A stretch of DNA of 64,000 nt, taken from Eubacteriales bacterium. Its GTDB lineage: Bacteria > Bacillota > Clostridia > Lachnospirales > Lachnospiraceae. Location of the stretch: the NCBI GenBank assembly GCA_030524175.1, contig JAUNHC010000013.1, positions 1 through 64,000 of the forward strand, given 5' to 3'. Shown here piece by piece: positions 1-64,000 of the stretch. The notes under the pieces are model-generated. The model was not told the origin of the DNA, did no database searches, and saw only the letters and a list, made by a program, of their open reading frames with translations. The position numbers and the translations under genes are program-made. Every line of letters starts with the position of its first letter. The stretch's first letter is position 1.

Positions 1-41
1 AAAACTTTTTTAACATTTTTCATTTTACCTATTGACATTTC

Positions 42-1349
42 TTAGCTGGACTTCTCTTTGCCGAATACCTTGTCAAATGCCTGGCTTAAATCCTCCAGGA
101 TATCATCTATATGCTCGGTTCCGATGGACAGGCGGATGGTATTGGGTTTAATCCCGGCATCAAGCTGTGCCTGGGGACTCATCTGGGCGTGGGTGGTGGT
201 AGCCGGATGGATGACAAGAGATTTCACATCAGCCACATTAGCCAGCAAAGAGAACAATTCCAGACTGTCAATAAATTCCTGTGCTTCTTTGTCCGTCCCC
301 TTAATCTCAAAGGTAAATATGGAAGCAGCACCTTTGGGGAAATATTTAGTATATAAAACATGATCCGGATGCTCCTTCAGGGAAGGATGGTTCACCTTTT
401 CCACTTTCGGGTGGTTTTCCAGGAAATCCACTGCTTTGAGAGCATTCTCCACATGGCGGTCAAGCCGGAGAGAAAGTGTCTCCAATCCCTGGAGTAAAAT
501 AAAGGCATTAAGGGGAGATATGGCTGCCCCTGTATCTCTCAGCAAGATAGCCCTGATATATGTGACAAAAGCTGCGGCTCCTGCTGCTTCTGTAAAGGAT
601 ACCCCGTGATAGCTTGGATTAGGCTGGGAAAGGTGGGGAAATTTCCCTGATGCCGCCCAGTCAAAGGTTCCTCCGTCCACTATGATCCCGCCCAGAGAGG
701 TTCCGTGTCCTCCGATAAACTTAGTGGCAGAATGTACCACTACATCTGCACCATAGCTCAGCGGCCGGATCAAATAAGGGGTACCGAAGGTGTTGTCGAT
801 CACAAGGGGAATCTGGTGCGCGTGAGCAATTTTTGCAATTTTCTCAATATCAGGGATATCAGAATTAGGATTTCCCAAAGTTTCCAGATATACGGCTTTC
901 GTTTCCGGACGGATGGCCCTCTCCACTGCACTTAGATCATGTACATTCACAAAGGTGGTGGAAATACCGTAGTCACGGAGAGTGGTATCCAGGAGATTAT
1001 AGGTTCCTCCATATATGGTATTCTGTGCTACAATATGATCTCCTGCTTTCGCCAATGCCTGAATTGCATAGGTGATAGCCGCAGCCCCTGAGGCTACAGC
1101 CAGGCCGACTGCACCGCCCTCCAGGGCTGCCACTCTGTCCTCCAGCACTCCCTGAGTAGGATTGGTAAGTCTTCCGTAAATATTTCCGCCTTCTGAGAGG
1201 CTGAATCTTCCCGCTGCCTGTGCGCAGTCACGGAATACATAAGAGGTAGTCTGATAAATGGGAACTGCTCTTGCATCTGTGGCGCTGTCCGGCTGTTCCT
1301 GTCCTACGTGAAGCTGTAATGTCTCAAATCTGTATTGTTTATTTCCCAT
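42..1349 (-). CDS. metY: O-acetylhomoserine sulfhydrylase (PLP-dependent)
   Basis: Converts O-acetylhomoserine plus sulfide (or methanethiol) to homocysteine or methionine; cytosolic PLP enzyme of the Cys/Met metabolism family. The 435-residue protein has the family's usual length. It shows the N-terminal TLQLHVGQ and YGRLTNPTQ substrate/cofactor segments and the PLP lysine in SATKFIGGHG. The frame is open further upstream, but ATG at 1349 is chosen because an AGAAAGGA ribosome site precedes it. It is monocistronic as far as visible, with a consensus promoter (1527-1555) and a leader peptide gene ending Cys-Cys (1405-1467) between promoter and start, which suggests cysteine-responsive control. 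Assignment by sequence recognition; a cystathionine-lyase-type relative is less likely given the length. Confidence 0.93.
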   Translation of the reverse strand: MGNKQYRFETLQLHVGQEQPDSATDARAVPIYQTTSYVFRDCAQAAGRFSLSEGGNIYGRLTNPTQGVLEDRVAALEGGAVGLAVASGAAAITYAIQALAKAGDHIVAQNTIYGGTYNLLDTTLRDYGISTTFVNVHDLSAVERAIRPETKAVYLETLGNPNSDIPDIEKIAKIAHAHQIPLVIDNTFGTPYLIRPLSYGADVVVHSATKFIGGHGTSLGGIIVDGGTFDWAASGKFPHLSQPNPSYHGVSFTEAAGAAAFVTYIRAILLRDTGAAISPLNAFILLQGLETLSLRLDRHVENALKAVDFLENHPKVEKVNHPSLKEHPDHVLYTKYFPKGAASIFTFEIKGTDKEAQEFIDSLELFSLLANVADVKSLVIHPATTTHAQMSPQAQLDAGIKPNTIRLSIGTEHIDDILEDLSQAFDKVFGKEKSS

Positions 1350-1404
1350 AATTAAAAATTTCCTTTCTGTATGCAGTGTGTTATTCTGGAACAAATATGA
1401 TGCA

Positions 1405-1467
1405 TCAACAGCACATTCGCCCGTTCCGGAAATTTTCTCTCAACAATTTGCGAAATAAAATATTCAT
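1405..1467 (-). CDS. Leader peptide MNILFRKLLRENFRNGRMCC upstream of metY
   Basis: A 20-codon reading frame begins with ATG at 1467, five bases after a perfect AAGGAGG (1473-1479), and ends with TGC TGT TGA, i.e. Cys-Cys-stop. It lies in the leader of a sulfur-assimilation gene. Codons 11-14 contain AAAATTTCC (1428-1436), complementary over nine bases to GGAAATTTT (1355-1363), which includes the metY ribosome site. This is seen in sequence; the inference is that ribosome stalling at the Cys codons changes access to the metY start. No T-rich intrinsic terminator is visible between the two, so a translational mechanism is more likely than transcription attenuation. Confidence 0.6.
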   Translation of the reverse strand: MNILFRKLLRENFRNGRMCC

Positions 1468-1526
1468 GTCTGCCTCCTTTTTGGACTGGAATGCCTTATT
1501 CATACTTAATCAGTAGGTTTATTGGG

Positions 1527-1555
1527 ATAATAGCACCATTTCCCTACTATGTCAA
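1527..1555 (-). promoter_or_regulatory. metY promoter
   Basis: On the minus strand TTGACA (1550-1555) is followed after exactly 17 bases by TATTAT (1527-1532). CTACT/AGTAG half-sites flank it (cctac at 1543-1547; cagtagg at 1511-1517), resembling operators of Rrf2-type cysteine regulators, but the operator identity is a guess. It divides the metY and AraC-regulator genes. Confidence 0.85.
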
Positions 1556-1699
1556 TAGGTTTTATATTATTTTTCATTTTTTTGCCATTTGCCAATTCCC
1601 CTTCCCTCCAGGGAATCACCACAGCTTTTGCATCTCATAAACTTCCTGTTGTGGAGAACAAAAAAATAAGATATCATGGAGATACACAGGAGGTTATGT

Positions 1700-2527
1700 A
1701 TGAAACATTCATTAGAACAGATGGAGAAAACAGGATACCTTGAGCAGGAGTTTCGTCTTTTCCATATCAAGGATAAGAATGAACGTGAATTTCAGTATCA
1801 TTATCATGACTTTCATAAAGTAATAGTATTTCTTTCAGGAAAAGCCACCTACCATATTGAAGGAAAATCCTACCACCTGAACCCCTGGGATATCCTGCTG
1901 GTGAACCAGTATGCCATCCATAAGCCGGAAATCGACCCCTCTGCTCCCTACGAAAGGTTTATCCTCTGGGTTCGCAGCGATATCGCGGATTCAGAGCTCA
2001 CCGCCTGTTTCCAGAAAGCAAGGGACAGAAGCTTTAACCTTATCCGTCTTAATTCACAGATTCAGGAGCGGCTGAAGGATATTCTCTATGAGCTGGAAAA
2101 TTCCCTGGATTCCCAGGCCTTTGCCTCTCCCCTTTTGTGCAAAGCTCTGTTTTCCCAGTTTATGGTGTATGTTAACAGGATATTTCTGGAAAAACAATAT
2201 ATCCTGGATCAGAAGTCCTACAGCTATGATTCCCAGGTGGAGAACCTTCTCCGGTACATCAACCGGCATTTAGACGCTGACCTGTCCATTGAAACCCTGG
2301 CACAGAAATATTTCCTGAGCAAATACCACATGATGCGGAAATTTAAAGAAGAAACAGGGTATACCATGCACAATTATATTGTAAGCAAACGGCTTCTTCT
2401 GGCCCGCTCTCTCATATCACAAGGTACTCCTGTGATCAAGGCTGCACAGCAGAGCGGCTTTGGAGATTATACTACCTTCGTACGTGCCTATAAAAAACAA
2501 TTCGGCACTGCACCAAGCAAGAGCTAG
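1700..2527 (+). CDS. AraC family transcriptional regulator
   Basis: Cytosolic DNA-binding regulator of 275 residues. The N-terminal half is a cupin-like ligand domain (HYHDFHKVIVFLSGKATYHIEG, then NPWDILLVNQYAIHKPEI). The C-terminal ~100 residues are a double helix-turn-helix AraC domain (LSIETLAQKYFLSKYHMMRKFKEETG ... GFGDYTTFVRAYKKQFG). ATG at 1700 is chosen over an earlier in-frame ATG because AGGAGG lies at 1688-1693, six bases upstream. It is divergent from metY; regulation of metY is possible but not shown, and a sugar-type ligand is equally possible. Its last codons form the 5' arm of its terminator. Confidence 0.9.
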   Translation: MKHSLEQMEKTGYLEQEFRLFHIKDKNEREFQYHYHDFHKVIVFLSGKATYHIEGKSYHLNPWDILLVNQYAIHKPEIDPSAPYERFILWVRSDIADSELTACFQKARDRSFNLIRLNSQIQERLKDILYELENSLDSQAFASPLLCKALFSQFMVYVNRIFLEKQYILDQKSYSYDSQVENLLRYINRHLDADLSIETLAQKYFLSKYHMMRKFKEETGYTMHNYIVSKRLLLARSLISQGTPVIKAAQQSGFGDYTTFVRAYKKQFGTAPSKS

Positions 2528-2588
2528 AATGTATTTGAAAATTCATTCCCACAAGCTCTAAGCCTGGTACAGTGCCGTTTTCATTTTT
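2503..2588 (+). terminator. Terminator overlapping the 3' end of the AraC gene
   Basis: CGGCACTG (2503-2510), within the gene's final codons, pairs with CAGTGCCG (2570-2577); the stem continues inward with ACCA/TGGT and AGAGCT/AGCTCT. TTTTCATTTTTG follows. The convergent kinase gene may also use it on the other strand, where a looser T-run is present. Confidence 0.75.
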
Positions 2589-2602
2589 GTAATTCCTTGT
2601 TC

Positions 2603-5530
2603 TTATTCTCCGTGGTCACGCTCCGTATTCATCCGGTGTTCATTTTCTGCACATATGATCTTTTCCAGTTCATCAAGGACAAGGGCCATATCCAGCGGTT
2701 TCACCAGATATCCGTCCATTCCTGCCTGGTATGCCATCAACTTGTCCTCTTCAAAAGCATTGGCTGTCATTGCCAGGATAGGTATCTGTGCGGCATCCTT
2801 CCGCTCCAGGGCACGTATAGCCTGTGTTGCCTTCAGGCCATTGAGGACCGGCATGCGGATATCCATCAATATTGCTGTATAATAGCCCGGTTCGCTGTCC
2901 ATAAACTTTTCTACAGCCTGACGCCCGTCTTCTGCTTCATCCACCTTGATCCCATACATTTCCAGAAGAGTATGTCCGATTTCCCGGTTTAATTCATTAT
3001 CCTCCACAAGAAGCACACGTCTGCCCCCCATGTCCTTATTCTTCTGGCGCTCTTCCAGAATAGCTTCTTTTTTATGTATCTGTGAAAAGGTATCATACAA
3101 GGAGGTACGGAACAAAGGCTTGGAAATAAAGCAGTTAACCCCGGCGTCCCTGGCCTCCACTTCCACACTTGACCAATCATAGGCTGAAATCATAATGATC
3201 ATAGTGTCAGGCCCCACAAGCTTCCGTATACGCCGGGCCGTCTCCACGCCGTCAATATCCGGCATCTTCCAGTCGATCATGGCAATATCATACATTTCTC
3301 CCTTTGTCTGGGCTGCTGCCACTTCTTCCACTGCCCGTAAACCGGAATCCACCCATAATGTACGTGCACCGATTTCTTCCAGAATACCTGCCGCCTGGAC
3401 ACCGATTTCAGGGTCATCGTCCACCACCAGCACATCCAGTCCCTTTAAAAGCTCCTCATTTTTCCGTTTCCATTCTCTTTCCTCGTCATCTGAGGCAAGC
3501 TTCAAAGGCAGCGTAACACTAAAGGAAGTTCCCTCATACTTTTCACTCTCCACCTTGATGGTCCCGCCCATAAGCTGAACCAGATTATAGACAATAGAAA
3601 GCCCCAGACCGCTTCCCACCTGGTTCCGCCCGCCTTCTGAAATCTCCTGCTCAAAGGGCTGGAAAACCCGTTCCAGGAACTCTTCGGACATCCCTATCCC
3701 AGTGTCCTTTACACAAAAAGTCATAATGGCAAAGCCGTTGGTCCTCTTCTTCTCACGGATATCTATCTCTATCCGGCCCTCCGCCTGAGTAAATTTAATA
3801 GCATTTGACAAAAGATTAAGCAATATCTGCTTCAGACGCAGGGCATCTCCGATATAATGACGCTCCAGAGGCTCCCCGTGATAAATCTCATAATTCAAAT
3901 ACTGATCTGCAGCCTGAGGACATATGATCTGGTTGATCTCCTCCAACAGTTCCTTAAGGTCGAAATATTCCTGCACGATTTCCATTTTTCCCGTCTCAAT
4001 TTTGGACATGTCAAGAATATCATTGATCAGAGACAAAAGATAACGGGAGGAAGCATCGATTTTATTAAAACAATCCTTTATCCTTTTAGGATCATCCACA
4101 CAAAGCTGTCCGATCGTACTCATACCGATGATCGCATTCATGGGCGTACGGATATCATGGCTCATACGGGAAAGGAAATCTGACTTAGCCTTATTTGCAG
4201 CCTTTGCTGAGGAAAGAGCATCACGGAGAAGCTGCTCCTGGCGGGCCTGCTCAGCCCGCTGGCTGTCCAGAACTTTAATCAGCTTGATTGCCATCACATC
4301 ATCATTAAAAGGATTATCCACATAAATAAGCTGAAGTGAAATCCAATGGTAAAGCCCATCCACACCTTTTTCCTGAAACTCCATATAGACTTCACGTTCT
4401 CCTGCCTCAAAACGCCTTATGATCTCTTCTCTCCGGAAAGTTGAAATATAGTCCTCCCGGTATGCAGGATATACTGCCGGCTCACTAAGCTTCAGAAGCT
4501 GGGAATAGGACCCTGAACGGAAATTACGGAAAACAGAATTCTCATCTATAAAGCAGTTAAATGTGTCTTTCGTCAGATTCACACTCATGATCAAAGGATA
4601 TGCAATACAAATAGCCGTGCGCAGAGAACGGTTTTCAAGGATCTGTTCCTGCTCCTGGACGATCTCCATCTGCCTGACAGCCGTAATATCCGTAAATACA
4701 GCCTGAATGACTTCAATCCCGTCCGCATTTACAATACGGCTCATGGCCACACTGATATATACCTTTCTGCCGTCTGTCCTTTTTCCCTCCCTGGTATATA
4801 CCGCAACATCACCATTAAGCTCAAGACCATTTACAATTGCTTGAATCCTGTCATAATCCTTCTTCAGCACCAATTGAAAGGGATCCTTAACATTCTCTCT
4901 GTATTCTTCTTCTGACGAAAACCCGTAAAACTCCCACACCTTCCGGTTCACACTGACTATTCTATGGATATTGCCCGTTGTAAACTGTATGATCCCGCAG
5001 GGGACAGTATCATACAACTTGGATAAAAACTGTGCCTGCCGTTCAAATTCCTTATCACGCTGGGTAAGCTGTCTGCGCAGCTTCTCATAGGACTCCTTTG
5101 CAGCCTCAACAGGAAACAACTCGTCGTCCTTCATTTGTTCAAAAGGCGTAGAATTATGGATGTGCGCAATTTCCAGTCCGTCACCTTTCTCCCGGAAAAT
5201 AAAAGTAATACGCTGCTGGGTTTTCATAAACATGCCTGAGTCCGTTTTGGACTGGATATAGCTGGTTCCCTCACAGAGATAACAGCCGCTGCTCAATTCC
5301 CTGGTCACATATGTTTCATCATACATGTCAAATGGTATTTTGCTGCCTTCGTCCACAAGGAAAAATTCAGCAACTGCCTGCTTGCCCTCTGCCTTCTGCT
5401 TCTCGCCTGCCCCCAACCATACAATATCATCTGCAAAGGATGAAATCAGCAGGTCTACGTCATTTTCACAGAAATATTTCCGCAAGACCCTGTCGGCAAA
5501 TTCCTCAACTTCCTTTAATGTTTTAGCCAC
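2603..5530 (-). CDS. Cytosolic hybrid histidine kinase, SnoaL-PAS-HisKA-HATPase-REC-REC
   Basis: A 975-residue hybrid sensor kinase without membrane segments. Order: a SnoaL/NTF2-like domain (about 5-130), a PAS domain (about 170-285), a second PAS-like region (about 305-425), a short coiled linker, HisKA with SHDIRTPMNA (His458), HATPase with NAIKF and DTGIGM and GSGLGLS boxes, then two receiver domains with phospho-acceptor candidates Asp753 and Asp890. There is no HPt domain, so the phosphorelay partner must be elsewhere. The start is GTG at 5530 with GAGGAG nine bases upstream. No response-regulator output gene is adjacent. The SnoaL-like module at the N-terminus suggests a small-molecule cue; ligand unknown. 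Confidence 0.88.
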   Translation of the reverse strand: MAKTLKEVEEFADRVLRKYFCENDVDLLISSFADDIVWLGAGEKQKAEGKQAVAEFFLVDEGSKIPFDMYDETYVTRELSSGCYLCEGTSYIQSKTDSGMFMKTQQRITFIFREKGDGLEIAHIHNSTPFEQMKDDELFPVEAAKESYEKLRRQLTQRDKEFERQAQFLSKLYDTVPCGIIQFTTGNIHRIVSVNRKVWEFYGFSSEEEYRENVKDPFQLVLKKDYDRIQAIVNGLELNGDVAVYTREGKRTDGRKVYISVAMSRIVNADGIEVIQAVFTDITAVRQMEIVQEQEQILENRSLRTAICIAYPLIMSVNLTKDTFNCFIDENSVFRNFRSGSYSQLLKLSEPAVYPAYREDYISTFRREEIIRRFEAGEREVYMEFQEKGVDGLYHWISLQLIYVDNPFNDDVMAIKLIKVLDSQRAEQARQEQLLRDALSSAKAANKAKSDFLSRMSHDIRTPMNAIIGMSTIGQLCVDDPKRIKDCFNKIDASSRYLLSLINDILDMSKIETGKMEIVQEYFDLKELLEEINQIICPQAADQYLNYEIYHGEPLERHYIGDALRLKQILLNLLSNAIKFTQAEGRIEIDIREKKRTNGFAIMTFCVKDTGIGMSEEFLERVFQPFEQEISEGGRNQVGSGLGLSIVYNLVQLMGGTIKVESEKYEGTSFSVTLPLKLASDDEEREWKRKNEELLKGLDVLVVDDDPEIGVQAAGILEEIGARTLWVDSGLRAVEEVAAAQTKGEMYDIAMIDWKMPDIDGVETARRIRKLVGPDTMIIMISAYDWSSVEVEARDAGVNCFISKPLFRTSLYDTFSQIHKKEAILEERQKNKDMGGRRVLLVEDNELNREIGHTLLEMYGIKVDEAEDGRQAVEKFMDSEPGYYTAILMDIRMPVLNGLKATQAIRALERKDAAQIPILAMTANAFEEDKLMAYQAGMDGYLVKPLDMALVLDELEKIICAENEHRMNTERDHGE

Positions 5531-5583
5531 GCTCTATAACTCCTCTCTTTCTGAACCTGTACATATAAACCATAATATACACC

Positions 5584-5617
5584 AAAAACAGCGGCTCCCG
5601 CCACGGGGATGCCGCTG
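5584..5617 (-). terminator. secA terminator
   Basis: On the minus strand CAGCGGC and GCCGCTG (5611-5617 / 5589-5595) form a stem followed by TTTTTGG, between the secA stop and the kinase start. Confidence 0.8.
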
Positions 5618-5636
5618 TAGATCAGTCATATCAATA

Positions 5637-8216
5637 TCAAGCCTTTGCGCTCTTGCGTCCGCAGCACTGTTTGTATTTTTTACCGCTTCCGCATGGACAC
5701 GGATCGTTGGGATATACCTTATCTTCTTTTCTCTGAACAGGTTTCTTAGGTCCGGCACTGTCATCCTTATTGGTTCCTGTCACCTTGGCCACCTGCTCAC
5801 GCTCAATCTTCTGCTCAACATGAACGTGGTACAGCATACGCACTGTATCCTCCTGGATAGAATTGATCATGTTATTGAACATTTCATAAGCGCTCATCTT
5901 ATATTCCACAACCGGGTCTCTCTGGCCGTAAGCAGCCAGTCCGATGCCCTGGCGGAGAATCTCCATGTCATCAATATGGTCCATCCATTTGCTGTCAATA
6001 GATTTAAGAAGCACAACACGCTCCAGCTCACGAAGCTGCTCCGGCTCAGGGAATTCAGATTCCTTATTCTCATAGAGCTTCACTGCTTCTTCTTTGATGG
6101 AATGCTTCATCTCATTCTTCTTCTGACCCTTTACTTTTTCCTTAGACAAAGGTTCGAGAGGAATTATGGGAATCATGACAGTATTGAATTCATCCACATC
6201 CCATTCATCGGAATCCACATCATCGGAGAAACACATGTCCACTGTGTTGTCTACGATATCTGTGATCATCTTATAAATAGAATCCCGCATGTTCTCTCCG
6301 TCCAGTACCTGGCGGCGTTCTTTGTAAATGATCTCACGCTGCTCATTGTTTACCTGGTCGTAGTCAAGCAGATTCTTACGGATACCAAAGTTGTTAAACT
6401 CAATCTTCTCCTGAGCTTTCTCAATGGCGCTGGAGAGCATCTTATGTTCAATCTGCTCATTCTCAGCCACACCCAGTGAAGTAAATATCTTCATCAGACG
6501 CTCAGAACCGAACAGACGCATGAGATCATCCTCAAGGGAGATATAGAAACGGGATTCACCCGGGTCACCCTGACGTCCGGAACGGCCTCGCAGCTGATTG
6601 TCAATACGCCTTGACTCATGACGCTCTGTACCGATGATCTTAAGTCCTCCGGCTTCTTTTGCCACGTCGTCAAGCTTAATATCTGTACCACGGCCTGCCA
6701 TGTTGGTTGCGATGGTAACAGCTCCGGCCTGTCCTGCCTGTGCTACGATCTCAGCCTCCAGCTCATGGAACTTAGCGTTCAATACATTGTGAGGAATACC
6801 TTCCCTGCGGAGCATCTTACTGAGAAGCTCAGAAGTCTCAATAGTGATAGTACCAACCAATACAGGCTGCTGCTTCTCATGAGCCTCAACCACTGAACGG
6901 ACTACCGCATTGAATTTTTCTTTCTTGGTCATATATACGGCATCGTCCAGATCCTTACGCTGAACAGGTCTGTTGGTGGGAATCTCCACAACATCCATTC
7001 CGTAGATATCACGGAACTCTTTTTCCTCGGTGAGAGCAGTACCGGTCATACCGCCCTTCTTATCATATTTATTAAAGAAGTTCTGGAAGGTGATGGTTGC
7101 AAGCGTCTTGCTCTCACGTTTTACCTTCACATGCTCTTTTGCCTCAATTGCCTGATGAAGTCCGTCTGAATAACGGCGGCCCGGCATGATACGTCCGGTA
7201 AATTCATCTACGATGAGGATCTCATCATCCTTCACCACATAATCCTGATCCTTATGCATCAGGTTATGAGCCCGGAGTGCAAGGATTATATTGTGCTGAA
7301 TCTCCAGATTCTCAGGATCAGCCAGGTTCTCAATGCTGAAGAACTTCTCAACCTTATGAACACCCTGCTCGGTAAGGTTGACGATCTTATCCTTCTCATT
7401 CACAATGAAGTCACCTGTCTCTATGACTTCTTCACCCATGATGGCTGCCATCTTGGTCATCTCATGACTGGCCTCGCCGCGCTCAAGCTGCTGTGCCAGG
7501 ATATCGCACACTTCATAAAGCTTGGTGGACTTGCCGCTCTGTCCGGAAATGATCAGAGGAGTACGCGCCTCATCGATCAATACGGAGTCAACCTCATCAA
7601 TAATACAGTAATGCAGATCTCTCTGCACAAGCTGTTCTTTATAAATGACCATGTTATCACGCAGATAGTCAAAACCTAATTCATTATTGGTAATATAGGT
7701 GATATCACAGTTGTAAGCCTCACGGCGTTCCTCCGGCTTCATGTCGTTTAAAACCACGCCCACAGTAAGGCCAAGGAATTCATGAACTTTTCCCATCCAC
7801 TCAGCATCACGCTTTGCCAGATAGTCATTGACTGTTACAATGTGTACCCCTTTACCTTCCAGTGCATTCAGATATGCAGGAAGAGTGGAAACCAGGGTCT
7901 TACCTTCACCGGTTTTCATCTCGGCGATACGGCCCTGATGCAGGATAACACCACCTATAAGCTGCACACGGTAATGCTCCATTCCAAGCACCCTCTTAGC
8001 AGCTTCGCGGACTGCCGCAAAAGCTTCCGGCAGCAAACCATCCAGAGTTTCGCCCTCTTCCAGGCGCTTCTTAAATTCCCTGGTCTTATCCCTTAACTCT
8101 TCATCACTTAACTTCTGCATCTCCGGGCGCAGGTTTTCAGCTTTCTCTACCAGAGGTATGATACGCTTTACCTCACGCTGACTGTGCGACCCGAATACTT
8201 TTGAAAACATATTCAT
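5637..8216 (-). CDS. secA: Preprotein translocase ATPase SecA
   Basis: Motor ATPase that drives precursor proteins through SecYEG. The 859-residue sequence has the usual length and full domain set: nucleotide-binding domain 1 with [11 protein letters not shown] (Walker A) and [17 protein letters not shown] (Walker B), the preprotein cross-linking domain, NBD2 with [12 protein letters not shown] and [15 protein letters not shown], and the C-terminal zinc tail [14 protein letters not shown] used for SecB/lipid binding. ATG at 8216 follows AGGAG. Monocistronic with its own terminator at 5584-5617. Confidence 0.98.
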
Positions 8217-8567
8217 GAGTTTACTCCTATTTATCTTAATATAATTTTTATAAAATCTCTGATTATATGAAACCTAGTCTATTCTAACACTTTCTGACGT
8301 GGAAAACAATAAATTTTTCATGAACAAACTGTGATATGGCAAGGCTGTTGTTGTTTTTGCTCACTGTGTGGCAGGAATGCGCCCCTTAACCTGTGACCAT
8401 GAACGGGACCGCCCATGCCCAAAACTTATGACAGTTCCCCAAATGTTGCCATTCTTTCAGGGCTGTGATAATATAATAAAAGCTGTAAATAATTGTAACA
8501 GAAGGGGTAAACTGCCGTCTTTGGGATACGTCCTCATTTTCCGGAGATTGGTGCAGCAGCGCAGATC
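8217..8567. other. 351-bp divergent intergenic region, secA / Gx-type gene
   Basis: Apart from the promoter at 8446-8474 and a secA-side TATAAT on the minus strand (about 8256-8262), nothing recognisable is seen. A short open frame inside it has no ribosome site and no protein-like character. Confidence 0.5.
8446..8474 (+). promoter_or_regulatory. Promoter of the Gx-type membrane protein gene
   Basis: TTGCCA (8446-8451), 17-base spacer, TAATAT (8469-8474). This leaves an untranslated leader of roughly 85 bases with no clear ribosome site near the ATG. Confidence 0.65.
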
Positions 8568-9047
8568 ATGAAGCAGAAAACAGCCTTTCTCGGCCTTTTT
8601 TCAGCCGTGGCGATCATATTTGGATATGTAGAATCTCTCATACCTTTTTTCGCGGGGATACCCGGAATAAAACTGGGGCTTGCCAACCTTGCAGTTCTCT
8701 TCATTCTGCATAAATATTCATTTAAGGAAGCCGCACTTGTGTCTGCGGTGCGAATCCTGGTGATCGGATTTATGTTCGGAAATATTTTCAGTATATTATA
8801 CAGTCTGGCCGGTGCCGCTTTAAGCCTGTGCGTCATGTCCCTGCTGGATAGGTCCCATTCCTTCAGCCTCATCGGCCTGAGTATAGCCGGCGGCGTATCA
8901 CATAATGTGGGACAGCTCCTGGTGGCCATGGTCATAGTGAACAATACCAGTCTGGTATATTACGCACCTGCCCTTCTGATTTCCGGTGTGATCACCGGTA
9001 TCCTCATAGGGATCCTCACCTCCGAGGTGAGCAGGCGGCTTCCGTAA
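8568..9047 (+). CDS. Gx transporter family / heptaprenyl diphosphate synthase component I-like membrane protein
   Basis: A 159-residue hydrophobic protein with about five membrane segments. It matches the family annotated as 'Gx transporter' or heptaprenyl diphosphate synthase component I: the GIKLGLANLAVLF and GGVSHNVGQLLVA segments are typical. It is an ECF-like membrane component, so substrate import is more plausible than prenyl synthesis; substrate unknown. In many Firmicutes it follows a NusG-domain-II gene, which is missing here. ATG at 8568 lacks a good ribosome site; the nearest GGAG is 21 bases upstream, and no in-frame alternative start exists after the stop at 8508. Confidence 0.82.
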   Translation: MKQKTAFLGLFSAVAIIFGYVESLIPFFAGIPGIKLGLANLAVLFILHKYSFKEAALVSAVRILVIGFMFGNIFSILYSLAGAALSLCVMSLLDRSHSFSLIGLSIAGGVSHNVGQLLVAMVIVNNTSLVYYAPALLISGVITGILIGILTSEVSRRLP

Positions 9048-9092
9048 AAAGGGTCTCTCCGGAATTTATCCGAAGAGACCCTGTGAGTTTTT
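9046..9092. terminator. Bidirectional terminator
   Basis: GGGTCTCT (9051-9058) pairs with AGAGACCC (9074-9081), with a further CGGA/TCCG stem inside. It has an A-run before and a T-run after, serving the convergent Gx-type and hpf genes. Confidence 0.88.
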
Positions 9093-9104
9093 ATTAAATT
9101 TTCT

Positions 9105-9632
9105 TTAGAATTCAGGTTCGATCAATCCGTAAGTATTTCCCTTACGTTTATAAACCACATTCACCTGATCTGTCTCTGCATTGTAGAATACAAAGAAATT
9201 GTGTCCTAAAAGCTCCATCTGCACACAGGCATCTTCAGGATACATAGGTTTGATACCGAATTTCTTAGTACGGATGATTTTCACTTCATCGTCTTCATCA
9301 TAGTCTTTGTCCAGATAAGCCTGCTGGAAATTGCCGGCTGCCTGTTTCTTGTCAACTATTTTGTTTTTGTATTTGCGAAGCTGGCGCTCAATTACCTCTT
9401 CTACCAGGTCTATAGACACATACATATCATTGCTCACCTGTTCGGAGCGGATAATATTCCCTTTAACAGGAATCGTCACTTCAATTTTTTGTCTTTCTTT
9501 TTCCACACTTAAAGTTACTACAACTTCGGTGTCAGGAGTGAAATACCTTTCCAGCTTTCCGAGCTTGTCCTCTACGGCTGTCTTAAGTCCTTCCGTAACT
9601 GCGAGATTTTTTCCGCTAATAATAAATTTCAT
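9105..9632 (-). CDS. hpf: Ribosome hibernation promoting factor, long form
   Basis: Binds the 30S subunit and dimerises ribosomes to 100S in stationary phase. At 175 residues it is the long form: an N-terminal RaiA/S30AE domain (MKFIISGKNLAVTEGLKTAVEDKL...) and a C-terminal dimerisation domain (KKFGIKPMYPEDACVQMELLGHNFFVFYNAETDQVNVVYKRKGNTYGLIEP) joined by a charged linker. Start is supported by AAAGGGGAT upstream. A TATAAT box lies at 9664-9669 on the minus strand but no standard -35 accompanies it, which may mean an alternative sigma factor or activator. Confidence 0.96.
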   Translation of the reverse strand: MKFIISGKNLAVTEGLKTAVEDKLGKLERYFTPDTEVVVTLSVEKERQKIEVTIPVKGNIIRSEQVSNDMYVSIDLVEEVIERQLRKYKNKIVDKKQAAGNFQQAYLDKDYDEDDEVKIIRTKKFGIKPMYPEDACVQMELLGHNFFVFYNAETDQVNVVYKRKGNTYGLIEPEF

Positions 9633-9770
9633 GCTTCCATCCCCTTTGCTGTTTGATGTTCTTATTATATCACATCAGTACAAATTTTAACATCATTTTA
9701 TAAAAAATTTACATATTTATCTGAACCTTTATGTTACTGTTCACACGGAACTGCATTGTGCAGAGACATG

Positions 9771-10547
9771 TCAGTGCTGACCCAGCCGGATGAGATCTTT
9801 AAAAGGAATGGTACCCCCGAATAAATCAAGTGCGCTGCCTACTGTCACGTCCAGCCGGTTCTGTCCATATTCCCTGAGGACAGCAATATCCTCCATTGTT
9901 CCCACACCGCCTGCATAAGTGACAGAACGGGCAGTATATTCACTGAGAAGAGCTGCCAGCTCCTTTTCAATCCCTCTGGCTTTCCCTTCCACATCTACTG
10001 CATGGACGAGAAATTCATCACAGTGGCTGCCAAGCTCTTCCATTGTTTTAAGAGTCACAGGAACCTCCGTAAATTTCTGCCACCTGTCTGTTACAATAAA
10101 ATATTGGTCTCCCTTTTTTCTGCAGCTTAAATCCAGGACCAGGTGCTCTTTTCCTGCCGCCGCCTCCATCCTGTGAAGATTCTCCCAGGAAATGAGTCCA
10201 TCCTTAAAAACATAAGAAGTCACTATCACATGGCTTGCCCCGGCGTCTAAATACTGCTCTGCATTCTCGGGGCATACACCTCCGCCGATCTGAAGGCCGC
10301 CCGGAAATGTCCCAAGGGCAAGAAATGCCTGTCTTCTGGTTTCCTCATAATACGGAGAATCCACGCTGTTTAACAGGATCACATGGCCGCCCCGGATGTC
10401 CGCATCTCTGTAAAGAGCAGCATAAAAGGAGGCATCCTGCACAGAAACGAAATTTTCCTGTGCCTGGTCTCCCAGGTCCGACAGACTGCCTCCCACTATT
10501 TGTTTTACTTTACCATTATGTATATCAATGCATGGCCGGAATTTCAT
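9771..10547 (-). CDS. hisA: HisA, eukaryotic-type ProFAR isomerase
   Basis: Fourth step of histidine synthesis: a (beta/alpha)8-barrel Amadori isomerase acting on ProFAR. The 258-residue sequence starts MKFRPCIDIHNGKVKQIVGG (catalytic Asp8) and carries VLDLSCRK and YAGGVGTMEDI phosphate-binding segments. Its length and the inserts DLGDQAQENFVSVQDASFYAALY and RGGHVILLN correspond to the eukaryote-like HIS6 branch that some Lachnospiraceae carry, not the ~240-residue bacterial form. No other his gene is nearby. The lipoprotein gene lies 57 bases upstream on the same strand and may be co-transcribed. Confidence 0.88.
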   Translation of the reverse strand: MKFRPCIDIHNGKVKQIVGGSLSDLGDQAQENFVSVQDASFYAALYRDADIRGGHVILLNSVDSPYYEETRRQAFLALGTFPGGLQIGGGVCPENAEQYLDAGASHVIVTSYVFKDGLISWENLHRMEAAAGKEHLVLDLSCRKKGDQYFIVTDRWQKFTEVPVTLKTMEELGSHCDEFLVHAVDVEGKARGIEKELAALLSEYTARSVTYAGGVGTMEDIAVLREYGQNRLDVTVGSALDLFGGTIPFKDLIRLGQH

Positions 10548-10604
10548 TTTACATCACCCTTTCATGCATTGATAATAGCATCATTTTATACTTTCTGCAA
10601 CGGA

Positions 10605-11045
10605 TTATCTGCCTTCTGCCGCATTGCCTACTGCATCGCCCAGATCATCCACTGCATTGCCGACACCATCACCAAGATCTTTCACGCTGTTGCCAAGCTC
10701 GCCGGATACTGTTCCGTCATTGTTGTTGTCAGCTGCATTATCATTGGCTGCAGTATTATTATCAGCGGCATTGCCGGTGGTATCTGCATTGTCAGCGTTT
10801 GAGTCTGCGTTGTTGTCTGTCACATTGTTATCAGTAGTGTTTTTGTCTGCTGCATTAGTGTCAGTGTTATTCATGTCTGTGTCATTGGTGTCGGTATCTG
10901 CAGCATTATCATCTGCCGCATTGTCACCTGCCGCTGTTCCGGATTCGTCTGCTGCATTATTTCCATTGTCGTTTCCGCAGGCGGTAAAAGTACATAAGGT
11001 AAGCACAAGCATAGTGCTGATGAGGATTGCTTTCAGTTTTTTCAT
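10605..11045 (-). CDS. Asn/Asp/Thr-rich low-complexity lipoprotein
   Basis: A 146-residue predicted lipoprotein: an N-terminal signal with lipobox-like TFTAC (Cys22) and then about 90 residues made almost only of Asn, Asp, Ala and Thr (NAADDNAADTDTNDTDMNN-type units). A short tail follows with a repeated GNSVKDLGDGVGNAVDDLGDAVGNA pattern that may be amphipathic. No enzymatic domain is recognised. The disordered acidic stretch looks like a surface stalk or cation-binding spacer (inference). The repeated AAC/GAT codons make the region prone to slippage, so length may vary between strains. Confidence 0.7.
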   Translation of the reverse strand: MKKLKAILISTMLVLTLCTFTACGNDNGNNAADESGTAAGDNAADDNAADTDTNDTDMNNTDTNAADKNTTDNNVTDNNADSNADNADTTGNAADNNTAANDNAADNNNDGTVSGELGNSVKDLGDGVGNAVDDLGDAVGNAAEGR

Positions 11046-11131
11046 TATATCAGTCTCCTTTTCCTTGGAATTTAGCTTGTACTTCTAATATGCACATTAC
11101 TTGGAATCCTATGCTGGGATAAAATGGAAAA

Positions 11132-13852
11132 TTATTTTTTTCTCCGGTAAAACAGCCACACGGCAAAGGTCAGCAGACTTCCGGCAGCACTAAGAACAAT
11201 ACCCACATAAATATATGGTGTTGCATAGACAAGCTCTGCCCGATGGCTGCCTGAAGTAAGCTCCGCAGCCATAAACATAGTATTTGCCTTTTTTATCGCC
11301 TGCTTTTTCCCATCTACATATAATGTCCAGCCTTTACTGTAAGGAATGGAGAACACTAAGACTTTTTCTTTGTCAAGGGTAAGGCTGCAGGTTATATGGT
11401 TCCCGCTGACAGCCAGGTCCGATGGGGCATCTGAAAGTCTTTCCTCTGTCCAGCCGTTAAGATTTTTCATATCCTGACATAATATTTCAGCTTTATCGTA
11501 AACAAAACGTCCTCTTTTTTCGAAAGTAAGCTTTATTCTTTGCACAGGTTCTTTCCTGTATCCCAGATTTACAAGAAAGTTTCTGCGTCCGCTCTGAAAA
11601 TTGTTCTTTTTTGTACGCAGATTCAATGTCTGGACATTTGAACTGTTATCTCCCGGTACCTGGATGGTGATCATACAGCTGCCCGCCCCGCTTTTGTCAA
11701 AGCCCTTTTCTGCTGCTGTTGTATTTCCAAATCTGAAATCAGTGAATGCAAGATATGTTTCATTCAGCATCCTGCCGTTAAGATTCAGGACACAGCTTCC
11801 GCCGTCCCTGCGCACACGTATTTCTCCGTCCTTCCATTTCACACCGTCTTCCTCTGATACCGTAAACGGTACCTTCTCTGATGTAAAATCAGTTTTCGTT
11901 TCAGGCAGGCTGCTCTTTTCCATTACAGCCCCCTGAAGCATGGCCTCCTGACGCTGTGCTGCATTTAATTTAAGGAAATCCTCTTCCGGGATATAAGAAT
12001 CATAGGTGTAGGCAAATGGCAATGGGTTCTTATCCTCATAGACAGAGACACCTTCAGGAAGCCCTGTCACTCCTTCAACAAGTCCATACCCATAAGGTAT
12101 ATTCCCTTCCATTCCGGCAAAATATCTCATTGAAGAAAGCTTCATCAGCCATGCCCGGTTATTCAGACCGCTGAATTTCTGTTCCAAAGAATTATCGAGA
12201 TAATTTGTCTCACAAAAATCGCTCATACCATAAGGAGGCGTTGAAAAATAAAACTGGCTTCCATTTAGTCCGTTAAGCATACCTGAATTATAATATATGT
12301 CAGCATTATTCTGGGCAAACCGGTAACTGTCAATACCAGGAAGGCCTTTCAGCGCCTGCTCTGCAGAACCATGAGTGCGTTCATACGCTGTACCGCTGTC
12401 CAAATATTCATATACCTTACGCTTGTCATCTATCTTCATACCAAATACAAACCATATGTTGGTAATAATACTTGCTGATACGCTCACCACAGCCACAACA
12501 GCCCACAGGCTTCTATTCTTCGAGAAAATTTTGTATCCCGCAATAAAAATAACTGCTGTTACCAGTACAAGAATGCCTGCCGCCCCATTGTGCATTTCCT
12601 GCACCTCAGGATCAAACAGCATATATCCCCCATATATCAGTACGATCCCACACAATGCCCATCTCTGACGGGGTGACAGTGTGAAAAATTCCGGATACAT
12701 TTTTACAAATATGTATGATATGAGCATTACCATCGCCCAGCTCCACCTGTTGGTCGCATAAGAAAAACCATTCATCACACTTCCCGCATAAGGAACACAA
12801 AGCATCACCGTCAACAGAACAACGGCTGTTTTCAATGCTGCATACTTCTTCCTCTGCAAAAACAAAACTCCCAGAGACAGTATACAGATGGCCGCAACTC
12901 CAATAATGGTATACTTAGACAAATGCGCTCCGGTAAAGGAACTTAACAGGCTGTGGTAAAATCCTTTTCTGTACAGCCCTGGTATATAATGCTCCACATT
13001 CAGACGGTCTGTCCCTAAAACAGCCGTCACAACGGGCATAAGTATAAACCCTGACAATAAGATACCGCATAGACTATATAGGAAAAATCTCCCCAACCAG
13101 AAACATACCTGCTTAATTTTCCATCCAAACAGCATAAAATAACGGAAGACGGCATATATCACCGCAAAAATCCCCAGCATATAAAAGAAATAGAAATTCG
13201 AGACACCTGCCAGAGCCACTGACAAAATATACACAAATGGTTTTTTCCCTGCAAATATCTTATCCACGCCCAACAGGATCAATGGGAGGTAAATACATGG
13301 GTTAATAAAATAAGGGTGGTTAAACCCGGCCACAAGCGTCCACTGAGAAAACGCATAAATCAGCATTCCCAGAAAAACCGAAACCTCTCCGTTTTTATGG
13401 AAAAAACAAAATCTGGAAAAGGCGATCCCTGACAAATACATTCTCGCGAATATAAGAAATCCAAAAAGATACTCCGTAAATCTTTCCGGTACAAATAAAG
13501 ATAGAAGATTCAGCGGATCTCCTATAGTGTAATAGTGAAGAGTTGTGAGGATATCAGAGCCATAACCGATATGCAGATCCCACATAGGCAGGCTGAAGCT
13601 ATGGTTCACCAATATATTCTTTATCACAGACCTGAGATAAGTTCCATAATATGAAAGGGCTGTATAATGCTGCTTCAGTCCGTCATTTCTCCATATGAAT
13701 GTTTTCCCTGCCGCGATGAACACGAGTACAATAAAGGCAGACAGCACCAGAAATGCTGCTGAATAAGCAAGATAGAAATTTCTTTTATTTCCGGCAAAAT
13801 ATTTTTGAAATATTTTTCTTTGGTTATTTTCTAATTTTTCAATTACTTTCAT
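11132..13852 (-). CDS. YfhO family polytopic membrane protein
   Basis: A 906-residue membrane protein with about a dozen transmembrane helices over the first ~480 residues, a large extracytoplasmic region (about 500-870) and a final helix before RRKK. The GC-fold glycosyltransferase-like layout, the loop WDLHIGYGSDILTTLHYYTIGDPLNLLSLF and the C-terminal YSKGWTLYVDGKK motif are those of YfhO. The Bacillus relative helps glycosylate lipoteichoic acid; a cell-envelope sugar-transfer role is inferred here. Together with the neighbouring secreted protein it forms an envelope-related stretch. Confidence 0.87.
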   Translation of the reverse strand: MKVIEKLENNQRKIFQKYFAGNKRNFYLAYSAAFLVLSAFIVLVFIAAGKTFIWRNDGLKQHYTALSYYGTYLRSVIKNILVNHSFSLPMWDLHIGYGSDILTTLHYYTIGDPLNLLSLFVPERFTEYLFGFLIFARMYLSGIAFSRFCFFHKNGEVSVFLGMLIYAFSQWTLVAGFNHPYFINPCIYLPLILLGVDKIFAGKKPFVYILSVALAGVSNFYFFYMLGIFAVIYAVFRYFMLFGWKIKQVCFWLGRFFLYSLCGILLSGFILMPVVTAVLGTDRLNVEHYIPGLYRKGFYHSLLSSFTGAHLSKYTIIGVAAICILSLGVLFLQRKKYAALKTAVVLLTVMLCVPYAGSVMNGFSYATNRWSWAMVMLISYIFVKMYPEFFTLSPRQRWALCGIVLIYGGYMLFDPEVQEMHNGAAGILVLVTAVIFIAGYKIFSKNRSLWAVVAVVSVSASIITNIWFVFGMKIDDKRKVYEYLDSGTAYERTHGSAEQALKGLPGIDSYRFAQNNADIYYNSGMLNGLNGSQFYFSTPPYGMSDFCETNYLDNSLEQKFSGLNNRAWLMKLSSMRYFAGMEGNIPYGYGLVEGVTGLPEGVSVYEDKNPLPFAYTYDSYIPEEDFLKLNAAQRQEAMLQGAVMEKSSLPETKTDFTSEKVPFTVSEEDGVKWKDGEIRVRRDGGSCVLNLNGRMLNETYLAFTDFRFGNTTAAEKGFDKSGAGSCMITIQVPGDNSSNVQTLNLRTKKNNFQSGRRNFLVNLGYRKEPVQRIKLTFEKRGRFVYDKAEILCQDMKNLNGWTEERLSDAPSDLAVSGNHITCSLTLDKEKVLVFSIPYSKGWTLYVDGKKQAIKKANTMFMAAELTSGSHRAELVYATPYIYVGIVLSAAGSLLTFAVWLFYRRKK

Positions 13853-13872
13853 ACGTTCTCCCTAAACCGCAT

Positions 13873-13945
13873 CTCCGGGCAGAGAAACTTTTCTCTGTCC
13901 GGGACACGGCTGCATTATAACAAAACCCGGATGTATTCCGGCTCC
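13873..13945 (-). terminator. Hairpins after the secreted repeat protein
   Basis: On the minus strand a CCGG-stem hairpin (about 13924-13940) is followed by TTTTGTT, and a second strong hairpin (CAGAGAAA/TTTCTCTG, 13878-13896) lies just before the YfhO gene. The first has the form of an intrinsic terminator; the second lacks a T-run and would be in the YfhO leader. Confidence 0.5.
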
Positions 13946-13970
13946 TGTTATACATATCCATTGCCACGCC

Positions 13971-16121
13971 TCAGGATACTACAATTTTCTGAAGCTTCGA
14001 CCACTGACTGTAAACCTTCTGGCCGTTCTGAATGCTGTATGCCTGGACACCTACATAGTAAGTACCTTTCTTCAGATTTTTGACAGTGACTGTCTTGGCC
14101 GTCTGGCCGTTTTTACTATATACAGTTTTGGCAGGAGCATATATCACTGTCTTAGAATCATCACTCTTTGACTGCGCTGTTCCTATTCTAATATTATACC
14201 CTGCAGCATTCTTAGGTATTGAAACCTTTAACTTTACGTTTCTGCCGGATACACTGGCTTCCATGACCGGCCGGGCAGGTGTGACAGTATTGATCTTTAC
14301 ATTTTTATAAACGGATGCTTCTGTCCGCTCGGTACCATCCATCCCCTCATATACACCGCAGGCACGGATCTCATATACACCCTTGGGCACATTGCGGAAA
14401 ACCACCTTCGTGCCTGTCCGATTTGCAGCCGCCCTTACTGTCTTCTCTTTTCCGCCGGTACCTTTGGAAATAATACTGCAGTCATATGTTTCTCCTTTTA
14501 ATCTGGAAATATTAACAGTGATCATATTTTTGTTGACAGTAACTTTTGTAATCTTAGGAACAGGATGTTTCACTGTCAATTTAACTGTTATGTCCTTCTG
14601 ACCGATCTCTCCATTACCTATGCCCCCGTTTCTGACAGACAGCCTTCCAGAATAATAACCTGGTTCTATTGAATTCTTTGGTCCGATCACAAAAGATTTC
14701 AGGGTCTTGTCATAATATGCATTAAAACTGTCTTCTAATTCTTTTGATTCCCATATAAAAGTCCACTCCCCCGCCAAGACAGAATATCCTTCTTTAACTG
14801 TAGGTATTACGCCCTGTGCAAGAGGCGGTGTCTGGCCTTTTACAAAACTTCCGAAATTCAGTTCATTTCTGTCCAGTGTAAATACATCAGCTCCAGTCAC
14901 TGTCACATGTACCGGAACTTCTATATTGATTTTTCCTGTTGTATCTGTGACAATGATTTTGTCATCTGTATATTCTCCCACTACAATATTCCTGAACACA
15001 GGCTCACAGGTATAATATATTGTTTCTCCCGGCTGTGCAACGGACGTATTGTTCTCAAGTACCATCTCTGCATATTTGGAATCCTTGATATCAATGTCAA
15101 CAGGCTTGTCTCCAATATTAGTGATTGAAATGGCCCCGTAAAAATGCCATGCATCCTCATCGCACAAATCCAGCTTCAGATTCAACACATCAGAATTAAC
15201 CCTGACAACATAGTCGTTATCCGGTTTTTCAGGAAGAACTGTGATTTTTATTTTGATATCCTCCTGATGTCCGTAATTGTCAATATCTTCATTTCTGACA
15301 GAGAGATACCCTTCATATTCGCCGGGTTCCAGATCTGCTCTGGGGGTTACTGTGATCGTTTTAAATTCTTTGTCAAATGCCGCATCTACATTCCCCTCCA
15401 GATTGCCTTTAAGGTCTCCCTTTTTCCACAGCAGTTCCCAATCACCGTTATATAAATCTGTTTCTTCTTCCACATTGACAGCGACAGTCTGCGGCGCCGG
15501 CATGTTTTCTCCTTTATGATACTCTCCGAAATCCAGTTCCTTTTTGTCTACTGAAAATCCCCCATCTCCGGTCACTGATAAATGTATCTCTAACTCTATG
15601 TGTATGTTTCCTGTAGCATCCTCAATTGTCAGTATATCATCCGAGAATTCTCCCATCACCATATTTGCCTCAATGGGATCAAACTCCAGAGTATCTTCCT
15701 CTCCTGCACTTAAAGGGTAGTTGAGGATCGGCTCTATGTATTTCTGACTTGTCACGTTCAAGGATATATCTTTTTTACCTACATTTTTGATATACATTCC
15801 CCCGAACAAATTAAACCTGTCTTGGCCCATAGCGTAATGGATATTTATTGAGTTACCGTCAGAAATCAATTTCACTGCATAATCTTCCCCACTTGCATCT
15901 GTTCCAGAGCCGTCAGTCCCCTCGCTGCCACTTGTCAAAATATCTCCGGCCCTTGGTGTATCATCTGTAAACACACCCACTTCACCTGCATCCTGATCGT
16001 CCCCTTCTGAAAATTTTTCTGCATGTGTGCTGTCGGAAAACTCGCCTCCCCATACTGTGCTCACACCTCCCAGGCACAGAATTCCTGCCAGCAATATTGC
16101 CTGTAACTTCTTCATTTTCAT
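13971..16121 (-). CDS. Secreted repeat protein with two Ig-like tandem modules
   Basis: A 716-residue exported protein of unknown function. A signal peptide (MKMKKLQAILLAGILCLGG...) is followed by an acidic linker. Two homologous modules of about 220 residues follow: each has a beta-rich part ending 'TGNI(H/N)IE...HxxVTG', then 'FxxDxxELxFGxxxKG', then 'GxW...W', then 'EPGxYxGxLSVRN'. After them come two fibronectin-like domains up to the C-terminal QWSKLQKIVVS. No LPXTG motif or cell-wall-binding repeats are seen, so it is probably secreted or held non-covalently. The modules resemble choice-of-anchor/transglutaminase-associated Ig folds; adhesin or matrix role is inference only. Confidence 0.72.
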   Translation of the reverse strand: MKMKKLQAILLAGILCLGGVSTVWGGEFSDSTHAEKFSEGDDQDAGEVGVFTDDTPRAGDILTSGSEGTDGSGTDASGEDYAVKLISDGNSINIHYAMGQDRFNLFGGMYIKNVGKKDISLNVTSQKYIEPILNYPLSAGEEDTLEFDPIEANMVMGEFSDDILTIEDATGNIHIELEIHLSVTGDGGFSVDKKELDFGEYHKGENMPAPQTVAVNVEEETDLYNGDWELLWKKGDLKGNLEGNVDAAFDKEFKTITVTPRADLEPGEYEGYLSVRNEDIDNYGHQEDIKIKITVLPEKPDNDYVVRVNSDVLNLKLDLCDEDAWHFYGAISITNIGDKPVDIDIKDSKYAEMVLENNTSVAQPGETIYYTCEPVFRNIVVGEYTDDKIIVTDTTGKINIEVPVHVTVTGADVFTLDRNELNFGSFVKGQTPPLAQGVIPTVKEGYSVLAGEWTFIWESKELEDSFNAYYDKTLKSFVIGPKNSIEPGYYSGRLSVRNGGIGNGEIGQKDITVKLTVKHPVPKITKVTVNKNMITVNISRLKGETYDCSIISKGTGGKEKTVRAAANRTGTKVVFRNVPKGVYEIRACGVYEGMDGTERTEASVYKNVKINTVTPARPVMEASVSGRNVKLKVSIPKNAAGYNIRIGTAQSKSDDSKTVIYAPAKTVYSKNGQTAKTVTVKNLKKGTYYVGVQAYSIQNGQKVYSQWSKLQKIVVS

Positions 16122-16310
16122 ACATTTCCCTCCTTAAATAAATTGAAATATAACAGTCTGCTATATCTTAATATTAAGGCTGCCAGGATGCCGGGCAAAA
16201 CCTGCAGGCAGCCTCAGTACCATTGCATACTTAAATATATTTAACAATACAGCCTATACTTATATAATGTCTTGAACTGTCAATTTATTGCATAATAAGG
16301 AAACTTTTAC

Positions 16311-16366
16311 CTAAAAATAAAAGCCGCCCCTGTTCCGGTGAGATTTCCCGGATACCAAGGCGGCTT
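16311..16366 (-). terminator. dapB terminator
   Basis: AAGCCGCC (16321-16328) pairs with GGCGGCTT (16359-16366) around an inner CCGG hairpin; on the minus strand TTTTATTTTTAG follows. Confidence 0.88.
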
Positions 16367-16399
16367 AATATTTTATACTCTTATCATTTCAGACTTCTT

Positions 16400-17158
16400 T
16401 CAGCCATTAATGACATGACTCATATCATATCTCCCTGCCGGTTTCCCAGCCAGGAACTTGGCGGCTTCCAAAGCGCCTTTGCCAAATACCGCCTTAGAGT
16501 GGGCAGTATGTTTAAACTCGATCACTTCATCCGGACCTGCAAAAATCACTTCGTGCTCACCTACGATCGTACCGCCGCGAACAGCAGAAATACCGATTTC
16601 CTTATCATCTCTCTGCTCCCTGCGCTGGCTTCTGTCATACACGTAATGATACTGATTATCCATAGACTCATTGAGACTGTCTGCCAAGGCTAAAGCAGTA
16701 CCGCTTGGTGCATCTACCTTCAGATGATGATGGCGCTCCACAATCTCCATATCAAAGCCGGCTGCAGCCAATACCTTAGCAGCATCCTGCACTAATTTCA
16801 AAAGTGTATTGATGCCGAGAGACATATTTGCGGATTTGAGAACTGCCACCTTTTTGGCAGCTTCTTCCACCCGGGCAAGCTGTTCCTCGCTCAATCCTGT
16901 TGTACAGACAACAACGGGAATCTGACGCCGGATACTGTAATCAAGCAGCGCATCCACTGCCTTGGAAGACGAAAAATCAATTATTGCATCTGCTTCCACC
17001 TGACAGGCCTGAATATCTGTGAAGACCGGATAATTATTCTTACCCTGATCTGCTATATCAATTCCTGCAACAATCTCTGCATCCGGATCATTTTCAGCCA
17101 AGCCGGAAATCACCTGTCCCATATGACCGTTGCAGCCATGCATGATGATTCTTACCAT
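16400..17158 (-). CDS. dapB: 4-hydroxy-tetrahydrodipicolinate reductase
   Basis: Second dedicated step of the diaminopimelate/lysine pathway, NAD(P)H-dependent. At 252 residues it has the Rossmann start MVRIIMHGCNGHMGQ and the signature ERHHHLKVDAPSGTA, where the second His and the Lys bind substrate. It follows dapA with 15 bases between, so the two are one transcript with cobO likely at its head. Confidence 0.97.
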   Translation of the reverse strand: MVRIIMHGCNGHMGQVISGLAENDPDAEIVAGIDIADQGKNNYPVFTDIQACQVEADAIIDFSSSKAVDALLDYSIRRQIPVVVCTTGLSEEQLARVEEAAKKVAVLKSANMSLGINTLLKLVQDAAKVLAAAGFDMEIVERHHHLKVDAPSGTALALADSLNESMDNQYHYVYDRSQRREQRDDKEIGISAVRGGTIVGEHEVIFAGPDEVIEFKHTAHSKAVFGKGALEAAKFLAGKPAGRYDMSHVING

Positions 17159-17173
17159 ATGTATCTCCCTTTT

Positions 17174-18067
17174 CTATGCAAGCTCAAGACCGAAGTCTTT
17201 CAAAGCCTTTGCAAGTTTCTCTTTGTTGGCTGGCTCCATCTCAGATAACGGCATGCGAACTGGTCCTACATTCATTCCCATAAGATTCATAGCCTCTTTC
17301 ACCGGAATCGGGTTAACTTCACAGAACAATGCATTGATCAGAGGAATCGCATCCAGCTGCATCTTGGTTGCACCTGCTGTATCACCGTCCAGATATTTCA
17401 TAACCATGTCATGAGTGTATTTGGGCGCCACATTGGACAATACGGAAATCACACCTAATCCTCCTACAGAAAGAATAGGCAGTACCTGGTCATCATTTCC
17501 TGAATAAAGTTCGATACATCCGTCAGCCATGGACATCATCTTGGCAATCTGGGATAAATCTCCGCTGGCTGCCTTGATACCTACAATATTTTTAACATTT
17601 TTTGCAAGGGCCACTGCTGTTGCAGGCTGGATGTTGCAGCCTGTACGGCTCGGCACATTGTACATGATGATCGGTGTCTCAGGAACAGCATTGGCAATAG
17701 TTGTGTAATGCTCAATGAGTCCCTTCTGTGTAGCCTTATTGTAATAAGGAGTTACCAGCAGCAATGCATCTGCGCCGTAGAGAACAGCTTCCTTGGACAT
17801 CATGACAGCAGTCTCTGTGCAGTTGGAGCCTGTGCCCGCAATAACCGGTACACGCTTAGCCACCTTATCAATCGTATATTTAATGGCCTGGAGATGTTCT
17901 CCGTGTGTCAATGTGGAAGATTCTCCTGTAGTACCGCAAATAATGATTGCATCGGTGCTGTTTGCGATTTGAAACTCCAGAATCTCTCCCAGCTTTTCAA
18001 AATTCACCTTTCCGTCTTCATGCATAGGGGTTACAATCGCTACGCCTGCGCCTTTAAAAATTGCCAT
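17174..18067 (-). CDS. dapA: 4-hydroxy-tetrahydrodipicolinate synthase
   Basis: Condenses pyruvate and aspartate semialdehyde; class I aldolase-fold enzyme with a Schiff-base lysine (VGIKAASGD). It also has the GTTGES motif and the tyrosine motif MYNVPSRTG. The chosen ATG at 18067 (297 residues) is seven bases after AAGGAGG; an ATG two codons earlier sits too close to the ribosome site. No lysine riboswitch fits in the 45 bases before it. Confidence 0.97.
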   Translation of the reverse strand: MAIFKGAGVAIVTPMHEDGKVNFEKLGEILEFQIANSTDAIIICGTTGESSTLTHGEHLQAIKYTIDKVAKRVPVIAGTGSNCTETAVMMSKEAVLYGADALLLVTPYYNKATQKGLIEHYTTIANAVPETPIIMYNVPSRTGCNIQPATAVALAKNVKNIVGIKAASGDLSQIAKMMSMADGCIELYSGNDDQVLPILSVGGLGVISVLSNVAPKYTHDMVMKYLDGDTAGATKMQLDAIPLINALFCEVNPIPVKEAMNLMGMNVGPVRMPLSEMEPANKEKLAKALKDFGLELA

Positions 18068-18112
18068 TTGCATTCCTCCTTCTTTCTTCTGTAAAATAAT
18101 TCATAAACATCT

Positions 18113-18613
18113 TTACACCTGATCCGGATCTGAGGTTGTGAGAGTCGTTACACTGTCCACATAATCCTTAAGACCCACAGGCAGCTTCCTTCCGGTCAAG
18201 ATGATATGCATGGTCTCGTCTTTCTGCTTCAGGATATCAATGATAGCCTCTTCTGTGGTAATTTCGTAATCCAAAAGCCCGAGAATCTCGTCCAGTACCA
18301 GGAAATCACATTCCTGAGTTGCAATCACCTTGCGCGCAAAATTCAGGCCGTTCAGAATGTTTCTCTCCTCCTCAGCCTTCTCATGCTCATTCAATTCTTC
18401 ATAGCAGGACTCCATTTTCTCGAACCGGAATATCTTGATATCTATATCTTCCAATTCTTCCAGAAAATCCAGCTCCCGGCGTTCTCTGCCCTTCAAAAAC
18501 TGAATGACGATCACGCTCTTGCCCTGTGCCGAAGCCCTAAGACTCTGGCCGATCGCCAGGGTTGTCTTACCTCTTCCGCTTCCACAGTAAACTTCTGTTA
18601 ATTCTTTTTCCAT
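18113..18613 (-). CDS. cobO: Cob(I)yrinic acid a,c-diamide adenosyltransferase, CobO/BtuR type
   Basis: Adds the adenosyl group to reduced corrinoids, using ATP. It is a P-loop protein: YCGSGRGKTTLAIG at the N-terminus, VIVIQFLKG, and FLVLDEILGLLDYEI as Walker B. At 166 residues it is slightly shorter than typical CobO. The ATG at 18613 is preferred because AGAGGA lies six bases upstream; the longer open frame has no ribosome site. No other cobalamin gene is in the window, so it may serve corrinoid salvage. A 45-base gap to dapA suggests one operon. Confidence 0.88.
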   Translation of the reverse strand: MEKELTEVYCGSGRGKTTLAIGQSLRASAQGKSVIVIQFLKGRERRELDFLEELEDIDIKIFRFEKMESCYEELNEHEKAEEERNILNGLNFARKVIATQECDFLVLDEILGLLDYEITTEEAIIDILKQKDETMHIILTGRKLPVGLKDYVDSVTTLTTSDPDQV

Positions 18614-18673
18614 AACAATTCCTCTTATCGTTAATGAAATTGAACTCATCCATTATTCATCTTGAATACGCTT

Positions 18674-18702
18674 ATCTTACCTCAGATTGGGAAGAATTGC
18701 AA
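18674..18702 (-). promoter_or_regulatory. Promoter of cobO-dapA-dapB
   Basis: Minus strand TTGCAA (18697-18702), 17-base spacer, TAAGAT (18674-18679). Confidence 0.6.
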
Positions 18703-18797
18703 GCACCGTGTTATCATACACTATGTTTTCTTAATGCTTTACCACCCCAAAGCTCCGTAAAAAATTTGTGTATTTCCCCTTTTATTTACTTTTTACA

Positions 18798-19424
18798 CTA
18801 CTCGATATACTCCAGCTTGCTCACAGAAACCTCATAAGCAATCCTTTTTTCTGTCTCGTTTTCACCCACTTTTTTCATATATTCACGGCTTTGGATACGC
18901 CCCCACACAAGTACATGTCCTCCCACTTCAAAGGCAGAGGCATAGCGGGCATTCCGTCCCCAGCAGATGCATGGTATGTAGTCAGATTTTCCGTAGGGCC
19001 TGTTGACTGCCATAAGCAAGTCTGCAATTTCTCTGCCAAGAGGCGTTTTCCGGTAAACAGGCGGTTTACAGATGTAACCGTCAAGAAAAATCTGGTTTAC
19101 AGGTATGGAGTCATCTTCTTCCTCCACAAATTTCACTTCTCTTGCAAATACAGACAAGACCAGACGGTTGTGTTTTTCCTCATGGCGGTTATAGGATCGG
19201 AACTGCCCGTGGATCTCAATATATTCCCCCATGTAATCCTGTGTAATGTCTATGAGCCGTTCGGAAACCATAACCGGAATCCTGTCCTCAGAGTCGCTCA
19301 GACGCCGCACCAGCAGCTCCATTGTGTAGAAGCCCTCCCCAAAAACCTGGTGACTGAACGTAAAGCCGGTAACGATTTTCCCCATGATCGATACCTGATT
19401 GTTTTCAATAATTTTATCTGCCAT
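18798..19424 (-). CDS. SSB-family protein with two OB-fold-like halves
   Basis: A 208-residue single-stranded DNA-binding protein-like polypeptide. Each half resembles an SSB OB-fold: IENNQVSIMGKIVTGFTFSHQ...YIEIHGQFRS and then NQIFLDGYICKPPVYRKTPLGREIADLLMAVNRPYGKSDYIPCICWGRNA...VLVWGRIQSREY. The second half carries the clear SSB signature (PLG..IA....AV.R......D.I.C..WG). There is no acidic SSB C-terminal tail, so it is probably not the main replicative SSB. Divergent from typA; function in DNA metabolism inferred. Confidence 0.78.
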   Translation of the reverse strand: MADKIIENNQVSIMGKIVTGFTFSHQVFGEGFYTMELLVRRLSDSEDRIPVMVSERLIDITQDYMGEYIEIHGQFRSYNRHEEKHNRLVLSVFAREVKFVEEEDDSIPVNQIFLDGYICKPPVYRKTPLGREIADLLMAVNRPYGKSDYIPCICWGRNARYASAFEVGGHVLVWGRIQSREYMKKVGENETEKRIAYEVSVSKLEYIE

Positions 19425-19524
19425 AATGTAGTTCTCCTTCCTCTTTGGGTATTTTGTCTATATTATGTGTATGTGCAGGAATACTCCTTTAGAACCAAAA
19501 ATTCAAAAAAATTTTTTCAATACC

Positions 19525-19552
19525 TTGTAATCTGCCGAAAATGTGGTAAACT
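19525..19552 (+). promoter_or_regulatory. typA promoter
   Basis: TTGTAA (19525-19530), 16-base spacer, TAAACT (19547-19552), about 60 bases before the typA start. Confidence 0.55.
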
Positions 19553-19615
19553 TGAACTTCGGACAATGATTGTAACTCTATACACATTTATATAGAAAGA
19601 AAGGATTTCAATTTT

Positions 19616-21448
19616 ATGAAGACCAAACGCGAAGATGTACGCAACGTAGCCATTATCGCTCATGTTGACCATGGCAAAACCACTCTGGTAGACCAGCTCT
19701 TGAGACAAAGCGGTGTGTTCCGTGAAAACCAGGAGGTCCAGGAGCGTGTCATGGACTCCAACGATATTGAAAGAGAACGCGGAATCACCATTCTCTCTAA
19801 AAACACCGCTGTTCACTATAAGGGCGTAAAAATCAACATCATCGACACCCCTGGCCATGCAGATTTCGGCGGAGAGGTGGAGCGTGTGCTGAAAATGGTA
19901 AACGGTGTCATCCTTCTGGTAGACGCTTTCGAGGGTGCCATGCCCCAGACTAAATTCGTGCTGAGAAAGGCTCTTGAGCTTGACCTGCATGTGATCGTCT
20001 GTATCAACAAAATCGACCGCCCGGAAGCACGCCCTGATGAGGTTATCGATGAAGTCCTGGAGCTTCTTATGGATTTGGAAGCTTCTGACGAGCAGCTTGA
20101 CTGCCCGTTCTTATATGCATCTGCCAAGGCCGGACATGCAGTGCTGGATTTAAAAGATACTCCGGAAGATATGGCGCCTCTTTTTGAGACGATCCTGAAA
20201 TATATCCCCGCACCGGAAGGCGACCCGGAAGCAGATACCCAGATCCTGATCAGTACCATTGACTACAATGAATATGTAGGCCGTATCGGTGTAGGTAAAG
20301 TGGAAAACGGTAAAATTTCTGTAAATCAGGAGCTTACCCTCCTGAACCACCATGATATTGAGAAACACCAGAAAGTCAAGATCAGCAAGCTCTATGAATT
20401 TGACGGTTTGGATAAAATAGATGTAAAAGAGGCCTCTGTAGGCTCAATCGTAGCCATATCAGGTATTGCAGATATCCATATCGGAGACACTCTGTGCAGC
20501 GGAGAGAACCCGGAATCCATCCCTTTCCAGAAAATATCCGAGCCTACCATAGCTATGAACTTCCTTGTAAATGACAGCCCACTGGCAGGTCAGGAAGGTA
20601 AATATATCACCTCCCGCCACCTTCGTGACCGTCTCTACCGTGAGCTTAATACAGACGTAAGCCTTCGTGTGGAGGATACGGATTCCACCGAATGCTTCAA
20701 GGTTTCCGGCCGTGGAGAGCTTCATCTCTCCGTACTTATTGAGAATATGCGCAGGGAAGGCTTCGAGTTTGCTGTCAGCAAGCCTGAAGTGCTCTATCAT
20801 GTTGACGAACGCGGCAAGAAACTGGAGCCCATGGAAATCGCTTATGTTGATGTCCCGGAAGAATTCTCCGGCACCGTGATCCAGAAGTTAAGCGAACGTA
20901 AAGGCGAACTTCAGGGAATGAGCACAGCAAGCGACGGTACTGTCCGCCTGGAATTCCACATTCCGTCAAGAGGTTTGATCGGATTCCGCGGGGAATTCCT
21001 CACTTCCACCAAAGGTACCGGTATTTTAAATACGATCTTTGACGGTTACGCACCTTATAAGGGTGATTTCCAGTACCGCAAGCAAGGCTCCCTTATTGCC
21101 TTCGAAGCTGGTGAAGCTGTAACTTACGGTCTTTTCTCTGCCCAGGAGCGAGGCACTTTATTCATCTCCGCCGGAGAGAAGGTGTACAGCGGCATGGTGA
21201 TCGGTCAGAATGGAAAGGCTGAGGATATTGAGCTTAATGTATGTAAGACAAAGCATTTGACCAACACCCGGTCTTCTTCTGCAGATGAAGCTCTTAAGCT
21301 GACCCCGCCTAAAGTTTTAAGCTTGGAACAGGCTGTGGAATTTATTGACCAGGATGAACTTCTTGAAGTCACCCCCAGCAGCCTTCGCATTAGAAAAAGA
21401 ATCCTTGACCCAAGGGAAAGGAAGAGATCAGCTTTCCGTAAAAGCTGA
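19616..21448 (+). CDS. typA: Ribosome-associated GTPase TypA/BipA
   Basis: Translational GTPase that binds the ribosome like EF-G and helps 50S assembly and stress/cold growth. The 610 residues contain the G motifs [10 protein letters not shown] (G1), RERGITI (G2), DTPGHADF (G3) and NKIDRPEA (G4), domain II, two EF-G-like domains and the BipA-specific C-terminus ([37 protein letters not shown]). ATG at 19616 follows AAGAAAGGA. Confidence 0.98.
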
Positions 21449-21471
21449 CAAAATTTATTTGTTCAACAGCC

Positions 21472-21520
21472 AAAAAAGGACTTCCCGCACATTTACGTGT
21501 GTGGAAAGTCCTTTTTTATT
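21472..21520. terminator. Bidirectional terminator, typA / ABC permease
   Basis: AAAAAAGGACTT...AAGTCCTTTTTT stem with inner CCGCACA/TGTGTGG pairing; T-runs on both strands. Confidence 0.92.
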
Positions 21521-21587
21521 AAACACTTTTTCACAGCTTTATTTTTGCTGTTACATAACTTTTTAAATTTTATGGTTAAATATATCC

Positions 21588-22433
21588 TCAGGCCTTCACA
21601 GCCCCGTTGGTAACCCCGGCAATAATCCATTTCTGGCAGAACACATACACCAGAAGTATAGGAATCAGCACCAGCAGATAAGAAGCAAATGCAAGGTTAT
21701 ACTGCGTATTAAACTGCCCCTTAAATACATACTGGGCCAGCTGGAGCGTCTGATCCTTCTGGTCGCTGAGAAGCACCAACGGCATAAGGAAATCGTTCCA
21801 TGTCCACATAAAGGACAGAATAGCCACAGTAGCGCTCATAGGCTTCATCAGCGGAAAAATGATCTTAAAGAAAGTCTGGAACGGTGTGGCACCGTCAATG
21901 TAAGCAGCCTCATCCAAAGCATCCGGCAGTGACTTCACAAAGCCTGTATAAAGAAAAATATTCATGGGAAGGCCAAAAATAATATACAGGAAGGTGATAC
22001 CGAAAATATTATCCAGGTTGAAAGCTGATGCCTGCTTTACCAGCGGAAGCATGATGACATTAAAGGGAATGAACATAGCACTTACAAAGTAGTAATACAT
22101 CATATTGAAAAATCTGCTTTTCTCACGGTTTCTGGTAATGGCGTAGGCCACCATGGAATTACTTAAAATGGTAAACACCAGGTTAACCACAGTGATAAAA
22201 AAGGTGTTTAGAAATTTCCTGGGATAATCAGTCATAGTCCATGCATCTGCGAAGTTCTGCCACCGGAATACTTTCGGCCACGCCAGCACGTTAGCCATAT
22301 CGGAAGGGTCTTTGACCGCAATGATCACTGCGATATAAAGGGGGCCCAGTATAAAAATAACCGCCAGGGCTATGAGCAGGACCGTCATGGGCCAGTTATA
22401 TTTTTCTTTCACTCTCATTTTATTCTTTTCCAT
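21588..22433 (-). CDS. Carbohydrate ABC transporter permease, MalG type
   Basis: One of two membrane subunits of a CUT1-type sugar importer. The 281 residues form six membrane helices and carry the EAA coupling loop DALDEAAYIDGATPFQTFFKIIFPLMKP. The start overlaps the stop of the upstream permease gene by one base (TGATG), so the pair is translationally coupled. No ATPase gene is in the locus; in this family a shared MsmX-type ATPase encoded elsewhere normally serves. Confidence 0.94.
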   Translation of the reverse strand: MEKNKMRVKEKYNWPMTVLLIALAVIFILGPLYIAVIIAVKDPSDMANVLAWPKVFRWQNFADAWTMTDYPRKFLNTFFITVVNLVFTILSNSMVAYAITRNREKSRFFNMMYYYFVSAMFIPFNVIMLPLVKQASAFNLDNIFGITFLYIIFGLPMNIFLYTGFVKSLPDALDEAAYIDGATPFQTFFKIIFPLMKPMSATVAILSFMWTWNDFLMPLVLLSDQKDQTLQLAQYVFKGQFNTQYNLAFASYLLVLIPILLVYVFCQKWIIAGVTNGAVKA

Positions 22434-23317
22434 CAGCTCATCTTCGCCTCCCTCTTTTCAAGTACCTTTAACTGGAATATGGAAATCCCCGCTATGATCA
22501 AAAACAGGATCACCGCATTGGCGGACTGGTAGGCAAACTGCCCGCCGTCAAATCCACGCTTGTAGATAAGCACGGAAATAGAAGTAGTGGAGGTTCCCGG
22601 GCCGCCTCCTGTCATGGCCATGATCTGGTCAAATGCCATGAGGAAGTTTTTCACGCTCAGTACCATATTAATGGTAAAGAAGGGTGCTATCAACGGAAAG
22701 GTAATCTTCCGGAACCGGGTAAAACCTGTAGCACCGTCCAGGTCTGCTGCTTCATACACGTCTTTCCCCACTGTCTGGAGTCCTGAAATGTAAATCATTG
22801 TGTTAAATGCCATGGACTGCCATACTGTCACAAACAAGATGCCAAGCCATGCTTTGTTCGTACCCAGGATATTACTGCTCAGGGCTTCAATTCCCAGGCT
22901 CTGTCCCATTAAAGGAATCACGTTTCCGAAAATAAAGTTAAATACAAAGCCAATGATCAGTGTCCCCAGCATATAGGGCAGGAAATATACTGCCTTAATG
23001 GTGTTCTTGAACCTGATCTTCGAATTCAGTCCGCAGGCCAGCGCAAGACTGATCACATTCACCAGGACAGTGGCGCTTATTGCGAACTTTAAAGTAAAGA
23101 GGTATGTCTGGGCGATTGCAGGATCCTTGAAAAACTGGATATAATTACGCAGTCCTACAGTATTCCACACCCCATATCCCTTCCAGTCCGTAAAGCTGTA
23201 AAAAATACCTCTGAGGAACGGTATGGTATGGAAAGCGAAGAACAATACCACAAACGGAATCACCATAAAATAAAACGCTATATTTACTTTTGGCTTCAAT
23301 GCGGTTTTCTTTTTCAT
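22433..23317 (-). CDS. Carbohydrate ABC transporter permease, MalF type
   Basis: The partner permease, 294 residues, six membrane helices, with the EAA loop DVYEAADLDGATGFTRFRKITFPLIAP. It is separated from the solute-binding protein gene upstream by a hairpin element (23351-23412) that could act as an mRNA stabiliser, keeping the binding protein in excess. Confidence 0.94.
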   Translation of the reverse strand: MKKKTALKPKVNIAFYFMVIPFVVLFFAFHTIPFLRGIFYSFTDWKGYGVWNTVGLRNYIQFFKDPAIAQTYLFTLKFAISATVLVNVISLALACGLNSKIRFKNTIKAVYFLPYMLGTLIIGFVFNFIFGNVIPLMGQSLGIEALSSNILGTNKAWLGILFVTVWQSMAFNTMIYISGLQTVGKDVYEAADLDGATGFTRFRKITFPLIAPFFTINMVLSVKNFLMAFDQIMAMTGGGPGTSTTSISVLIYKRGFDGGQFAYQSANAVILFLIIAGISIFQLKVLEKREAKMS

Positions 23318-23350
23318 GAAAACACTCCTTTTTTCATAGTGATATCTGTG

Positions 23351-23412
23351 ATGCCGGGTTCAAATGAGAAGCGGGGCAGGCACTGTCCCGGTTCCCTTTT
23401 GACTCCGGCATG
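23351..23412. repeat. REP-like hairpin element, copy A
   Basis: ATGCCGG and CCGGCAT close a long imperfect stem; the right arm contains CCGGTTCCCTTTTGACTCCG. The copy at 54262-54335 shares CCGGyTCCCTTTTGACyCCG and has a similar fold. Without a T-run it is not an intrinsic terminator. Confidence 0.6.
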
Positions 23413-23419
23413 ATAACAA

Positions 23420-24706
23420 TTAGTTCACATTAAGTGTATCGTAATCAGAGTCAATCTTTTTCAATGTGTCCTCAATGTTCTTGGCATCCTCTTTCCCGTT
23501 ATTTTTGTCCAGGAAGAAGGTGGACAGGTCTGCACTTAAATCAAGGCCGCTTGGATAGTAATGATCCGGGAAGTCCACAACATTGCCCGCCTCAATATCA
23601 TCTTTTACACCTGCCACGGAAGGATCGTTCTGTTCTACTCCGTTCACTGCTGAGAATGCAAACTGTTCTTCCGCGTAAATCTGTGCGTTTTCCTGCTGTA
23701 CCATATAGCTGAGGAAATCTTTTGCACCCTCCACATCGCTGCAGCTTGTGGTCACAGCCAGAAGTACATCCACACCGGAGTTTACCATATTTTTAGATGC
23801 ATCGTCTGTGGACGGGAACTTAAACTGATCTACCTGAATATCAGCGTTAGCCTTTTTGATTTCTGTGATGGCCCAGCTTCCGTTGATCATCATTGCGGCT
23901 TCTCCTGCTGCAAATTTCTTATTTCCGTCATCATAAGAGGTGCCCATGTAATCGTTCTGAGCATATTCTACCAGCTTAAGATATTTTTCCATAACTTCAG
24001 AATGCGTGTCCGCAAAAGTGGTGCTTCCCGCTCTGCGGTCTGTATAGAAGTTTTCCGGCTGGATAACCGGCGCTACAGAATTCCATACCGGAAGGATCGT
24101 CCAGGCATCTTTGTATGTAAATTCAAAAGGTGTGATCCCTGCTGCCTTCAGTGTTTCACACACATCCATCAGCTCCGTAAAGGTTTCAGGCACTGTGATA
24201 TTATTCTCCTCAAAAATATCCTTATTGTAGATGATCCCTGATGAATTGGTTGCGTAGGGAATGCCGTAAGGCTTCTCTTCCTGGTCTTTGTTAAGCTGAT
24301 AGAGCATGTTCATGTAGGATTCATTAATATTTTCCAGCATAGACTCACCGGACAGATCCACGAATACTCCCGCTGACTGTAGCTCCGCATAGTTAAAGTC
24401 ACCGCCCATAGAAACCATATCCGGCAGATCATTTTTTGTCATTCTTGTCTTCAGGACAGTCCCTGCATCTGCAGGCTGTGTCAGATTTACCTTAACCTTA
24501 TCCTGTGATTCATTGTAAGCATCCACCAGCTTTTGTAAGGTATCCTTGTTCTCAGCCTTAGTGCTTAAAAACTCCAGCTCTGTCTTCCCGTCTGAAGTTT
24601 TCGTCTCCTTTGCCGCCGTTCCTGTGTCCCCTCCGCTGCATCCTGCCAGAATGCCTGCACTCATCACTGCTGTAAGACCCAGTGCTAAAAATCTCTTTCC
24701 CTTCAT
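23420..24706 (-). CDS. Carbohydrate ABC transporter solute-binding lipoprotein
   Basis: Family 1 extracellular sugar-binding protein, 428 residues. The signal peptide ends in a lipobox (LAGC), so it is anchored outside the membrane. Family segments include ELEFLSTKAENKDTLQKLVDAYNES, YGIPYATNSSGIIYNKDIFEE and AAMMINGSWAITEIKKA. ATG at 24706 is chosen because AAGGAGG precedes it by nine bases; the open frame upstream lacks a signal-like start. First gene of the importer operon, directly after the YesM/YesN genes. Confidence 0.93.
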   Translation of the reverse strand: MKGKRFLALGLTAVMSAGILAGCSGGDTGTAAKETKTSDGKTELEFLSTKAENKDTLQKLVDAYNESQDKVKVNLTQPADAGTVLKTRMTKNDLPDMVSMGGDFNYAELQSAGVFVDLSGESMLENINESYMNMLYQLNKDQEEKPYGIPYATNSSGIIYNKDIFEENNITVPETFTELMDVCETLKAAGITPFEFTYKDAWTILPVWNSVAPVIQPENFYTDRRAGSTTFADTHSEVMEKYLKLVEYAQNDYMGTSYDDGNKKFAAGEAAMMINGSWAITEIKKANADIQVDQFKFPSTDDASKNMVNSGVDVLLAVTTSCSDVEGAKDFLSYMVQQENAQIYAEEQFAFSAVNGVEQNDPSVAGVKDDIEAGNVVDFPDHYYPSGLDLSADLSTFFLDKNNGKEDAKNIEDTLKKIDSDYDTLNVN

Positions 24707-24841
24707 GATAAAAATCCTCCTTATTTGTAACCGCCCTGCAAGGCCGGTCACCTGCGTTGTTTTCTTTCTGATATCCAGTATAAAGATTTTTAAAATTCCG
24801 GGTATAAAATTTCTGATATGATGAATAGGACATTTCTGACC

Positions 24842-24884
24842 AAAAAAATCCCCGGAGGAAATTTTTCATATTTTCCCCCGGGGA
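24842..24884 (-). terminator. Terminator of the YesM/YesN operon
   Basis: TCCCCGG(G/A)GG-type stem (24849-24861 with 24872-24884) followed on the minus strand by TTTTTTTG. It separates the regulatory genes from the transporter genes. A TATACT box lies at 24777-24782 (minus strand) without a good -35, as expected of an activator-dependent transporter promoter. Confidence 0.88.
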
Positions 24885-24922
24885 CTGTATTTAACCGCTC
24901 CCACTTAATTCCTGTCAGCATC

Positions 24923-26482
24923 CTATTCCTTATTTTCTTCTGCTGCCATATTCCTGTATTGTTCCGGTGTCATTTCGTAATATTTTCTAAAGGTCTGTAT
25001 AAAGTACGAAACATCATTGAATCCCACACAAAGCGCCACATCACTGATCTTCAGTCCGCTTTCTTTGAGCAGCCCGGCAGCCTTCTCTATCCGCAGATCC
25101 TTAAGATACCGGGAAAAAGTCCTGCCCGTCTCTGCCTTGAACAGCCTGCTTAAATAGCTGGGATTGACGAAATATTTATGGGCGGCAAGCTCATTCACAG
25201 TAATATTATACTGGTAATTACGCTCCAGATACGGCAAAAGATCCTCTATGATAGTAGATTTCCGTCCCTCCTCATCGGACACATCCCGGAAAAGCTGAAG
25301 GATATAGCGTTCCAGTTCCTCCAGTGTCCGGAAGGCATACAAATCTGTCTTAAAAGAAAACAGCAGATAAGAACCTCTGTCCCCTTCTGTATGCTCCGGC
25401 CCGCAGTGTGCACCATATACCCGGTTTACCACATTGATGATCTGGATCAGGGAGGTAAAAAGAGAATAAATACTCACGTCAGCATATTCCCGGCAATGGC
25501 GGAAAAAACCTGCTGCTATGGACTCAGCCTCCTCAGTGCGGTTCTCCATAAGATTCTGCTCCAGCTCCCGTTCCTCTGCGGGGGTAAAAAGCTGTTTCAC
25601 GTTCACCTCAGGCTCATAACGGTAAATCTGCCTCCCCGGCTGTAAAAGACGCTGATTCACTGCATAAACAGCTTCCCTGTAAGCCACTGACAATTCCTTA
25701 CAGGAAAGCCCTCCGCTTTTGTGCATCAGGCTGAGCCCGCCATGAAGCTTCACACCTGTTCTCTTCTCACATTCCAGAAAACCTCTCTGCAGAAGCTTAT
25801 ACCCCTCTGCACTGTCTGACTCCGGATTTCCCAGTATTAAAATGAATTCTTCCTTCGGATAGAAAAAATATGCTTTACAGCCGTTTCTGTCTTCCCGGTT
25901 TAAAACCTCAAGGATTTCCTGAATCTGCTCCTCCTGCAAACGTTTATCCTCACACTGGGCCGCAGCCAGATACCATATACAGCCCTCCATTTCCTGAAAT
26001 ACAGCATCCAGCACACTCCTTCCCAGTTCCTCATTCTCAAGGATCCTGGAGAAATCCATATACTGGATTTTTCTGGCAGCCAGCTTCTTCTCCATCCTCT
26101 GGCTGGCCTTGCGTTTTTCTGCCTCCACCCGCCGGATTGCTTTTTCAAGCTCCTCTCTTTTCACAGGCTTGGTGAGATAATCCTTGACCCCATAGCGGAT
26201 GGCTGTGGTTGCGTAATCGAAATCTGCGTAACCGCTCTCAATGATCACGGAAGTATCAGGGTACCGGCTGAAAATCTCCCGCGCAAGAACAAGACCGTCC
26301 ATATCCGGCATACGGATATCTGTGATCACCATATCCACAGGTTCCTGCTCCATGATTTCCAGCACACCGATCCCTGTCTCGGCCTCCCCGCAGATTTCAA
26401 TATCCTCCGGCAGCTCCCTCACCATTTTAACAAGAACTTTTCTGGCAAAGTATTCATCATCAGCTATCACTACTCGAATCAT
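24923..26482 (-). CDS. YesN-type response regulator (REC + AraC HTH)
   Basis: A 519-residue response regulator: receiver domain 1-125 with DD at 8-9, phospho-acceptor Asp55 (MVITDIRMPDMDG) and Lys in YLTKPVK; a variable middle region; an AraC double helix-turn-helix at about 415-515 (NITVNELAAHKYFVNPSYLSRLFKAETGRTFSRYLKDLRI...GFNDVSYFIQTFRKYYEMTPEQYR). The start lies within the end of the kinase gene (23-base overlap). It probably activates the adjacent sugar importer. Confidence 0.95.
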   Translation of the reverse strand: MIRVVIADDEYFARKVLVKMVRELPEDIEICGEAETGIGVLEIMEQEPVDMVITDIRMPDMDGLVLAREIFSRYPDTSVIIESGYADFDYATTAIRYGVKDYLTKPVKREELEKAIRRVEAEKRKASQRMEKKLAARKIQYMDFSRILENEELGRSVLDAVFQEMEGCIWYLAAAQCEDKRLQEEQIQEILEVLNREDRNGCKAYFFYPKEEFILILGNPESDSAEGYKLLQRGFLECEKRTGVKLHGGLSLMHKSGGLSCKELSVAYREAVYAVNQRLLQPGRQIYRYEPEVNVKQLFTPAEERELEQNLMENRTEEAESIAAGFFRHCREYADVSIYSLFTSLIQIINVVNRVYGAHCGPEHTEGDRGSYLLFSFKTDLYAFRTLEELERYILQLFRDVSDEEGRKSTIIEDLLPYLERNYQYNITVNELAAHKYFVNPSYLSRLFKAETGRTFSRYLKDLRIEKAAGLLKESGLKISDVALCVGFNDVSYFIQTFRKYYEMTPEQYRNMAAEENKE

Positions 26483-28313
26483 TCTCTGTCCCCCTGTCTT
26501 CTTCCTCCATGCTGGTGTCTTTTATCCGCAGGAAAATCCTGGTAAACTGCCCCTCTTCACTTTCAACACGGATGCCGCAGTCTCCCCCGTAATAATTTTT
26601 CAGCCGGGCATTCACGTTCTGCAGTCCAATGCCCCCTTCCCCTGTATTCGTTGAAAATTCTGCTTTGCGGAAATTCCCGTTGAGTTCCCTTACCTTTTCA
26701 CTGGGTATTCCCACCCCGTCATCCTCCACCTCAAGAAGGATATCCTCCTTGTCTGCCCTGTACCCGCGGATACACAGCACATCCTTCTGTCTTTTCCTGG
26801 AAAATCCGTATTTATAGGCATTCTCCACAATTGGCTGCAGGACAAATTTCAGGATTTTACAGTCCAGAAGTTCCTCTTCCACTTCATAACGGATGTCAAA
26901 ACGGCCGGGAAACCGGATTTTCTGAATGTTCATGTAGTTTTCCGTCTGCTCCAGTTCCTCCCGGACAGTAACAATTTCATTGCCGCTGATATTATACCGG
27001 AACATATCAGAAAGGCTGGAAGCAATCTCAGGTATCAGCTCAACTTCCTCAAGCCTGGCAATGGCGCTGATGGTATTTAAGGCATTATAGAGAAAATGGG
27101 GATTGATCTGAAACTGCAGCATTTTCAGCTCTGTCTGCTTCTGATTGAGACGGTAAACATACATCTTGATAATATTATTGTTAATACGGCTTGCCATGGA
27201 ATTGTAGCTGCGGATCATCTGCCCCACTTCATCCTCCCAGAGAATCTCCTGTTCTTCAAACAAAGGGATCTGCTGCTCTTCCCTGGAATCTCTCGCCACC
27301 TGTCCCATGACCTGGGAAAGGACTTTCACCGGACGGCTCACCTGTCTGGCCAGTATGAAACTTCCGGCCACCGTAGCCACGATCACTCCTGCCAGGATCA
27401 ACAGTACAAGGGACATACTGCCCATAATACGGCCGGTAAGAAGGGTGGCAGGCATATACTGCACCAGATACCATCCAGTGCTCTCATTCTCCTGTGCAGT
27501 CACCACACAAGGCTTTCCGTGAAGCATCAGTGTCCCTTCCTGGCTGCCCTGCTCCAGGATACTGTTTATTTTCCCCAGCAGATCATCATCGGAAAGAGAA
27601 GCCGTGTCCTTACTGTCCCTGGAATCAAACAGGATCTGGGAAGGACTTACCACCATAAAATCCACACCCTGGCCCACATCTGCGGAACGGTACCACTGAT
27701 TGGCAATTTTATTGAAATCCAGATCCAGGTAGACCGAAGCCACCGGTGTATCTCCTGTAACGTTCCACACCGGGCTTATCATAGTCACCACCTGATATCC
27801 CACAAGATCAATGATCTCACTGTGTACCTCACTGAAAAAAGCCGGAGTGTCTTTTTCCCAGACAATACCCCGGGTTAATTCTTTCATCCTCTCCAGATAA
27901 TCCTTATGATCTCCGCTTACACTCTCATAAATCCTCCCGTCCCCAGTGACCAGGACAGCCCGCAGCACATAATCACCCATATCGGTGAGAAATGTAAGCT
28001 GCTGAGTAAGCTTATTCTCTGTCTCCTCATGACTCTCCTGATCAATATCACTGTCATCGCTAAAAAGGAGATTCCTGATTTTATCATCGGAAAAATGCAT
28101 GTAACGGAATCCGTCAAGACCGGAAATCATAGTGTCCAGATTCAGACTCAGCTGTCCGTTGTACTGAGTCATGTGGGCCACCTCATTGATCCGCTCCTGC
28201 CTGAAACTACGGAAAGAAAAAACCATAAGTGCTGTCAAGGAAATGATAAACAGTACACCATAACTGTAGAGCATCTTTTTCTGCAAAGACATTTTATATA
28301 GCCAGCGCTTCAT
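26460..28313 (-). CDS. YesM-type sensor histidine kinase
   Basis: Membrane sensor of 617 residues: TM1 about 13-33, extracellular Cache-like sensor about 35-290, TM2 about 299-322, HAMP to about 380, His_kinase domain with QINPHFLYNALNTI (phospho-accepting His406) and an HATPase with VEDDGVGIPSEKV and GEGGIGLQNV. Its start overlaps the stop of the upstream solute-binding protein gene (ATGA), tying sensor and binding protein stoichiometrically. Confidence 0.95.
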   Translation of the reverse strand: MKRWLYKMSLQKKMLYSYGVLFIISLTALMVFSFRSFRQERINEVAHMTQYNGQLSLNLDTMISGLDGFRYMHFSDDKIRNLLFSDDSDIDQESHEETENKLTQQLTFLTDMGDYVLRAVLVTGDGRIYESVSGDHKDYLERMKELTRGIVWEKDTPAFFSEVHSEIIDLVGYQVVTMISPVWNVTGDTPVASVYLDLDFNKIANQWYRSADVGQGVDFMVVSPSQILFDSRDSKDTASLSDDDLLGKINSILEQGSQEGTLMLHGKPCVVTAQENESTGWYLVQYMPATLLTGRIMGSMSLVLLILAGVIVATVAGSFILARQVSRPVKVLSQVMGQVARDSREEQQIPLFEEQEILWEDEVGQMIRSYNSMASRINNNIIKMYVYRLNQKQTELKMLQFQINPHFLYNALNTISAIARLEEVELIPEIASSLSDMFRYNISGNEIVTVREELEQTENYMNIQKIRFPGRFDIRYEVEEELLDCKILKFVLQPIVENAYKYGFSRKRQKDVLCIRGYRADKEDILLEVEDDGVGIPSEKVRELNGNFRKAEFSTNTGEGGIGLQNVNARLKNYYGGDCGIRVESEEGQFTRIFLRIKDTSMEEEDRGTENDSSSDS

Positions 28314-29605
28314 CCTACCTTCTCCTTTGCTTCCAGATAAAGATCTCCATGTTTCTGAAGGCTTTTCGTATATTTCTTCAGGTAAGCCGTTAACTCTGAC
28401 TCAGAAGCCCGGGGCATCACAGCCGCAATATCCTTATCCCGTATAACGCTTGTCTGAAGAGGAAGCCAGGAGGCATCCATCACTGCCTGACCCTGTTCTA
28501 TAAGACTATTGATCCGGGGTGCATAATCTGCACGGTCAGCCACGCCCTCCACACAGCTTAAGGAACGTTCATCATCAAGATACATCTGCAGGATTTCCGG
28601 TTCGGTCAGAAACTCCAGAAACTTCTGTGCTTCTTCAGGGTATCTGCAATCCCGGGAAATCCCCACACTGCTGTCCACCCAGAGAGTAACTTTCTGAACA
28701 TTTCCTTCCTCCACAGGGAATGGGATCATCTCCACATTTAACTCAGGATTCAGCTCCATTATATTCCGCAAAGCCCAGCTTCCCTGCATAAACATGAAAC
28801 TCTCCCCTGCTGCAAATCTCCGCATAGCTTCATCATAATCTGCATCCTCATATTCAGGATTTGTATAATCGTGAAGTTCCATCAGCTTCTCCAAAGCTCC
28901 TCTGCTGATTTCATCCTGATCAAATGAAGTCTCTCCCAGCGCAACCGCCGTCCAGAATTCCTGGAAATTGCCCCGGTAAGCACCCTCGATACACTCCCAA
29001 TTCTGATGGATCGTCCAGTCATTGCCGTCCGCAAACAGGAAGGCGGTTTTGCCCCTGTTCTGTATCTCCCCGGCTGTGTGTATCAATTCCTCATAAGTTT
29101 CAGGAATCTCCAGCCCCTCCTGTTTAAAAAGGTCCCTGTTCAAATAAATCCCCTCAAAACTCATTGCCAGCGGAACCTGGTAAATGTGCCCGTCATACCT
29201 CAGATAAGGAAGATATTCCTCCTTCACCCGCTCCATAGACACCAGACTGTCCAACGGCAGAAGATAACCTCCCATCACATATTCAAAAGACTCTACGCTC
29301 TGCAGCCCTCCAAGTTCCACAATATCCGGAAAATTTCCGTTCACCGCCGCAATCCTGAGCGTGACATCACTGTTGGTATTCATATTCTGGTATACCTCTA
29401 TCTCATCCTGGGATTCATTAAAAAGCTGAATGATCTCATCCAGAACTCCGTAAACCTCCCTCTTGCGGTTATAGAATTCCAGCCTGACCTTCTCCTTCTT
29501 CTCAGCCGACTGCTCCTGGCCGCACCCGGCAAAAACCATTCCCCCAAGAATAAGACCTCCAAATACAACCGCCCATCGTTTCCATCCAGATCCTCTCACT
29601 CCCAT
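28310..29605 (-). CDS. Second extracellular solute-binding lipoprotein, linked to the sensor kinase
   Basis: A 431-residue family 1 sugar-binding protein with N-terminal signal and lipobox VFAGC. Recognisable segments are RLEFYNRKREVYGVLDEIIQLFNESQDE, YQVPLAMSFEGIYLNRDLFKQEGLEIPETYEELIHTA and ESFMFMQGSWALRNIMEL. It is first in the operon with yesM and yesN and overlaps yesM by four bases. It shares its fold with the importer's own binding protein but is encoded with the signalling genes, so it may present the sugar to the sensor rather than to the permease (inference). Confidence 0.9.
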   Translation of the reverse strand: MGVRGSGWKRWAVVFGGLILGGMVFAGCGQEQSAEKKEKVRLEFYNRKREVYGVLDEIIQLFNESQDEIEVYQNMNTNSDVTLRIAAVNGNFPDIVELGGLQSVESFEYVMGGYLLPLDSLVSMERVKEEYLPYLRYDGHIYQVPLAMSFEGIYLNRDLFKQEGLEIPETYEELIHTAGEIQNRGKTAFLFADGNDWTIHQNWECIEGAYRGNFQEFWTAVALGETSFDQDEISRGALEKLMELHDYTNPEYEDADYDEAMRRFAAGESFMFMQGSWALRNIMELNPELNVEMIPFPVEEGNVQKVTLWVDSSVGISRDCRYPEEAQKFLEFLTEPEILQMYLDDERSLSCVEGVADRADYAPRINSLIEQGQAVMDASWLPLQTSVIRDKDIAAVMPRASESELTAYLKKYTKSLQKHGDLYLEAKEKVG

Positions 29606-29966
29606 CCCCCTTCTCTGCCTCCTTCAACATCTCCACTGTCCCTCATTCTACCACTTTCCTCCCAAAAATCAAGAACTCCCCGGGTATCCCGCGGCTTTCC
29701 CTGCTCTATGTTTTCATCCTTCCTTGCAAGAATAGTCAGTAACCTACCTGGCTGTTTACAACCTTCCCCTTTCTCCTTCCCGAAATTTTGCCTGCCTTCT
29801 TATTGAATTTCTCATCAATCCACAAATATATTCATATATTATAAGAATATTCTCCGTCATTCTCTTTCTCAAGACGATATTTTCCAAATTCAATATTTTT
29901 TCGTGTCAAATCTCTCAATTATATTTATGCAATCCACAAAAAATCCGCCACTTTTTTCTTTGGTTT

Positions 29967-29984
29967 TTGTTAATATTTTATCAA
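29967..29984 (+). promoter_or_regulatory. Rex-type operator upstream of adhE
   Basis: TTGTTAATATTTTATCAA has the two inverted half-sites TTGTTAA and TTATCAA spaced by four bases, the layout of the redox repressor Rex (NADH/NAD+ sensor). A weaker similar site, TTGATAAATTTTTAACGT, lies at 30036-30053 after the promoter. Confidence 0.72.
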
Positions 29985-29991
29985 AATTAAG

Positions 29992-30021
29992 ATTGACAAT
30001 CTATTGTCAATGTCATATAAT
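29992..30021 (+). promoter_or_regulatory. adhE promoter with overlapping perfect dyad
   Basis: TTGACA (29993-29998), 17 bases, TATAAT (30016-30021): a near-perfect sigma-A promoter. A perfect 9+9 inverted repeat, ATTGACAAT-CT-ATTGTCAAT (29992-30011), covers the -35 box and could bind a second repressor. Confidence 0.88.
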
Positions 30022-30123
30022 AACCTCAACAGGGATTGATAAATTTTTAACGTTAACGAATTAACGACATTGATCACCCCATAAAAAGGAAAATCATAGA
30101 AAAAGAAAACAGGAGGATTCCAA

Positions 30124-32742
30124 ATGGCAAAGAAAGACATCATCATCCCAACCATCGTTGATACGCCGGAAGCTTTGGAAGCAAAAATGGCAGCGATGAA
30201 AGAGGCTCAGAAAGCTTTCGCAACCTTCACCCAGGAGCAGGTGGATAAAATCTTTAAGGCTGCCGCTACTGCTGCCGACAAGATGCGTATCCCGCTTGCC
30301 AAAATGGCTGTAGAAGAAACAGGAATGGGTATCGTAGAAGACAAAGTGATCAAAAACCACTATGCATCCGAGTACATCTACAATGCTTATAAAGATACAA
30401 AGACCTGCGGTGTCATCGAGGAAGACACTACCTACGGCATCAAGAAAATTGCTGAGCCCATCGGCCTGATCGCCGCTGTCATCCCCACCACCAACCCCAC
30501 TTCCACAGCAATCTTTAAGACCTTGATTGCTTTGAAGACAAGAAATGCCATCATCATCAGCCCTCATCCCCGTGCAAAGAAATGTACCATTGAGGCTGCA
30601 AAGGTTGTTCTGGATGCTGCTGTGAAGGCAGGCGCTCCGGAAGGCATTATCGGATGGATCGATGTTCCCAGCCTTGAACTTACCAATATGGTAATGAAGG
30701 ATGCTGACATTATCCTGGCTACAGGCGGCCCTGGAATGGTTAAGGCTGCTTATTCCTCAGGGAAACCTGCCCTTGGAGTCGGTGCCGGAAACACTCCTGT
30801 GATCATTGACGACACTGCTGATGTCCGTCTTGCAGTAAACTCTATCATCCATTCCAAAACCTTTGACAATGGTATGATCTGTGCTTCCGAACAGTCCGTA
30901 ACTGTCCTGGAAGGTATTTATAAAGAAGTTAAGAAAGAATTTGAATACAGAGGCTGCTACTTCCTGAAAAAGGATGAGATTGAAAAGGTTAGAAAGACTA
31001 TCATTATCAACGGCGCCCTCAATGCCAAAATCGTAGGACAGAAAGCTTCTGCCATTGCTTCCATGGCCGGTGTAACTGTACCGGAGGAAACAAAGATCCT
31101 GATCGGCGAAGTTGAGTCCGTGGATATCAGCGAAGAATTTGCACATGAGAAACTTTCCCCTGTACTGGCTATGTACAAGGCCAAAACTTTTGACGAGGCA
31201 ATTGCAAAGGCTGAACAGCTTGTTGCAGACGGCGGCTACGGCCACACTTCCTCTCTCTACATCAACACAAATGAGCAGGAAAAAATGGCAAAACATGCAG
31301 CGGCTATGAAAACCTGCCGTATTCTTGTAAACACCCCGTCCTCTCAGGGAGGAATCGGCGACTTATACAACTTTAAATTAGTTCCATCCCTTACCTTAGG
31401 CTGCGGTTCCTGGGGCGGAAACTCCGTTTCCGAGAACGTTGGAGTGAAACATTTGATCAACATCAAGACCGTTGCTGAAAGGAGAGAAAATATGCTCTGG
31501 ATGAGAACACCGGAAAAAGTTTACTTTAAGAAAGGCTGTATGCCCGTTGCACTGGATGAGCTTGGCACAATCATGGGCAAAAAACGCTGCTTCATCGTAA
31601 CTGACTCTTTCCTTTACAAAAACGGCTACACAAAGAAAATCGAAGAAAAACTGGACCAGATGGGAATTGTACACACCTGCTTCTCTGATGTAGAGCCAGA
31701 CCCATCCTTAGCTTCTGCAAGAGCAGGCGCTGCCGCAATGCGTGCTTTTGAGCCTGACTGCATCATCGCCCTGGGCGGCGGTTCCGCAATGGATGCCGGC
31801 AAAATCATGTGGGTGCTTTATGAAAATCCGGATGCAGATTTCGATGATATGGCTATGGATTTCATGGATATCAGAAAAAGAATCTATACCTTCCCGAAAA
31901 TGGGCAAAAAAGCTTATTTCGTAGCTATCCCCACATCTTCCGGTACAGGGTCTGAGGTAACGCCTTTCGCCATTATCACAGACAAAGAGACAGGTATCAA
32001 ATGGCCTCTGGCTGATTATGAGCTGATGCCGAACATGGCTATTGTAGACACTGACAATATGATGAGCGCACCAAAAGGACTGACCTGCGCTTCCGGTATC
32101 GATGTTATGACCCATGCGATCGAGGCTTACGTTTCCGTCATGGCTTCTGATTACACAGACAGCCTTGCACTGAAGGCGATCAAGCTTGTATTTGACTACC
32201 TGCCCCGTGCATACAAGGACGGCAATGATGTGGAGGCAAGGGACCATATGGCAAACGCGTCCTGCATGGCCGGTATGGCTTTCGCAAACGCATTCCTGGG
32301 AATCAACCACTCCCTGGCTCATAAGCTTGGCGCTTTCCACCATATTCCTCACGGTATCGCAAACGCTCTGGTTCTTTTAGATGTTATGCGTTATAATAGT
32401 GTTGAGGTACCTACAAAGATGGGCACCTTCCCACAGTACCAGTATCCGCACACACTGGCACGCTACGCAGAAATCGGCCGTTTCGTAGGTCTTTCCGGAA
32501 AGGATGACCAGGAAGTATTTGAGAAGCTTCTTGCGAAACTGGATGATTTGATGAGAACCATTGAAATCAAGCCAACCGTTAAGGATTACAATGTAGATGA
32601 GAAATATTTCCTGGAAACTCTTGATGATATGGTAGAGCAGGCCTTTAATGACCAGTGTACCGGAGCCAACCCGAGATACCCGTTAATGTCCGAGCTGAAG
32701 GAACTGTATCTGAAGGCTTACTATGGAAAAGAAGCGAAATAA
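30124..32742 (+). CDS. adhE: Bifunctional acetaldehyde-CoA / alcohol dehydrogenase
   Basis: Reduces acetyl-CoA to ethanol in two NADH-dependent steps, regenerating NAD+ in fermentation; forms spirosome filaments. The 872 residues comprise an aldehyde dehydrogenase half (IPTTNPTSTAIFKTL, catalytic Cys in NGMICASEQS) and an iron-dependent alcohol dehydrogenase half (GGGSAMDAGKIMW, SSGTGSEVTPFAI, metal-binding HSLAHKLGAFHHIPHG). AGGAGG precedes the ATG. The promoter carries a Rex-type operator, fitting redox control. Confidence 0.98.
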   Translation: MAKKDIIIPTIVDTPEALEAKMAAMKEAQKAFATFTQEQVDKIFKAAATAADKMRIPLAKMAVEETGMGIVEDKVIKNHYASEYIYNAYKDTKTCGVIEEDTTYGIKKIAEPIGLIAAVIPTTNPTSTAIFKTLIALKTRNAIIISPHPRAKKCTIEAAKVVLDAAVKAGAPEGIIGWIDVPSLELTNMVMKDADIILATGGPGMVKAAYSSGKPALGVGAGNTPVIIDDTADVRLAVNSIIHSKTFDNGMICASEQSVTVLEGIYKEVKKEFEYRGCYFLKKDEIEKVRKTIIINGALNAKIVGQKASAIASMAGVTVPEETKILIGEVESVDISEEFAHEKLSPVLAMYKAKTFDEAIAKAEQLVADGGYGHTSSLYINTNEQEKMAKHAAAMKTCRILVNTPSSQGGIGDLYNFKLVPSLTLGCGSWGGNSVSENVGVKHLINIKTVAERRENMLWMRTPEKVYFKKGCMPVALDELGTIMGKKRCFIVTDSFLYKNGYTKKIEEKLDQMGIVHTCFSDVEPDPSLASARAGAAAMRAFEPDCIIALGGGSAMDAGKIMWVLYENPDADFDDMAMDFMDIRKRIYTFPKMGKKAYFVAIPTSSGTGSEVTPFAIITDKETGIKWPLADYELMPNMAIVDTDNMMSAPKGLTCASGIDVMTHAIEAYVSVMASDYTDSLALKAIKLVFDYLPRAYKDGNDVEARDHMANASCMAGMAFANAFLGINHSLAHKLGAFHHIPHGIANALVLLDVMRYNSVEVPTKMGTFPQYQYPHTLARYAEIGRFVGLSGKDDQEVFEKLLAKLDDLMRTIEIKPTVKDYNVDEKYFLETLDDMVEQAFNDQCTGANPRYPLMSELKELYLKAYYGKEAK

Positions 32743-32763
32743 GGGGAAAGGAAGGGAGTTACT

Positions 32764-33522
32764 ATGAATTTAAAAAATAAGAAAGTATTTTTGACCCGTC
32801 CGTATAAAGTAGTTTACAAAGATGGTGACCGTATCGTCAAGGTTTTCACCAAAGAACACGGTAAAGCGAATGTATTTAATGAAGCACTGTGTCAGGCCCG
32901 CGTGGAGGAAACCGGCCTGACGATCCCCAAGGTGCTGGAGGTGAGCGAGATTGACGGAGAATGGGCCATCGCCATTGAGTATATCGAAGGCAAGACTCTG
33001 GAATCTATGATGAAGGAAGATCCTGCAAACCTGGAGAAATACATGGAACAATTCGTAGATCTGCAGCTTTCCATGCATGCCAAGAAGGCTCCCCGTCTTA
33101 CTCTCCAGAAGGATAAATTTGCACGTAAGGTAAGCAGCCTTAAAGATACCATAGATGCAACCACACGCTATGAGCTGTGCACACGCCTGGATTCCATGCC
33201 AAACCACACAAAGCTGTGCCACGGCGACTTTAATCCAAGCAATGTTATCGCGGCTGAAGACGGCACCATGTACATCGTGGACTGGGCTCATGCCACACAG
33301 GGAAATGCCAGCGGAGATGCTGCCATTACATACCTGGAATTTGCCCTGAAGGATCAGAAGACAGCAGACTTATATCTTGACCTCTTCTGTAAAAAGAGCG
33401 ACACGGCAAAGCAGTACGTTCAGAAATGGCTCCCCATCGCTGCTGCCGCCCAGCTCACAAAAGGCATTGAGGAAGAAAAAGACTTCCTCATGCGCTGGAT
33501 CGATATCATTGATTTCCAGTAA
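32764..33522 (+). CDS. Aminoglycoside phosphotransferase-family kinase-like protein
   Basis: A 252-residue protein of the APH/choline kinase superfamily. Visible are the catalytic loop LCHGDFNPSNVI and the metal-binding IVDWAHAT, with an N-terminal nucleotide-binding lobe (VYKDGDRIVKVFTKEH...EYIEGKTL). It starts 22 bases after the adhE stop and shares its terminator, so it is co-transcribed with adhE. The substrate is unknown; antibiotic resistance is unlikely given the context, and a metabolite kinase is more plausible. Confidence 0.82.
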   Translation: MNLKNKKVFLTRPYKVVYKDGDRIVKVFTKEHGKANVFNEALCQARVEETGLTIPKVLEVSEIDGEWAIAIEYIEGKTLESMMKEDPANLEKYMEQFVDLQLSMHAKKAPRLTLQKDKFARKVSSLKDTIDATTRYELCTRLDSMPNHTKLCHGDFNPSNVIAAEDGTMYIVDWAHATQGNASGDAAITYLEFALKDQKTADLYLDLFCKKSDTAKQYVQKWLPIAAAAQLTKGIEEEKDFLMRWIDIIDFQ

Positions 33523-33599
33523 GATCCAAACAAAATGTCAGCCACATGCGGACGCCTGTTCCGTTCAGAATTAGTATAAAATCAATAAATTCCGTAGAT

Positions 33600-33645
33600 A
33601 TATGCGTGAAGAAGAAAATTATCTTCTTCACGTATATTTTTGTGC
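33600..33645 (+). terminator. Terminator of the adhE operon
   Basis: CGTGAAGAAGA (33605-33615) and TCTTCTTCACG (33622-33632) form a perfect 11-bp stem, followed by TATATTTTTG. Confidence 0.9.
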
Positions 33646-33685
33646 ATCATTCACGAAATAACTCTACTTTTTTCCTATCCTTTTA

Positions 33686-33714
33686 TTGACAATTTTCGTC
33701 AAAAATCATACCAT
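33686..33714 (+). promoter_or_regulatory. Promoter of the LytTR-PAS gene
   Basis: TTGACA (33686-33691), 17 bases, TACCAT (33709-33714). TTGAC...GTCAA (33686-33702) makes a dyad over the -35 similar to, but looser than, that at adhE. Confidence 0.6.
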
Positions 33715-33758
33715 ATAAAAGTAGTAAGATTTATACAAATTTAAGAACAGGTAATGAT

Positions 33759-34619
33759 ATGAAAGAAACTATAAAATTATTGATAAACCGCAAGTGGGAA
33801 ACAATTCCCACAAAAAATATATTGTATATAACCATTTCTGACAAGTTAAGCTTTTTACATTTAAGAGATAACATCACTCTCAATCTCTTTATCACACTTT
33901 CTGAATTGGAGCAGGAGCTTCCCCGTTCGGAATTTGTCCGTGTGAGCCGGAATTGTATTGTCAATTACCATTCCATTACCTCTGTCCATGACTCTCATAT
34001 TTCCTTATGCAACGGCGAGAGTCTTCCCTACAGCAAACGCCGGGAGAAATCAATTCTGGACGGATATCAAAAATTTCTTCAGCAAAAATATTTCCTCAAT
34101 GTACCAGATACCATCCGACAGCCAATTGATTTTGCTGAGCAGTACAAAGGGTTCGACAGCATTCCTTTTGCTTTTGCAGTTATTGAAATGGTGACGGATC
34201 ATAATGGTGAATGTGTTGATTTCATTTTTCGTTATGCCAATGAAGCAATGGCCCACCTTGAGGACGTCCCGCTGGAAAAGCTTACCGGACACTCATTCCT
34301 ATCCATTTTCAAGAATATACAAAAAAAATGGCTGGCTGTGTATCAGGAGGTTGCCTTTGAAGGGAAACACCTGGAGATTGTTGATTTCCGCGCAGAAATC
34401 AATAAAACTCTCCGCGTTTTATGTTTCCAGCCATTCCATGGCTTCTGCGCCTGCCTCATCACTGATGTAACAGGAAAACCCGATGATAAAAACAGCAGTT
34501 TCATCTGTCCCCGCAAGTTTACGGACACAGACACCTGCCAACGGTTTTTGCCCCTCCTAAATGGGCTTTCATCACAACAGCTTGACACACTTGAACAGTT
34601 TCTTGCTTCTATCAGCTGA
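33759..34619 (+). CDS. LytTR DNA-binding domain protein with C-terminal PAS-like domain
   Basis: A 286-residue regulator. Residues 1-105 are a LytTR DNA-binding domain (IPTKNILYITISDKLSFLHLRDN...FVRVSRNCIVNYHSIT...LPYSKRREKSIL). Residues about 130-245 look like a PAS domain (FAFAVIEMVTDHNGECVDFIFRYANEAMAHL...LTGHSFLSIF). Most LytTR regulators have the DNA-binding domain last and a receiver first; here the order is reversed and no receiver is present, so it is a one-component sensor. AGGTAA precedes the ATG. Convergent with the aminotransferase gene. Confidence 0.85.
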   Translation: MKETIKLLINRKWETIPTKNILYITISDKLSFLHLRDNITLNLFITLSELEQELPRSEFVRVSRNCIVNYHSITSVHDSHISLCNGESLPYSKRREKSILDGYQKFLQQKYFLNVPDTIRQPIDFAEQYKGFDSIPFAFAVIEMVTDHNGECVDFIFRYANEAMAHLEDVPLEKLTGHSFLSIFKNIQKKWLAVYQEVAFEGKHLEIVDFRAEINKTLRVLCFQPFHGFCACLITDVTGKPDDKNSSFICPRKFTDTDTCQRFLPLLNGLSSQQLDTLEQFLASIS

Positions 34620-34621
34620 TC

Positions 34622-34664
34622 AAAAAGGACCTCTGCATCCACTCACGTGCATAACAGAGGTCCT
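34622..34664 (-). terminator. Terminator of the ior operon
   Basis: AGGACCTCTG (34626-34635) pairs with CAGAGGTCCT (34655-34664); the T-run TTTTTG is on the minus strand, so it ends the ior operon and may partly stop the LytTR transcript. Confidence 0.82.
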
Positions 34665-34668
34665 ATCA

Positions 34669-34697
34669 TAACGGCTCAGGCAGTCCTGAACTGTTAC
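34669..34697. repeat. Dispersed GTAACWGTTCAGG hairpin repeat, copy 1
   Basis: TAACGGCTCAGG / CCTGAACTGTTA arms around CAGT. Related hairpins occur at 41640-41671, 58697-58724 and 60502-60525, all between genes. Confidence 0.6.
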
Positions 34698-34710
34698 GTC
34701 TGATTACATC

Positions 34711-35898
34711 TTACAGATCATATTCTGCTGCCAGTTTCTTAAATTCAGGCAGAGAATTGATAATTGTCTCGTAGGAAACACAGTAAGCCAGTCTCACATA
34801 GCCGGGGCAGGCGAAGGAGCTTCCCGGAACCATGAGGATATTATACTTCTTTCCGGCTTCACAGAACGCTTTCTCGTCAGCCACAGGAGATTTCACGAAA
34901 AGATAGAAGGCGCCCTGGGGCTTAATGCATTCAAATCCACACTCTTTAAGACCCTGATACAGAGCCAGACGGTTCTTGTCATAGGCAGCTACATCCACCT
35001 CTGCATCCACACATTTTCCGATTACTTTCTGCATCAGTGACGGGGCATTTACGCTGCCCAGGATACGGTTGGCAATGGAAGCCGCTGTGATGACAGTCTC
35101 ACTGTCCTCCAGTTCATCCGGGATCACCAGGTATCCGATACGCTCTCCCGGAAGGGAAAGTGATTTACTGTAGGAATAGCCTACCACTGTATTCTTGTAA
35201 TATTTTGTCAGATATGGCACCTCTGTTCCATCGTAAGCCAGTTCTCTGTAGGGTTCGTCGGAGATCAGGTAAATTACGCTTCCGAACTCCTGCTGTTTCT
35301 TCTCCAGAATAGATGCAAGCTTCTTGATGGTTTCCTCAGAATAAACCACTCCTGTGGGATTGTGGGGTGTATTTACAATCACTGCTCTTGTATTGGCTGT
35401 AATCTTTTCCTCCAGTTCCTCCAGATTAGGCTGGAAGGTGGATGTGTCAGGAGCGATCTCTACCAGCTTGCCGTCATAATTTTTTACATATGCGCCGTAT
35501 TCAAGGAAATACGGTGCGAATACAATGACTTCCTCGCCGGGATTTACAACTGTCTTTAAGATTACATTCAGTCCGCTTGCAGCACCAACCGTCATGATCA
35601 GATTCCTGGCGGAAAAGGAAGTACCGAAACGGCGGTTCAATGATTCTGCAATTGTCTCACGGACATCCTCAAATCCTGCATTATTCATATATCCGTGGAT
35701 CACAGTTGGTTCTTCTTCATTCACAAGGTCGATAATGGCCTGGCGCACGCAGTCCGGCGCCGGAACACTGGGATTTCCCAGACTGAAATCAAATACTTTA
35801 TCTGCGCCGTATTTGGCACGAAGACGGTTTCCCTCCTCAAACATCATACGGATAGCAGAATTATTTTGTACAAATGGTTTCATCTTTTCTGATATCAT
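34711..35898 (-). CDS. Class I/II pyridoxal phosphate-dependent aminotransferase
   Basis: A 395-residue fold-type I aminotransferase of the AspB-like branch. Landmarks: DFSLGNPSVPAP, NTPHNPTGVVYS, ISDEPYRELAYD, the PLP-lysine segment GYSYSKSLSLPGERIGYL and the carboxylate-binding Arg in YVRLAYCVS. It is last in the iorA-iorB-symporter operon, so it probably converts aromatic amino acids to the arylpyruvates that IorAB oxidises. Exact specificity cannot be read from sequence. Confidence 0.92.
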   Translation of the reverse strand: MISEKMKPFVQNNSAIRMMFEEGNRLRAKYGADKVFDFSLGNPSVPAPDCVRQAIIDLVNEEEPTVIHGYMNNAGFEDVRETIAESLNRRFGTSFSARNLIMTVGAASGLNVILKTVVNPGEEVIVFAPYFLEYGAYVKNYDGKLVEIAPDTSTFQPNLEELEEKITANTRAVIVNTPHNPTGVVYSEETIKKLASILEKKQQEFGSVIYLISDEPYRELAYDGTEVPYLTKYYKNTVVGYSYSKSLSLPGERIGYLVIPDELEDSETVITAASIANRILGSVNAPSLMQKVIGKCVDAEVDVAAYDKNRLALYQGLKECGFECIKPQGAFYLFVKSPVADEKAFCEAGKKYNILMVPGSSFACPGYVRLAYCVSYETIINSLPEFKKLAAEYDL

Positions 35899-35953
35899 AT
35901 TCTTCTCTCCTTTTCTGCCTCACATGAAATCTATAACAGGCTGACCCGCCTGT

Positions 35954-37426
35954 CTATTTATGCCTTCTCTTCTTTCCTCCGAAGACAAACCAGCTGATGA
36001 GGGCAAGCACAAGCAAGCCTACGGCCATCCAGGCTGTGAGCACAAGGGGCCCTCTCTTGCTGAACATATCATAATAACCTTTCAGATAAATGATAACAAT
36101 AACCGCCGGAATCACGAACAGCATATACGGACGCACGCCACGGGGGAATTTTAATCCTGCACCGGTATTGACTTCCTTCAGGAAACCGTCCCAGCCCCAG
36201 CCGTAACGTGACACACAGAACAACACATATACCACAGATCCAAGAGGCAGGATATTATTAGATACAATAAAATCTTCCAAATCCATAATATTAGTCCCTT
36301 GTCCAAAGGGCTGGATCCCTGAAAGGACATTGAAGCCAAGCACAGCCGGAAGGGAAAGCACAATGATAAGGATCAGATTCACGATCACTGCCTTTTTCCG
36401 TCCCCATCCCCACAAATCCATGGCATAGGATAAAATATTCTCAAACACAGCTGTCACGGTTGACAATGCCGCAAAAGACATAAACAGGAAAAACAGGGTT
36501 CCCCACATTCTTCCTCCTGCCATCTGATTAAACACATTAGGCAGTGTAATAAATATAAGTCCCGGCCCTGCTCCCGGCTCAACACCGAAGGAAAAGCACG
36601 CCGGTATAATGATCAATCCCGCCATCAGAGCCACAAAGGTATCCAGAATCGTAATATGCACGGATTCTCCCAGCAGAGAATGGTCCTTTCCAAGATAGCT
36701 GCCGAAGATTGTCATGGAACCTGCGCCGATACTCAAAGTAAAAAATGCCTGGGACATAGCGCCGAATATAACATTGCCCAAGCCAGCCTCACGGATAGAG
36801 TCCAGGTTAGGAACAAGATAGAACTTCACACCCTCCATGGCCCCGTCCAAAGTCAGCGAATGGACCGCAAGGATGACGATCAGCCCCAGGAGACATATCA
36901 TCATAAATTTAGTGATACGCTCAAGACCTTTCTGCACCCCCAGGGAACAAATGCCGAAGGAGAGCACCACCACCAGCACCATCCAGAAAGTCATAACCCC
37001 AGGCGATGCCTGCAGGCCGGAAAAATAGTCCGCAACCCCCTGGGTATCCCTTCCAGAGAGACTTCCTGTGGCTGTAGCCACACCGTAATACATCATCCAG
37101 CCAGCCACCATGGTATAAAACATCATGAGAACATAGTTGGAAACCATGCTCATATAGCTGAAATTATGAAAGTTAGCCCCTTTTGGTTCCAGGGTATGAA
37201 ATGCTTTTGCCGTACTTTTCCTGCTGGCACGGCCCACCGCAAATTCGCACACTAAAATAGGCAGTCCCAAAACAACCAGGAATACCAGGTATATTAAGAT
37301 AAATGCAGCTCCCCCGAATTTACCTGCCATGTAAGGGAATTTCCAGACATTGCCAAGTCCAATGGCACATCCTGCTGATACCAGGATGAATCCAAGGCGT
37401 GAGCCGAACTTCTCGCGTTCTTTCAA
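35954..37426 (-). CDS. Sodium-dependent amino acid symporter, NSS/SNF family
   Basis: A 490-residue neurotransmitter:sodium symporter homologue with 12 membrane segments. The first helix carries the Na+/substrate motif SRLGFILVSAGCAIGLGNVWKFPY; GYYDMFSKRG is near the C-terminus. Bacterial relatives carry Trp, Tyr or Leu. Placed between IorB and an aminotransferase, it most likely imports an aromatic or branched amino acid with Na+. The window also encodes a Na+-type V-ATPase. Confidence 0.93.
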   Translation of the reverse strand: MKEREKFGSRLGFILVSAGCAIGLGNVWKFPYMAGKFGGAAFILIYLVFLVVLGLPILVCEFAVGRASRKSTAKAFHTLEPKGANFHNFSYMSMVSNYVLMMFYTMVAGWMMYYGVATATGSLSGRDTQGVADYFSGLQASPGVMTFWMVLVVVLSFGICSLGVQKGLERITKFMMICLLGLIVILAVHSLTLDGAMEGVKFYLVPNLDSIREAGLGNVIFGAMSQAFFTLSIGAGSMTIFGSYLGKDHSLLGESVHITILDTFVALMAGLIIIPACFSFGVEPGAGPGLIFITLPNVFNQMAGGRMWGTLFFLFMSFAALSTVTAVFENILSYAMDLWGWGRKKAVIVNLILIIVLSLPAVLGFNVLSGIQPFGQGTNIMDLEDFIVSNNILPLGSVVYVLFCVSRYGWGWDGFLKEVNTGAGLKFPRGVRPYMLFVIPAVIVIIYLKGYYDMFSKRGPLVLTAWMAVGLLVLALISWFVFGGKKRRHK

Positions 37427-37477
37427 ATATTATCTCCTTTCCATTGCAAAACGCGGGAAAAAGCGGAGCCGCCGCCA

Positions 37478-38050
37478 TCAGGCAACGGCTTCCATCCCCA
37501 CTTTCAATGCTTTTTTATTTAATTCCACAAACTGTGGCTTAATATTTGCTTCCAGAATGCTGTCCCAGTCAATATCCTCCAGGCCCATGGCCTTGATTAT
37601 GGTTCCAAGCAGGATAATGTTTGCAGCCTTCTCATTTCCCAATTCTCTTGCCAAACGTGTGGCATCCACTACTTTAGCCTTTACATGCTTTTCAATTTCT
37701 TCCATCACATCATCGGGATAAGTCTCATCTCCGGTAATAACTGACATGGAAGGGATCTCCTCGTTATTCACAACCAGGGTACCGTCTTCCTTAAGGTAAT
37801 CCAGAGCCCGGAGCGCTTCCATCTTTTCGAAGGAAACAACGATATCGGCTTTGCCCTTCTCGATCACGGGGGACATTACCTCATCTCCGTAACGTACCTG
37901 AGAGGAAACGCTTCCTCCTCTCTGGGACATTCCGTGGATTTCACTCATCTTTACGTCATAGCCGGCTTCCATGAGGCCGTTTGTCAGTATCTTGCTGGCG
38001 AGGATGGTACCCTGACCGCCCACACCTACTAATAAAATGCTTTTTGTCAT
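37478..38050 (-). CDS. iorB: Indolepyruvate:ferredoxin oxidoreductase, beta (gamma-domain) subunit
   Basis: The smaller subunit of the CoA-dependent 2-oxoacid oxidoreductase that oxidises arylpyruvates to arylacetyl-CoA. At 190 residues it is the usual size, with ILLVGVGGQGTILASKIL at the N-terminus and SQRGGSVSSQVRYGD. It starts four bases after iorA stops. Confidence 0.96.
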   Translation of the reverse strand: MTKSILLVGVGGQGTILASKILTNGLMEAGYDVKMSEIHGMSQRGGSVSSQVRYGDEVMSPVIEKGKADIVVSFEKMEALRALDYLKEDGTLVVNNEEIPSMSVITGDETYPDDVMEEIEKHVKAKVVDATRLARELGNEKAANIILLGTIIKAMGLEDIDWDSILEANIKPQFVELNKKALKVGMEAVA

Positions 38051-38054
38051 GGCA

Positions 38055-39830
38055 TTAATCCTCCTTCACAATGGCATCTTTCGGGCAAACCTGTGTGCAG
38101 ACATCGCAGCCCACACATTGTGCACGGTTGATGCGTACCTTTTTCATTTCCTTGTCATAGGACATAGCCGGACAGCCTGCCTTCAGGCAAAGCTTACAGC
38201 CAATACATTTATCCTCTTCCACTTTGTTCTTAGTAGCGAAGAGATTGTTAAACTCTGTTTTGTCCTCTTTGGAGAATTGCTTAAGCACACATGGCCACCG
38301 GGTAATGATAACCGACGGCTCATCCAGTGCAAGACATTTATCCAGTGTATCATCAACCTCCTGGAGATTGTTGGGGTCGATCACATAAATGTGCTTCACT
38401 CCGATAGCACGCACCAGATCCTCTATCTTAATGAGAGTAGTTTCTTCACCCTTCACTGTATATCCGGTTCCGGGGTTCTCCTGATGGCCTGTCATACCGG
38501 TAATACGGTTATCGAGGATAATATTTACTGTATTGCTGTTGTTATAGACTGTGTTGATAAGAGAATTGATCCCTGTGTGGAAAAATGTGGAGTCTCCCAG
38601 TACAGTTACAACCCTGCGGTTTACTCCCTGTGCGTTAAAAGCCTTCTGCGCACCATGGCCAAGGCTTATGCTGGCGCCCATACATACAGTGGAATCCATA
38701 GCACTATACGGCTTCCCGGCAGCCAGAGTATAGCATCCGATATCGCCGCTTATCATGATATCCTTGCGTTTGCCTAAACGGTAGAAAACACCTCTGTGAG
38801 GGCAGCCTGCACAGAAAGTAGGCGCACGGTTGATAAGCTTGCTCTTGTCAAAGGCAATGGTAGAGTTGGCTTTGCCGCTGACACAGGCACGGATCACATC
38901 CGGAGTCATCTCGCCGTAAGCCGGGAAAAGCTCCTTGCCGATGCACTCACATCCGATCTGTTTCACAAAATTCTCAATATATGGATCATTTTCTTCTAAT
39001 ATGTATACCCTATCCACCTTGCTGCAGAAGTCCTTGATCAGCCCTGCCGGAAGGGGGTTCGTGAAACCAAGCTTCAGATAAGAAGCATTGTCTCCGAAAA
39101 CTTCTTTTGCATAATAATAGCACACACCGGAAGCGATCACACCAATCTTTGTGTCTCCCATCTCCGCCCGGTTAAAGGGTGATGTCTCACTGTATGCAGC
39201 AAGTCTTGCCATACGGTCCTCAAGCTTCACACGCATATTGCGGGCCATTGCGGGAAGACAGACATATTTTGCCGGATTCTTCTCCCATTCCTTTGCCGGA
39301 ATGTCCTTGCGTTCCTTTAATTCAACTATAGTCTTGGAATGGCAGATACGTGTGGTCAGACGGATGATAAAGGGAGTATCAAACTCTTCTCCAAGGTCAT
39401 AAGCTGCCTTCACCATATCAATACACTCCTGGCTGTCAGACGGCTCCAGCATAGCAATCTTTGATGCTTTGGCATAGTTACGGTTATCCTGCTCGTTCTG
39501 GGACGAGAACATTCCAGGCTCATCCGCTGTGACAATGACATTTCCGCCGTTCACACCCATATAAGCCCATGTGAACATGGGATCTGCAGCCACATTCATA
39601 CCTACATGCTTCATAGATACCATACTGCGCAGCCCTGCTACGGACGCACCGATCGCAGACTCCATTGCAACCTTCTCATTGGGTGCCCACTCTGCATAAA
39701 TTTCTTTATATGTAGAGATATTTTCCAGAATTTCTGTGCTGGGTGTTCCCGGATATGCTGACGCATAAGTCACACCTGCTTCATATGCCCCTCTTGCGAT
39801 AGCTTCATCGCCGGTCATTAATTTCTTCAT
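38055..39830 (-). CDS. iorA: Indolepyruvate:ferredoxin oxidoreductase, alpha subunit
   Basis: Large catalytic subunit, 591 residues: pyrimidine-binding domain at the N-terminus (GDEAIARGAYEAGVTYASAYPGTPSTEI), thiamine diphosphate domain with GDIGCYTLA and GDSTFFHTGINSL...NNSNTVNIILDN, and two 4Fe-4S motifs at the C-terminus (CIGCKLCLKAGCP, CVGCDVCTQVCP). It transfers electrons to ferredoxin while forming indoleacetyl-, phenylacetyl- or 4-hydroxyphenylacetyl-CoA. AAGGAGG precedes the ATG. The mRNA begins with a long hairpin (39856-39914). Confidence 0.97.
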   Translation of the reverse strand: MKKLMTGDEAIARGAYEAGVTYASAYPGTPSTEILENISTYKEIYAEWAPNEKVAMESAIGASVAGLRSMVSMKHVGMNVAADPMFTWAYMGVNGGNVIVTADEPGMFSSQNEQDNRNYAKASKIAMLEPSDSQECIDMVKAAYDLGEEFDTPFIIRLTTRICHSKTIVELKERKDIPAKEWEKNPAKYVCLPAMARNMRVKLEDRMARLAAYSETSPFNRAEMGDTKIGVIASGVCYYYAKEVFGDNASYLKLGFTNPLPAGLIKDFCSKVDRVYILEENDPYIENFVKQIGCECIGKELFPAYGEMTPDVIRACVSGKANSTIAFDKSKLINRAPTFCAGCPHRGVFYRLGKRKDIMISGDIGCYTLAAGKPYSAMDSTVCMGASISLGHGAQKAFNAQGVNRRVVTVLGDSTFFHTGINSLINTVYNNSNTVNIILDNRITGMTGHQENPGTGYTVKGEETTLIKIEDLVRAIGVKHIYVIDPNNLQEVDDTLDKCLALDEPSVIITRWPCVLKQFSKEDKTEFNNLFATKNKVEEDKCIGCKLCLKAGCPAMSYDKEMKKVRINRAQCVGCDVCTQVCPKDAIVKED

Positions 39831-39855
39831 AGGTTACCTCCTTGCAATCCTTATG

Positions 39856-39914
39856 GGGTGGATAGACAAACACAGGCCGGGGGTGGAAACCGGCCTGCAT
39901 TTGTCTGTCCACCC
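39856..39914 (-). promoter_or_regulatory. Long 5' hairpin of the ior operon mRNA
   Basis: Two 25-base arms (39856-39880 and 39890-39914) around a nine-base loop. On the minus-strand RNA only one position is unpaired (C/A) and two are G-U wobbles; on the plus strand there are two mismatches, so the pairing fits an RNA read from the minus strand. The predicted transcript start (about 39917) places it at the 5' end. No T-run follows, so it is not a terminator. Candidate roles: mRNA stability or a regulator-binding structure. Confidence 0.75.
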
Positions 39915-39923
39915 TAGTATTTA

Positions 39924-39952
39924 ATTGTACCCCGGGGGGCTTCACATGTCAA
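39924..39952 (-). promoter_or_regulatory. Promoter of the ior operon
   Basis: Minus-strand TTGACA (39947-39952), 17 bases, TACAAT (39924-39929). Upstream of it AAAGTTAATTTT occurs twice with a 17-bp period (39967-39978, 39984-39995), a possible activator site. Confidence 0.85.
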
Positions 39953-40017
39953 CGCTTTTATGTGTTAAAGTTAATTTTCAGTCAAAGTTAATTTTGGAAG
40001 AGATCCGATGATGATTG

Positions 40018-40046
40018 TTGACTTTGGCTGAAAAAAATGATAGAAT
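40018..40046 (+). promoter_or_regulatory. Promoter of the MATE exporter gene
   Basis: TTGACT (40018-40023), 17 bases, TAGAAT (40041-40046); about 170 bases upstream of the coding start, leaving room for the riboswitch. Confidence 0.82.
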
Positions 40047-40052
40047 CTCACT

Positions 40053-40134
40053 GTTCATCGGAGGGTTTGTAATTCTGGACATTACGGGCTGGATAAGATG
40101 GCAGGTGTACTCCTGTCCTTATCCGGCTTTTTTT
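40053..40134 (+). promoter_or_regulatory. Probable guanidine-IV (mepA motif) riboswitch with terminator
   Basis: The leader carries a small hairpin GTAAT-TCTGGAC-ATTAC (40069-40085) preceded by GGAGGGTTT and followed by GGGC, then a long hairpin (40088-40127) and TTTTTTT (40128-40134). The CTGGAC loop, the paired second hairpin and the position before a MepA-like MATE gene agree with the mepA motif, known as the fourth guanidine riboswitch class. Guanidine binding would prevent the terminator and switch on export. Class assignment is from memory of the motif and needs a covariance search; the promoter-terminator-gene arrangement is plain. Confidence 0.7.
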
Positions 40135-40217
40135 GAGTAAAGAAATTATTTACAAGTGATGCATACATATTCAGCATATCCCTTCGGCGGATGAGATTCT
40201 TTTAAGGAGACTTTAAC

Positions 40218-41573
40218 GTGGATAAAAGAAAACATTCATTGTCGGAAAATGAATTATTAGATGGAAAAATCAGTACGGCTCTTTTGAAATTTGCCGCACC
40301 GTTTATGATTTCAAGCTTTCTGCAGGCTTTGTACGGTGCTGTGGATCTGTTTGTGGTAGGGCAGTATGCAGGGTCTGCCGCTGTATCTGCAGTAGCTGTG
40401 GGCAGTCAGGTAATGCAGACTGTCACAGGAATCATTCTTGGGATTTCCACGGGAGGAACTGTCCTTATCGCCCGGCGTATCGGCGAGAGAAATCCCCGCC
40501 GGGCTGCCTCTGCCGTTGGCTCCCTTGGTGTATTGTTTATCATACTTGCCGCTTTACTCACCCCGGTCATGATACTGTTCACCAACCAGGCTGTGGCGCT
40601 TATGGAAACCCCTGCCGAGGCAGTGGCATATGCCAGACAGTATATCTTTATTTGTTCCTGCGGTGTACCTTTTATCATAGGTTATAATGCTGTGAGCGGT
40701 ATTTTCCGGGGTATTGGGGATTCTAAGACTCCTGTTTATTTTATTGCCATTGCCTGTGCTGTCAATGTGGCAGGAGACTTTCTTTTGGCCGGAGTCCTCA
40801 ATATGGGAGCAGCCGGAGCCGCATTGGCAACCATATCTGCACAGACAGTAAGCTTTCTGGCTTTTCTTGTATATATGAAGATCAAGGGACTTCCATTTGA
40901 ATTCGGCAGGAAAGATATCAGGCTTAGAAAAGAGGACGCCAATGCCATACTGAAGGTAGGCCTGCCCCTGGCGCTGCAGGATGCTCTTGTAAACGTATCA
41001 TTCCTGGTCATCACGGCAATTGTAAACACGCTGGGTCTTGTGGCTTCAGCAGCCATCGGGGTGGTAGAAAAAATCATTGTTTTCGCCATGCTCCCCACAA
41101 GTGCCTTCGCTTCCGCCGTTGCTACTATGTCGGCACAGAATCTGGGTGCAAACCAGCCAAAAAGAGCACTCCGTTCCCTGCAGTATGGAATTGCGTACTC
41201 TCTTGTCATCGGTGTTGTTGTATGCGTTTTCACCCAGTTCTTTCCTGAGACCCTGCCGGAGATTTTTTCCAGGGACGGTGCAGTGATTGCCGCTGCGGGA
41301 CAATATCTGCGTTCCTATACCATTGACTGTATTTTGGTAAGCTTTGTCTTTTGTATCAACTCCTATTTCAGCAGCTATGGAAAATCTATGATATCCTTTG
41401 GACACAGTATGATCGCGACCTTTGGAGTACGTATACCAATGACTTACGTTATGAGCAGATATACTACTGGCTCCTTATATGCCATGGGACTGGCTGCCCC
41501 CGCTGCCTCCCTGGTATCCATCGTGATCTGTGCATTCTTTTTGCACTCTGATTCCATTAAAAAGAGCCCGTAA
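40218..41573 (+). CDS. MATE family exporter (MepA-like)
   Basis: A 451-residue cation-coupled multidrug/toxin extrusion protein with 12 membrane helices. The N-terminal KISTALLKFAAPFMISSFLQALYGAVDLFVVGQY and GIFRGIGDSKTP segments are typical. Start is GTG at 40218, eight bases after AAGGAG. Its upstream riboswitch suggests a guanidine or related guanidinium substrate. Its last three codons and stop lie within its terminator. Confidence 0.93.
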   Translation: MDKRKHSLSENELLDGKISTALLKFAAPFMISSFLQALYGAVDLFVVGQYAGSAAVSAVAVGSQVMQTVTGIILGISTGGTVLIARRIGERNPRRAASAVGSLGVLFIILAALLTPVMILFTNQAVALMETPAEAVAYARQYIFICSCGVPFIIGYNAVSGIFRGIGDSKTPVYFIAIACAVNVAGDFLLAGVLNMGAAGAALATISAQTVSFLAFLVYMKIKGLPFEFGRKDIRLRKEDANAILKVGLPLALQDALVNVSFLVITAIVNTLGLVASAAIGVVEKIIVFAMLPTSAFASAVATMSAQNLGANQPKRALRSLQYGIAYSLVIGVVVCVFTQFFPETLPEIFSRDGAVIAAAGQYLRSYTIDCILVSFVFCINSYFSSYGKSMISFGHSMIATFGVRIPMTYVMSRYTTGSLYAMGLAAPAASLVSIVICAFFLHSDSIKKSP

Positions 41574-41585
41574 CCGGGCTCTTTT
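41561..41585 (+). terminator. Terminator containing the MATE stop codon
   Basis: GAGCCCG (41564-41570), loop TAAC holding the stop codon, CGGGCTC (41575-41581), then TTTTG. Confidence 0.85.
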
Positions 41586-41639
41586 GCCAAAGCACAGCGG
41601 CTTCAGCAGGTAATCTGTTATATTCAGGAACACTCCTGC

Positions 41640-41671
41640 GGCAACAGTTCAGGTGCGCCTGAATTGTTACC
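41640..41671. repeat. Dispersed hairpin repeat, copy 2
   Basis: GGCAACAGTTCAGG / CCTGAATTGTTACC arms around TGCG; 12 of 14 positions pair. Confidence 0.62.
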
Positions 41672-41694
41672 TCCTGCATTCCTCATTCCATTTA

Positions 41695-42174
41695 TTATTG
41701 CATGGATTTTACACGCTTTTCAACATTTCTGTTGAAATTCAGCACTTCATGTACATATTCCTCATTCATATAAGAAGACGTGATGATAAAATCTGCGGTA
41801 GATTTGTTATTTGCCATAGGAATATCATAAACCTGGGCAATACGCAGCAATGCTTTCACATCAGGGTCATGGGGCTGAGCCTCCAGAGGATCTGAAAAAA
41901 ACACAACCAGGTCAATGCTGCCTTCTACTATTTTAGCTCCAATCTGCTGGTCTCCCCCAAGAGGACCACTGTTGTACCCTTTCACCGGAAGCCCTGTGTA
42001 GTCAGCGATAAGCCTTGCTGTAGTTCCCGTCCCGCAAAGGAAATGCTTCTGCAGGATTTCCTTGTTTTCATTACACCATTCGATCAGCTCCTGCTTCTTG
42101 CCGTCATGGGCGATCAATGCGATTCTTTTCTGTTTCCCGATTGTAAATGGGATATATTCATTATCCATATTCAT
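41695..42174 (-). CDS. mgsA: Methylglyoxal synthase
   Basis: Converts dihydroxyacetone phosphate to methylglyoxal and phosphate, a bypass of lower glycolysis under phosphate limitation. The 159 residues show IALIAHDGKK, LCGTGTTARLI, the phosphate-binding GYNSGPLGGDQQIGAKI and VVFFSDPLEAQPHDPDV with the catalytic Asp residues. AAGGAGG lies seven bases before the ATG. Confidence 0.97.
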   Translation of the reverse strand: MNMDNEYIPFTIGKQKRIALIAHDGKKQELIEWCNENKEILQKHFLCGTGTTARLIADYTGLPVKGYNSGPLGGDQQIGAKIVEGSIDLVVFFSDPLEAQPHDPDVKALLRIAQVYDIPMANNKSTADFIITSSYMNEEYVHEVLNFNRNVEKRVKSMQ

Positions 42175-42532
42175 ATTATTACCTCCTTGATCATAACCTT
42201 AACTTCGATAGAGCATGCAATCATTTCGCTGCGCCGGTCATCCACACAGAGCACCGCAGCTGTCAGTTCTCTCCTCCATACTTGTCAGGTGGATACTTAA
42301 TAAAGTATAGCATAAAAACAGATATTAGAACACCAGGAATTCAAAGTTTAACCTATTTTTCACAAGATTTAGTGTATTCACTATCAATATGCGGCAAATT
42401 TAACGCCAACTGGTATTCAGCTCTGAATTACAGCGAACAGAGTAAAGGATTACTGATCAATAAAATAGAGCAGAAGCAAAATGATCCCCCATTTTACTTC
42501 TGCTCCATGAACGGCTGCCAAGGCAGTACCGT
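42175..42532. other. 358-bp intergenic region, mgsA / V-ATPase operon end
   Basis: Holds the V-ATPase operon terminator (42461-42505). Elsewhere only a TATACT on the minus strand near 42305 and a short open frame (42171-42266, CTG start) overlapping the mgsA start are noticed; neither is convincing. Confidence 0.5.
42461..42505 (-). terminator. V-ATPase operon terminator
   Basis: GAGCAGAAG (42468-42476) pairs with CTTCTGCTC (42497-42505), with AAAT/ATTT pairing inside; TATTTTATTG follows on the minus strand. Confidence 0.85.
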
Positions 42533-43204
42533 CTATGCTTCTCTTACCGGCCTCTCTTTATAATGATGAGCCTCTTCAAGCATCATATCTTTTACCTTCA
42601 TCAGACGAATCTGTGTACTTCTCTCGTTTTCATCTAATTTCATGGTAATATATTTGATATTCTTCTGTGCCTCTGGGATGATAACATGCTCCAGTGCGTT
42701 TACACGGCGGCGTGTCTTCTCAATCTCCGCAGACATCAGCTGGCAGGCCTTCTCGATCTCCGCAAGACGCAGCATGTCCGGAAGAATATCTGCCAGGGAT
42801 TTCACAGCTCCATCCAGATCACTGGAGGTAAATGCAAAACCATAGGAATAAATATCATTTGCATCCGCAGTTCTGGTCTTATACTCAAAAACCGGGATAT
42901 CCACGCTCATGACATTCTTCTTTCCTGTTTCCAGGAATACTTCCTGCTTGGGTGCCATCAATGCGGTATTCAAGGTTTCCTCCGACATACCGGCCTTGGC
43001 TATGACGAAGTTGGTATTAGCAGAACGGATACCGGCCTCTACCTTCAGACGAAGCTCCATATTCTCACGAACCAGTTCCAGGAACTGGCGCATAAGTTCA
43101 TCACGCTTGTCTTTTAGAAGCTTATGCCCACGCACTGCGGTTACCAGCTTCTTCTTCTGTTTGGTCAGCTCCATACGGGTAGGATTCACCTGTGTAGATG
43201 CCAC
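42533..43204 (-). CDS. ntpD: V-type ATP synthase subunit D
   Basis: Central rotor stalk of the V1 sector, 223 residues, long coiled-coil termini (NPTRMELTKQKKKLVTAVRGHKLLKDKRDELMRQ at the start, EKTRRRVNALEHVIIPEAQKNIKYITMKLDENERS near the end). Last gene of the operon. Confidence 0.96.
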   Translation of the reverse strand: MASTQVNPTRMELTKQKKKLVTAVRGHKLLKDKRDELMRQFLELVRENMELRLKVEAGIRSANTNFVIAKAGMSEETLNTALMAPKQEVFLETGKKNVMSVDIPVFEYKTRTADANDIYSYGFAFTSSDLDGAVKSLADILPDMLRLAEIEKACQLMSAEIEKTRRRVNALEHVIIPEAQKNIKYITMKLDENERSTQIRLMKVKDMMLEEAHHYKERPVREA

Positions 43205-43219
43205 AATTCATCCCCCCTT

Positions 43220-44593
43220 TTAGTATTTCCCGTAATATTCATCCAGGAATTTATCGTCAATACGTTTCAGCTCGCTTCTGGGCAGGATGGAAAGCAGTTT
43301 CCAGCCAATCTTTAAGGTTTCCTCAATATCACGGTTTGCCAGATATCCCTGGGAAACATATTCCTGCTCAAAAGCATCTGCAAATTTTGCATAGATCAAG
43401 TCAACATCTGAAAGAGCAGCCTCACCTAAGATGGTCATGAGCTCTTTTGCTTCTTTACCACGGGCATAGGCTGCGAACAGCTGGTTCATGGTATTAGAGT
43501 GGTCAGCACGTGTCTTGCCTTCGCCGATACCTTTATCCTTCAGTCGTGAAAGAGAAGGAAGAACATCGATAGGAGGTGTTACACCTTTTCTGTAAAGCTC
43601 ACGGCTTAAGATGATCTGTCCCTCTGTAATATACCCGGTAAGGTCAGGGATCGGATGGGTCTTGTCATCCTCGGGCATGGTAAGGATCGGGATCATGGTG
43701 ATACTTCCGCTTCTGCCCTTCTGACGTCCTGCACGCTCATAAAGAGATGCCAGGTCAGTATACATATATCCGGGATAACCACGGCGGCCCGGAACTTCCT
43801 TACGGGCTGCAGATACTTCACGGAGAGCGTCTGCATAGTTGGTGATATCCGTAAGGATAACAAGAACATGCATATTCTTCTCAAATGCCAGATATTCTGC
43901 TGCTGTCAGGGCCATACGGGGAGTAGCGATACGCTCTACTGCCGGGTCGTTTGCCAGATTGACAAAAAGCACTGTTCTGTCAATAGCACCTGTCTCTTTA
44001 AAACTCTCAACGAAGAAGTTGGATTCCTCGAAAGTAATACCCATAGCGGCAAATACAACGGCAAACTGCTCATTAGTTCCGCGAACCTTAGCCTGTCTTG
44101 CGATCTGTGCTGCAAGCTGTGCATGAGGAAGACCGGATGCAGAGAAAATAGGCAGCTTCTGTCCGCGGACAAGGGTGTTCAATCCGTCAATAGCAGATAC
44201 TCCTGTCTGGATAAACTCCTCCGGATAACTCCTGGCTGCCGGGTTCATAGGCAGACCGTTGATATCGCGGCGTTCTTCCGGAAGGATCTCAGGACCGTCG
44301 TCGATGGGGCGGCCAAGACCGTCAAATACACGGCCGAGCATATCGCCGGACACGCCAAGCTCCATGCTTCGTCCCAGGAAACGTACCTTACTGTTGGAAA
44401 GGTTGATACCTGTGGAGCTCTCGAACAACTGCACCAGGGCATCGCTTCCGTTAATCTCCAGTACCTTGCAGCGGCGGGTTTCGCCGCTTGCCAGCTCAAT
44501 TTCTCCCAACTCGTCATAGGACACGTTCTCAACGCCTTTTACCAGCATCAGAGGACCGGCTACCTCCTGTATGGTTCTATATTCTTTTGGCAT
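43220..44593 (-). CDS. ntpB: V-type ATP synthase subunit B
   Basis: Non-catalytic nucleotide-binding subunit of the V1 head, 457 residues. It shows [21 protein letters not shown] in place of a Walker A loop, [33 protein letters not shown] and the C-terminal [12 protein letters not shown]. One base separates it from the subunit A stop. Confidence 0.98.
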
Positions 44594-44594
44594 T

Positions 44595-46364
44595 TTACAG
44601 GTCCTCCTTTCCTAAAAGGTTAGCTGCTTCCTGAGCCAGTTCCTTCTGTACTGCCTCGTATTCAGACTTCAGCTGATCCTCTTTTGTATATTTATAACGG
44701 CCGATCTTTTCACGGACTGCCATCTTCACAATGTCATTGATATTTGCACCTTTCTCCAGAGCCTCCTGGCCTGTCTGATAGAATGCAAGCACAAGCAGCA
44801 TCATATAATGCTGTTTCTCCAGTGAGGTATAGGTATCGATTTCATGGAAGGAGTTCTGATGCAGGAAGTCCTCACGGATAGAGCGTGCTGCTTCCATTTT
44901 CAGACGGTCACTTGGTGAAAGTGCATCCATACCTACCATTTTTACGATTTCTTCCAATTCTGCCTCTTCCTGAAGAAGGGTCATCATTCCCTGGCGGAGT
45001 TTCATCCAGTCCTCTGCCACATGAGCATCAAACCATGGTCCCACATCATCCAGATACAAAGAGTAGCTTGTAAGCCAGTTGATAGCCGGGAAATGACGTT
45101 TATATGCCAGGTTGGAATCCAGTCCCCAGAATACCTTTACGATACGAAGTGTTGCCTGGGAAACAGGTTCGGAAATATCACCTCCCGGAGGAGATACGGC
45201 ACCGATTGCGGTCAGCGCACCGGTCCTTCCTTCCTTGCCATTACAGATAACATGTCCTGCGCGCTCATAGAACTGTGCAAGTCGGGAACCCAGATAAGCC
45301 GGATAACCTTCCTCACCAGGCATTTCTTCAAGACGGCCTGACATTTCTCGCAGAGCCTCTGCCCAACGGGAAGTGGAATCAGCCATCAGCGCAACAGAAT
45401 ACCCCATATCACGGAAATACTCTGCAATGGTAATACCTGTATAAATAGAAGCCTCACGTGCCGCAACAGGCATGTCAGAGGTATTTGCGATCAAAACAGT
45501 ACGTTCCATCAGAGACTCGCCGGTCTTAGGGTCTTTCAGTTCCGGGAACTCGTTCAGAACGTCTGTCATTTCATTTCCACGCTCACCGCAGCCGATATAA
45601 ACCACGATATCTGCCTCTGCCCATTTAGCAAGCTGATGCTGGATCACTGTCTTACCGCTTCCGAAAGGTCCGGGAACGGCAGCCACACCGCCTTTTGCGA
45701 TAGGGAACATAGTGTCAACTACACGCTGACCTGTCACAAGGGGCATCTCAGGCGGAAGTTTTTTCTTATAAGGACGTCCGCGGCGGACCGGCCATTTCTG
45801 CATCATGGTCAGTTCCTTGTCGCCTTCCTCTGTTGTAAGGACAGCAACCACCTCTTCCACGGTAAATTCGCCGGCCTTGATTTCCTTTACAGTTCCCTTC
45901 ATATTTGGGGGAACCATGATTTTCTGGGTAACGACAATAGTTTCCTCTACTGTACCAAGAACATCTCCGCTCTCAACTTCATCCCCCACCTTTGCAACGG
46001 GGACAAAATTCCACTTCTTCTCGCGCTTAAGGGACGGAACCTCCACACCACGCTTTAAGTTATTGCTTTCTGTAACTTTCATGATATCGTCAAGCGGACG
46101 CTGGATACCATCATAGATGCTGGCAATAAGGCCTGGCCCAAGTTCTACGGAAAGAGGCACTTCCATGGATTCCACCGGCTCGCCCGGTTTCAGCCCTGAA
46201 GTCTCCTCATATACCTGAACAGAAGCCTCGTCCCCATGCATCTCGATGATTTCACCGATCAAACGCTGATTACTGACACGGACCACGTCAAACATATTTG
46301 CGTCTCTCATGCCCTCAGCGATGACCAGCGGTCCTGCTACTTTTTTAATGGTTCCTATACTCAT
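44595..46364 (-). CDS. ntpA: V-type ATP synthase subunit A (catalytic)
   Basis: Catalytic V1 subunit, 589 residues, Walker [18 protein letters not shown], Walker B-containing [35 protein letters not shown], and the V-type non-homologous insert near residues 110-190. ATG at 46364 with AGGTGA nine bases upstream is preferred over an in-frame TTG three codons earlier. Confidence 0.98.
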
Positions 46365-46393
46365 TTGGACCAATCACCTGCTTTCTCAAATTT

Positions 46394-46434
46394 TACACCC
46401 CAGGCGTCCTTTGGACATCGGGGCTTACGCCTGA
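46394..46434. repeat. Inverted repeat between ntpG and ntpA
   Basis: CAGGCGT (46402-46408) pairs with ACGCCTG (46428-46434), with a competing CCCC/GGGG pairing. No T-run; possible mRNA processing or translational spacing element before subunit A. Confidence 0.4.
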
Positions 46435-46443
46435 CAAAAATCA

Positions 46444-46767
46444 TCAGCCGCCGTTGCTGAAAAGAATGTCTGAGCCAACTGCCGTCTCCACGGATTTTTT
46501 TACACCTTCCACACCTGCACCGGTGTTTCCGGAAATTCCCGGGATCTGGATAATGGCCGGAAGCAATTCTCCTTTAAATTTATCAATCTCATGCTTTAGC
46601 TGTGAAGCCAAATGCTCTGTAATATAAACGACTGCATATTCCCCGTCTGTCAGCCGGGTAAACAGTTCTCTGCCTTTTTCCGGGTTCTCTGCCGGAAACG
46701 TGTCAAGGCCCAGTGCGGCAAAACCGTAAATGCTGTCGTAATCGCCAATCACTGCAATCTTATACAT
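46444..46767 (-). CDS. ntpG: V-type ATP synthase subunit F (NtpG in E. hirae naming)
   Basis: A 107-residue rotor-stalk partner of subunit D: MYKIAVIGDYDSIYGFAALGLDTF and EYAVVYITEHLASQL followed by PAIIQIPGISGNTGAGVEGVKKSVETAVG. It overlaps the end of the subunit C gene by eight bases. Confidence 0.95.
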   Translation of the reverse strand: MYKIAVIGDYDSIYGFAALGLDTFPAENPEKGRELFTRLTDGEYAVVYITEHLASQLKHEIDKFKGELLPAIIQIPGISGNTGAGVEGVKKSVETAVGSDILFSNGG

Positions 46768-47731
46768 ACATTTCCCTTACCCTTTCCCGGATAGCCTCCT
46801 CCGGCAGGTCGCTGCGCTTTCCTGTCAGAATGATCCGAACTGTCTTGATCTCGTTTTCCCTGGCCAGCACATATGCCACCAAAGGCCCTACCGTAAATGG
46901 ATTTGTGAGCTGAGGCTTTATAGTCTCAATGATCTGGTTATCGCACCACCGCTCAAACGCAGAAGGTGATTCAGCCAATGCTTCTGCCCCGCCTGCATAT
47001 CTGGTCCCTGCCAGATAATCCATGATGGCATCCATACCGCTTAAGGTCGCGTGAATGAGCTGCTCAAGATTCAGGGTATCGCACCCCGCCATGGCTTTTC
47101 TCATAAACTCCATTGATTTTGCGGTTTTCTGCGAACGCACCGCAATCTTTATATCTGCTACTGCCACTGTAGATTCAGCATACTGGCGGATGATATCATC
47201 CTTTGCCTTCCTGCCGGCTTCATAAATGGCTTCCAGTGCGGCCCGGTCGATCATGATATCACACATCTGCCCGTCTCTGGTATGGAGGAATGTCTCATAT
47301 GCCTCCTGTGCCGCCTGTCTCATATTCTCCGGAAGCCTTCCAAAGTCCTTATTTGCCACAATATCCAGCATCTCTTTTCCATCAATCGCACAATCGTTGA
47401 AAAAAATGTTTGGATTTTTTTCTTCTGTGGCTGTCTCTTTGATGGCAGCCTTGAGATTGTGGAACAGATTTTGGTAAGACAGCACATCAAAAACAGACAT
47501 GTCATCCACCAGTGACTCTATAAGTTCCCAGATTTTCTCCCGTTCCCGGGTTAAGATTGCATCTGCATTCATAGGAGTGTCGGTATCTCCCCAGCCCTTC
47601 TCTGCCAGAAACTGCAGGCATTGCTTCTCGTCTTTGCAGGCCAGAAGCTGTTCAATTACAGCCTGGTTAAAGAGCGACACTTCCAACGAACGTATTCGCG
47701 CTACCGCATAGGTGTACTTCTTGTCTGCCAT
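46760..47731 (-). CDS. ntpC: V-type ATP synthase subunit C
   Basis: Stalk subunit (AC39/V0D family) coupling the V1 stalk to the membrane ring, 323 residues. MADKKYTYAVARIRSLEVSLF at the start and NPFTVGPLVAYVLARENEIKTVRIILTGKRSDLPEEAIRERVREMYV at the end are diagnostic. Confidence 0.95.
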   Translation of the reverse strand: MADKKYTYAVARIRSLEVSLFNQAVIEQLLACKDEKQCLQFLAEKGWGDTDTPMNADAILTREREKIWELIESLVDDMSVFDVLSYQNLFHNLKAAIKETATEEKNPNIFFNDCAIDGKEMLDIVANKDFGRLPENMRQAAQEAYETFLHTRDGQMCDIMIDRAALEAIYEAGRKAKDDIIRQYAESTVAVADIKIAVRSQKTAKSMEFMRKAMAGCDTLNLEQLIHATLSGMDAIMDYLAGTRYAGGAEALAESPSAFERWCDNQIIETIKPQLTNPFTVGPLVAYVLARENEIKTVRIILTGKRSDLPEEAIRERVREMYV

Positions 47732-47767
47732 TTTTAAGTGAACCTCCTTTTCGCGGATTGCGCTATA

Positions 47768-48361
47768 TTATGAAAATAATAATTTCTGTACCTTATCCTG
47801 TAACTCGTCTTTTCTGGAATCAAACAATGCTTTGACAGAACAGTTCTCCTCAATGCCTCCGTAGGCCAGGACGAATCCTCCGTCAATATTTCTTGTCTCC
47901 TTGGAGACACTTATTGTTCCGCCTTTTGCCGCAGCGATTTCCTGGGCTTCCTTGACAAAGCCGGCAGGCAGACGCCCTAAGTCTTTGTCTGAGAAATAAA
48001 GTACACCATTCTCAGCAAGTGCATACTCCTTCAGCATTTTGCGGATAATGTCAAAATACTCTGCGTCCGGCTTCCTCATGATACTTTCGTATGCTTTAAC
48101 AAGCACATCCGCAATTATCTCCTGCTTTGCAGCAAGGATAGCTGTGCGGCGTTTCAGATCATTTGAGGAAATCATGCGGTCCTTGAAATTAGCGATGTCG
48201 GCTTTGGATTTCTCAGCAATCTCATTTTCCAGCTTCCCGGCCTCTGCCCGGGCTGAATCAAGGATTTCTGCTGATGCCTGTCTTGCCTTTTCCAGTGTCT
48301 CATTTGCGGAGCTGTCTGCTTCTTCCAGAATCTGGTTGATCATCTTGTCTAATCCTGTCAT
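47768..48361 (-). CDS. ntpE: V-type ATP synthase subunit E
   Basis: Peripheral stalk, 197 residues; long Ala/Glu/Lys-rich N-terminal helix and a globular C-terminal half (DGGFVLAYGGIEENCSVKALFDSRKDELQDKVQKLLF). GGAG precedes the start. It is the first gene downstream of the tandem repeat. Confidence 0.93.
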   Translation of the reverse strand: MTGLDKMINQILEEADSSANETLEKARQASAEILDSARAEAGKLENEIAEKSKADIANFKDRMISSNDLKRRTAILAAKQEIIADVLVKAYESIMRKPDAEYFDIIRKMLKEYALAENGVLYFSDKDLGRLPAGFVKEAQEIAAAKGGTISVSKETRNIDGGFVLAYGGIEENCSVKALFDSRKDELQDKVQKLLFS

Positions 48362-48400
48362 CTATCAGCTCTCCTTTTTCTGATTTCGAAATTAATATAG

Positions 48401-48630
48401 AAGTTCGATTCACTAAATTCGAGGCTGCGCCTTCGGCTTGCTCTCATTAAGTTCCTTCGAACTAGCTTCCCACTAAATTCAAGACTGCGCCTTCGGCTTG
48501 CTCTCATTAGGTTTAAGGAAGTTCGATTCACTAAATTCGAGGCTGCGCCTTTGGCTTGCTCTCATTAAGTTCCTTCGAACTAGCTTCGCACTAAATTCGA
48601 GACTGCGCCTTCGGCTTGCTCTCATTAAGT
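48401..48630 (-). repeat. Tandem repeat inside the V-ATPase operon
   Basis: The core CACTAAATTC-(G/A)AG(G/A)CTGCGCCTTCGG begins at 48411, 48471, 48529 and 48589, i.e. periods 60, 58, 60; a 118-bp double unit is present twice. Copies differ at few positions. Each unit holds a GCC-TTC-GGC type mini-hairpin and TTCGAA palindromes. It fills the ntpK-ntpE gap and contains no frame with a ribosome site. The equality of copies suggests recent amplification. Confidence 0.9.
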
Positions 48631-48640
48631 GCTCTAGCTA

Positions 48641-51126
<2,486 letters not shown>

Positions 51127-51201
51127 ATCCGCATTCCTCCTTTATCCTTTTATATCATTCATCCGTTTACCGCCCTTTACAGGGCACCTGCAGGTTAAAT
51201 A

Positions 51202-51510
51202 TTAAAACAGGCTGTCAGCCACAAGCTGGATTGCCTGGGCTTCCTTCTGGGATGCTTGATTTCTTAATGTCAGAATCTCCTGCTCCACGCTCTTAAGTGC
51301 GCTCTCTTCTCCTGCCGAAGCTTCTGTTCTTGCCGCTTCCATATCAGATGCGGCTTTTGCCATGGCGGCTTTCCTAGTCTCCTCCTTCAAAAGCTTTGCA
51401 TCTTCCTTCGCTTTCTCAATCAAAGCCTCCGCCTGCTGGGCAGCGTCTTTCATAATCTGCTCTGCTTTTGCTTCTGTTTCTTTGACTACTTTAATAGTTT
51501 CCTGTACCAT
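51202..51510 (-). CDS. ntpF: V-type ATPase peripheral stalk subunit G/H (NtpF position)
   Basis: A 102-residue, almost wholly helical, Ala/Glu/Lys-rich protein (VVKETEAKAEQIMKDAAQQAEALIEKAKEDAKLLKEE) that pairs with subunit E in the stalk. It heads the operon, as NtpF does in E. hirae. ATG at 51510 follows GGTGGTGAT; the longer frame starts within the leader. Confidence 0.88.
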   Translation of the reverse strand: MVQETIKVVKETEAKAEQIMKDAAQQAEALIEKAKEDAKLLKEETRKAAMAKAASDMEAARTEASAGEESALKSVEQEILTLRNQASQKEAQAIQLVADSLF

Positions 51511-51540
51511 CTGATCACCACCTTTTTTCCATATAGTCAA

Positions 51541-51569
51541 ATTCTACCATAAGCACCAATAAAAAACAA
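51541..51569 (-). promoter_or_regulatory. V-ATPase operon promoter
   Basis: Minus strand TTGTTT (51564-51569), 17 bases, TAGAAT (51541-51546), about 30 bases before the first start codon. Confidence 0.65.
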
Positions 51570-51810
51570 TCTGTTTGGGCAAAATGTGTAAAATATTTTT
51601 TTAACAACCTAAATATTTTTTTATCTATTGTTATAGTGCACAGTTTATGGTAGTTTCTTATTCTATCATGCATCAACTTAACTGTCTTTATACATTTTTT
51701 GGATTTTGCCCAAAAAGAGGGTTTTATTTTTAGGAAATGAAAAAGTTTTGGGTGCAGGCACTGTTTTCCCTGGGCAAATGCTTCTTTCATTTCCTGATCT
51801 TTTTATATAG

Positions 51811-51860
51811 AAAAAACCGATATCCTGTACATCATCTGACATAGGATATCGGTTTTCTTT
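51811..51860. terminator. Terminator of the orphan sugar-binding protein gene
   Basis: AAAACCGATATCCT pairs perfectly with AGGATATCGGTTTT (51813-51826 / 51843-51856); T-runs on both strands. Confidence 0.93.
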
Positions 51861-51867
51861 TCTCATA

Positions 51868-52977
51868 TTAATCTGTATAAATGTAATCGCTGTATTCAGG
51901 GTTATCTATATTTCCGGCATCGATCCAGGCCGGATCCAGAAGGATCCTCTTCTGAATCTTTACTTTCTTTCTGGGTGCCGTGGCTTCAATGGCAGTCCAC
52001 ATAGTCTGGTAACCTATGGCATAGGGCTGCTGGGAAACCACGCCGATCTCTTCACCGTTTCTCACAGCCTCCTGCTGCCTTGTGGTGGCGTCTACGCCTA
52101 CCATGGCTATCTTCTTGTTTTCCTCGTCTTTGTCCATATCCAGGTATTCTTCTGCCACATTTGCATTCGTACAGAACACCCCGTCCAAGTCAGGATATTT
52201 TTCAAGCACTGCCTGCATGGCTTCTGTCATATCCTCCACCTGATCTTCATAAACCACTTCCACTACTTCGATATCTGTGTAGTTGGAAATTTTATCTATG
52301 AATCCTTCGGTACGGTTCTTTGCACTCTGTGTTTTCTCCTGGGCGGAAAATACGGCAACTCTGCCCATCTTGCCAATGGCTGTGCCAAGCTGGACTGCTG
52401 CGATCTCTCCCACCAAAGTATTATTTGTGGCCCGGAATGCACGGATAAGCTTTGTCTCTGTCACATTGGAATCAAAAACCACCACCGGGATCCCATTTTC
52501 CTTGGCAGCCTCAAGCTGTGCCAGACAGGAATCCATATCCCCCGCTGAAATACAAAGCACATCAGGATTCTCTGCGATCACTGCGTCAATAATATTGATC
52601 TGGTCGCCCACATTCTGCTCATTATCCGGCCCTTCAAAGGTCATGGTGATCTGATCGTCCTTCTCATATCCGTAAGCCTCATTCACGGCCTTCACCGCAT
52701 CCTCCATGCCCTTGCGCACAATATCCCAAAACTGACCCTTAGTGCTCTTGCTTACAACTGCGATCCTGGCACCCGCAGTTATGGGAATGGTTGTATCTAT
52801 CTCGGGAATTGCCGGAATCTCTTCCTCTTCCGTTTCTTCCATCTCTTCGGCTTCCGTTGTTTCCTGGACATCTGCCACAAGGGGCTGTATCACTTTTTCT
52901 GCCTCTTCCCTGGTGCATCCGGCCAACATACTCACTACAGTTAAAATAGCTGCAGCTGCAACTGCCGTTCTCTTCAT
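51868..52977 (-). CDS. Orphan periplasmic-binding-protein-type sugar-binding lipoprotein
   Basis: A 369-residue family 2 (RbsB-like) binding protein. Signal peptide with lipobox MLAGC, then a strikingly acidic Glu/Thr linker (ETTEAEEMEETEEEEIP), then the binding fold from about residue 67: RIAVVSKSTKGQFWDIVRKGMEDAVKA, ADVLCISAGDMDSCLAQLEAAKENGIPVVVFDSNV-like, and VDATTRQQEAVRNGEEIGVVSQQPYAIGYQTM. No permease or ATPase is adjacent; it has its own promoter region and terminator. It may feed a distant transporter or act as a sensor. Confidence 0.88.
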   Translation of the reverse strand: MKRTAVAAAAILTVVSMLAGCTREEAEKVIQPLVADVQETTEAEEMEETEEEEIPAIPEIDTTIPITAGARIAVVSKSTKGQFWDIVRKGMEDAVKAVNEAYGYEKDDQITMTFEGPDNEQNVGDQINIIDAVIAENPDVLCISAGDMDSCLAQLEAAKENGIPVVVFDSNVTETKLIRAFRATNNTLVGEIAAVQLGTAIGKMGRVAVFSAQEKTQSAKNRTEGFIDKISNYTDIEVVEVVYEDQVEDMTEAMQAVLEKYPDLDGVFCTNANVAEEYLDMDKDEENKKIAMVGVDATTRQQEAVRNGEEIGVVSQQPYAIGYQTMWTAIEATAPRKKVKIQKRILLDPAWIDAGNIDNPEYSDYIYTD

Positions 52978-53158
52978 CCTTTATTCTCCTCTTTCATTAA
53001 CATAAAATTAACATATTTATTTAGCTTTTTTTACATTATACACTTTTTCACCGCTCCGTCTATAGTTTTTACACTTTTTTCACTTTTTAACTTCATCGAA
53101 AACGCTCTCCCGCTGCGTCATCCAGTAGGTACTTCCCAGAATATGCAAGAAATATACT

Positions 53159-54190
53159 TTAATCCCACACATCCCATTCTTTTCCAATCTCATAGATGGT
53201 GGAAAATGACAAAGGCCCCAAAACCACGCCAAAACCGCCGAAAAGAAAGACGCCGATATATACAGAGGCCAGTACAGCTATCGGAGATACACCAAGCTTT
53301 CCGCCCAAAAGCCGTGGTTCCAGAATTTCCCTCAACAGGCTTGTCACAATATCAAGAGCCACACATCCTGCCGCTATCCCTGCATTTCCTCTGACCAGAA
53401 AAATAACAGCCGCAGGATAGAGAAATGTGCCTGTCCCGATAAGGGGAAGTGCGTCCAGTGCCCCCAGCACGATACCGAGAATGAGGAAATAGGGGCTTCC
53501 CAACAGCCAGAAGCCCACAGTGCATACAACAGCCACTAACGCCATTATAACAGCCTGAGCTTTTAAATAAGTAACCGTAGTTTTCTTTAACCTTTTTACT
53601 ACCCGGCGTGTTCCCACAAGCCAGGAATAGTCCCAGATCTTTTTTCTAAGGTTTTCCATATCTCCGATGATCAGAATACTAAGGATAAAAGTCACTACTG
53701 CTCCTGATGCAGCAACCAGCAGTCCCTTGACACAGGAAAATAATTTAACAAAAGTGCCCGGACTTACCACTGCCAGCAATTGATCCTGCATTGCTGCCAT
53801 TTGGGTAAGTATATAACTTTTGCTGTCCTCCCTCAAAATCCCTGTCATATCTTCTATAGCTACACAGCATTTATCCAGAAGCACCGTCCCCCATCGGAGA
53901 AGTACCGGAAAATTTGAAACTGCAGTCTTAAGCTGTGAAAGCAGTTCTGCTGCCCCCAAATAAAGAAGAAGCCCGGCTGCTCCGAATACCAGCGCAAGCA
54001 GCACTGCTCCTCCCAGACTTTTCTTGATCCCAGTCTTCTTCTCAATACGGACAGTGGCAGGATACAGCCATGCGGCCAGCATCCAGGCCGCTAAAAAAGG
54101 GATTGCAGCCGGCAGTAAGAATCGGTATCCCACAAACACACCTGCCACAATCCCCATTATTATCAATCTTCGTTTCCATTCTATATGCAA
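53159..54190 (-). CDS. AI-2E family membrane protein (UPF0118, YtvI-like)
   Basis: A 343-residue membrane protein with about eight helices. The C-terminal motif GTFLYPAAVIFLVRGN...REILEPRLLGGKLGVSPIAVLASVYIGVFLFGGFGVVLGPLSFSTIYEIGKEW is the family hallmark. Relatives include the sporulation protein YtvI and Na+/H+-antiport-like or AI-2-export proteins; the role here cannot be narrowed. Confidence 0.88.
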   Translation of the reverse strand: MHIEWKRRLIIMGIVAGVFVGYRFLLPAAIPFLAAWMLAAWLYPATVRIEKKTGIKKSLGGAVLLALVFGAAGLLLYLGAAELLSQLKTAVSNFPVLLRWGTVLLDKCCVAIEDMTGILREDSKSYILTQMAAMQDQLLAVVSPGTFVKLFSCVKGLLVAASGAVVTFILSILIIGDMENLRKKIWDYSWLVGTRRVVKRLKKTTVTYLKAQAVIMALVAVVCTVGFWLLGSPYFLILGIVLGALDALPLIGTGTFLYPAAVIFLVRGNAGIAAGCVALDIVTSLLREILEPRLLGGKLGVSPIAVLASVYIGVFLFGGFGVVLGPLSFSTIYEIGKEWDVWD

Positions 54191-54261
54191 TCAGACTCAC
54201 CATACTTTTCGTTTTTTATCAGCAATTTATCAGCGTCTTAGCCGCAGTTAGTGCTTAGTTG

Positions 54262-54335
54262 AAGGGAAGCGAGCGTCTGTCTGGAAAGGACAGGGCCTGC
54301 CCCGGCTCCCTTTTGACCCCGATATCATTGATATT
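54262..54335. repeat. REP-like hairpin element, copy B
   Basis: Contains CCGGCTCCCTTTTGACCCCG (near 54302-54321), matching copy A at 23351-23412 with two changes; TTGAAGGGAAGC upstream pairs imperfectly with the conserved arm. Confidence 0.58.
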
Positions 54336-54363
54336 GCATTAGTATGGTAAGATTCTTAAAAAA

Positions 54364-55065
54364 TTATTCTTTTATCATTTCAAAGCCCTGAAAAGCAGCA
54401 CCTTGAGGTACAGTTTCAAAGGTCATCTTCTTTTTTGTGGCCGGATGGCAGAACGTAAGGCATGATGAGCAAAGACCTAACGCCACCTCCCCTTTATCCT
54501 GAGGATTGTATTTCCTGTCTCCCAAAAGCGGCATACCTGCATGGGCCATTTGAACCCGGATCTGGTGGTGACGTCCTGTGTCCAGTTTTATACGGACCAG
54601 ATATTTACACTTGTCCCCATACGTCGCTTCCTCCAGCATTTCATAGCGCAGCCTTGCCTCTTTTCCGCCCGGATCATTTACAGTGGTGACAAAAGATGTA
54701 TTACTTCTCCCATCTTTTTTCAGATGATCTACCAGTTCTCCTGCCTTGCTAACCGGCCTTTGGGACGTAACGGCAAGATATATTTTCCCCATTTCCCCGG
54801 AAGATATCTGACGGCTGAGCTCCCCTGCCGCCCGGCTTGTTTTGGCAAAAACAACCACCCCCTCCACCGGCTGGTCAAGCCTGTGGATAATGCCAAGGTA
54901 AGGCAACTTTCCGCAATCTTTTCCTGCCAGATAGTTTTTCAGGGCGCTTTCCATATCCATAGCTCCCACACGGGAATTCTGTACCGCCATGCCGGCAGGT
55001 TTATGGCATACCAATACTTCCTTGTCCTCATACAAAATATATTCTTCTATTTTTCCAATCCACAT
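54364..55065 (-). CDS. RluA-family pseudouridine synthase
   Basis: Isomerises uridines in rRNA or tRNA. The 233 residues carry the catalytic loop GIIHRLDQPVEGVVVFAKTSRAA, whose Asp is the nucleophile, YLAVTSQRP and LDTGRHHQIRVQMAHAGMPLLGDRKY. There is no S4 domain. It differs from the usual motif (HRLDxxTSG) by having PVEG after the Asp. The target is unknown. Confidence 0.92.
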   Translation of the reverse strand: MWIGKIEEYILYEDKEVLVCHKPAGMAVQNSRVGAMDMESALKNYLAGKDCGKLPYLGIIHRLDQPVEGVVVFAKTSRAAGELSRQISSGEMGKIYLAVTSQRPVSKAGELVDHLKKDGRSNTSFVTTVNDPGGKEARLRYEMLEEATYGDKCKYLVRIKLDTGRHHQIRVQMAHAGMPLLGDRKYNPQDKGEVALGLCSSCLTFCHPATKKKMTFETVPQGAAFQGFEMIKE

Positions 55066-55089
55066 AAAAAAATCTCTCCTTTTCAGGAG

Positions 55090-55118
55090 AGTATAACTTA
55101 AAAGTCTGTTTCTGGCAA
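55090..55118 (-). promoter_or_regulatory. Promoter of the RluA-family gene
   Basis: Minus strand TTGCCA (55113-55118), 17 bases, TATACT (55090-55095). The predicted transcript starts about 20 bases before the coding start. Confidence 0.7.
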
Positions 55119-55666
55119 CAGTCCAAAAATCAACAACGGAAGACGGTCATCACTTTTTACTTATTTTCAAAAATGATGACCGTCTTAAAATTCTTCGTTA
55201 TTCAATTTTATTTTCCTCTTAGTTCTTTAATAAATATTATCTTGTTATCTTTTAGATCTGTAATTGGAATTTCAATTTCTATATCATTTTATGATATGGG
55301 TAACATTCCAACTCTCTCTATTCAGTTTTTGATCTTATCTTATATGTGTACATATCTATTATTATTTCCTGCTCATAAACGATATGATTTAATTATCATT
55401 CGATTTATTTAGAAAGTTTTATAGATTTTTAAATTATAATTTCACGGATTATAATTTAATCTATTTTAGAAGAAATACAGGATATACTTTTTCTCTTTTC
55501 CTATGTTATAAACAATTTCGAACTTAACTTCTTAAATCCATAACTGCTCTATTACTTGTACCTTGTCTACGTCTAAATAGATTTCCACTAATGTAAATCA
55601 TTTCAAATCATATATGTAAAGTACTATAAGAAAAAGTTCCTTGTATATCTGTCTTTTATTAATATC

Positions 55667-56030
55667 TTATAAACTTTGATAAGATATTCTTCTGATGCAA
55701 AGCTTCAATTCATATTCTGATATTACTAATATGGATTTCAAAATATCGTTCTTATCTATTTTCAAGATTCTCCGGAACTCTTCTTCCAGACGATTCTCTA
55801 AGATAAGGGTTATATCTTTTTAAAAAATGTTTCTTTACACATTTTCTAAAATCTTTGTACCAGGTTTGTGATAGTTGTTCAATATGAGTAATCGATTCTA
55901 TAATACCTTTGATACTATGATTTCCCTTGTATTCTCTGCTGCTGTGAGCATCCTACTGCTTCGGGTATTTCTCAATTGTTTCTGTGTATCAGGTCTTTCT
56001 TGCAGGAAACACGATTCCTATCACTCTCAT
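55667..56030 (-). pseudogene. Decayed reading frame of unknown origin
   Basis: From an ATG at 56030 one frame reads MRVIGIVFPARKT, stop, a short stretch, stop at 55953, then about 66 sense codons (including IIESITHIEQLSQTWYKDF) to 55752. An overlapping frame continues DITLILENRLEEEFRRILKI to 55667. Two stops and one frameshift interrupt what looks like a lysine- and isoleucine-rich protein. No family is recognised. A perfect promoter lies 140 bases upstream. Confidence 0.35.
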
Positions 56031-56172
56031 ATTGATTATATTACATTTACTTTCCCACTGGAATCACCTTATCCTTTCTATTTCACTCCATCCTTTTCAT
56101 TGTAACATTTATACTATGAATTGAATGAGTTTCTTTTTTTCTTTTGTTTGCTTGTTTTCTTTTGATGTGATT

Positions 56173-56201
56173 ATAATACCACCCGTCTTATTATTTGTCA
56201 A
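56173..56201 (-). promoter_or_regulatory. Consensus promoter reading into the AT-rich region
   Basis: Minus strand TTGACA (56196-56201), 17 bases, TATTAT (56173-56178), continuing TATTATAATC. No intact coding region lies downstream for over 1 kb. Confidence 0.75.
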
Positions 56202-56221
56202 CACATTTTTGTAATTTTTTT

Positions 56222-56256
56222 AAAATAAATTATTTTTGCTTGCAATAATTTATTTT
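56222..56256. repeat. AT-rich palindrome
   Basis: AAAATAAATTATT and AATAATTTATTTT form a perfect 13-bp inverted repeat just upstream of the consensus promoter. Confidence 0.6.
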
Positions 56257-56361
56257 AAATCTGTTAGTTGTTTTAATTTTCATATATTTTTAGATAATTT
56301 ATTTTTTTCATACACTGATCATGTCAGAGACAAAAGGGTGAAGCGGAAAAGATGCAGTATA

Positions 56362-56399
56362 TAAAATGCGCTGCCGTGGTCATATGTCCACAGCAGCGC
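56362..56399 (-). terminator. Terminator of the hydratase gene
   Basis: GCGCTGCCGTGG (56368-56379) pairs with CCACAGCAGCGC (56388-56399), with ATTTTATAT after it on the minus strand. Confidence 0.85.
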
Positions 56400-56409
56400 C
56401 GGTAATTTT

Positions 56410-58668
56410 TTATTTTCTGTTGTAGTTGATCAGACAGCCTTTCAGAATGATCTCACGCTCATCATCTGTAAGCTCTCCTAAGGTAACCTCAAACTCCTTC
56501 ATGGACGTTCCTCCAACAGTATAGCCTTTGATCACCTCTGATTTCTCCTCCACGGCTTTGCGGATTTCCGGGAAGAAGAGGAAATCTCCGTTCTTAAACG
56601 GCAGCTCTCCTGTCTTGATGAGGAAGGGCAGCATACCCCAGTTGATCAGGTTAGAACGGTAACGCTTGGTTGCATATTCATTGGCAATGTTTGCCCAGCC
56701 TCCAAGAACTTTCTGACAGGAAGCAGCCTGTTCTCTTGCAGAACCGTCTCCCGGTTTCACTGCGAAGATCGTACTGCCCACTCCAAGGCTGCCTTCTCCC
56801 ACTTCCGGAAAATCTTTGTTGATAACTTCCATAACCGGTTTCAGTTCCGGAACTGCATCCAGAGGGCATTCACCTTTCTGGATAGCCTGCTGTGCCTTCT
56901 GGATTTCTTTTGCACGCCCCACATATGCAGGATCTTTCCTGGAAAGTGTGAACTCTGCAAGCCCCAGAGGGTTAGATCGGTAGGATGAAGTCTCTCCGGA
57001 TGGGATCAGCTCATCTGTAGTTGTAACCGGGTCGTGAATCTCGGATACAACTTTAAGCACAAGATTCTCTGCCAGCGGCGCCATTTGCGGCCAGTCTTTG
57101 ATATTGGGGCCAAACTGGATCTCCACACTTGGATCAGCAATACCTTTGCTGTCAAATACACGATTGTCATAAATGGTTTTATCAAAGAAATATTTCTGAT
57201 TTCTGTAATCTCCTGTATACTCCTCTGCTGATGTAAGGAACCCTTTATTTGCCGCTGTTGCTGCAATTGAACGGGCATCCATAAGAGCCACGGAGGATAC
57301 CTGGCCATTCTGGACCTTGGAACCTTCACGGTTCGGGAAGTTTCTTGTTGTATGACGGATACTGAAAGCATTGTTGGCCGGGGTGTCTCCGGCACCAAAG
57401 CATGGACCGCAGAATGCAGTTTTAACTACGGCGCCTGTGCCAAGGAGCTCTGCAAGGACTCCGTTTTTAGCTAGTTCCATATAAATAGGAGTGCTGGCAG
57501 GGTATACACTTAAAGTAAAGGCGTCTGAGCCAATACTGCTTCCCCGCATAATATCAGCCGCAGCACAAATATTTTCAAAACCTCCCCCTGCACAGCCTGC
57601 GATGATCCCCTGCTCTACATAAAGCTTACCGTCAACCACTTTATCTCTTAAAGTAAAGGGAACTTTACCGTCAAGGCTCACCTGGGCTTTTTTCTCTACG
57701 TCTGCGAGAATATCGTCCAGATTTGCATTAAGCTCGTCTATGGTGTAGGTATTGCTGGGATGGAAAGGCATGGCGATCATAGGCTTGATCTCGTCCAGAT
57801 CGATCTCCACACAGCCGTCATAATATGCTGTGCTGCCGGGTTTCAGTTCTTTATAATCTTCACTTCTGCCGTGAATATCATAAAATTCCTGGATCTTCTC
57901 ATCTGTCTGCCAGATAGAGGACAAACAGGTAGTTTCTGTTGTCATAACGTCAATGCCAATGCGGAAATCTGCGCTTAAGCCGGCTACGCCGGGGCCTACA
58001 AATTCCATAACCTTATTTTTAACATAGCCGTTGGCAAATACCTTGCCGATGATGGCAAGAGCAACGTCCTGAGGTCCTACGCCCGGACGAGGTGTACCTT
58101 TAAGATAGATTGCCACTACCCCCGGCATATTAATGTCATAGGTCTGGCACAGAAGCTGCTTAACAAGCTCCGGACCACCCTCTCCCATTGCCATGGTTCC
58201 CAGCGCGCCGTAACGGGTATGGCTGTCGGAACCGAGGATCATTCTTCCGCCCCCGGCCAGCATTTCCCGTGCGAACTGATGGATAACTGCCTGATGAGGC
58301 GGCACATAGACCCCGCCATATTTCTTGGCACAGGTGAGTCCGAACATATGGTCATCCTCATTGATGGTCCCGCCCACTGCACACAGAGAATTGTGACAAT
58401 TGGTCAGGACATAGGGCACAGGGAATTTCTCAAGACCGGATGCACGGGCAGTCTGAATGATTCCCACAAAGGTGATATCATGGGATGTAAGCTTATCAAA
58501 TTTAATCTGAAGCTTCTCCATATTTCCTGAAGTGTTGTGAGCGGCAAGAATACTGTAGGCTATAGTGTTTTTAGCTGCTTCCTCCTGGGTCACAGGAAGG
58601 GAAGCATTAGGCGCCTCTACAATGTCATGTCCATTTAACAGATAGACACCTGTGTCGTAAAGTTTCAT
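56410..58668 (-). CDS. Aconitase-superfamily hydratase (YbhJ-like)
   Basis: A 752-residue [4Fe-4S] hydratase of the aconitase superfamily. The cluster-binding motifs are present as [12 protein letters not shown] and [32 protein letters not shown] matches the aconitase substrate region and [10 protein letters not shown] the swivel domain. The overall sequence differs from housekeeping AcnA/AcnB and resembles the uncharacterised E. coli YbhJ in size and type. ATG at 58668 follows GGAGG by eight bases. Substrate unknown; no other TCA-cycle gene is adjacent. Confidence 0.85.
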
Positions 58669-58696
58669 TGTTTGTTCCTCCATTCTATATTTGGGC

Positions 58697-58724
58697 GTAA
58701 CTGTTCAGAACCATGAACAGTTAC
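58697..58724. repeat. Dispersed hairpin repeat, copy 3
   Basis: GTAACTGTTCA / TGAACAGTTAC perfect 11-bp arms, loop GAACCA; lies in the leader of the hydratase gene. Confidence 0.65.
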
Positions 58725-58863
58725 ATTTGGGTTGCTTTATAACCGTAGGTCTGTATGTAATCTTTGATGATTGCATAAGTTGGGTTTTATTATAGTTGAT
58801 TTAAAGGGAATAATCAAGGGGCAAGGGAAGGCAAAGCTCACACGGCCCGGACTGCATAGAGGC

Positions 58864-59721
58864 TCAGAGCAGCGGGACCGGGAGGAAAATCTTATCCTGA
58901 AGCAATCCTGTTCCTCCGGCGTAGACCGCTGTGACCTTGCCGGCATCCTTTTCTAGTTTGACGTATATCCTGGATATGCTGTTCAAGTTGTGCCCTTGTT
59001 CAAAGATATATTGGTTTTGTATGAATCCGTGGCTGTAAAGATAGCAGGCCAGGGCGCTGTTTGATGTCCCTGTGGCAGATTCTTCGTTTATTCCGTACAG
59101 GGGTGCAAAATTTCGGCAGATTGCTGTCGTGCGGGCATCCGGGGTAAGGGAAAAGGCATGGATCCCCACACATTCCTTTTCCCGGGAGATGCGGGATATC
59201 ATAGGAAAGTCAGGGACCATATCTCTTAAATCTTCAGGGGTTGAAATCGGCAGAAGTATGTCTTTCAGTCCGGTTGAAACAATCTGTACAGGCAGATTTT
59301 TATTGATTTCGGCCGGTGTAAAGCAGGGTTCTATAGTTGCCCCAGGTATCGTGTCATAGAATTTTGCACGATTCTGTTCCATAAATATCAGACCGTTTTG
59401 TTGGATTTTTATCCTCAGTATTCCGGATTTGGTTTCGATGGTATAATAGGATTTTTTAAGCATCTCAAGGCTGTACATCACAGCGAATGTGCCTATGGTT
59501 GCATGGCCGCATAAGGGGACTTCGCCCACAGGTGTAAAGTATTCCAGTTTAAAATCTGCCTGTGCAGAAGGCAGAACAAAGGCTGTTTCTGAATAGCCTA
59601 ACCTGTATGCCGTTTCAGTTTTTTGCTGTTTATTCAGATTATGATCCTGCAGAACAATCCCGGCTTTATTGCCCCCGGTTCCATTTTTAGTGAATGCATT
59701 TACAACATAAACTTCTATCAT
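58864..59721 (-). CDS. PhzF-family isomerase-like protein
   Basis: A 285-residue protein with the diaminopimelate-epimerase-like double fold of PhzF. Visible motifs: VNAFTKNGTGGNKAGIVL, GYSETAFVLPS (catalytic Glu), FTPVGEVPLCGHATIGTFAVM and ESATGTSNSALACYL. The C-terminal EQGHNLNSISRIYVKLE replaces the common QG...GRPS. The reaction is unknown; phenazine synthesis is not implied. Confidence 0.9.
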   Translation of the reverse strand: MIEVYVVNAFTKNGTGGNKAGIVLQDHNLNKQQKTETAYRLGYSETAFVLPSAQADFKLEYFTPVGEVPLCGHATIGTFAVMYSLEMLKKSYYTIETKSGILRIKIQQNGLIFMEQNRAKFYDTIPGATIEPCFTPAEINKNLPVQIVSTGLKDILLPISTPEDLRDMVPDFPMISRISREKECVGIHAFSLTPDARTTAICRNFAPLYGINEESATGTSNSALACYLYSHGFIQNQYIFEQGHNLNSISRIYVKLEKDAGKVTAVYAGGTGLLQDKIFLPVPLL

Positions 59722-59806
59722 TTTCTAAGCTCCTGTAATTTAAAATGGATTTTTGCCTTGTTATAACAGTTACGTTCGGGAGCTGACGCAGCGGTATGTC
59801 CGTAAA

Positions 59807-60472
59807 TCAGGAGATGATTTTTGACTCAATGTCTTCCGCCTGGCAGTAAGTCTTAAGCAGGACTGCCAAACTTTCCAGATCCTGAGCCAGGTTGTCCTGA
59901 CCGCTGAAGCCGAAAATCACCATGAGGATCTCCTGTGCTGATTCCGTGATCCGTGTCCGTGTGGAATCACTGGTGGGATTTCCGAAAGGACCTTGGGCAT
60001 CAGAGAATACAGGAAGATACTCCACGTTTATCTGATCCTTGCCGATTCCCTGATAGTGGGCATTTTCTTCTGCCACCTTCCAGGTAATGGTTCCCTGGAT
60101 CTTAGAGATATCATACGCCCCCAAGGAATATCCGGTTCTGATAGAAAAGAGATTATTGCACTCTACCACATTATTGATTTGGTAAAGGCCTTTTCCCTGG
60201 ATGATACGGCGGCACATAGCTTCCGCAGAATTGCGGTAGCGGCTTGGCTCTTTTCCAAAAGCTTTATAAGCACTGCGGGTGGCTGATATTTTTTTGCGCT
60301 TGGTTATAGCAGGCACATTTTCAACAGAAGCCTGAAGTTCTTTGCAAAAGCTGTCAATCTCCGCCAAAAGGGCATCCGGACTTTCATGAACCTTCACTTT
60401 ACACTGAATGCATCCCAGAACAGCATCAGGCCAAAGCTTTTTCAGATTTTCGTCTATAGTAATTTCTAACAT
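59807..60472 (-). CDS. B3/B4 domain protein (PheRS beta-like)
   Basis: A 221-residue stand-alone protein of the B3/4 family, the domain used by bacterial phenylalanyl-tRNA synthetase beta for editing. Segments: RSAYKAFGKEPSRYRNSAEAMCRRI, LYQINNVVECNNLFSIRTGYSLGAYD, and VFSDAQGPFGNPTSDSTRTRIT. Stand-alone members are thought to hydrolyse mischarged tRNAs (family inference). Lies directly upstream of phzF on the same strand, 85 bases apart. Confidence 0.88.
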   Translation of the reverse strand: MLEITIDENLKKLWPDAVLGCIQCKVKVHESPDALLAEIDSFCKELQASVENVPAITKRKKISATRSAYKAFGKEPSRYRNSAEAMCRRIIQGKGLYQINNVVECNNLFSIRTGYSLGAYDISKIQGTITWKVAEENAHYQGIGKDQINVEYLPVFSDAQGPFGNPTSDSTRTRITESAQEILMVIFGFSGQDNLAQDLESLAVLLKTYCQAEDIESKIIS

Positions 60473-60501
60473 GATAATTCTCTCCTTTGATCATTATGAC
60501 A

Positions 60502-60525
60502 GCAGTTCTGGCCCACCTGAACTGC
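60502..60525. repeat. Dispersed hairpin repeat, copy 4
   Basis: GCAGTTCTGG / CCTGAACTGC arms around CCCA, in the leader of the B3/B4 gene. Confidence 0.55.
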
Positions 60526-60602
60526 CGCTTTTCTATATCATACTATTTTTTTCGTATATTTTCCAGCTTTACATCCTTGTAGTAACCCTCATCTCTTATA
60601 TA

Positions 60603-60633
60603 GTGTTACTGTCCACTCCGTGGCCAGTAACAC
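60603..60633. repeat. Inverted repeat after the ABC permease gene
   Basis: GTGTTACTG / CAGTAACAC with CCAC/GTGG inside, loop TCC, one mismatch. No T-run, so termination would be inefficient; it may be another REP-like sequence. Confidence 0.55.
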
Positions 60634-60661
60634 GCTTCGCGATGTACAGAAATTATGCATA

Positions 60662-61945
60662 CTATTTATAAGACATCAAAAAGGACACTGCCAGGATTAC
60701 GATAGTTATTACAAAATAGTATTTTATTAACAGCTTTTTGTGTTTTAGCTGTAAGTAAAATAAAGAAATTGTTATTACGCTTAAACTTCCTGCTGCTAAT
60801 AAGAATTGAATCAATGTGCACTTCAAAATAATAGCAATCATACTCACAATACACAGCATTACAGCAACAGGAATTATTGTAAACTGAATAATTATTTCTT
60901 TATCAGAAAGCGGCAAAAATAATCCGTCTTTTGCTTTTTCTGAAATGCTGTCTAGTTGATGTAACATACTTTGAACTGTCAGCTGAAATACTGCAAGCAT
61001 ACCAAATATAAGCAAAGAGTATCTTATCCCACCTTCTTCCAAAAATGGAAACGACCAAAATACAGGGTATCTGTATATCAAAAAAGTAACTGCAAATATC
61101 CCAATTCCTATTACAATCTTATCCTTTTCCAAACGGAAAATTGAAATTTCAGATTTCCACAATAAAGGATATTTTGAAATAAGCTTTTTGTTTATAGCCT
61201 TATTCTGATATGAAAGAGAAAGCAACTTTTTTTCTTCTGCATATTGACTTAATAAAAAAGTATTATTATGATTCTGTGCAACGAGTATTTTTTCCATAAA
61301 TATCATTTCAGCTTCATACTTTGGTCTGTTCATATCCAGTACAAATAGTGAATGGATCAGTAAAATAAGCCATATTATCAAATCAAGTATAACTACATAG
61401 GGAAACAGGTATGACAAGAAGGCAGTAAGACAGGTAATAGTCCAAATCAATTTATCCAAACGTTTATTTTTGCTTTTGTTATGATAAATCTGCCAGCTTA
61501 ATAAAGATGTATTTTCCAGCAGGCAAAATAAAAGAAACTGAATCACAAAAAAATTATTATTAAAATTAAATCCATTTACAATGATAGAAAGGCAGAAAGT
61601 AATGATCAAATGCTTGATAAGCTTACCAGTCATTTTAAGCCTTAATAATTTTTTAATTCTCTTTTCTTCAAATAAGTATAGTGTTACCGGCTTTACAACC
61701 AGAAAAGGCTTTACCTTAATAAAACAGCAGTAAAAAGAATAGAGTAACAGAAATAAATTTATATAGAACAACCCTTTCAGATTAACTTGCTTCAACTCTT
61801 TCAAAATAGGAATGACTGCAATAGTCATCTGATATGCAATAATTTCTATTACAATAGCTGCAGAAAGGACAGGAAACAGCATATTACGGATCAGGCGTTT
61901 ATATTCTCTGAGGCGGTTTAACAACAGCATTTTATAAACATACAT
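60662..61945 (-). CDS. ABC transporter permease, unknown substrate
   Basis: A 427-residue integral membrane protein with about ten hydrophobic segments in two clusters and a soluble middle part (about 205-265). No family name is certain; its position next to an ABC ATPase and MerR regulator marks it as the membrane part of an exporter or envelope transporter. It is markedly rich in Ile, Leu, Lys and Phe, matching the low G+C of this module. Confidence 0.75.
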   Translation of the reverse strand: MYVYKMLLLNRLREYKRLIRNMLFPVLSAAIVIEIIAYQMTIAVIPILKELKQVNLKGLFYINLFLLLYSFYCCFIKVKPFLVVKPVTLYLFEEKRIKKLLRLKMTGKLIKHLIITFCLSIIVNGFNFNNNFFVIQFLLFCLLENTSLLSWQIYHNKSKNKRLDKLIWTITCLTAFLSYLFPYVVILDLIIWLILLIHSLFVLDMNRPKYEAEMIFMEKILVAQNHNNTFLLSQYAEEKKLLSLSYQNKAINKKLISKYPLLWKSEISIFRLEKDKIVIGIGIFAVTFLIYRYPVFWSFPFLEEGGIRYSLLIFGMLAVFQLTVQSMLHQLDSISEKAKDGLFLPLSDKEIIIQFTIIPVAVMLCIVSMIAIILKCTLIQFLLAAGSLSVITISLFYLQLKHKKLLIKYYFVITIVILAVSFLMSYK

Positions 61946-61957
61946 AGTATACCTCCC

Positions 61958-62668
61958 CTAATCTACTAATGATAAATATATATCTTCTAAACTTGAATTG
62001 CCCGGCAGCCCATGTTTTTCGGTCAATTCCTGTTTTGTCCCCGTTGCAAGAACTTTTCCGCCATGTAAAAATATATATTTGTCACATATGTTTTCTGCCA
62101 TATCCAACAAATGTGTTGAGATTAAAATCGCTTTATTTTGTTGACGAATTTCACTTAAAATACTTTTAAATATACTGATTTGTCTTGGGTCGAGTCCATT
62201 AAAAGGCTCATCTGCTATAAATATTTCATACTGCCTTAACAGAGAAATGGCTATCATCAGCTTTTGCAATGTTCCTTTTGATAACATTGCAGGTACTTTA
62301 TACAAATGCTTCTGCAGGTCTAGTTTTTCTACCAATGCTTCAATACTCACATCACTCTGGGGGTATAGAGCCTTTACAAAATGCAAATGTTCAATAACTG
62401 TAAGCTCTTCATAATATAAAGGTGTATCAGGTACATAGGTAACAGGAAATTTGTTTCCGCACAAAAAACGTATATTTTCCCCGGCTATTTTTATTTCGCC
62501 TTTCTGTGGTTGTACTTTTTTGACAATATTATAAATTATAGTTGTTTTTCCGGCGCCATTCGCCCCAACCAATCCTGTGATTTCTCCCCGGCTGATACCG
62601 CAAGAAATATCTGTCAGGACAGGTACCTCATCATATGAAAAACTTACATTTTCCAATTCTAAGTACAT
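61958..62668 (-). CDS. ABC transporter ATP-binding protein
   Basis: A 236-residue ATPase: Walker A GLVGANGAGKTT, signature variant MLSKGTLQKLMIA (LSKGT instead of LSGGQ), Walker B IFIADEPFNGLD and switch His in ISTHLLDMAE. ATG at 62668, eight bases after GGAGG, is preferred to the longer frame. Twelve bases separate it from the permease. Export or drug/peptide resistance is plausible. Confidence 0.92.
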   Translation of the reverse strand: MYLELENVSFSYDEVPVLTDISCGISRGEITGLVGANGAGKTTIIYNIVKKVQPQKGEIKIAGENIRFLCGNKFPVTYVPDTPLYYEELTVIEHLHFVKALYPQSDVSIEALVEKLDLQKHLYKVPAMLSKGTLQKLMIAISLLRQYEIFIADEPFNGLDPRQISIFKSILSEIRQQNKAILISTHLLDMAENICDKYIFLHGGKVLATGTKQELTEKHGLPGNSSLEDIYLSLVD

Positions 62669-62773
62669 AATGCTTTCCTCCATTTTATATAAATTGCCTT
62701 GTTTATGTTTAACATACACCTTAGACAAAGGTTAAGGTCAAGATAAAAATAGAAAAAAGCAAAAAACACAAGT

Positions 62774-63382
62774 TTAATTTTTCTTTTCGTTAAAATACAC
62801 AATCCTGAACATGCACCCAAACAAAAGTACCGCAAGCAATAATGTAATAATCTGAAATGGCCTATCCATATAGGCAAGGCATAAAGAAATATAGAACCAT
62901 ATTGTCATGATAAGTGTTGTCAACCAGCCTATTATACAAAGAAGTTGTTTTGAAACAAAAAATAAACTCTGTATTTTATCTTGCTTTTTAATCTTTTGCA
63001 AGTTGATGACGTAAGCTTCTTTATCACAAATTATTTTTTCTATCATATCTGCAGATAGATCATCAATTCCCATATCAGCAAATTCCTGGCATAAGATTAT
63101 GTTTTGCTTAATTCTATATTCCTCTTCCTTCAAGTCTTTTAGGTGTTTATCCAAAATACAAGATAGTTTTTCTTCCTCTTCCAGACATACTTTAATATCC
63201 TTTATAGAGATATCCAACATTCTTAATAATTTGATACAGTTTATTCTCTCAACGTCTGTTTCTGTATATTCCCTATATCCGTTAGAAAGATTGCGGGGCG
63301 GGTTGATCAGCCCCTCTTTTTCATAAAAACGTATATTGTGACTGGTTATACCCGTTCGCTTTTCTACCTCGCTGATTTTCAT
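62774..63382 (-). CDS. MerR-family regulator with C-terminal membrane segments
   Basis: A 202-residue protein. Residues 1-70 are a MerR winged helix (MKISEVEKRTGITSHNIRFYEKEGLINPPRNLSNGYREYTETDVERI), followed by a coiled region to about 130, and two hydrophobic helices (about 142-165 and 172-195). A membrane-tethered regulator of the downstream ABC module is inferred. The start has weak ribosome-site support (AGGAAA). Confidence 0.87.
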   Translation of the reverse strand: MKISEVEKRTGITSHNIRFYEKEGLINPPRNLSNGYREYTETDVERINCIKLLRMLDISIKDIKVCLEEEEKLSCILDKHLKDLKEEEYRIKQNIILCQEFADMGIDDLSADMIEKIICDKEAYVINLQKIKKQDKIQSLFFVSKQLLCIIGWLTTLIMTIWFYISLCLAYMDRPFQIITLLLAVLLFGCMFRIVYFNEKKN

Positions 63383-63707
63383 TACATTTCCTTTCTGGAT
63401 CTATATTCAGATAATCACATAGTATCAAACATTTTCAGGGTTAGACAATTTCTTTTATACTCCAATATTTTTTAACAACCGCTGCTACCATATAAATATA
63501 ATACGCCTGAACGTATTTTACAAGCAAATAGGCCAAGCGGGTTATTGGTCACGAAGCGAACAGTAGTTAACTTCATCAACTGACACGTGCAAATGAGCCT
63601 TATATGTGCTATGATTACAATAAATCATCTCATAATTCCTGGCATAATGATAAGAATACTACTGTACAGAACAACTAACATTTGAAGCTCAACGAAAGGA
63701 TAACAGA
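63383..63707. other. 325-bp divergent intergenic region, MerR / GNAT
   Basis: Nothing firm is seen. A possible TATGAT -10 for the acetyltransferase lies near 63608. The stretch AGGCCAAGCGGGTTATTGG (about 63530-63548) is G+C-rich by local standards but folds into no tRNA. Confidence 0.4.
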
Positions 63708-64000
63708 ATGATCAATATTAGAAATGAAAAAGAAGCAGATTATAAAACCGTTGAAGAAATAACAAGAAAGGCCTTTTATAATATCTATATCCCAGGATGT
63801 GCCGAGCATTACTTGGTTCATGTTATGAGAGGGCACGAAGATTTTCTGGCGGAACTGGATTTTGTAATTGAACTTGACGGTGAGATCATCGGGAATATTA
63901 TGTATACCAAGGCACGTCTGGTGGATGAGGCGGGACAAGAAAAGGAGATTTTAACCTTTGGTCCCGTGAGCATTTTACCGGAATATCAAAGATCAGGATA
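63708..64000 (+). CDS. GNAT-family N-acetyltransferase, partial
   Basis: Open from ATG at 63708 (AAAGGA seven bases upstream) to the window edge, 97 codons. MINIRNEKEADYKTVEEITRKAF, ELDFVIELDGEIIGNIMYTKA and GPVSILPEYQRSG are the N-terminal part of a GNAT fold, including the start of the acetyl-CoA-binding R/Q-x-x-G segment. The substrate cannot be inferred. Confidence 0.85.
   Translation, partial: MINIRNEKEADYKTVEEITRKAFYNIYIPGCAEHYLVHVMRGHEDFLAELDFVIELDGEIIGNIMYTKARLVDEAGQEKEILTFGPVSILPEYQRSG

Follow-up and report, generated by a model that had tools for sequence, protein, structure and literature searches.

The window (the whole stretch of 64,000 nucleotides that was analysed) encodes, at positions 42–1349 of the minus strand, on which all features given below also lie, a 435-residue enzyme of the O-acetylhomoserine/O-acetylserine sulfhydrylase family (MetY), which matches the NCBIfam model TIGR01326, covering enzymes that make homocysteine or cysteine, with 625.4 bits (cut-off 495.1). 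Upstream of metY lies a putative leader peptide frame (MNILFRKLLRENFRNGRMCC followed by a stop; 1405–1467) of 20 sense codons, which begins with ATG at 1465–1467 and is preceded, at a spacing of 5 nt, by the Shine-Dalgarno sequence AGGAGG (1473–1478). It ends with TGC TGT (codons 19–20, Cys-Cys; 1408–1413) and TGA (1405–1407), which confirms the 20-codon frame with a full ribosome site described in an earlier reading made from the letters alone (hereafter the sequence-only reading). The frame is of type A, as defined below, and its codons 17–18 (1414–1419) are CGA-AUG, encoding the Arg-Met pair that is the invariant core of the family. The distance to metY is 55 nt from the leader stop and 70 nt from the CGA.

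The interval 1355–1467 singled out in that reading extends from the metY ribosome site up to the leader start. Its proposal that codons 11–14 are complementary over nine bases to this site holds, with the anti-RBS GAAAATTTCC (1428–1437) pairing with GGAAATTTT (1355–1363) in the metY ribosome-binding region AGAAAGGAAATTTT (1355–1368), which in the model is sequestered by the anti-RBS. The fold of the whole leader RNA is uninformative, since its stability is ordinary (z -0.75; 47 of 200 shuffles fold equally well). The scan of positions 1300–1720 found no terminator-like site, in agreement with the claim that no T-rich terminator separates leader and metY, and thus the leader-gene intrinsic terminator exclusive with an antiterminator, typical of a trp-type transcription attenuator, is missing from the window.

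A promoter-like element (TTGACA-17-TATTAT; 1527–1555) agrees with the consensus at 11 of 12 positions, and two such sites are found in the region, compared with 1.9 in shuffled sequences. Its -35 hexamer is overlain by an inverted-repeat operator-like element (CTATTGACATAGTAGG; 1543–1558) common to many metY promoters (present upstream of metY in 61 of 235 regions and never in 20 base-shuffling rounds), which is likely a repressor operator, the repressor being perhaps of the Rrf2 type. A second, degenerate copy of the inverted repeat (ACCTACTGATTAAGTATG) is present at 1501–1518. In Firmicutes, genes for methionine and cysteine are generally under the control of SAM riboswitches, T-boxes and repressors. 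The leader of the window resembles SAM riboswitches and T-boxes in the kinds of genes regulated and differs from them in matching no Rfam family. No Rfam match was found in the window, and among 20 leader loci the sole match above the cut-off is a GA-cis RNA located away from the leader, the rest being sub-threshold. SAM riboswitch and T-box were rejected as identities of the leader, since covariance-model matches to them above the cut-off are absent from the window and the 20 leader loci. Twenty metY regions without a called leader gave one tRNA and one sub-threshold cspA match, and 14 MetQ loci gave no Rfam match. In the genome of the window, none of the 150 candidates scored (of 395) is a SAM riboswitch, and the T-box model gave 13 matches, 8 of which are above the cut-off; C86, the contig that carries the window, has none of them. 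Six leader peptides were tried against NCBIfam and none matched.

Protein searches for relatives of MetY gave matches in 63 of 64 genomes of the genus, 394 of 397 of the family and 339 of 391 of the class, and the better matches provided 241 upstream regions, reduced to 235 by removal of near-duplicates. A Shine-Dalgarno sequence, an ATG and an in-frame CGA-ATG at codons 14–19 are found together in 60 of the 235 regions, compared with a mean of 0.53 regions for the other 60 XXX-ATG codon pairs enumerated equally. Under a looser ribosome-site rule, the leader is present in 91 of these non-redundant regions and absent from 144. A translatable short leader frame, as expected of an attenuator, is thus conserved upstream of orthologues, and the presence of the frame in many relatives, on which the sequence-only reading depended, is borne out. 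Among the 144 leaderless regions, at least four hold, by eye, degenerate versions or versions with other starts, one was lost to de-duplication and several are apparently behind cysK, again by eye. Five metY genes from the genus and family searches are at or above 80% identity, and the leader is present in three of them and absent from two; only one of the three bearers (L005) belongs to the class tested for RBS pairing, and in it the pairing of the window is present. In locus L384, a metY leader carries CGAATG out of frame, through sequencing error or decay.

The type A scan of contigs from named genomes revealed at least 120 stretches, and 79 of the 80 loci listed (L200–L279) gave a leader. 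Records among the listed loci are titled Lachnospiraceae, Oscillospiraceae, Ruminococcaceae, Christensenella, Faecalibacterium, Gemmiger, Butyricicoccus and Agathobaculum. Two Treponema MAG records (L212 and L239) are also among them and carry similar leaders of type A, which precede metY in one case and a URO-D family gene in the other; this suggests transfer or mis-binning. In the genome of the window, a loose pattern gave 17 matches, one of which is the metY leader, compared with 10 in the reversed control. The set of 160 leaders used for further comparison was picked by in-frame CGAATG and in part by the type A pattern, and neither CGA-ATG nor the type A core is a result within it because both are forced by this selection. 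The codon-pair enumeration above and the sets of 38 leaders and 55 frames described below are free of this constraint. Four leaders (L168_G131, L399_G825, L411_G669 and L229) were dropped by hand to give 156, and the short class comprises 103 leaders in the RBS pairing test and 102 in the opening-cost and Cys counts. Judged by these comparisons of sequence, this is a family of leader peptides in Clostridia, placed before metY, cysK, genes of methionine transporters and further genes that mostly relate to sulfur. The family is apparently unreported so far, as no description was found in open-licence papers (subscription papers lie outside that search).

With the amino acid core N-[FYCI]-R-x-G-R and near forms as the query and neither codon fixed, all 38 leaders found (not de-duplicated) have CGA followed by ATG. 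Frames with Arg-Met near Cys number 55 and contain CGA in 52 cases, and the three exceptions (two with non-ATG starts, all with weak ribosome sites) look spurious. In the 38 long ORFs of the window, CGA represents 21 of 738 Arg codons (2.8%). The Arg of Arg-Met is codon 17 in 107 of 156 leaders and codon 16 in 28. Type A contains by definition the motif N-[FYWC]-R-x-G-R-M or a near form (111 of 156 leaders); L-[LV]-R commonly precedes it, synonymous codons vary outside the forced CGA-ATG, and all six codons are used for Arg at other core positions. At variable positions before codon 17, 100 type A leaders contain one Met (17.9 expected) and five Cys (8.1 expected), and Met could be scarce there because it would create false starts. 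Two of the 156 leaders, L255 and L203, contain an additional in-frame CGA-AUG pair, and both end in Arg-Met-TGA.

Apart from the core Arg-Met, CGA is used for 30 of 49 Arg codons preceding Cys in the leaders, and for 27 of 33 once the fixed Arg located three codons before that core is also left out, compared with 14 of 101 Arg codons before other codons starting with T. In frames of at least 250 codons in the L200–L279 loci, CGA makes up 17 of 129 Arg codons that precede Cys, 14 of 154 that precede Met and 380 of the other 7732; the corresponding counts in the window genes are 0 of 2, 0 of 21 and 21 of 715. An incomplete tRNA list for the genome of the window (28 matches listed, 150 of 204 candidates scored) contains tRNA-Arg anticodons ACG, CCG and CCT, with neither TCG nor TCT seen in it. 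In the cited portions of two reports, tRNA-Arg(ICG) reads CGA (PMC3711424) and CGA-CGA pairs are inhibitory in yeast (PMC6301793). A function of CGA as a codon-level sensitiser before the sensing codon is a reasonable hypothesis in view of these reports and of the CGA bias before Cys. The sequences CGAAUG and CGAUGU may also act at the RNA level, or CGAATG through a trans factor. One fixed RNA helix around CGAATG was rejected as the cause of the invariance, as the pairings there differ between leaders.

In the 102 short-class leaders, Cys constitutes 36.5% of the residues within six codons past Arg-Met, compared with 1.35% of window-gene codons. Translation would stop right after Arg-Met (GRM followed by the stop) in 28 of the 102 (21 TGA, 7 TAA and no UAG), and 72 of the 74 leaders that continue contain Cys within six codons. 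Relative to CGA, Cys is found mainly at +2 (56) and +4 (30) in the short class, and mainly at -2 (31) and -1 (17) in the terminator class (n = 41). The leaders hold control codons from the pathway of the gene product, as attenuators do, AUG being invariant where unforced and Cys being enriched. The Cys codons look functional and placed according to architecture, yet optional and not the constant core, and Cys-Cys was rejected as a conserved core because the 28 leaders ending at Arg-Met do without it; for the same reason, the expected conservation of terminal Cys codons was not found across the short-class leaders. From the proposal of a cysteine sensor, the part retained is that the Cys codons look selected, by their frequency and by the shift in their placement, but the core is CGA-AUG (38 of 38) and methionine is at least as likely to be sensed.

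Pairing with the ribosome site is a trait of the terminator-free leaders as a family, in support of the sequence-only reading. The mean energy between the gene RBS and the segment from -24 to +40 around CGA is -9.27 kcal/mol for matched pairs and -7.35 kcal/mol for permuted pairs (sd 0.19, z -10.1; 103 leaders, 5000 permutations), and the control segment from -48 to -24 gives little signal (z -1.1), kinship being handled in the permutation tests only via near-duplicate removal and this upstream segment. The pair in the window ranks 10 of 103 partners. As in translational attenuators of the ermC type, the gene RBS pairs in silico with a leader segment that a ribosome can cover, and the suggestion of translation-based control fits both this family trait and the terminator-free spacer. 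In a model in which a 30-nt ribosome is moved codon by codon over the leader, the mean cost of opening the RBS in the 102 leaders is predicted to be 3.95 kcal/mol in free RNA and to reach its minimum, 2.21 kcal/mol, when the P site is occupied by CGA. This minimum is shallow, since positions R-1 to R+3 lie within 0.25. The RBS is weakly folded in 28 of the 102 leaders, and in the 74 outside this group the cheapest stall place is scattered, being R-1 to R+1 in 10 and the far end tested (R+10) in 14.

In the window, the modelled opening cost is 5.81 when free and 1.89, 1.73 and 6.06 with CGA17, AUG18 and UGC19, respectively, in the P site. AUG18 and UGC19 are thus the last effective codons and not the sole ones, because a P site anywhere from about codon 7 to 18 opens the RBS (0.91–2.46). 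The last effective P-site codon depends on the footprint, being CGA (-11), AUG in part (-12), AUG (-14) or UGC19 (-16). A ribosome waiting at AUG18 would free the metY site under all four footprints and one waiting at UGC19 under three (one of these in part), compared with one of four for UGU20 and none for the stop. Given these footprints, the leaders ending at Arg-Met and the invariance of CGA-AUG, a sensor of methionine, or of methionine plus cysteine, appears at least as likely as one of cysteine alone.

A terminator was found by scan in 41 of the 160 leaders, with a distance from CGA to the gene of at least 145 nt in 40 of them and of 122 nt in one, and 12 leaders with at least 145 nt have no terminator. 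In the terminator model, which includes 37 leaders (L232, L262, L372_G590 and L364 were left out), the predicted terminator probability is 0.25–0.31 for P sites between R-10 and R-2, rises to 0.89–0.93 at R+1 to R+10 and is back to 0.38–0.63 at R+11 or beyond. With the ribosome at CGA it varies from 0.26 to 0.79 depending on the 3' edge assumed, the outcome being mostly OFF for an edge of +13 or +15, even at +12 and mostly ON at +9 or +11. Two antiterminator pairings prefer their own partner over permuted ones (z -7.2 and -4.5). One common methionine response in both classes was not retained, as it is rendered insecure by the dependence of the outcome at CGA on the footprint edge and by the drop in terminator probability at R+11 or beyond.

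According to N-terminal motifs, the gene next to the 79 leaders among the listed loci is metY in 56 cases and another gene in 17, with no call in 6. Type B leaders, for which the search pattern itself required Cys codons, were found at 25 loci, 14 of which precede metY, and the reversed control pattern matched twice. The genes behind leaders include metY, a metY paralogue, MetQ-like and MetN-like genes and a relative of cystathionine synthase/lyase, several of the MetQ assignments being made by eye. Type B leaders also precede a cysteine synthase A gene above the cut-off and amino-acid binding proteins that match the cystine model below its cut-off. Most of the identified downstream genes concern sulfur; the exceptions or ambiguous cases are the URO-D family gene of L239, L265 (no Pfam match), the amino-acid permease of L194, and L175. 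A leader reading both Met and Cys codons would fit metY, because the enzymes covered by TIGR01326 make homocysteine or cysteine. MetQ at large is not assignable to leader control, since a scan starting from the gene found the leader in 2 of 20 fetched upstream regions and in none of the 30 loci of the best MetQ matches.

Several proteins encoded at these loci have unusual architectures or assignments. A family 3 amino-acid binding protein is fused to a MetQ (NlpA) domain behind the leaders of L225, L187 and L195, and may serve joint uptake of cystine and methionine. In the MetQ lipoproteins of L226 and of the matches in G570, G657, G584 and others, PF03180 is circularly permuted, with positions 96–234 followed by 1–96. 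The gene at positions 1734–3023 of L184, behind a type B leader, encodes a glycyl radical enzyme with (2S)-3-sulfopropanediol dehydratase as the best model (below the cut-off, in a cut locus), which suggests sulfonate use under shared leader control.

The ermC leader is a translational attenuator responding to macrolides. The leader of the window resembles it in having a short frame with its own ribosome site and a sequestered gene site that, in the model, is freed by a stalled ribosome, and differs in its signal, which is suggested to be charged Met or Cys tRNA, and in its CGA-AUG core. Mycobacterial polycysteine sORFs are reportedly leaderless, going by the title of a 2020 work by Canestrari. 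Those described in the cited portions of PMC9094748 and PMC13236596 are cysteine-responsive sORFs with Cys codons upstream of genes, a likeness shared by the present frame. The parallel drawn by the sequence-only reading therefore stands in logic but not in form, as the mycobacterial frames have a leaderless start and a Cys run, whereas the present frame has a strong Shine-Dalgarno sequence (AGGAGG, 5 nt from ATG), only two Cys codons and an Arg-Met core, and members of its family often have no Cys. The uORFC-8-2 element upstream of cysS in Rhodobacterales consists of a uORF, in which codons 14 and 15 usually form a Cys tandem, followed by a terminator that, according to the proposal, is relieved by ribosomes waiting for Cys-tRNA (PMC8632094). 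Its logic, as given in the portion cited, is close to that of type B terminator leaders. It belongs to another phylum and another gene, and the cited portion mentions neither a CGA-AUG core nor a translational version (PMC8632094); the window has metY, no terminator, and relatives titled Lachnospiraceae and other Clostridia. The hisS/hisZ leaders of Bacilli, described in the cited part of PMC2965389 as transcriptional ribosome-mediated attenuators with a stretch of His codons, are likewise Firmicutes examples and differ in codons, level of control and genes. That part calls ribosome-mediated attenuation new outside Proteobacteria and Actinobacteria, ermC apart (PMC2965389).

The reading that we favour, with slightly better than even confidence, is that the leader controls metY through ribosome-mediated attenuation of translation. 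A shortage of methionine and/or cysteine would then leave a ribosome waiting at AUG18 or UGC19, mask the anti-RBS and turn metY on. When the leader is finished and the ribosome has gone, the anti-RBS in codons 11–14 would cover the metY ribosome site. If too little charged Met-tRNA (codon 18) or Cys-tRNA (codon 19) is available, the ribosome would wait while its P site contains CGA17 or AUG18 and cover the anti-RBS, so that the metY site would open and the enzyme would be made. Placed just before the sensing codon, CGA is probably decoded by inosine wobble and may delay the reading of the next codon or render it more sensitive. In the terminator relatives, which keep the Arg-Met core, a ribosome waiting at the upstream Cys codons would favour the antiterminator. 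The family itself, the invariant CGA-AUG, the Cys placement, the RBS covariation and the antiterminator/terminator geometry are computed; we infer from the model that the ribosome stalls, on which signal, and in which direction metY would respond.

A sensor of cysteine only, in which the Cys codons do the sensing and CGA-AUG serves as a constant pause or spacer that carries no methionine signal, is rather unlikely. It would account for the Cys codons in 72 of 74 short leaders continuing past Arg-Met, for Cys at -2 and -1 of the terminator leaders, positions at which a waiting ribosome leads to antitermination in the model, and for the cysteine synthase A and amino-acid binding-protein genes behind type B leaders, though the pattern demanded Cys codons there. 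It does not explain the 28 of 102 short leaders that end at Arg-Met with no Cys after it, before metY and genes read as MetQ, nor the position of UGU20 and the stop in the window, which in the model are mostly too far downstream for RBS release. Stalling could instead be caused by the peptide, as in TnaC, which arrests in response to tryptophan; here the nascent L-[LV]-R-x-N-[FYW]-R-x-G-R-M would respond to a small molecule such as a sulfur metabolite, and the codons would be secondary. The 111 motif-defined type A leaders, with their varying synonymous codons and frequent L-[LV]-R, are consistent with this, as is the use of UGA in 21 of the 28 leaders ending at Arg-Met and of UAG in none, which suits termination arrest. 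Conserved nascent-chain residues near the putative stall site are found in part of the family, with N-[FYC]-R-x-G-R-M at the same place in 15 of 55 leaders whose selection (by Arg-Met near Cys) did not involve the motif. Other leaders without N-F-R-x-G still have CGA-AUG, however, and a peptide-only model leaves the choice of CGA, also before Cys codons, unaccounted for, which makes an arrest peptide improbable. Control by the promoter only, with a repressor on CTATTGACATAGTAGG and the leader as a relic without effect, is very improbable. The element lies over the -35 of the window and is absent from the shuffling rounds, but it coexists with the leader, as 31 of the 61 regions carrying it have both, and neither the invariance of CGA-AUG nor the RBS pairing is expected in a relic.

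Beyond translational attenuation of metY, a wider scheme is conceivable, which we put forward tentatively and hold to be rather doubtful as a whole. Throughout Clostridia, sulfur amino-acid control would place the rare CGA, read by inosine-adenine wobble, in the P site immediately ahead of a sensing codon, with CGA-AUG serving Met and CGA-UGU serving Cys. This would render the ribosome hypersensitive to slight decreases in tRNA charging, and one leader family would operate both translational and terminator switches. If attenuation by the leader is true, a large group of gut bacteria, including records of Faecalibacterium, Gemmiger, Butyricicoccus, Agathobaculum, Lachnospiraceae and Oscillospiraceae, runs metY by a leader peptide, and some of them also control methionine uptake, cysK and other sulfur genes in this way. 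Attenuators would be tuned at the level of codons by an invariant CGA ahead of the sensing codon, a device perhaps to be found elsewhere, and the leader would provide a simple signature for sulfur-regulated genes in uncultured Clostridia.
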